DNA from: Ideonella sp.
GTDB taxonomy: Bacteria; Pseudomonadota; Gammaproteobacteria; Burkholderiales; Burkholderiaceae_C
Direction of reading: 5' to 3'
DNA: 32,935 nucleotides
Assembly: GCA_025458335.1 (NCBI GenBank)
Contig: JALOSQ010000030.1
Location: 1 to 32,935 of the forward strand
Part shown: piece by piece, positions 1 to 32,935 of the stretch
Position numbering within the stretch: position 1 is the stretch's first letter
Layout of the letters: each line of letters begins with the position of its first letter
The notes under the pieces: model-generated
What the model was told of the DNA's origin: nothing
Seen by the model: only the letters and a program-made list of their open reading frames with translations
Database searches by the model: none
Translations under genes and position numbers: made by a program

Positions 1-1
1 G

Positions 2-358
2 GAGGCGCACACCGACTTCCTGCTGGCCGTGCTCGGCGAGGAGCTCGGGCTACTGGGCGTGGCGTCGGTCATCGTCGCCTTCTTCTGGATGGCCCGCCGT
101 ATCTTCCACATCGGCCGCCAAGCCATTGCGCTGGACCGCGTGTTCGCCGGGCTGTTCGCGCAGGGCATCGGCATCTGGATGGCCACGCAGGCCTTCATCA
201 ACATCGGCGTGAACCTCGGGGTGCTGCCGACCAAGGGCCTGACGCTGCCACTGATGAGCTACGGCGGATCGGCGCTGCTGATGAACCTGTTCGCGCTGGC
301 CATCGTGCTGCGCGTGGACATGGAGAACCGTGCGCTCATGCGTGGAGGTCGTGCATGA
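2..358 (+). CDS. ftsW: Cell division protein FtsW, C-terminal part (truncated by window start)
   Basis: Frame 2 reads [19 protein letters not shown]...[30 protein letters not shown], typical of the FtsW/RodA C-terminus. It sits directly before murG with an ATGA overlap. Confidence 0.96.
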
Positions 359-1431
359 GCGCACGGCACCTCGTCGTGATGGCCGCCGGCACCGGCGGGC
401 ACGTGATCCCGGGCCTGGCGATCGCCCGCGAGATGCTCGCGCGCGGCTGGACCGTGAGCTGGCTGGGGACGACCGCCGGCATGGAGAACCGCCTGGTGCC
501 CCCGGCCGGGCTGCCGATGGACACGATCGCCTTCACCGGATTGCGCGGCAAGGGCCTGCTGCACACGGCGACCGGCGGGCTGCGGCTGCTCGCGGCATTC
601 GGCGCGTGCTGGCGCATCCTGCGGCGGCGCCGGCCCGCCGTGGTCCTCGGCATGGGGGGCTACGTGTGCTTCCCCGGCGGCCTGATGGCCGCGCTGCTCG
701 GACGGCCCCTGGCCCTGGTGAACGCGGACGCCTCGCTGCTGATGAGCAACCGTTGGCTGCTGCCGGTCGCCGACGCGATCACCTTCGGCTTCGACGGCGA
801 GGGCGGGCAGCTCGACAAGGGGATCGTCACCGGCAATCCCGTTCGTGCAGAGATCGAGTCGCTGGCCCCGCCCGAGCAGCGATTCGCGGGGCGGACAGGT
901 CCGCTTCGGGTGCTCGTGGTCGGCGGCAGCCTGGGCGCCCGCGTCCTCAACGAGACCGTGCCGCAGGCCCTCGCCGAGCTGCCGGCCGAGGACCGTCCGC
1001 AGGTGACCCACCAGTGCGGCGCGGCCCAGGTCGACGAGGCCACGGCCGCCTACCGGCGAGCCGGGGTCGACGCCGACGTGACGCCTTTCATCGACGACAT
1101 GGCTGCCGCGCTCGCCCGGTGTGACCTGGTGGTCTGCCGCGCCGGCGCGGTGACGGTCAGCGAGCTGTGCGCCGCCGGCGTGCCGGCGGTGCTCGTGCCG
1201 CTGGTGGTGAGCACCACGCACCACCAGCGCGACAACGCGGAGTGGATGGCCGGCCACGGCGCGGCGATCCACCTGCCTCAAGGCGAGCTGACGCCGCGGC
1301 GGCTCGCCGGGATCCTCGGCGAGCTGACGCGCGCCGCGCTGCTGCCGATGGCCGTGAAGGCCCGCGCGCTGGCACGACCGAGGGCGACGGCGCGCATCGC
1401 CGACCTGGTCGAAAGGATGGCCGCTGCATGA
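355..1431 (+). CDS. murG: UDP-N-acetylglucosamine--N-acetylmuramyl-(pentapeptide) pyrophosphoryl-undecaprenol GlcNAc transferase MurG
   Basis: 358-aa ORF with N-terminal [15 protein letters not shown] and [13 protein letters not shown]; dcw context; ATGA overlap with ftsW. Confidence 0.97.
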
Positions 1432-2858
1432 AGCACGCCGTCAAGCGCATCCATTTCGTCGGCGTCGGCGGCGCCGGGATGAGCGGGATCGCCGAGATCC
1501 TGCACAACCTGGGCTACACGATCTCCGGCTCGGACCAGGTGGCCAGCGCGACCACGCGCCGCCTGGCCGAGCTCGGCATCCGCGTGACGATCGGCCACGA
1601 CTCGGGCCACGTGCAGGGCGTCGACGCGGTGGTGACCTCGACCGCCGTCCGTGGCGACAACCCGGAGGTGATCGCGGCGCGCGCACAGCGCATCCCGATC
1701 GTGCCGCGCGCGGTCATGCTGGCCGAGCTGATGCGGCTGAAGCAGGGCATCGCGATCGCCGGCACGCACGGCAAGACCACGACCACCAGCCTGGTGACCA
1801 GCGTGCTGGCCGAGGCCGGCGTCGATCCGACCTTCGTGATCGGCGGTCGCCTCAACGCGGCCGGAGCGAACTCGCGCCTCGGCCAAGGCGACTACATCGT
1901 GGTCGAGGCCGACGAGTCGGACGCCTCGTTCCTCAACCTGCTGCCCGTGATGGCGGTCGTCACCAACATCGACGCCGACCACATGGACACCTACGGCCAC
2001 GACTTCGCCCGGCTCAAGCAGGCGTTCGTGGACTTCATCCACCGCATGCCGTTCTACGGGGCCGCGGTGCTGTGCATCGACGACCCAGGCGTCCGCTCCG
2101 TCATGCCGATGATCTCGCGCCCGATCGTCACCTACGGCGTCGGCGAGGACGCGATGGTGCGCGCGGTCAACATCCGTGCCGCCGCCGGCCGCATGCGGTT
2201 CACGGCGCAGCGGCGCAACGGCGTGGCGATGCCCGACCTCGACGTCGAGCTGAACCTGCCCGGCGAACACAACGTGCTCAATGCACTGGCCGCGATCGCC
2301 GTGGCCACCGAGCTCGAGCTGCCCGACGCGCCGATCGCGCGCGGATTGGCCGAGTTCCGCGGCGTCGGGCGGCGCTTCCAGCGCTACGGCGAGGTGGCGC
2401 CCGGCTTCACGCTCATCGACGACTACGGCCACCACCCGGCCGAGATGGCGGCGACGCTGGCCGCCGCGCGCGGCGCCTTCCCGGGGCGGCGGCTCGTGCT
2501 GGCGTTCCAGCCGCACCGGTACACCCGCACCCGCGACTGCTTCGAGGACTTCGTCAAGGTGCTTGGAACGGCCGACTCGGTGCTGCTCGCCGAGGTCTAC
2601 GCGGCCGGCGAGCCGCCGATCGTCGCGGCCGATGGTCGGGCCCTGGCGCGTGCGCTGCGGGTGGCCGGACGCGTCGACCCGATCTTCGTCGATGACATCG
2701 CCTCGATGCCTCAGGCGATCCTGGACCATGCGCGGGCGGGAGACGTGGTGATCACGATGGGCGCCGGCAGCATCGGCGGGGTGCCCGCCCAGGTCGTCGA
2801 GCAGGCGGAGACGCGCGCTGCGGTCGACCAGGCCCTGGGCAGCGGAGGGGCGTCATGA
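1428..2858 (+). CDS. murC: UDP-N-acetylmuramate--L-alanine ligase MurC
   Basis: [25 protein letters not shown]..., [32 protein letters not shown]. Start placed at the ATG overlapping the murG stop (ATGA 1428-1431), not at the upstream start of the listed 563-aa ORF. Confidence 0.97.
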
Positions 2859-3853
2859 GCTCACACGACCAACTGCCGGCCTGGGCCCAGGGGCTGCTGG
2901 GCGGTGCCGACCTGAACCGGCTGGGCAAGGTCGCGGTGCTCATGGGCGGCGACTCGGCCGAGCGCGAGATCTCGCTGCTGTCGGGAAGCGGCGTCCTGCG
3001 CGCCCTGCAGGGCGAAGGTGTCGAGGCGTACGCGTTCGACCCGGCCGAGCGGGACCTGTCGGACCTCAAGCGCGAGCGCTTCGACCGCTGCTTCATCGCC
3101 CTGCACGGGCGGCGCGGCGAGGACGGCACTGTCCAGGGCGCCCTGGAGCTGCTGCGGATCCCCTACACCGGCTCGGGCGTGCTGGCCAGCGCGATCGCGA
3201 TGGACAAGGTCATGACCAAGCGGGTCTGGTCGACCTTCGACCTGCCGATGCCGCGCCAGGTCGTGCTGGAGCCCGGTGCGCAGGACCCGGCCCACACCCG
3301 CGCCGTGCCCGACGAACTCGGCCTGCCGCTGGTGGTCAAGCCGCCGCGCGAGGGTTCGTCGCTGGGTGTCACCAAGGTCGAGGGCTATTCGCAGATGCAG
3401 GCGGCGGTACAGGCGGCGGCCGCGTACGACCCCGAGGTGCTCTGCGAGGAATTCATCGAGGGCGACGAGGTGACCTGCGCGATCCTGGGCGAGGGAGCCG
3501 ACGCCCATGCCCTGCCGGTGATCCGCATCGTCGCGCCCGAGGGCGCGTACGACTACCAGAACAAGTACTTCACCGACGTGACCCAGTACCTCGTGCCCAG
3601 CGGCCTGCCGCCGGCCGAGGAGCGCGAGATCCAGCGCCTGGCCGTGGCGGCCTATCGGGCGCTGGGCTGCCGGGGCTGGGGGCGAGCCGACCTGATGGTG
3701 AGGGCGAGCGACCGGCAGCCGTTCCTTCTCGAGATGAACACCTCCCCCGGCATGACGGGCCACTCGCTGGTACCGATGGCCGCGCGCGCCGCCGGCATCC
3801 GCTACGAGCAGCTGTGCGTGGCCCTGGTCGCCCACGCGCGACTCGATGGATGA
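2855..3853 (+). CDS. ddl: D-alanine--D-alanine ligase
   Basis: [25 protein letters not shown]..., [31 protein letters not shown] overlap with murC. Confidence 0.97.
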
Positions 3854-4727
3854 GGCCTCGACGATGACCGCCGCCGCCGCCCCCTACCGCCGAGCCCCGA
3901 AGCCCGCGACCGACCGCGGTGCCGGCCTGCGGCCGCTCGAGGTCGGGATCACCCAGGCGCTGGCGCAGGTGCTGGCGCTGGCGGGCGCGCTCCTGCTGGT
4001 GGCCGCGGCAGCCGCCTGGGCGGCCCGGCAGCCGGTGTTCACGCTCCAGGGCATCGAGATCGAGGGCGACCTCGCGCGTAGCAGCCTCGCTCAGGTTCGG
4101 ACGGCCGCCGTGCCGCGTCTGGAGGGCAACTTCTTCACGCTGGACCTCGACGCGGCGCAGTCCGCGTTCGAGTCGGTTCCCTGGGTGCGCACGGCGCAGG
4201 TGCGCCGCGTCTGGCCGAACCGGCTGCACGTGCGCATCGAGGAACACCGCCCGGCCGCGCTTTGGGGGGGCGCCGACGGCGAACGGCTGGTCAACACCCA
4301 CGGCGAGGTGTTCGAGGCCAACGCCGCGGCCGTCGACGAGGTCCTGCCAACCCTCGCCGGTCCCGACGGCAGTTCGGCCCGGATGCTGGCCCTGTACCGC
4401 GCGCTGGTCGACGCCCTCGCCCCCCTGGGCCCGGCCGTCGACACGCTCACGCTGACCAGCCGCGGGTCGTGGACGGTCACGCTGGACAACGGCGTGACGC
4501 TCGAGCTCGGCCGCGGCGACGACGCCGAGGTACTGGAACGCACCCACCGATTCATCGCCACGGTGCCCGAACTCGTCGCGCGATTCGGCCGGCCGCTGGC
4601 GCACGCCGACCTGCGGCACCGCGACGGCTACGCGCTGAAGCTCACCGGCCTGGGCACCGGACCCGAGGCCGGTTTCCCCACCCCGCGCCCCACCGCCGCA
4701 CGCACGCCGGCGGCACCGTCCCGCTGA
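3846..4727 (+). CDS. ftsQ: Cell division protein FtsQ
   Basis: N-terminal TM, POTRA-like [50 protein letters not shown]; between ddl and ftsA. Confidence 0.94.
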
Positions 4728-4738
4728 GGCATCCGCCC

Positions 4739-5197
4739 ATGGCCAAGGAATTCAAGGATCTCGTCGTCGGCCTGGACATCGGCACCGCCAAGGTGATGGT
4801 GGTGGTGGCCGAGGTCATGCCCGACGGCGAACTGCGCGTCGCCGGGCTCGGCGTGGCGCCGTCGCACGGCCTCAAGCGCGGTGTCGTCGTCAACATCGAT
4901 GCGACCGTGCAGAGCATCCAGCAGGCGCTCAAGGAGGCCGAGATGATGGCCGACTGCCGGATCACGCGCGTCTACACCGGCATCACCGGCAGTCACATCC
5001 GTGGCACCAACTCCACCGGGATGGTGATCGTGCGCGACAAGGAGGTCACGCCGGTCGACGTCGCCCGCGTGGTCGAGACGGCGAAGGCGATCAACATCCC
5101 GAACGACCAGCGCCTGCTGCTGGTCGAGCCGCAGGAGTTCGTGATCGACGGCCACGAGGTGCGCGAGCCGATCGGCATGAGCAGCCGATCGGCATGA
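4739..5197 (+). pseudogene. ftsA: FtsA N-terminal fragment (gene interrupted by 17-bp tandem duplication)
   Basis: MAKEFKDLVVGLDIGTAKVMVVVAEV...YTGITGSHIRGTNSTGMV...LVEPQEFVIDGHEVREPIGMS then SRSA*. The frame is lost at the duplicated 17-mer agccgatcggcatgagc. Confidence 0.93.
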
Positions 5198-5199
5198 GC
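5166..5199 (+). repeat. Exact 17-bp tandem duplication (agccgatcggcatgagc x2)
   Basis: 5166-5182 and 5183-5199 are identical. Removing one copy restores one FtsA frame reading VREPIGMSGGRLEVKVHIVTG. Confidence 0.99.
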
Positions 5200-5985
5200 G
5201 GCGGACGGCTCGAGGTCAAGGTGCACATCGTCACTGGCGCGCAGAGCGCGGCCGAGAACATCGTCAAGTGCGTGCGGCGCTGCGGGCTCGAGGTGGACCA
5301 GCTGGTGCTCAACCCGAGCGCGTCGAGCCATGCGGTGCTCACCGCCGACGAGAAGGACCTCGGCGTCGCCCTGGTCGACATCGGAGCGGGCACGACGGAT
5401 GTGTCGATCTACACCGACGGCGCAGTGCGGCACACGGTGGTCATCCCGATCGCGGGCGACCTGATCACCAGCGACATCGCGATGGCGTTGCGCACCCCCA
5501 CCAAGGATGCCGAGGAGATCAAGGTCCAGTTCGGCGCCGCCAAGCAGTTGCTCGCCGACCCTGGCGACCAGCTCGAGGTGCCGGGGCTGGGCGACCGCGG
5601 GCCGCGCATGCTCAGCCGCCAGGCGCTGGCCGGCGTGATCGAGCCGCGCGTCGAGGAGATCTTCGCCCTGGTGCAGCAGGTGATCCGCGACAGCGGCTGC
5701 GAGGAGCTGCTGTCGTCGGGCGTCGTGCTGACCGGCGGGGCCGCCGTGATGCCCGGGATGGTCGAACTCGGCGAGGACATCTTCCTGAAGCCGGTGCGGC
5801 GCGGCGTGCCGACCTACTCGGGGCCGCTGCGCGACATGGTGGCGCAGCCCCGCGCCGCCACCGTGATGGGCCTGCTGGAGGAGGCGCGCCTGGCCCGGGT
5901 GCGCGGTCTCAAGGCCTCGCAGCAGGCCGGCTCGGTCAAGACCATCCTCGGCCGTGCCAAGGACTGGTTCCTCGGCAACTTCTAG
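5194..5985 (+). pseudogene. ftsA: FtsA C-terminal fragment; starts at the ATG overlapping the N-fragment stop
   Basis: MSGGRLEVKVHIVTGAQSAAENIVKCVRRCGLEVDQLVLNPSASSHAVLTADEKDLGVALVDIGAGTTDVSIYTDG... ending VKTILGRAKDWFLGNF (C-terminal amphipathic helix). Confidence 0.93.
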
Positions 5986-6155
5986 GTCTCCAACCGGATC
6001 GATGGCGATGACCTGGAAACGACGACGACGACGGCCCGGCGACGGATGACCCGGCACCCGCACCCCCAAGGCGGCGCACGACCGCCAGACCCACGACAGC
6101 ACGACGACACGGCAACTGCACCGGGCCCCACGGCCCGACCCCAAGGAGAGACCAC

Positions 6156-7376
6156 ATGGCCATCGAGATGATCGAAGAGTTCGACCGCGGCACGAAGATC
6201 AAGGTGATCGGCATCGGCGGCGGCGGCGGCAACACCGTCGAGTACATGATCCAGGAGGGGGTGCAGGGGGTCGAGTTCCTGTGCGCCAACACCGACGCGC
6301 AGGCGCTGAACCGCTCGAGCGCCGACGTGCTGGTGCAACTGGGCAAGTCGGGTCTCGGCGCCGGGGGCAAGCCGGAGGTCGGCCGCGCCTCGGCGGAGGA
6401 GGCGCACGACCGCATCCGCGAGGTGCTGGGCGACGCGCACCTGGTGTTCATCACCGCGGGCATGGGCGGCGGCACCGGCACCGGCGCCGCGCCCGTGATC
6501 GCGCGCGTGGCCCGCGAGATGGGCATCCTCACCGTCGGCGTGGTCACCAAGCCCTTCGAGTTCGAGGGCACGCGGCGCCAGAAGCAGGCCGACGCGGGCA
6601 CCGCCGAGCTCGAGGCCAACGTCGACTCGCTGATCGTGATCCTCAACGAGAAGCTGCTCGAGGTGCTCGGCGACGACGTCACCCAGGAACAGGCGTTCGC
6701 GCACGCCAACGACGTGCTCAAGAACGCGGTGGGCGGCATCAGCGACATCATCCACGTGCCAGGGCTGGTCAACGTCGACTTCGAGGACGTGAAGACGGTG
6801 ATGAGCGAGCCCGGCAAGGCGATGATGGGCACGGCTCAGGCCAGCGGCCCCGACCGCGCCACCAAGGCGGCCGAAGGCGCCGTGGCCTGCCCGCTGCTCG
6901 AGGGCATCGACCTGTCGGGCGCACGGGGCGTGCTGGTGCTGATCGCCGCGGCGCGCGGCAGCTTCAAGCTCGCCGAGAGCCGCAACGCGATGAACACCAT
7001 CCGGCGCTACGCCTCGGAGGATGCGCACGTGATCTACGGCACCGCCTATGACGAGAGCCTGGGCGACCAGCTGCGCGTCACCGTGATCGCGACGGGCCTC
7101 AGCCCGACGCGTAAGGTCCAGCAGCCGCCGATGACCGTCGTGCACAACGCGAGCCTGCCTCGCACCGGCACCGATAACCTCCCGGTGCTGCACCAGGCCG
7201 TCGCCGGCACCGGGCCGGCGGCCACGCCGGCACCGGTCGGCGCTCAGGACTACGCGTCGCTGCAGACCCCCAGCGTCTGGCGCACCCGCACCGCGGCCGC
7301 GAAGGTCGACGCGCTGGCCAGCACCGGCATGGACGAGATCGAGATCCCCGCGTTCCTGCGCAAGCAGGCGGACTGA
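6156..7376 (+). CDS. ftsZ: Cell division protein FtsZ
   Basis: IKVIGIGGGGGNTVEYMI, GMGGGTGTGAAPVIA, C-terminal tail DEIEIPAFLRKQAD; SD-like aaggagag upstream. Confidence 0.98.
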   Translation: MAIEMIEEFDRGTKIKVIGIGGGGGNTVEYMIQEGVQGVEFLCANTDAQALNRSSADVLVQLGKSGLGAGGKPEVGRASAEEAHDRIREVLGDAHLVFITAGMGGGTGTGAAPVIARVAREMGILTVGVVTKPFEFEGTRRQKQADAGTAELEANVDSLIVILNEKLLEVLGDDVTQEQAFAHANDVLKNAVGGISDIIHVPGLVNVDFEDVKTVMSEPGKAMMGTAQASGPDRATKAAEGAVACPLLEGIDLSGARGVLVLIAAARGSFKLAESRNAMNTIRRYASEDAHVIYGTAYDESLGDQLRVTVIATGLSPTRKVQQPPMTVVHNASLPRTGTDNLPVLHQAVAGTGPAATPAPVGAQDYASLQTPSVWRTRTAAAKVDALASTGMDEIEIPAFLRKQAD

Positions 7377-7416
7377 CGAAGGCCGCCCCCCTATCCACCT
7401 TCCGGCCACCCTCCTG

Positions 7417-7444
7417 CCGCGCCGCGCCCCTGCGCGCGGCGCGG
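7417..7444. other. GC-rich perfect inverted repeat (11-bp arms, 6-nt loop) between ftsZ and lpxC
   Basis: CCGCGCCGCGC-CCCTGC-GCGCGGCGCGG; no T-tract follows. Confidence 0.8.
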
Positions 7445-7459
7445 TGGGATCGGCCTGCC

Positions 7460-7465
7460 TAGAAT
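7460..7465 (+). promoter_or_regulatory. Putative -10 element (TAGAAT) of lpxC
   Basis: CTAGAATCCGCCG-ATG; 6 nt between hexamer and lpxC start codon. Confidence 0.55.
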
Positions 7466-7471
7466 CCGCCG

Positions 7472-8407
7472 ATGCTCGCGCAGCACACGCTCAAGTCGAT
7501 CACGCGCGCCGTGGGCGTGGGCCTGCACGGCGGCCAGCGCGTCGAGCTGACGCTGCGCCCCGCGCCGGTGGACCACGGCATCGTGTTCCGGCGCGTGGAC
7601 CTGCCCGAGCCGGCGCTGATCCGCGTCGACGCGGCCTCGGTCACCGACACCCGCCTGGCGTCGACCCTGTCGGCCGGCGGCGTCCCGGGTGCGCCGCGCG
7701 TCAACACCGTCGAGCATCTGATGTCGGCCTGCGCTGGCCTGGGCATCGACAACCTGCTGATCGACATCACCGCCGAAGAGGTGCCGATCCTCGACGGATC
7801 GGCCGCGTCGTTCGTCTTCCTGCTGCAGAACGCCGGCATCGTGTCGCAGCCGGCGCCGCGGCGTTTCCTGAGGGTGCTCAAGCCGGTCGAGGTGCGTGAC
7901 GGCGAGGGCTCCGGCCTGAAGTGGGCGCGGCTCGAGCCCCACCACGGCTACCGGCTGGCGTTCGAGATCGCGTTCGACCACCCGGCCGTCAACCAGACCG
8001 GTCAGCGGGTCGAGTTCGACATGGGCTCCGGCCGCTACCCGCGCGAGATCGCCCGCGCCCGCACCTTCGCCTTCACGAAGGACGTCGAGATGATGCGCGC
8101 GCGCGGCCGCAGCCTCGGCGGCAGCATGGACAACGCGATCGTGATGGACGACCAGCGTGTCCTCAATGCGGGCGGCCTGCGCTACGACGACGAGTTCGTC
8201 AAGCACAAGATCCTCGATGCGATCGGCGACCTGTACCTCGCCGGCCATCCGTTGCTGGCGTCGTACACGGCGTTCAAGTCGGGCCATGCACTGAACAACC
8301 GGCTCCTGCGAGCGCTGCTGGACGACCCCTCGGCATTCGAGCTGGTCACCTTCGAGGACGAGTCCCTGGCGCCGGCCGGCTTCGCCGACCCGGTGCCGGC
8401 CTGGTGA
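7472..8407 (+). CDS. lpxC: UDP-3-O-acyl-N-acetylglucosamine deacetylase LpxC
   Basis: [31 protein letters not shown]..., [36 protein letters not shown]; downstream of ftsZ. Confidence 0.98.
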
Positions 8408-8419
8408 GCATGCGAACCG

Positions 8420-8599
8420 ATGCCGTTCCTGCGCGCGATCGTCCTCGTCCTGCTGCTGGCCAGCGCGCTGTGCTTCGTGCTGTTCATCGTCACCGGGCAA
8501 CCGCAGTGGCGACGCTGGGGCCTCATAGTCCTGAAGTGGACCCTGCTGGCGGCGGCCGGCTTCTTCGCGGTGCTGCTGGCCGAGCGCTGGATCGGATGA
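8420..8599 (+). CDS. Small (59 aa) hydrophobic membrane protein, uncharacterised
   Basis: Own translation: MPFLRAIVLVLLLASALCFVLFIVTGQPQWRRWGLIVLKWTLLAAAGFFAVLLAERWIG*. Two predicted TM segments; starts 12 nt after the lpxC stop; absent from the supplied ORF track (length). Confidence 0.75.
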   Translation: MPFLRAIVLVLLLASALCFVLFIVTGQPQWRRWGLIVLKWTLLAAAGFFAVLLAERWIG

Positions 8600-8652
8600 C
8601 GGCGACCTCCGCCGCCGGCGGACCCCCACCGACTCACCGCTGACGCAACGAC

Positions 8653-8859
8653 ATGGGCATCTTCCGCACGATCATGATGACGCTGGCGGGCACGCTGGGC
8701 GTGATCTCGGCCGTGATGTTCACGATCTACATCGTCCGCGGCGACGACGAGTGGATGCCACGCGCCAGGGCCTTCGGCCGCTGGTGCTGGGCCGCCGTGC
8801 TGGTGTGGTTCAACATCGAGATCTGGCGCCACGTGGCGCTGATCATCATCAACTGGTGA
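8653..8859 (+). CDS. Small (68 aa) membrane protein, uncharacterised
   Basis: MGIFRTIMMTLAGTLGVISAVMFTIYIVRGDDEWMPRARAFGRWCWAAVLVWFNIEIWRHVALIIINW; two hydrophobic segments. Confidence 0.65.
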   Translation: MGIFRTIMMTLAGTLGVISAVMFTIYIVRGDDEWMPRARAFGRWCWAAVLVWFNIEIWRHVALIIINW

Positions 8860-9469
8860 GGCCGAGGAAGCCCAGCACCCTGGGCAGGTGGCGCTCGAAG
8901 TCCGACAGCGCGTGGTCGCCGCCCTCGAGCAGCACTATCTGACAGGCAGCGTAGCGGGCCGCCATCTCGCGCCAGTCGAGCAGTTCGTCGCCCTTGGCGA
9001 TCACCGCCAGCGTGCGGTCCGGGCGGGTGATGGCCGGCGGCCGCATCGCATCCAGCGCCTGCACGTCGGCGGCCGTGAAGTGGAACCGCTCGTCGGAATG
9101 CCAGGCCTGGACCTCGCCGATCCAGGAGGCCAGGTCACGCGCCGGTTCCACGGCCGGGTTCAGCACGACCGAACGGCAGCCGATCGCCTCGGCCACGACG
9201 GTTGCGTAGAAGCCGCCGAGCGAGCTGCCGATCACCCCGATCGCGTCGGCGGCCCCAGCGGCCCCTGCACCCCCGAGCGCCACCTGCCAGCTGGCGAGCC
9301 GCTCGCGCACCAGCGCGATGGCTTCGGCCGGTGACGGCGGCAGCTGCGGGCACCACCAGGTCACCCCGGGCCGGTGCGCCGCGATCCAGGCACCGGTCAT
9401 GCGGGCCTTGAACGACTGCGGCGACGACCGGAAGCCGTGAAGGTACAGCAGGTGCGAGACCGGGGCCAT
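8849..9469 (-). CDS. YqiA/YcfP-family alpha/beta-fold esterase
   Basis: MAPVSHLLYLHGFRSSPQSFKARMT..., GSSLGGFYATVVAEAIGCRSVVLNPAVEPARDL, GDHALSDFERHLPRVLGFLGL. Start chosen at the internal ATG (9469); listed ORF extends to 9481. Confidence 0.88.
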   Translation of the reverse strand: MAPVSHLLYLHGFRSSPQSFKARMTGAWIAAHRPGVTWWCPQLPPSPAEAIALVRERLASWQVALGGAGAAGAADAIGVIGSSLGGFYATVVAEAIGCRSVVLNPAVEPARDLASWIGEVQAWHSDERFHFTAADVQALDAMRPPAITRPDRTLAVIAKGDELLDWREMAARYAACQIVLLEGGDHALSDFERHLPRVLGFLGLTS

Positions 9470-9517
9470 GGGTCGACGCAACGGGCAAGCCGGTGACGGC
9501 GCGGCCGTGGTGGGCGT

Positions 9518-10915
9518 TCAGGCGGCGCGCCGCTGCAAGGCCTCGAGCAGGCGTCCGTGCACCCCGCCAAAGCCGCCGTTGCTCATGCACACCACGTGGT
9601 CGCCGGGCCGTGCGGCTGCCGCCACACGCTCCACCAGTCGATCGAGGTGGTCGTGCACCTCGGCCAGGGCCCCGAGGGGCCGCAAGGCTTCGCGCGGGTC
9701 CCAGCCGAGGCCGGCCGCGAGGCAGAACGAGAGGTCGGCGCCCTCCAGGGCCCACGGCAACTGCGCCTTCATCGCCCCGAGCTTCATCGTGTTCGAGCGC
9801 GGCTCGAACACCGCCAGGATGCGCGCGTCGCCGTCCTCCGGCCGGTCGGCCTCCAGGCGGCGGCGCAAGCCGTCGATGGTCGTGCGGATCGCCGTGGGAT
9901 GGTGGGCGAAGTCGTCGTAGACGCGCACGCCGTGCGCCTCGCCCCGCAACTCGAGGCGGCGGCGCACGTTATCGAAGCGCGCGAGCGAGCGCGCTGCCGA
10001 CTCGGGTGGCACGCCGAGGGCCTCCGCCGCCGCGATCGCCGCGAGCGCATTGAGCTGGTTGTGCTCGCCGAGCAATCCCCAGTCGACGCGCCCGACCTTG
10101 AGGCTGCCGCGCAGCACGTCGAACGCGTGCGGCTCGCCGCGGGCACGCCAGGCCCCGGGCTCCTCCTTGCGGGCGCCGAAGCGGACCACCTCGCTCCAGC
10201 AGCCCTGCGAGAGGACGCGCTTGAGCGATTCCTCCCGGGCATTCACCACCAGGCGACCGCCGCTCGGCACGGTGCGCACGAGGTGGTGGAACTGGCGCTC
10301 GATCGCCGCCAGGTCGTCGAAGATGTCCGCGTGGTCGAACTCGAGGTTGTTGAGGATCGCCGTGCGCGGCCGGTAGTGGACGAACTTGCTGCGCTTGTCG
10401 AAGAACGCGGTGTCGTACTCGTCGGCCTCGATCACGAACGGGGCGGGCCTCGCGCCGGCCGCTCGTCCCAGCCGCGCGGACACCCCGAAGTTCATGGGCA
10501 CGCCGCCGACGAGGAAACCCGGCTCGAGTCCCGCGTCGTGCAGGATCCACGCGAGCATGGAGGTCGTCGTCGTCTTGCCGTGCGTGCCGGCGACGGCGAG
10601 CACGTGGCGCCCGGCGAGCACCTGCTCGGCCAGCCACTGCGGGCCGCTTGTGTAGCGCGCGCCCGCGTCGAGGATGGCCTCCATCAGCGGGTTGCCGCGC
10701 GAGACGACGTTGCCCACGACGAACACGTCGGGTGCCAGGCCGAGTTGCGACGCATCCCAACCCTCGACCAGGTCGATGCCCAGCGAGCGCAGCTGGTCGC
10801 TCATCGGGGGGTACACGTTGGCGTCGCAGCCGGTCACGCGGTGCCCGGCTTCGCGCGCCAGGGCGGCCACGCCGCCCATGAAGGTGCCGCAGATGCCGAG
10901 GATGTGCAGGTGCAT
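9518..10915 (-). CDS. mpl: UDP-N-acetylmuramate:L-alanyl-gamma-D-glutamyl-meso-diaminopimelate ligase Mpl
   Basis: MHLHILGICGTFMGGVAALAREAGHRVTGCDANVYPPMSDQL..., [40 protein letters not shown]. Start corrected to 10915 from family N-terminus. Confidence 0.96.
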   Translation of the reverse strand: MHLHILGICGTFMGGVAALAREAGHRVTGCDANVYPPMSDQLRSLGIDLVEGWDASQLGLAPDVFVVGNVVSRGNPLMEAILDAGARYTSGPQWLAEQVLAGRHVLAVAGTHGKTTTTSMLAWILHDAGLEPGFLVGGVPMNFGVSARLGRAAGARPAPFVIEADEYDTAFFDKRSKFVHYRPRTAILNNLEFDHADIFDDLAAIERQFHHLVRTVPSGGRLVVNAREESLKRVLSQGCWSEVVRFGARKEEPGAWRARGEPHAFDVLRGSLKVGRVDWGLLGEHNQLNALAAIAAAEALGVPPESAARSLARFDNVRRRLELRGEAHGVRVYDDFAHHPTAIRTTIDGLRRRLEADRPEDGDARILAVFEPRSNTMKLGAMKAQLPWALEGADLSFCLAAGLGWDPREALRPLGALAEVHDHLDRLVERVAAAARPGDHVVCMSNGGFGGVHGRLLEALQRRAA

Positions 10916-10920
10916 GCCGG

Positions 10921-10926
10921 ATTCTA
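10921..10926 (-). promoter_or_regulatory. Putative -10 element (TAGAAT) of mpl
   Basis: Minus strand CTAGAATCCGGC-ATG; 5 nt between hexamer and ATG. Confidence 0.5.
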
Positions 10927-10995
10927 GGAGCCGGCCCCGCGGCCTTCGCCGAGGCGCAGCCCGGCCTCGCGAGCCGGCCGGCACAATGCCCGGGC

Positions 10996-11415
10996 ATGTT
11001 CGAGTGGATCGTCACCCACCCCGTGGCCTACCCGGCGCTCGAGGTCGTGCACATCCTCGGCATTGCCCTGCTGGTGGGGAACCTGGTGCTGCTCGAGACG
11101 CGGGTCTGGGGCCTGAACGCCGGCCTGCACCTCGAGCCGTTGGCGCGAGCCACGCTGGTGCTGGCGGTCGGAGGCTTCGGGCTGGCGCTGGCCAGCGGTC
11201 TGCTCATGTTCGCGTCGAATCCGTGGGAGTTGATCGCCAACCGGTCCTTCGTGGTCAAGATGGGGCTGCTCACGCTGGCGGGTGGCAACGCCGCGCTGTT
11301 CCATGCCCGCGGCGGCGTGCGCAAGCCCGACCGGATCGCGAGGGCTCAGACCGCACTGTCCCTCGCGCTGTGGATCGCGGTCATCATCGCGGGCCGGTGG
11401 ATCGCCTATATCTGA
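10996..11415 (+). CDS. Hypothetical integral membrane protein (DUF6644/DUF2214-like)
   Basis: MFEWIVTHPVAYPALEVVHILGIALLVGNLVLLETRVWGLN... four hydrophobic segments; family assignment tentative. Confidence 0.7.
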   Translation: MFEWIVTHPVAYPALEVVHILGIALLVGNLVLLETRVWGLNAGLHLEPLARATLVLAVGGFGLALASGLLMFASNPWELIANRSFVVKMGLLTLAGGNAALFHARGGVRKPDRIARAQTALSLALWIAVIIAGRWIAYI

Positions 11416-11429
11416 CAAGGAGCACGACG

Positions 11430-11912
11430 ATGCAACGCCGCACCTGGATCGCCGCCTTCGGCGCCTGGCCTCTGGCCGGGTGGTGGCCCGCGACGGCCCT
11501 GGCCCACCACGGCTGGAGCAGCTTCGACCTCGCGCGACCGATCTACCTCGAGGGCAAGGCACGCCGGGTGGTCTGGCGCAACCCGCACGCCGAACTCGAC
11601 CTCGAGATCGATCCGGCCCTCAAGCTGCCGGCCGATCTGGGCCGGCGCACGCCGCCGCCGCAGTCGGCGTCGGTCGACGGCGCCCGCGTGCTCGGCGACG
11701 CGCGCCTGCCGACCCGCCAGGACCGTGTCTGGCGCGTCGAACTCGCGCCGCTGACCCGGATGCAGGCGTGGCAGGTCCCGCAGATCGCCGACGGCGACAC
11801 GGTCGCCGTCGTGGGGTTCACCTTCGCCGGAGAGCGAGGCGACCCGATCCTGCGGGCCGAGTACCTGTTGCTGGGCCCGCGCATCTACGGCCTGCGGTCG
11901 AGCCCGGCCTGA
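11430..11912 (+). CDS. DUF6152-family secreted protein
   Basis: MQRRTWIAAFGAWPLAGWWPATALAHHGWSSFDLARPIYLEGKARRVVWRNPHAELDLEI; signal peptide followed by the AHHGWSSFD...NPH pattern of DUF6152. Confidence 0.75.
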   Translation: MQRRTWIAAFGAWPLAGWWPATALAHHGWSSFDLARPIYLEGKARRVVWRNPHAELDLEIDPALKLPADLGRRTPPPQSASVDGARVLGDARLPTRQDRVWRVELAPLTRMQAWQVPQIADGDTVAVVGFTFAGERGDPILRAEYLLLGPRIYGLRSSPA

Positions 11913-11960
11913 GTACGCCGGCACGGCGGGGCGGCGCGTCGCCGGGCGTCGGCGCGTGCT

Positions 11961-13232
11961 TCAGGTGGCGGCGGGCCCCGGCAGGGCGATGCGGGGTGAC
12001 GCCCCCGCCAGCAGGTCTGCAAAGCGCTGGGCGAGCACCGGGTACGCATGGTGCTGCAGCACGTGGTCCCGCCCCCGCTCCCCCAGCGCCGCCCGTTGCG
12101 CCGGGCTGCACAGCGCGAGCGTGCGCACCGCCGCGGCGACGGCCGCAGGCGACTCGGGCTGCACGGTGAGGCCGCATCCGGCTTCCGCAACGAGGTCGTT
12201 TCCCGCCTCGATCGCGTGCACGACCGGCCGCGCCGCCAGCATGCACTGCAGCAGCCTCGTCGGCGCCAACCCGAAGCGGTGCAGCGGCGCGCGTCGCCAG
12301 CCGACGAAGGCGATGTCCACCTCGCGCCAGAACGCCGGCAGCTGCGCCGCGGGCACCGCGGGGAACAACGCGACCTGCTGCAGCCCGCCCGCCTCGACGC
12401 GGGCCAGCAGGCGCTCGCGATCCGACCCGTCGCCGGCCATGACGATCGAGACCGGCTCGTGCCGCAGTTCGATGGCGGCGTCGAGCAGGACGTCAAGCGC
12501 CGAGGCCGGATCGTGCGGCCCGGCGTAACCCACCACGAGTCGACCCTCGCCGCGCAGGCGGCGCAGCCAGGCCGCCAGGGCCTCGTTCTGCAGGGGCTGG
12601 CCGTGCCGTGCCACGCGGTCAGCCACGATGCCGTTGGGGATCACGTGCAGCCTCGACAGGTCCAGCCCATGCGCTGCCAGGTGCTCGCCGAGCCGCGGAC
12701 GCACCGACACGACCAGGTCGGCCTCGCGGCAGGCCAGGTCCTCGGCCCACTGGCAGGCCCGCACGAAGGGGTGAGAGGGCGACAGCCCGCCCACCTCCAC
12801 CGGCACGAGCGGCCACGGATCGTGGACCTCGTGCACCCATCGGGCGCCGGCCAGCCGGGCGATGCGCTGCGCCACGGGCACGTCCAGCGGCACCGTGCTC
12901 GAGGCGATCACCGCATCGGGCGCGAAGCGGCGCGCCAGGCGCGGGGCATCACGCCACAGGCCCGACAGGAAGGCTGCCAGGTTCAGCGCGCGCCGGGGGC
13001 CCTGCCCGGCATAGGCCGGGGTCGGCATCCAGCGGTACTCGACCCCGTCGATCATCTCGCGCCGCACACGCCATCCGATGACGGGTTGCCGGTCGCGCAC
13101 GTGCGAGTACGACGCGGCCACCACCTGGACCCGATGCCCCGCGCGCACCCACTCGCGGGCGAGGTGGTAGGGGCGCAACTGCTGCCCATGCCGCGGCGAG
13201 CCGGCGTGCAGGTTGAGCAGCAGGATGTTCAT
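11961..13232 (-). CDS. Glycosyltransferase family 4 (WbuB-like)
   Basis: MNILLLNLHAGSPRHGQQLRPYHLAREWVRAGHRVQVVAASYSHVRDRQP..., VIPNGIVADR, GYAGPHDPASALDVLLDAA. Confidence 0.87.
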   Translation of the reverse strand: MNILLLNLHAGSPRHGQQLRPYHLAREWVRAGHRVQVVAASYSHVRDRQPVIGWRVRREMIDGVEYRWMPTPAYAGQGPRRALNLAAFLSGLWRDAPRLARRFAPDAVIASSTVPLDVPVAQRIARLAGARWVHEVHDPWPLVPVEVGGLSPSHPFVRACQWAEDLACREADLVVSVRPRLGEHLAAHGLDLSRLHVIPNGIVADRVARHGQPLQNEALAAWLRRLRGEGRLVVGYAGPHDPASALDVLLDAAIELRHEPVSIVMAGDGSDRERLLARVEAGGLQQVALFPAVPAAQLPAFWREVDIAFVGWRRAPLHRFGLAPTRLLQCMLAARPVVHAIEAGNDLVAEAGCGLTVQPESPAAVAAAVRTLALCSPAQRAALGERGRDHVLQHHAYPVLAQRFADLLAGASPRIALPGPAAT

Positions 13233-13831
13233 CCGGGTCGGCGCGGCGCGGCCCAGGCCTCGTAAGCCTCGCGCCAGGCGGGATGGGCGTCGAGCCAGCG
13301 CGCGTCGCTCGCGCGCGTGTCGCCGACGATCACCGCGGGGCTGCCGGCAATCACCGCGAAGTCGGGGAACTCGCCACGAACGCGGCTGTGCGAGGCCACG
13401 AGGCAGCCCCGCCCGAGCCGGGTGTTGGCCTCGATCGTCGTGTGCGGCCCGATGAAGCAGTAGGCACCGATGTGCACCGGCCCCTTGACGAAGCCGATGC
13501 GCTCGTCGGGCGGGGTCACCGCATACGCCCGCCCCATCAGCCGCTGGCTGCGGTGCGAGCTGTGGGTGACGATGCTGACGAAGTTGGTGATCTGCACGCC
13601 TTCTTCGATGCGCACGCCGTGCAGCGCCTCGATGTAGTTGAAGTGGCCGATGAAGACGTGGTCGCCGAGATCGAGACCGTCCTCGTGCTCGAGGCAGGTC
13701 GACGGCGACAGGCGGGTGAGCGGGAGCGGGTCGCCGCCGCGCGAGACTTCGCCGAACACGATGTCGAACAGCAACCAGCGCGCGAGGCGGCGCCGCCAGC
13801 GGTTGACGAGCGAACGGATCCGAAGCGACAT
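13229..13831 (-). CDS. Left-handed beta-helix (hexapeptide) acyltransferase
   Basis: GVQITNFVSIVTHSSHRSQRLM, VHIGAYCFIGPHTTIEANTRLGRGCLVASHSRVRGEFPDFAVIAGSPAVIVG; overlaps the glycosyltransferase start by ATGA. Confidence 0.85.
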   Translation of the reverse strand: MSLRIRSLVNRWRRRLARWLLFDIVFGEVSRGGDPLPLTRLSPSTCLEHEDGLDLGDHVFIGHFNYIEALHGVRIEEGVQITNFVSIVTHSSHRSQRLMGRAYAVTPPDERIGFVKGPVHIGAYCFIGPHTTIEANTRLGRGCLVASHSRVRGEFPDFAVIAGSPAVIVGDTRASDARWLDAHPAWREAYEAWAAPRRPG

Positions 13832-13908
13832 CGGCAGGCGGCGGCAGGCGTGGGCCGGCCCATTGTGAGGGGCGCGACGCCCCCCGCGGCCAGACCCGAC
13901 CGGGCCCC

Positions 13909-13914
13909 TAGAAT
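13909..13914 (+). promoter_or_regulatory. Putative -10 element (TAGAAT) of lysS
   Basis: CTAGAATTTCGGG; 48 nt upstream of lysS ATG. Confidence 0.45.
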
Positions 13915-13962
13915 TTCGGGTTCTCCCTCGCCTCGAACGCGGCCCGAGCGCCGTGCACCTTC

Positions 13963-15495
13963 ATGAAGCCCCACGCGCCCGCGGACGCCGCCTCGCCGGC
14001 GGTCGACGAAAACAAGCTCGTTCACGAACGGCGCGAGAAACTCGCCGCGCTGCGCGAGCGTGCCCGCGCGCGCGGCGAGGCCGCGTTCCCGAACGACTTC
14101 AAGCCTCGCCACCATGCCCGCGACCTGCATCGGCTGCACGGCGGAAAGGCCGCCGAGGACCTCGAGGCCGAGGCGGTGCCCGTCTCCGTGGCGGGCCGGC
14201 TGATGCTCAAGCGGGTGATGGGCAAGGCGAGCTTCGGCACGCTGCAGGACGCCACCGGGCGCCTGCAGTTGTTCGTGTCGGTCGACGCGCTCGGCGCGGA
14301 AGCCTACGACGGCTTCAAGCATGGCGACCTCGGCGACATCCTCGGGGCCGAGGGCACGCTGTTCAAGACCCGGACCGGCGAGCTGTCGGTCAAGGTGACC
14401 ACGCTGCGCCTGCTCACCAAGAGCCTGCGCCCGCTGCCGGACAAGTTCCACGGCATGGCCGACCAGGAGCAGAAGTACCGCCAGCGCTATGTCGACCTGA
14501 TCACCGACGAGGAGGCGCGCGCACGCTTCGCGGCCCGCAGCAAGGCCGTCTCCTCGATCCGCCAGTTCATGGTCGAGCACGGCTTCCTCGAGGTCGAGAC
14601 GCCGATGCTGCAGCCGATCCCCGGGGGCGCCAACGCACGGCCCTTCGTGACGCACCACAACGCGCTCGACCAGGCGATGTACCTGCGCATCGCGCCGGAG
14701 CTCTACCTCAAGCGCCTGCTGGTGGGCGGGTTCGAGCGGGTCTTCGAGATCAACCGCAACTTCCGCAACGAGGGGATCAGCGTCCGGCACAACCCCGAGT
14801 TCACGATGATGGAGTTCTACGCCGCGTACTGGAACCACCGCGACGTGATGGACTACACCGAGGCGCTGCTGCGGCACGCCGCGCGCACGGCCACCGGCTC
14901 GGCGGTGCTGCCGTACGGCGGGCGCACGGTCGACCTCGACCAGCCCTTCGCCCGGTTGTCGGTGCGAGACGCGCTCGTCGCCCACGCGGGCGTGTCCGCC
15001 GACGAGGCCGGTGACGCGGCCGTCCTGCACGCGCGGCTCAAGGCGCTCGGCGAGGAACCGCCGGCGCACTGGACCCTCGCCGAGCTCCAGTTCGGCCTGT
15101 TCGAAGCCGTGGTCGAGGACCAGCTCTGGAACCCGACCTTCATCATCGACTATCCGGTCGAGGTGTCGCCGCTCGCGCGCGCCAGCGATGCCGACCCGAC
15201 GATCACCGAGCGCTTCGAGCTGTTCATCACCGGCCGTGAGATCGCCAACGGCTTCTCGGAACTCAATGACGCCGAGGACCAGGCGGCCCGCTTCCAGGCG
15301 CAGGTGGCCAACAAGGCCGCCGGGGACGAGGAGGCGATGTACTACGACGCCGACTTCATCCGCGCGCTCGAGGTGGGCATGCCGCCGGCAGGCGGCTGCG
15401 GCATCGGCATCGACCGGCTGGTCATGCTGCTCACCGACAGCCCGAGCATCCGCGACGTGATCCTGTTCCCGGCCCTGCGGCGCGAATCGGCCTGA
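13963..15495 (+). CDS. lysS: Lysine--tRNA ligase, class II
   Basis: [80 protein letters not shown]. Confidence 0.98.
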
Positions 15496-15608
15496 GGGTC
15501 CGCCAGGCGTCGCCGCTGGGCGGGATCGGCGAATCCCCCACCCCCGCAGCCACCGCCGCGCGGGCACCATCGGACACGCACCGTCCCTGGGGGCGCCGGA
15601 GGTTCCGC

Positions 15609-16199
15609 ATGCCGCCGCGACTGGCCAGCCTCGCCGAGATCGACACCGCCATCTGGCGGGAGTTGAGCGCCGCCGCGACCGACCGCGAGCACGAGTGGCG
15701 AGAAATCGTGCTCGCGACGACCGATGGCGAGGTCGGCGACGCCCGGACCGTGGTGCTGCGGGAGGTCGAGCCCGCGGCTCACCTGCTGCGCATCTACACC
15801 GACGAGCGGTCCGGCAAGGTGCTGCAGCTGCGGCGTCATCCGAGGGGCACGCTGCTGGCCTGGTCGCGGAAACGCAGCTGGCAACTGCGCTGCCGGGTGT
15901 CGTTGTCGTTGCTCGCCTCGGGACTGGCCGTGTCGTCGCGCTGGGCGCGCATCCGCCTGTCGCCGGGCGCGCGCGACTACCTGTCGCCCTTGCCGCCCGG
16001 CACGCCGGTCGCGCAGGCGCCCTCGGCCGACGCGCCGGATCGACCCCTCGGCTCGCCGCTGCGCGACAGCCCGGTCGAGCGGAGCGCGTTCGCCGTGATC
16101 GAGGCCCAGGTGCTGTCCTGGGACTGGCTCGAGCTGCACCCTCAGGGACACCGACGGGCCCGCTTCGATCCGGCCGGCGGCCGCTGGCTGCAGCCCTGA
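15609..16199 (+). CDS. Pyridoxamine 5'-phosphate oxidase-like FMN-binding protein
   Basis: REIVLATTDGEVGDARTVVLREVEPAAHLLRIYTDERSGKVLQLRRHPRGTLLAWSRKRSWQLR... SWDWLELHPQGHRRARFD; PNPOx-like split-barrel pattern. Confidence 0.8.
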   Translation: MPPRLASLAEIDTAIWRELSAAATDREHEWREIVLATTDGEVGDARTVVLREVEPAAHLLRIYTDERSGKVLQLRRHPRGTLLAWSRKRSWQLRCRVSLSLLASGLAVSSRWARIRLSPGARDYLSPLPPGTPVAQAPSADAPDRPLGSPLRDSPVERSAFAVIEAQVLSWDWLELHPQGHRRARFDPAGGRWLQP

Positions 16200-16263
16200 A
16201 CCACGCGCGAGCGGGTCCTGCAGGCGAAGCACCAGCCCCGTCGACGGCCCCAGGCCCCTTCGC

Positions 16264-17424
16264 ATGTCGCCTCCGTCCGAACGCGTCCCGCTCGAGCAGG
16301 TCAGCCACCTGATGGCGGTGGGAGAGCCGCTGCCGTTCCGTGTGTTCGACGCCCTGAACCGGCTGCTGCTCAACGAGGGGCAGAAGATCCTCAGCGATTC
16401 GCAGCTGGCGGCGCTCATCGAGCGCGGGGCCTGGGTCGAGCGCGCGGCCGTCGCCCGGGTCGAGGCCGCCCGGGCCGGTGTCGCGGCGCCAGCCGCAGCG
16501 GCCGCACGTGCCCTGTCGCTGTTCGACCGCTGGGAGCAGGCGGTCTGGCAGCTGGACCGCCTGCTCAAGGCCGTGGCCGCCGGTCAGCACGTCGCGGCGG
16601 AATTGACCGAATTCACGGCCTGGGTCATCGAGCTCGCGCAGCGCGATCCGGACGTCGCCCTGTTCGCAGCCCACCGGCAGGAGGATCGACGCTTCGCGCT
16701 CTACCCGCTCACGCACGCCATCCACTGCGCCCTCCTGTGCCGCCTGGCCTCGGCCCAGGCCGGCTGGCCGGCCGAGCAGCAGTCGCTCGTGGTGTCCGCG
16801 GCGCTCACGATGAACGTGTCGATGCTCGACCTGCAGGCCCAGATGGCCGAGCAGAAGGACCCGCCCACGCGCCGGCAGCTCGAACGCATCCGCGCCCACC
16901 CGCAGACCTCGGCCCACCTGCTGCGGGCCGCCGGCGTCGTCGAGCCCGCCTGGCTCGAGGCCGTTCGAGACCACCACGAAACCCCCGGCGGCAGTGGCTA
17001 CCCGACGGGCCGGGCCGAGGTGAGCGACCAGGCCCGGATGCTGCGTTACGCGGACGTGTACATGGCCAAGATCACGCCTCGTGCGCTGCGCGCCGCCCTG
17101 CCCCCACGCGTGGCCGTGGCCCAGCTGTTCCAGCAATCCGGCGGTGATGCGCTGGCCGTCGCGCTGGTCAAGGCGGTCGGCGTGAACCCCCCGGGCACCC
17201 TCGTGCACTTGGCCAGCGGCGAGGTGGCGGTGGTGATCCGGCGCACGGCGAACGGCGCCGCACCGGTCGTCTCGACGCTCAGCGACCGCCACGGACGCCC
17301 TGTGCCGGCGTCCGTGGTGCGCGAGACCCAGGATCCGTCATTCGCCCTGACGCCGAAGCCCGTCGACGCCGCGGCATTCGGGCGTGTGCTCCCCGAGCGG
17401 GTTTACGGCTGGATCCCCGGCTGA
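16264..17424 (+). CDS. HD-GYP-domain-related protein with degenerate HD motif
   Basis: YPLTHAIHCALLCRLASAQ...VVSAALTMNVSMLDLQAQMAEQKDPPTRRQLERIRAHPQTSAHLLRAAGV...DHHETPGGSGYPTG; HHExxxGxGYP kept, HDxGK replaced. Confidence 0.82.
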   Translation: MSPPSERVPLEQVSHLMAVGEPLPFRVFDALNRLLLNEGQKILSDSQLAALIERGAWVERAAVARVEAARAGVAAPAAAAARALSLFDRWEQAVWQLDRLLKAVAAGQHVAAELTEFTAWVIELAQRDPDVALFAAHRQEDRRFALYPLTHAIHCALLCRLASAQAGWPAEQQSLVVSAALTMNVSMLDLQAQMAEQKDPPTRRQLERIRAHPQTSAHLLRAAGVVEPAWLEAVRDHHETPGGSGYPTGRAEVSDQARMLRYADVYMAKITPRALRAALPPRVAVAQLFQQSGGDALAVALVKAVGVNPPGTLVHLASGEVAVVIRRTANGAAPVVSTLSDRHGRPVPASVVRETQDPSFALTPKPVDAAAFGRVLPERVYGWIPG

Positions 17425-17442
17425 TCAGCCCCGGGGATCCGG
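17409..17442. terminator. Strong inverted repeat at the 3' end of the HD-GYP gene (possible bidirectional terminator)
   Basis: GGATCCCCGG (17411-17420) and CCGGGGATCC (17431-17440) are exact reverse complements. The interior GGCTGATCAGCC (17419-17430) is itself a palindrome. Lies in a convergent intergenic region; no U-tract. Confidence 0.6.
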
Positions 17443-17454
17443 CGGCGCCGCGCT

Positions 17455-18243
17455 TCAGCGGTGCCGGAACTGCGGCTTTCGCTTCTCGAGGAAGGCGGCC
17501 ATCCCCTCCTTCTGGTCCTCGGTGCCGAACATCGCGTGGAAGTTGCGGCGCTCGAACAGCACGCCCTCGGCGAGCGAAGATTCGTAGGCCCGGTTGACGG
17601 CCTCCTTGGCCATCATCACCGCGGGCCCGCCGAACTCGCAGATGGTCTGCGCGGCGGACAGCGCCGTCGCCAGGAGCTCGGCCGCCGGCACCACGCGGCT
17701 GACCAACCCGGCACGCTCGGCCTCGGCGGCATCCATCATGCGTCCCGTGAGTACGAGGTCCATCGCCTTGCTCTTGCCCACCGCCCGTGGCAGCCGCTGG
17801 GTGCCGCCGGCGCCGGGCATGATCCCGAGCTTGATCTCCGGCTGACCGAAGCGCGCCGTGTCGGCGGCGATGATGAAGTCGCACATCATGGCCAGTTCGC
17901 AGCCGCCGCCGAGGGCGAAGCCGGCCACTGCCGCGATCACCGGCTTGCGGACCTGCCTGATCGTCTCCCAGTTGCGTGTGATGAAGTCCTCACCGTAGGC
18001 CTGCTGGAAGGTCTTCGTGGCCATCTCCGAGATGTCGGCGCCCGCGGCGAACGCCTTGTCGCTCCCGGTGATGACGATGCAGCCGATCGCCTCGTCGGCA
18101 TCGAAGGCGCGCAGGGCCTGACCGAGTTCGGTCATGAGCCGGTCGTTCAGCGCATTGAGCTGCTTGGGCCGGTTCAGGGTGATCAGCCCGGTCCGGCGGT
18201 CGCCGTCACCGCGGACGTCGGTGAGGATGCATTCGTGGGTCAT
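17455..18243 (-). CDS. Enoyl-CoA hydratase/isomerase family protein
   Basis: [44 protein letters not shown]..., [62 protein letters not shown]. Confidence 0.96.
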
Positions 18244-18482
18244 TGGAGCCTCCGTGGTGGCGGCGATTACACACCAGCCCGCCCGCCGCGGCGGCGGGCT
18301 GCACCGGGAGGCGACACAGCCGCCGGACCGGCGCGACCCGCCGGTCGGCTCGCCATGTGGCGATGCCCCCGTCGCGGGAACGGCGGAGCGGCAGTCCGCC
18401 GCAGAACTCGGACGACCCGCCCGCGTCGTAGACGTGGACGAACGGTTAATCTCCACTGGATCGACCTGCCGCCGCGGACCGC

Positions 18483-18998
18483 ATGCCGACCACTTACCGC
18501 AAGACCGACAAGGGCCGACGCGAGATCGAGACGCGCCAGCACGGCTTGTCGCCGCGCATGCGGGGGGCGCTCATCATGGTCGACGGCCAGCGCAGCGACG
18601 AGGTGCTGCGCACCATGATCATGGGGGACCCGGAGGCCGCCTTGCGCTGGTTGCTCGACGAGGGCTTCATCGAGGTCGTGGCGGTGACCGAGGCGCGCCC
18701 GGTGGCAAGACCTGCGCCCGCGCCGGTGGCGGCACCGCCACCGCCCCCTGCGCCGGCCGCCCCCCAGGAGGTCGACGTCGGCCGCACCCTGGAGGAGCGC
18801 AAGCGCCGTGCGGTCCGGTACCTCAACGATCGGCTCGGGCCGAGCGCCGAAGGCGTTGCGCTCAAGATCGAGCGGGCGCGCGACGTTCGCGACGTGCTGC
18901 TCGCCTTCGAGTCGGCCGAGCGCCTGCTCGCGATGGGCCGCGGTGCGGCCGCCGGCACCGAGTTCCGCACCCTCTTCATCGACACCCCGCTGGGCTGA
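18483..18998 (+). CDS. Conserved hypothetical protein with proline-rich linker
   Basis: 171 aa: N-part [42 protein letters not shown]..., linker [19 protein letters not shown]-part [54 protein letters not shown]. Confidence 0.75.
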
Positions 18999-19011
18999 GC
19001 GTGGACGCCGG

Positions 19012-19029
19012 ACCCTGCCTGCGCAGGGT
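19012..19029. terminator. Hairpin in convergent intergenic region (candidate bidirectional terminator)
   Basis: ACCCTGC-CTGC-GCAGGGT, 7-bp perfect stem, between stops at 18998 (+) and 19038 (-); no U-tract. Confidence 0.4.
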
Positions 19030-19037
19030 GTGGCGGG

Positions 19038-20369
19038 CTAGCGCGCCGCGATCTCCGGCGCCCGGGACAGCACCAGGTCCACGAAGGTCTCGGCGTCCTG
19101 GCGGATGCGCAGGCGCACAGGCAGGAAGCGCAGGGAAGGCGCAATCCAGACCTCGGCCGACAAGGTGTCCCGGCTGTCGGGCAGGGGCCGCGGCTTGAGC
19201 GGGATGGCCGCCAGCGGTCCGAAGGGTGTGTCGATCGACTCCTCGTCCAGGACGTCGTAGACCCAGGTGTCCACGCGCCGCGGCAGCGCCAGCGGAAGCG
19301 CCAGCGTGCGACCGGGCGTCAGGCGGTCGGGTTCGAGGTTGAACAGGTAGGCCATCTGGACGAACTGGCTCGCCGTGTCCTGCACGCCTGCAGGACGCGG
19401 GTGCCAGCGCCCGTCGGCCAGGCGCAGGCCGGTCGCGTCGAAGGTCACCGTGGCGACACGCTCGGGTCGCCACGCGATGCGGGTCACCTCGTCATAGCGC
19501 CAGGGCACCAGGCCGTCGGGGCCCAGGCGTCCATCGCTGGACATCCGTCGGGTCATGAAGGGCGCCACCGGCAGGCCCACGATCACCTCGAGGTGGACCT
19601 GGTACCGCTCGCCCTCGCGCAGCCACTCGACCTGGGCGAAGCCGTGCACCGCCCCGCGGTAGTAGCCGGTCAGCACGTAGCTCAGGCGCGTGGACGGCGG
19701 CCATTCGAACGCCGGCAGCGGCTCGGCGGGGGTCAACGACGAGCCGCCGGGCACACCGCTGGATCCCGGGTCGACCGGCGTGGGCGCGTCGGGCGGCCGA
19801 GGTCCTGGCGCATCGACCGCGACACCGGCGTGGACGGGCGGTGGGCCGAGGTCTGCGCGTCGTTCGGGATCCAGCCCGAGCGCAAACGCGGGCGTCGGCA
19901 CGGTCGACGGGTCGACGTCGGGGCCCGGCGGCGCGTCACTCGCGGCCGCCGCGGACGGTGGCGCCGCATCTGGCCGGGGCGCCGGGGTCGCGGGCTCGGA
20001 GCGCGAGGGCTCGGACGGTGCGGAGGCCGCCGGCTCGACGGGCGTCGCCGCCATGGGTCGAGAACGGACGCCATCAGCCTTGCGATCGGCGCGGCGATCG
20101 CCGCCACCGGCCGCTGCCGGCGCCACCCGGGGCGCGGGCGCCGGCACCAGTTCGGCCACGTAGACGGCGGTCAGTCGCCGTGGCTCGTCACGCGGTGCGA
20201 CGGCCAGCCGGGACGACAACGCGTGCAGCGCGACCGCATGGACCAGCGCAACGAGGCCGACGAGGCCGAGCCAGGTCGTGCGGCGCGCCCGCAGGCGCGG
20301 CCGGGGCGGCCCTGGAGCGCGGGTCGCCGTCGCGTCCGCCGGTGCCGCGGGGCGACGGCCCGAGGCCAA
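19038..20369 (-). CDS. DUF3108 domain-containing protein with TM plus Pro/Ala-rich N-terminal region
   Basis: C-terminal PPSTRLSYVLTGYYRGAVHGFAQVEWLREGERYQVHLEVIVGL...DTASQFVQMAYLF...AEVWIAPSLRFLPVRLRIRQDAETFVDLVLS. Confidence 0.82.
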   Translation of the reverse strand: MASGRRPAAPADATATRAPGPPRPRLRARRTTWLGLVGLVALVHAVALHALSSRLAVAPRDEPRRLTAVYVAELVPAPAPRVAPAAAGGGDRRADRKADGVRSRPMAATPVEPAASAPSEPSRSEPATPAPRPDAAPPSAAAASDAPPGPDVDPSTVPTPAFALGLDPERRADLGPPPVHAGVAVDAPGPRPPDAPTPVDPGSSGVPGGSSLTPAEPLPAFEWPPSTRLSYVLTGYYRGAVHGFAQVEWLREGERYQVHLEVIVGLPVAPFMTRRMSSDGRLGPDGLVPWRYDEVTRIAWRPERVATVTFDATGLRLADGRWHPRPAGVQDTASQFVQMAYLFNLEPDRLTPGRTLALPLALPRRVDTWVYDVLDEESIDTPFGPLAAIPLKPRPLPDSRDTLSAEVWIAPSLRFLPVRLRIRQDAETFVDLVLSRAPEIAAR

Positions 20370-20372
20370 TGC

Positions 20373-22238
20373 TCAGGCCCCCAGCCACCCCCGCCGCACC
20401 GCCAGAGCCGCCGCGTCGGGTTCCCGTTCGAGCGCCAGGCTGATCACCGGCGACGCGGGATCCTGGTCCGTCGCGGCGAACTCGCGCACCGGCAGTTCGA
20501 CCTCGACGACGCGCTGGTCACGCACCAGCAGGCACCGCGCCCGGCCGCGGGATGGCAGCAGGCGCGGCAGGTCGTCGAGGCGCCGCAACCGCCAGCCCGC
20601 CACCGCCAGCCACTCGTCACCGGCATTCAAGCCCATGCGCGCGGCCAGCCCGCCGGCCAGGACATGGGTGATCTTGACGCCGGTGAGGGCCGACTCGCTG
20701 GCCCGAACGCCGAGTCGCTGCGCCGTGCTGCAGGCACCGCGGTGCCATCGCACGCCGGCCCGGTGCAGCAGCGCCTGCAGGGGCAGGTCGCCGACGCCGT
20801 GCACCCAGCCGGCAAGCGTGTCGGCCATCGGGCGCCCGGCCACCGTGGACAGCGCGGACGCGATGTCGGACTCGTCGATCGGGCCGCCACCGCTGGTGCG
20901 CCACAGCCCGCGCATCGCGTCGTCGAGCGAGCCGCGCGCTCCATCACCCGGACGGGTGCGCAGGGTGAGGTCGAGCGCCAGCGCCACGAGGGACCCCTGG
21001 GCGTAATAGCTGACCGTGCTGTTGGGCGTGTTCTCGTCGGGCCGGTAGTAGCGGATCCAGGCATCGAAGCTCGCCTGCGCGACCGACTGTCGATGCCGCC
21101 CAGGGGTGGCGAGCACGCCGGTGATGGTGCGGGCCAGCAGCTTGAGGTAGCGCGGCGCATCGATCAGGCCCGCGCGCAGCAGCAGCAGGTCGTCGTAGTA
21201 CGAGGTGAAGCCCTCGAAGAACCACAGCAGGCGGGTGTAGTTCTCGCGGGCGTAGTCGAGCGGCTCGAAGTCGCGCGGGCGCAGCCGCTTGACGTTCCAG
21301 GCATGGAAGTACTCGTGTGCGAACAGGCCGAGCAGCGTCACCTCGCCGTCGCTGCGCTCGGGCTTCGTCGGGGCGTGGGGGGGCTCGGTGGCACCAGCCG
21401 GGCCCGCCGCCCGCCGGGGCAGGTCCCGACGGCTGGCGATCAGGGCCGTGCTGGCCCGGTGTTCCAGGCCGCCGTAGCCTTCATCGACCGCATTGAGCAG
21501 GAACAGGTAGCGGTCGAAGGGCAGCGCCGCATCCCCCCGCCGGCGGCCGCGTCCCGCAGCCGGCCCATGCCAGAACTGCACCGCCGCCTCGCACGCCCGC
21601 TGGACGTCCGCGAGCAGGCGCTCGGCGTCGAAGTCGGGCAGCGCGCCAGCCACCACCAGTCCATGCGGCACGCCCCCGACCTCGAAACGCCCGCGCCAGC
21701 CGGTGCCGAGCTCGAACGGATGATCGACCAGCTCGTCGTAGCCCGCGGCGCGGTAGCGGCCGCGGCCGCGCCGGTCGACACGTTCGGCGGTCATCGCCGT
21801 GTCGACGCGCCAGCCGGCCGGCAGGTCGCCGATCACGATCCGGTGCTCGCCGTGCTCGCGGCCCTCGACCCGCAGGCACAGGCTGGTGCCGTTGAAGAAG
21901 CCGCGCCGGTCGTCGAGCCACGCCGTGCGCACCGAGGCGTCGAACGCGTAGACGTCGTAGCGCAGGACCAGCGCGGCGTCGCCGTGGCACTGGGCGCGCC
22001 AGCTCGCCTTGTCGATCGCCTCCAGGGCCACGCGACGCCGGCCCTGGAGCGCCTCGATCGGCCCCAGGTGCCGCGCGAACTCGCGCACGAGGTAGCTGCC
22101 CGGGATCCACACCGGCAAGCCCAGTCGCAGCGTGGCCGGCGGCCGGGGCACGGTCATCGTGACCGCGAACCGATGGGCCGCCGCGTCGGCGACGTCGATG
22201 CGGTACTCGACCAGGTCGGCAGCAGGCGTCTTTGGCAT
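20373..22238 (-). CDS. M61-family metallopeptidase (glycyl aminopeptidase-like) with C-terminal PDZ domain
   Basis: LFAHEYFHAWNVKRLRPRDFEPLDYARENYTRLLWFFEGFTSYYDDLLLLRAGLI (HExxH), GGLAARMGLNAGDEWLAVAGWRLRRL (PDZ). Confidence 0.92.
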   Translation of the reverse strand: MPKTPAADLVEYRIDVADAAAHRFAVTMTVPRPPATLRLGLPVWIPGSYLVREFARHLGPIEALQGRRRVALEAIDKASWRAQCHGDAALVLRYDVYAFDASVRTAWLDDRRGFFNGTSLCLRVEGREHGEHRIVIGDLPAGWRVDTAMTAERVDRRGRGRYRAAGYDELVDHPFELGTGWRGRFEVGGVPHGLVVAGALPDFDAERLLADVQRACEAAVQFWHGPAAGRGRRRGDAALPFDRYLFLLNAVDEGYGGLEHRASTALIASRRDLPRRAAGPAGATEPPHAPTKPERSDGEVTLLGLFAHEYFHAWNVKRLRPRDFEPLDYARENYTRLLWFFEGFTSYYDDLLLLRAGLIDAPRYLKLLARTITGVLATPGRHRQSVAQASFDAWIRYYRPDENTPNSTVSYYAQGSLVALALDLTLRTRPGDGARGSLDDAMRGLWRTSGGGPIDESDIASALSTVAGRPMADTLAGWVHGVGDLPLQALLHRAGVRWHRGACSTAQRLGVRASESALTGVKITHVLAGGLAARMGLNAGDEWLAVAGWRLRRLDDLPRLLPSRGRARCLLVRDQRVVEVELPVREFAATDQDPASPVISLALEREPDAAALAVRRGWLGA

Positions 22239-22251
22239 GCAGATCCGATCG

Positions 22252-22680
22252 TCAGGGCGCCAGCGCGCTGGCGACGCAAGCCGCGGTGGCGACGGCCGTC
22301 AGCGGCGTGCGCAGCGCGAGCCACGCGCCGGCGCCCTCGCGCGGGAAGACCGACCGATCACGCAGGTAGCAGGCCACGAGCACGGCCGCCAGCACGAGGG
22401 CCCCGGCAGCGGCCGGCAGCAGCAACGCACCCCAGGCCACGAGCGAAGGCACCACGCCCCACGCGAGCAGAGGCGTCGGGGCGACGTCGCGACGCATCGC
22501 GAAGCCCCAGTGGATGCCTCCGAGAAACGATGCGATGGTCGCGCCGTAGGCGACGAGCGCCACGCGTGCGGCATCGGCCGCCGCACTCGGCAGCACCCAG
22601 GCCCCCACGGCGGCGGCAACGAACGGGATCAGTCCGGCAAACCCCAGCGCACGGGCTGCTGCCGTCGGTGCCCCCCCCAT
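22252..22680 (-). CDS. DUF3429 domain-containing membrane protein
   Basis: MGGAPTAAARALGFAGLIPFVAAAVGAWVL...YGATIASFLGGIHWGFAMR...WGVVPSLVAWGALLL; ATG (22680) overlaps the dsbC-like stop. Confidence 0.85.
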   Translation of the reverse strand: MGGAPTAAARALGFAGLIPFVAAAVGAWVLPSAAADAARVALVAYGATIASFLGGIHWGFAMRRDVAPTPLLAWGVVPSLVAWGALLLPAAAGALVLAAVLVACYLRDRSVFPREGAGAWLALRTPLTAVATAACVASALAP

Positions 22681-23549
22681 CAGGACCTGCGCGTGCTGGC
22701 GGCGAGCTGGCGCTCGAGGGCATCCGGCGGCATCGCGCCCGGCACGCGCTTGCCGTCCTCGAACACCAGGGCCGGGGTGCCGTTGACGCGGTGCTTCCGG
22801 CCCAGCGCGAGGTTGCGCTCGAGGGCGGCCGTGTCGCAGGACGCGGCGGCGTCGGCTGGCGCCTTGTTCTCGACCATCCAGGCGCGCCACGCGGCGGTAC
22901 GGTCCTTCGCGCACCAGATGTTGCGCGACTTCACCGCCGACTCGGGTCCGAGGATCGGCAGCAGGAAGGTGTAGACGGTCACGTCCTTCGCGTCGCCCAG
23001 CTGCTGCTCGAAGCGCTTGCAGAAGCCGCACAGGGGGTCGGCGAACACCGCCACCTTGCGGGTGCCCTTGCCCTGCGTCCAGACGATCGCATCCTGCAAC
23101 GGCAGCGAGGCGAAGTCGATCGCGCTGAGCTTGTCGAGCCGCTCCTGCGTGAGGTTGGTGCGCGTCGCCGTGTCGATCAGGCTGCCCTGCAACAGGAAGG
23201 CGCCGCGCTCGTCGCTGTAGATGACGTCGCCGCCGATGCGCACCTCGTACACGCCGGCGATCGGGGTCGAACTCACCTCGTCGATCTTCGGCAGGTCGGG
23301 AATGCGAGCCGTCAGCGTCTCGCGGATCGCCGCCTCGCCCGGAGCGGCCGAGCTCGCCGGCACGGGCGTCGACCCGCCGGGCGACGCGGACGGGGCCGCC
23401 GGCGGCGCGCCGGCGCGCCCGGCGAGCATCATCCCCCCGGCGCCCACCGCCAGACCCGCCACCAGGGCGAGGACGACGGGCACGGCCCCGCCCCGCGAGG
23501 AACGGGCGACGGCAGGCGCGCGGCGCGCGAAAGGCATCAGTACGGTCAT
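22680..23549 (-). CDS. dsbC: DsbC/DsbG-family thiol:disulfide interchange protein
   Basis: EVRIGGDVIYSDERGAFLLQGSLIDTATRTNLTQERLDKL..., VFADPLCGFCKRFEQQL (CGFC active site), NGTPALVFEDGKRVPG. Confidence 0.9.
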   Translation of the reverse strand: MTVLMPFARRAPAVARSSRGGAVPVVLALVAGLAVGAGGMMLAGRAGAPPAAPSASPGGSTPVPASSAAPGEAAIRETLTARIPDLPKIDEVSSTPIAGVYEVRIGGDVIYSDERGAFLLQGSLIDTATRTNLTQERLDKLSAIDFASLPLQDAIVWTQGKGTRKVAVFADPLCGFCKRFEQQLGDAKDVTVYTFLLPILGPESAVKSRNIWCAKDRTAAWRAWMVENKAPADAAASCDTAALERNLALGRKHRVNGTPALVFEDGKRVPGAMPPDALERQLAASTRRS

Positions 23550-23558
23550 TAGAAGTCC

Positions 23559-24686
23559 TCAGCCATGCAGCGCCCGCTCGGCGAGCCAGCGCTTCAGCCA
23601 ACCTGCATGATTCACCAGAACGAGCCCGGTGTTGCGAACCGCGCGGATCGGCCCCGCGTCGGCAGCGAACAAGTGGAGCAGGCCGTCGGTCACCTGCGCC
23701 ATGGCCGCGGTCGGGCCGCGGCGTGCCCGCTCGTAGCGCCTCAGCAGACGCTCGTCGCCGACCGAGCGCCAGGGCTCGCGGCCGCCGAGCGTCTGCGCCA
23801 GCGCGGCCACGTCGGCGAGACCCAGGTTCAGGCCCTGCCCGGCCAGCGGATGCACGACGTGCGCCGCGTCGCCCAGCAGCACCCAGCCGGGCCCGCACCA
23901 GCGGTCGGCCTGCGCCAGGGCCAGCGGCCAGCCGACGCGATCGCCGGCGAGTTCGAGCCGCCCCGCGACCCGGCCCGTGGCCTCGGCCAGCGCCGCCTCG
24001 AAGGCGGCGGGTTCGAGCGCCAGCAGGCTCTTCGCGCGCTCGGCCGGCTGCGACCACACGAGGCCATAGCTGCACCCCGCTCGCGGGCGTTCGAAGGGCA
24101 GCAGGGCCAGCACGTCAGGCGAGCGGAACCATTGCCACGCCACGCCGGCGTGCGGACGGTCGGCCACCAGGCGTGCCGCCACCGCCACCTGGCCATAGTC
24201 ATGACGGGTCCACCGGACGCCCAGGGCCTCGCGCGACGCGGCGTGCTTCCCTTCGGCATGCGCGACCAGTGCCGGCGGGGCGCCGGGCGCGGTCGCCGAC
24301 CCGACGATTTCGATCGCCGGGGCGAAGCCGATCGCCGTGCGCATCGCCCGTTCGAGCTCGGCCGCGTCGACGATCCACGCCAGTTCGCCGACCCGTTGTT
24401 GCCACGCGGTGAACTCGAGCACGGCCCCCGGCCGATCCCCCTCCACCCGCATGTCGCGAACCGGCGTGACACCGTCCTCGGGCATCGCATCCCAGACGCG
24501 CAACTCGCGCAGCAGCGCCACCGAGGCCGGGTTCAGCGCATACGCACGGACGTCACCGGGCGCAGCGATCCGCTCGGCCGGCGCGATCCACTGCACGTGC
24601 AGGCCAAGCCGCGCCAAGGCAAGCGCCAGGGCCATGCCGACCGGGCCGCTGCCCTGGACGCGAACGCACTCGGCGCTGCGCTTCAC
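23559..24686 (-). CDS. UbiH/UbiF/VisC/Coq6-family FAD-dependent hydroxylase
   Basis: GSGPVGMALALALARLGLHV, VLLGDAAHVVHPLAGQGLNLGLADVAALAQTL. Confidence 0.92.
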   Translation of the reverse strand: MKRSAECVRVQGSGPVGMALALALARLGLHVQWIAPAERIAAPGDVRAYALNPASVALLRELRVWDAMPEDGVTPVRDMRVEGDRPGAVLEFTAWQQRVGELAWIVDAAELERAMRTAIGFAPAIEIVGSATAPGAPPALVAHAEGKHAASREALGVRWTRHDYGQVAVAARLVADRPHAGVAWQWFRSPDVLALLPFERPRAGCSYGLVWSQPAERAKSLLALEPAAFEAALAEATGRVAGRLELAGDRVGWPLALAQADRWCGPGWVLLGDAAHVVHPLAGQGLNLGLADVAALAQTLGGREPWRSVGDERLLRRYERARRGPTAAMAQVTDGLLHLFAADAGPIRAVRNTGLVLVNHAGWLKRWLAERALHG

Positions 24687-24773
24687 GGCCGCGAAGCGCC
24701 CGTCGGCGCGACGAACTCGACGGACGGCGAACAGCGGGCCGGAGCGTTCATCTCGTCAGTGTAGAGCCGCCTC

Positions 24774-24779
24774 TAGAAT
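24774..24779 (+). promoter_or_regulatory. Putative -10 element (TAGAAT) of ychF
   Basis: CTAGAATCCCGTCCC in the ubiH-like/ychF divergent region. Confidence 0.45.
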
Positions 24780-24872
24780 CCCGTCCCTTTCATCCGCCGT
24801 TACCGCCGGGCACCGCCCTCGACCGGACGCCCCGAGCGGCTTCGGCGCGGCGGCGGCCGGCGCCGTCCCATC

Positions 24873-25967
24873 ATGAGCCTCAAGTGCGGCATCGTCGGCT
24901 TGCCCAACGTCGGCAAGTCCACGCTCTTCAACGCCCTGACCAAGGCCGGCATCGCCGCCGAGAACTACCCGTTCTGCACGATCGAGCCCAACGTGGGAAT
25001 CGTCGAGCTGCCCGACCCGCGGCTCGCCCGGCTGGCCTCGATCGTCAAGCCCGAGAAGGTGGTGCCGGCGATCGTCGAGTTCGTCGACATCGCCGGCCTG
25101 GTCGCCGGGGCGAGCAAGGGCGAAGGCCTGGGCAACCAGTTCCTCGCGCACATCCGCGAGACCGACGCGGTCGTCAACGTGGTGCGATGCTTCGAGGACC
25201 CGAACGTCATCCACGTCGCCGGCAAGGTCGACCCGATCGCCGACATCGAGGTCATCGAGACCGAGCTGTGCCTGGCCGACCTCGCCACCGTCGAGAAGAC
25301 CCTGGCACGCACCACCAAGGTGGCCAAGGCGGGCGGCGACAAGGAAGCCCAGCGCCTCGTCGACGTGCTGAAGAAGTGCGAAACGGCGCTCAACCAGGGC
25401 CAGCCCGTGCGCACGATCGACTTCGCCAAGGAGGAGCTCGCGGTGCTGCGGCCGCTGTGCCTCATCACCGCGAAGCCCGCGATGTACGTGGGCAACGTTG
25501 CCGAGGACGGGTTCCAGGACAACCCGCTGCTCGACCGGCTGCGCGACCACGCCGGCCGGCAGGGTGCCCCGGTGGTGGCGATCTGCGCGAAGACCGAGGC
25601 CGAGCTGGCGGACATGGGCGACGAGGACCGGGTCCTGTTCCTGGCCGAGATGGGCCAGGACGAACCCGGCCTCAACCGCCTGATCCGCGCGGCGTTCAAG
25701 CTGCTCGGGCTGCAGACCTACTTCACGGCCGGACCGAAGGAGGTCCGGGCCTGGACGATCCACGTCGGCGACACCGCCCCGCAAGCGGCCGGCGTCATTC
25801 ATACCGACTTCGAACGCGGCTTCATCCGCGCGCAGACCATCGCCTTCGACGATTACGTCGCACACGGCGGTGAACAGGGCGCCCGCGAGGCCGGCAAGAT
25901 GCGCGCCGAAGGCCGGGATTACGTGGTGCGCGACGGCGACGTGATGAACTTCCTCTTCAACGTGTGA
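24873..25967 (+). CDS. ychF: Redox-regulated ATPase YchF (Obg-family)
   Basis: [51 protein letters not shown]..., C-terminal TGS-like [49 protein letters not shown]. Confidence 0.98.
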
Positions 25968-25989
25968 AGGCCGCTCGCCGGGCGTCGGG

Positions 25990-28900
25990 ATGACCACGAC
26001 CACGAGCGCAGTGCCGCTCGACTCGGCGGCCGGCCCCTCGTCGACCCGGCTGCCGGAGTCGCGCCTGGCCACGCATCCGGGCGCCGCGCGCTCTTCGCGA
26101 CCGACCGACACCCACCCCTCGCGAACCGGGCGCCCGATGCCGCGTGCGAGCGCGCCGCCGTGGGCGCTGGTGGTGGCAGGCACCGCGATCGCCTATGCCG
26201 TGCTGGGCTGGCTCGGCATGTTGCTGGCGATCTCCCCCAGCCCCGCCTCGCCGATGTACCCGGCCGCGGGCCTCGCGCTGGCCGCCACGCTCGTGTTCGG
26301 TCTGCCGGCCGCCATCGGCACCGCGCTCGGCAGCGTCGCCGTCAACCTGGGCCACGCGACGAGCCTGGGCCCCATCGGGCCGTCCACCGTGGCCGCGGCC
26401 GCGGCGATCGGCGCGGGCGCGACGCTGCAGGCGCTGGCTGCGCGCGCGCTGCTGCGGCAGGTCTTCCGGGTGGCGCCCGGTCTCACCGAACCGCGCGACG
26501 TGCTGCGCTTCATGGCCGTCGGCGCCGGGTGCTGTGCGATCAGCGCAAGCGTCGCGCACGCGGCGCTCGTCGCCACGGGGGCCATCCCGCCGAGCGGTCT
26601 CGCGGTGTCGTGGCTGACCTGGTTGGTCGGCGACGCGCTGGGGGTGCTGATCGGTGCGCCCATCGCGTTGACCCTCATCGGCCAGCCGCGCAGCGACTGG
26701 GCTCCGCGCCGGGTGAACGTGGGCCTGCCCCTGATGGTCGCCACCGCGGTGACGGCGCTCGCGATCGTCCTGGTGCAGAGCTGGGAGCGCGAGCAGGCCG
26801 CGCAGCAGACGGAGGCTGCGGCTCGCCAGGTGCGCAGCGCGCTCGAAGTGCGGGCCCGCGATGCCCAGCACGCCTTGGAGGCCGTGCGCGGCGCGATCGC
26901 CGTCACCGGCGGCGTCGACCGGGCCCTGTTCGCGACGCTCGCCGCCCCGTGGCTGGCCGCCGACATGCCGGTCAGCGCCATCGCGTGGTTCGTGCCCGTG
27001 CCGCCAGGACAGGCTGCGGCGCTGGAGGCCGCGGTCCGCGCCGAGGGACGTCCGGAGTTCGCGAGCTACCGGGTGTTCAACCTCCCGGACCCGGGCCAGT
27101 CGACCGCGGCGCCGATCGGCCCCGGCGAGGAGGTCCTCGCGATGCGGTTCGTCGAGCCGCTGGCCGGTCAGCAGGAAGCGCTCGGCGTCAACCTGCTGTC
27201 AATCGGCGCGGCGCGGGAGGCCGCCCGCAGCACGATCGCCAACGGCCGTGCCGCGACCAGCGACCCGTTCGTGCTCAACCCCGGCACCTCCGGGTCGGGC
27301 ACCGTGGTCGCGGTCCACGGCGCTGTGCGCGTGCCCGACGGTAGCGGCGCCGGTGCCCTGCGCGGTGTCGTGTCGGTGGTCCTGCGGCTGGACGACCTCG
27401 TGCTGCCCGCGCTCTCCGCCGCGCCGGCCGGCACGGTGCTGTGCCTGTTCGACGCCGATGCACCGGAACCCGTGCGCCGCCTCTGGGGCACGCCGGGCTG
27501 CGAGGCGGCCGGTCCGCACGATGAGCCGCTCCAGCGCTCGACGGTGTCGGTCGCTGGCCAGGTCTGGCAGGTCGCGGTGCGACGCGACGCGTCCGCGCCA
27601 GAGGGCCTCGGGCCGACGAATGTCTGGATGTTCGCGCTGCTCGGTCTGCTGGCCACCGCGATGTTCGGCGCGCTGATGCTCATCGTGACCGGGCGCACCC
27701 GCCGCATCGAGGCCGCGGTGCGTGCGCGCACGGCGCAGCTCGAGGCGCAGGCACGAGAGCGTGCCCGTGCCGAATCGGCCTTGCGCGAGAGCGAGCAGCG
27801 CTTTCGCAACATCCTGAACACGGTGCCGATCGGGGTCGTCTACACCGACCTGTCCGGCCAGATCCGCCAGGCCAACCCGAAGTTCTGCGAGCTGCTGGGG
27901 TACTCGCCCGACGAGCTCGCGCAGCGCCGCGCCCAGGACCTGACCGACGAGCAGGACCTGAACCAGGAAATGGAGCTGTCCGTGCGCCTGGTGCGTGGCG
28001 AGCTGCCCGGCTACCGCCTGAACAAGCGCTACATCGCGCGCGACGGCCGACGGGTCTGGGTCCGGTCGGTCGTCTCGACGCTGCGTGACGAGAACGGCCA
28101 GCCGCGCCGGATCGTGGGCGTGGCGGAGGACATCACCGAGCAGCTGCGGCTGGCCGAGGCCGAGCGCGCACGCGAGACCGCAGAGGCCGCCAATCGGGCG
28201 AAGAGCGACTTCCTCTCGCGCATGAGCCACGAGCTGCGGACGCCGCTGAACGCGATGCTCGGCTTCGCGCAGCTGCTCGAACTCGACCAGCGCAGCCCGC
28301 TGAGCGACGCTCAGCGGCCGTGGGTGTCGCAGATCCAGCAGGCCGGCTGGCACCTGCTCGAGATGATCAACGACGTGCTCGACCTTTCGCGCATCGAGTC
28401 GGGCACGCTGCGGCTGCAGCTCGAGCCGATCGACATCCGCGAGCAGGTCGACGCTTCGGCCGCCCTGATCGAACGTGACGCCCTGCGGCGCGGGCTGACG
28501 CTGAGCACGCACATCGATCCGGCCGCCGCGCGGGTCGTCGGCGATGCGACACGGGTCAAGCAGATCCTGACGAACCTGCTGACCAATGCGGTCAAGTACA
28601 ACCGCGACGGTGGCCGCATCGAGTTGACGACGCGCCTCGCCGCCGACGGCCACCGCGTCGAGATCGACGTCAGCGACACCGGGCTCGGGATGACCGACGA
28701 GCAGCTGGCGCACCTGTTCGAGCCGTTCAACCGCCTGGGACGCGAGCGCACCAGCACCGAGGGCACGGGCATCGGGCTCGTCATCAGCCGGCGCCTCGCC
28801 GAACTGATGGACGGCTTGCTCACGGCCCGCAGCCGCAGCGGCGAAGGGTCGAGATTCGTGCTCAGCCTGCCCCGCGCCCCGGTGGCCGACACGGCCGCGG

Positions 28901-29328
28901 AACCGGAACCCAGGGCCGACGATCCGGAACTCGCCTACCACCAGCGGGTGGTGCACTACGTCGAGGACAACGAGACCAACATCGAGGTGATGCGCGGCAT
29001 CCTGGCGCAACGCCCGCAGGTCCGGCTCGAGGTGTCGACCACGGTGGCCCAGGGCCTGGCACGGTTGGCTCGCCAGCGAGTCGACCTGATCCTGCTCGAC
29101 ATGCACCTGCCCGACGGCACCGGCCTCGACGTGCTGGCGGCGCTTCGTGCCGATCCGGCGCTGCGATCGGTCCCGGTCGTCGTGGTGTCGGCGGATGCGA
29201 TGGCCAGCCAGGTCGACGCGGCGCTCGCTGCCGGTGCGTCGGCGTACCTCACCAAGCCGGTGAGCGTGTCCGAGCTGCTGCGGGTCGTCGACCAGCGGCT
29301 CGACGAGGCCGACACCGCCTTCGGCTGA
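25990..29328 (+). CDS. Hybrid sensor histidine kinase (MASE1-like TM, CHASE-like, PAS, HisKA, HATPase_c, REC)
   Basis: Multi-TM N-terminus; PAS QRFRNILNTVPIGVVYTDLSGQIRQANPKFCELLGYS; HisKA SRMSHELRTPLNAMLGFAQLL; HATPase TNLLTNAVKYNRDGG/DTGLGMTDEQL/GTGIGLVIS; REC YVEDNETNIEVM...LILLDMHLPDGTG...YLTKPVS. Confidence 0.94.
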   Translation: MTTTTSAVPLDSAAGPSSTRLPESRLATHPGAARSSRPTDTHPSRTGRPMPRASAPPWALVVAGTAIAYAVLGWLGMLLAISPSPASPMYPAAGLALAATLVFGLPAAIGTALGSVAVNLGHATSLGPIGPSTVAAAAAIGAGATLQALAARALLRQVFRVAPGLTEPRDVLRFMAVGAGCCAISASVAHAALVATGAIPPSGLAVSWLTWLVGDALGVLIGAPIALTLIGQPRSDWAPRRVNVGLPLMVATAVTALAIVLVQSWEREQAAQQTEAAARQVRSALEVRARDAQHALEAVRGAIAVTGGVDRALFATLAAPWLAADMPVSAIAWFVPVPPGQAAALEAAVRAEGRPEFASYRVFNLPDPGQSTAAPIGPGEEVLAMRFVEPLAGQQEALGVNLLSIGAAREAARSTIANGRAATSDPFVLNPGTSGSGTVVAVHGAVRVPDGSGAGALRGVVSVVLRLDDLVLPALSAAPAGTVLCLFDADAPEPVRRLWGTPGCEAAGPHDEPLQRSTVSVAGQVWQVAVRRDASAPEGLGPTNVWMFALLGLLATAMFGALMLIVTGRTRRIEAAVRARTAQLEAQARERARAESALRESEQRFRNILNTVPIGVVYTDLSGQIRQANPKFCELLGYSPDELAQRRAQDLTDEQDLNQEMELSVRLVRGELPGYRLNKRYIARDGRRVWVRSVVSTLRDENGQPRRIVGVAEDITEQLRLAEAERARETAEAANRAKSDFLSRMSHELRTPLNAMLGFAQLLELDQRSPLSDAQRPWVSQIQQAGWHLLEMINDVLDLSRIESGTLRLQLEPIDIREQVDASAALIERDALRRGLTLSTHIDPAAARVVGDATRVKQILTNLLTNAVKYNRDGGRIELTTRLAADGHRVEIDVSDTGLGMTDEQLAHLFEPFNRLGRERTSTEGTGIGLVISRRLAELMDGLLTARSRSGEGSRFVLSLPRAPVADTAAEPEPRADDPELAYHQRVVHYVEDNETNIEVMRGILAQRPQVRLEVSTTVAQGLARLARQRVDLILLDMHLPDGTGLDVLAALRADPALRSVPVVVVSADAMASQVDAALAAGASAYLTKPVSVSELLRVVDQRLDEADTAFG

Positions 29329-29396
29329 CGCCCGGCCCTGCGCGCGACCGACGCGGGGTCGGGGCAAGCGCCGTCCGACCGCCCTTCACGTCGGCT

Positions 29397-30620
29397 TCAG
29401 GGGAACGCAAAGCTCAGCGGCGGCACCGCGGGCAGATTGAGATTGACGTCCTGCTCCTTCACGGTCGCGAAGCCCGGCGCGGTGGCCTCGGCCCGGTACA
29501 GCCCGGCCGCCGGGGCATCGGCGGTCAGCGTGATCGAGGCCGGGCTGGCCGCGTAGGCCGCCCGCTGGGGTGCTGCTATCGGCAACGAGAAGCCGAAGGA
29601 ACCGTCGGCCGCATTGACCGGGCGCCCGGCGACTTCGACCGTGCGACCGCCCGCCAGGGCCTGCAGGATGCGCACGGTCGAGAGGTTGTCCGTCACCGGT
29701 GGGGTCAGCGCGACGGCGCCGTCGATCGTGCGCTCGGCACTCGTCGGCGGCGCGATGCGGACCGTGGCGGAGCCCACCAGCGTCGGCGTGGCCGCCTGCA
29801 CCGGGACGCCGGTGATCACGGCAGTGGCGCGACCCGGCGCGGTGACCACCAGGTCGTACGCCCCGGGAGGCAACAGGTTGAGCTCGAAGCGCCCCTCCTG
29901 GCCGCTGCCGGACGCGACGGGCGGCGTCGCCCGGATCACGCGCCCGCCCTGCTGGACCGACACGGAGGTGGACCCCGACGCGATGGCCGGGTCGACGAAT
30001 CCGATGACACGCAATCCGGCGTCGCTCAGGCGCGGCAGCACGGCAATGACCGGCTTGAGCAGGAACTTGCCCGAGTTCCCCGCCCTGACGACCGAGCGGC
30101 AGGCGTCGAAGTCGAGCACCACGTCGGCCAGCTGGCCCTCGGGCACGGTGATGTCGACGTTCAGCTTGAGGCCCGTCTGCTGGCCGCTCGGCGTGTCGAG
30201 GGGTCGCTCGCTGCCGCCAGTTGGCTTGACGGAATTGGCCAGCGGGTTGCCGGGCGTGTTCTGTGCGAGCAGGAGACGCAGTTGCGTGTACGTGCCGGCG
30301 GGCAGCTCGGCCTGGCCGAGCTCGGCGATCACGCCGTTGGTGAGCTTGAGCAGGTCGAAGCGCCGCGGAGCGTCTGCGAAGTCGACCACCGTGCGCCAGC
30401 CGGCGTCCGTTTCGCCCGCTGACGCCACCTGGTGCACCTGCACCGCGCGGATCGCCACGTTCACCTCGTCGTAGCCGCAGGCCGGCGCATCGGTCAGGCC
30501 GATCCGGAGCGTGCCCGACTGGGGCGAGCCGGTGCCGCCGATGCCACCGCCGCACGCCGCCATCGCGAGCACGAGTCCGGCGGCGAATGCGGTCTTGAGC
30601 CACTGCAGCGTCTTGTTCAT
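29397..30620 (-). CDS. DUF4382-domain putative lipoprotein
   Basis: MNKTLQWLKTAFAAGLVLAMAACGGG (lipobox), GTLRIGLTDAPACGYDEVNVAIRAVQVHQ...FDLLKLTNGVIAELGQAELPAGTYTQLRLLL. Confidence 0.85.
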   Translation of the reverse strand: MNKTLQWLKTAFAAGLVLAMAACGGGIGGTGSPQSGTLRIGLTDAPACGYDEVNVAIRAVQVHQVASAGETDAGWRTVVDFADAPRRFDLLKLTNGVIAELGQAELPAGTYTQLRLLLAQNTPGNPLANSVKPTGGSERPLDTPSGQQTGLKLNVDITVPEGQLADVVLDFDACRSVVRAGNSGKFLLKPVIAVLPRLSDAGLRVIGFVDPAIASGSTSVSVQQGGRVIRATPPVASGSGQEGRFELNLLPPGAYDLVVTAPGRATAVITGVPVQAATPTLVGSATVRIAPPTSAERTIDGAVALTPPVTDNLSTVRILQALAGGRTVEVAGRPVNAADGSFGFSLPIAAPQRAAYAASPASITLTADAPAAGLYRAEATAPGFATVKEQDVNLNLPAVPPLSFAFP

Positions 30621-31471
30621 GGCGAGACGTCCTCCGCGCCGGAACCGCCGGCCATGCGGCGTTCCTCGAAGTAGTAGATGCCCAGCCCGACGCGGGCCCG
30701 CGGCTGCGGGTCGTCCTGCGGACCGAGCTCGGCGTCGCGCCGTGACAGCCAGGCGTCGAAGTGCTCCAGCAGCGCCTGCGCCTGCGTCGCGCTGAGGCGA
30801 CGGAACTCCGGCAGTTCGTCCACCGGAATGCTGTCGTACATCACCTTTCGCTGGAACCGCGGGTCGGTCGCGCCGTGCCGGATGTTGTGGTCGATCGTCT
30901 CGATGAGGTCGGCCACGTCGTGGCCGAGGATCAGGAGCTTGTCGGCCTCGCTTCGCTGGGGCACGTAGGCCCGGGCGACCGGCACGAAGCGGCCGTCGTC
31001 CTGGGCCGCGACCGCACCCACGTGCAGCAGTTCGTCCAGCACGGCGCGCGCGGGCATGTCGCCGCTGTGCAGGCGCACGAGTTCCGAGAAGCTCGGATCG
31101 CCGTCGATCGGCAGCGGCACTGGCGTACCGCGGGCGTCGTGGAACCGCGGATCGCGGATCCAGCCGGCCAGCACACGCGCGGCGCGGTTGTAGCGCTCGC
31201 TAGCCAACGCCTCGGCCGGCTCGGCGTCGCCGCGGGCCCAGCGCTGCACGTCCTTGCGCGTCAGCCCGGTGAGGATCGAGACCCGCGACAGGCTCGGCCG
31301 CTTGCCTGGCAGGCCGAAGTCGGCTAGCGCCACGTCGACGTAAGCCTGCTTGGCCAGCGCCTCGAACGCCCCGAACGCGACGCCGTGACGCAAGAGCACG
31401 CGCACGAGTGGCCGCAGCAGCCGAAGGACGGCGGCGGCGAGCACCTGGTTCGAGACCGTGGGGGCGTCCAT
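30617..31471 (-). CDS. DUF6502-family protein
   Basis: AAAVLRLLRPLVRVLLRHGVAFGAFEALAKQAYVDVALADFGLPGKRPSLSRVSILTGLTRKDVQRW. Start uncertain (ATG 31471 or ATG 31492); stop overlaps the lipoprotein start. Confidence 0.78.
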   Translation of the reverse strand: MDAPTVSNQVLAAAVLRLLRPLVRVLLRHGVAFGAFEALAKQAYVDVALADFGLPGKRPSLSRVSILTGLTRKDVQRWARGDAEPAEALASERYNRAARVLAGWIRDPRFHDARGTPVPLPIDGDPSFSELVRLHSGDMPARAVLDELLHVGAVAAQDDGRFVPVARAYVPQRSEADKLLILGHDVADLIETIDHNIRHGATDPRFQRKVMYDSIPVDELPEFRRLSATQAQALLEHFDAWLSRRDAELGPQDDPQPRARVGLGIYYFEERRMAGGSGAEDVSP

Positions 31472-31643
31472 CTCTTGGGATGATCGTCCCATCAAGAACG
31501 GATCTCAACGCAAGCTTGTGATGGCTTGTAAGCACTGAGGGCCTTGTTCGGGCGGCGGTCGACGCCGACGCGAACGGTGCCTCAATCCCGACGGCATGAG
31601 CGAAGTAGTAAGTGTGCATTTGCTCACTTGATTCCGTGCCGGT

Positions 31644-31670
31644 TTAGCACTCGCGCGCGTCGAGTGCTAA
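31644..31670 (+). promoter_or_regulatory. CIRCE element (HrcA operator) upstream of rpoH
   Basis: TTAGCACTC-GCGCGCGTC-GAGTGCTAA: exact match to the CIRCE consensus TTAGCACTC-N9-GAGTGCTAA; 41 nt before rpoH ATG. Confidence 0.96.
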
Positions 31671-31711
31671 AGTCGCGGAACCTTACGGGTTTCCATGAGG
31701 TCAACAACTGC

Positions 31712-32656
31712 ATGAACACGCCCACCCCCTCGGCTGTGAACCCCGGCGTCGGCACGCTCGCGCTGCGCGACCCGTGGGCCATGGTGCCCTCGCTGGGCAA
31801 CCTCGACGCCTATGTCACCGCGGTCAACCGCATGCCGATGCTGACGGCCGAAGAGGAGCGCTCCCTGGCGCGCCGTTTCCGCGACACGGGCGACCTGCAC
31901 GCGGCGGGGCAGATGGTGCTGTCGCACCTGCGCCTGGTGGTGTCGGTGTCGCGGCAGTACCTGGGCTACGGACTGCCGCAGGGCGACCTGATCCAGGAAG
32001 GCAATGTCGGCCTGATGAAGGCCGTCAAGCGCTTCGACCCCGAGCAGGGCGTGCGGCTCGTCAGCTATGCGCTGCACTGGATCAAGGCCGAGATCCACGA
32101 GTACATCCTGCGCAACTGGCGCATGGTGAAGGTGGCCACCACCAAGGCCCAGCGCAAGCTGTTCTTCAACCTGCGCTCGATGAAGCAAGGCCTCAAGGGC
32201 GAGGCGGCCGACGGCGAGACCCACCGCGCCACGCTGACGCCCGCCGAGGCCAACCGTGTCGCCCGCGAACTGAACGTCAAGCCGGAAGAGGTCCTCGAGA
32301 TGGAGACTCGCCTCGCCGGCGGCGACATCGCGCTGGAGGCCCCCGTCGAGGATGGCGAGGAGGCGTTCTCGCCGATCGCCTACCTGGCTGACGAATCCAG
32401 CGAGCCGACGCGCGTGCTGGAGGCCCGTCGGCGCGACCGGATCGCGGGTGAAGGCATCCTGCAGGCCCTCGAGGTGCTGGACGCGCGCAGCCGGCGGATC
32501 GTCGAGGAGCGCTGGCTCAAGGTCAACGACGACGCCAGTGGCGGCATGACGCTGCACGAACTCGCCGCCGAGTACGGGGTGAGCGCTGAGCGGATCCGGC
32601 AGATCGAGTCCGCGGCGATGAAGAAGATGCGCAAGGCCCTCGAGGCGCGGCCCTGA
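31712..32656 (+). CDS. rpoH: RNA polymerase heat-shock sigma factor RpoH (sigma-32)
   Basis: LSHLRLVVSVSRQYLGYGLPQGDLIQEGNVGLMKAVKRFDPEQGVRLVSYALHWIKAEIHEYILRNWRMVKVATTKAQRKLFFNLRSMK (RpoH box); 4.2 region LHELAAEYGVSAERIRQIESAAMKKMRKAL. Start corrected to 31712. Confidence 0.97.
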   Translation: MNTPTPSAVNPGVGTLALRDPWAMVPSLGNLDAYVTAVNRMPMLTAEEERSLARRFRDTGDLHAAGQMVLSHLRLVVSVSRQYLGYGLPQGDLIQEGNVGLMKAVKRFDPEQGVRLVSYALHWIKAEIHEYILRNWRMVKVATTKAQRKLFFNLRSMKQGLKGEAADGETHRATLTPAEANRVARELNVKPEEVLEMETRLAGGDIALEAPVEDGEEAFSPIAYLADESSEPTRVLEARRRDRIAGEGILQALEVLDARSRRIVEERWLKVNDDASGGMTLHELAAEYGVSAERIRQIESAAMKKMRKALEARP

Positions 32657-32781
32657 GGGCCTGTGTCGCCCGGGGCGTCGCCTGACGACCCCGGCGCCGG
32701 TCGAACGCGCGTTCGCGAAACGCGTCTGCTCAAGGCCGACGCACGGCTCACTGGCTCGGCGCGAGCGGACTGTGTCGGCGC

Positions 32782-32935
32782 TCAGGCGCCGGCCAGCAGC
32801 TTCTGCAGATCCGATGCCAGGGCCTGCGCACCGGTCCCGTAGCGCACGAACAGGCGCACCCGGCCCTGCGGGTCGAACACGTACGAGCCGGCGGTGTGGT
32901 CGATGCTGTAGCTGCCCGGGGACTTGCCCGGGACC
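32782..32935 (-). CDS. SCO1/SenC-family protein, C-terminal part (truncated by window end)
   Basis: Own translation of minus strand: VPGKSPGSYSIDHTAGSYVFDPQGRVRLFVRYGTGAQALASDLQKLLAGA*; SCO C-terminal pattern YSIDHTAGSYVFDP.GR.RLF.RYG. Confidence 0.85.
   Translation of the reverse strand, partial: VPGKSPGSYSIDHTAGSYVFDPQGRVRLFVRYGTGAQALASDLQKLLAGA

Follow-up and report, generated by a model that had tools for sequence, protein, structure and literature searches.

The rpoH gene of this Ideonella sp., which encodes the heat-shock sigma factor sigma-32, is preceded by a perfect CIRCE element. Judged by its conservation and by the bases around it, this element is very probably an operator, lying on the housekeeping promoter of the gene, at which HrcA would bind and repress. 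The window, i.e. the whole stretch of DNA that was analysed, has a length of 32,935 nucleotides. A CIRCE in front of rpoH is not a chance occurrence; it is real and widespread, and it is not unusual.

The element at 31644-31670 reads TTAGCACTC-N9-GAGTGCTAA (full site TTAGCACTCGCGCGCGTCGAGTGCTAA), has 0 mismatches over the 18 defined bases, and is the sole CIRCE match in the window when up to 3 mismatches are allowed. No CIRCE match was found in 100 shuffles, and the base composition (72% GC) predicts 2.5e-8 perfect sites per window and 2.5e-6 per genome. The ATG at 31712 follows exactly 41 nt downstream, placing the element in the promoter/leader region of a heat-shock gene, and the first-pass annotation, which had reported a perfect CIRCE 41 nt before rpoH, is borne out by these counts. 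The open reading frame was assigned to RpoH by TIGR02392 with 392.7 bits (cut-off 323.1). All features are collected in the table.

Features in and around the rpoH upstream region (positions are those of the window)
Feature	Position	Strand	Basis
CIRCE operator (predicted HrcA site), perfect consensus, spacer GCGCGCGTC	31644..31670	.	pattern and conservation
Left arm TTAGCA, possible -35 (4/6 to TTGACA)	31644..31649	+	inferred; conservation inseparable from that of the operator
Predicted extended -10, TGC + TAAAGT, last three bases outside the palindrome	31665..31673	+	conservation of T 31673
GGAACCT, sigma-E-type -35-like, architecture C	31677..31683	+	weak in the window
TCAAC, degenerate sigma-E-type -10 partner (N17), about 6 nt before the start codon	31701..31705	+	motif comparison
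rpoH, heat-shock sigma factor sigma-32, 314 aa	31712..32656	+	TIGR02392, NCBIfam and Pfam

Across the CIRCE from rpoH, two genes on the minus strand are divergent from it, encoding a DUF6502 protein (30617-31495, 285 bits) and a protein (29397-30620) that combines DUF4382 with a carboxypeptidase-regulatory-like domain. The minus strand at 32782-32934, directed towards rpoH, holds the C-terminal end of a protein leaving the window (...SIDHTAGSYVFDPQGRVRLFVRYG...). This 50-residue fragment is reminiscent of SCO1/SenC proteins but had no Pfam match.

The alignment of rpoH upstream regions in related genomes, proposed in the first-pass annotation as a check, showed the CIRCE to be kept in 110/110 family loci, of which 86 are perfect, 22 carry one mismatch and 2 carry two. 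These loci comprise 30 from whole genomes and 80 from named contigs, with a few genomes in both sets; the named contigs include Methylibium, Rubrivivax, Roseateles, Variovorax, Comamonas, Acidovorax and Hydrogenophaga. In the same order, 23 other families were sampled: 21 carry a CIRCE at rpoH with at most 2 mismatches, one has a degenerate site (4 mismatches) and one has none; shuffled upstream regions came within 4 mismatches in 3/2000 cases. For 29 further families of the class, a sample biased towards rpoH genes close to the query in sequence, the site was found in 22, corresponding to 22/23 genomes bearing hrcA and 0/6 genomes without it.

Taken over all 52 other proteobacterial families, each represented by one genome and not fully independent of each other, the co-occurrence with hrcA that is looked for in a CIRCE was found: the site stands at rpoH in 43/45 genomes with hrcA vs 0/7 without (Fisher p = 2.7e-7). 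Two genomes with hrcA are exceptions, G045, having the degenerate site with 4 mismatches, and G248, having no CIRCE at rpoH. The conservation within the family and the joint loss of site and hrcA both support the earlier claim that rpoH is under HrcA control. In G055, a genome of the same order, neither a CIRCE at rpoH nor hrcA was found, and a genome-wide search gave no CIRCE anywhere. The reversed pattern used as control, AATCGTGAG-N9-CTCACGATT, matches 18 times in this genome, far above the other genomes, and is perhaps a dispersed repeat.

We did not find hrcA in the assembly to which the window belongs (3.26 Mb, 414 contigs, 81% complete). The first-pass annotation had held that a genome without hrcA would refute HrcA control, and formally the assembly is such a genome, but it is incomplete and broken beside the place where hrcA is expected. 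The gene is present in 59/60 relatives, among them a genome of the same genus where it lies beside nadK and recN. Contig C142 (length 8814) of the present assembly shows the same gene order as far as recN and breaks off within that gene, 141 bases past the last match. The simplest reading is therefore an assembly gap, and hrcA would be located in the unassembled part; a true loss is judged unlikely in view of the contig break at recN and of the same-genus genome with hrcA. Should the lineage nevertheless have lost hrcA, the CIRCE would be a functionless relic. This is highly improbable: although the missing gene would fit, the present site is perfect, and the near-complete genomes in which no hrcA was found have lost theirs (0/7).

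To align the operator flanks, 101 diverged family loci were anchored on CIRCE, the first base of which was counted as 0. The right flank is conserved, with T at +27 in 74%, A at +28 in 96% and T at +29 in 100% of these loci, and the resulting motif TG-C-TAAnAT is an extended -10 (more loosely TGC-TAAnnT). The T at +29, which is T 31673 in the window, is found in 110/110 family loci and 42/43 loci of other families, i.e. 152/153 in total, and the A at +28 in 106/110 family loci. The window is among the four family loci without the latter; A stands at +27 in each of them (Fisher p = 1.2e-4), by which 4/6 matches to TATAAT are kept. Its TAAAGT at 31668-31673 is separated by an 18-bp spacer from TTAGCA, and TGC-TAAAGT contains the TGn, the T and A at hexamer positions 1 and 2 and the T at position 6 that define an extended -10. 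A generic sigma-70 promoter scan had no + strand match at the operator, since 4+4 matches fall under its threshold, and none upstream.

A longer palindrome recognised by HrcA was considered as the cause of the T at +29 and was ruled out: conservation is absent from the mirror position -3, which has A in just 3% of the loci, and the groES sites lack the T at +29 and carry C at +27. Conserved bases beyond the palindrome thus support the suspicion in the first-pass annotation that TAAAGT could be a -10, with the operator on the promoter. The comparison supports an rpoH operator that covers the promoter and shares bases with the predicted start signals for RNA polymerase. Transcription of rpoH would then start at about 31679-31680 and give a leader of about 32 nt.

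A role as an mRNA hairpin has been proposed for CIRCE within some groE leaders, and the 9-bp inverted repeat at rpoH could fold if it were transcribed from an upstream promoter. That the palindrome acts in this manner, controlling the stability or translation of rpoH mRNA, is nevertheless very hard to believe: the -10 fused to the right arm predicts a start downstream of the repeat, the + strand upstream has no promoter-like match, and the loss together with hrcA favours a protein operator.

Sigma-E-type elements on or beside the operator had been overlooked in the first-pass annotation. The consensus used here is of the type GGAACTT-N16-TCnAA and comes from E. coli sigma-E promoters. The GAAC core occupies fixed positions relative to CIRCE, at -15 in 23/43 loci of other families, at -11 in 35/110 family loci and at +34/+35 in 31/110 family loci; in shuffles no single place reached more than 4-5. 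In the three types, 10/28, 18/34 and 15/29 loci have TCnRA exactly 16 nt after GGAACTT; other spacings are almost never seen.

In type A, found in other families, the sigma-E-type -10 consists of the end of the CIRCE left arm and the spacer, and two of its bases therefore come free from CIRCE. Type B (Comamonas-like) has its -10 inside the CIRCE spacer, independent of CIRCE. Type C occurs in the nearest relatives of the window and has the promoter downstream of CIRCE, with its end about 5-9 nt ahead of the ATG; at the same-genus locus it reads GGAACTT-N16-TCTGA. Neither type B nor type C was found in 36/97 diverged family loci. Scored against GGAACTT-N15-17-TCnAA, the window with its GGAACCT-N17-TCAAC has 9/12 matches, a weak copy right at the threshold, and the pattern of the clade is strong. 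Given its place downstream of the operator, HrcA may not block this promoter in the clade of the window.

These elements allow another reading, where a sigma-E promoter of rpoH, instead of the sigma-70 promoter, is the main target of HrcA and the T at +29 serves some other purpose. The fixed upstream positions of the GAAC core in the other families (23/43) and the family (35/110), the peak of TCnRA partners at 16 nt and the transcription of the rpoH homologue of Bordetella bronchiseptica, fam, by SigE in vitro (PMC3490749) all agree with this. We still consider it unlikely, as the T at +29 (152/153) is more universal than the sigma-E motif, and the sigma-E-like element of the window is weak and lies downstream of the operator. 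Both sigma-70 and sigma-E promoters may operate at rpoH.

Under the preferred reading, an HrcA operator on the housekeeping promoter, HrcA in unstressed cells would occupy CIRCE, spanning -35 to -10, and block RNA polymerase. Upon heat or protein misfolding HrcA would lose activity; titration of GroEL is the model for HrcA inactivation from other bacteria. Inactivation would release rpoH and groESL together, and the new sigma-32 would drive the remaining heat-shock genes. More tentatively, at slightly below an even chance, HrcA, sigma-70 and sigma-E share a single stretch of DNA at rpoH across beta- and gamma-proteobacteria, with HrcA gating both the housekeeping and the envelope-stress transcription of sigma-32. 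As part of the same proposal, the sigma-E promoter in the clade of the window has moved just downstream and could give a nearly leaderless, HrcA-independent rpoH mRNA.

A scan of the full genome for further CIRCE sites, also suggested in the first-pass annotation, gave exactly one, upstream of groES and with one mismatch. Just before this CIRCE stands CTTGATG...CCTTATAAT, which looks like overlapping sigma-32 and sigma-70 signals. CIRCE sites with at most 2 mismatches are present in 198 of 201 family genomes, and 171/201 have exactly two. When 30 family sites were read in context, 18 lay before rpoH and 11 before groES, and the remaining one (L039), near a contig end, was assigned to neither. 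Seventeen more sites from the same genomes comprised 15 before groES, one before rpoH (L194) and one with neither gene recognised (L191). The usual HrcA regulon of the family thus appears to consist of groESL and rpoH. L191 (G184:C1:4833575-4833601) is a third perfect CIRCE in its genome; beside it neither a groES match nor an evident rpoH was found. Three CIRCE sites are also present in ten other family genomes.

The comparative-genomics proposal for beta-proteobacteria mentioned in the first-pass annotation is probably that of Permina and Gelfand from 2003. The suggestion in that annotation that the layout may be known was right. PMC545781 lists a CIRCE upstream of rpoH in Geobacter sulfurreducens at position -51 (Table 8); a survey from 2003 cited there, covering beta-, gamma- and epsilon-proteobacteria, fits the proposal mentioned. 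CIRCE at rpoH as a control point is largely already described, and the sharing of bases between operator and start signals is apparently an undescribed detail. PMC3490749 mentions neither HrcA nor CIRCE, and a paper on the sigma-E transcriptome of B. pseudomallei does not mention rpoH. Our literature search, which most subscription papers fall outside, gave no paper on CIRCE upstream of rpoH in beta-proteobacteria, nothing that links HrcA to a sigma-E promoter of this gene, and no account of the co-loss statistic, the fused -10 or the three-layout sigma-E overlay.

The HrcA repressor and sigma-32 circuits would be wired in series at rpoH in most sampled families having both, and not in one odd genome. 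The overlap of operator, sigma-70 and sigma-E signals raises the testable question of whether HrcA gates the envelope-stress input and whether the clade of the window escapes from this. E. coli, the usual model, has no HrcA and therefore cannot show such gating at rpoH.

Compared to the known HrcA/CIRCE systems of the groESL and dnaK operons, the rpoH site has the same consensus and spacing, and the groES of the same genome also carries a CIRCE, but the target is here a sigma-factor gene. The placement differs as well: at groES the operator directly follows the -10 of a CTTGAA...TATAAT promoter, whereas at rpoH it overlaps the -35/-10 itself. Geobacter sulfurreducens likewise has a perfect CIRCE directly before rpoH but belongs to a different class of bacteria, and the passages of PMC545781 consulted describe no promoter overlap. 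E. coli rpoHP3 and Bordetella bronchiseptica fam (PMC3490749) have the same GGAACTT-N16-TCnAA type of promoter at rpoH; in contrast to these, the sigma-E-type element of the window is weak and lies downstream of an operator.
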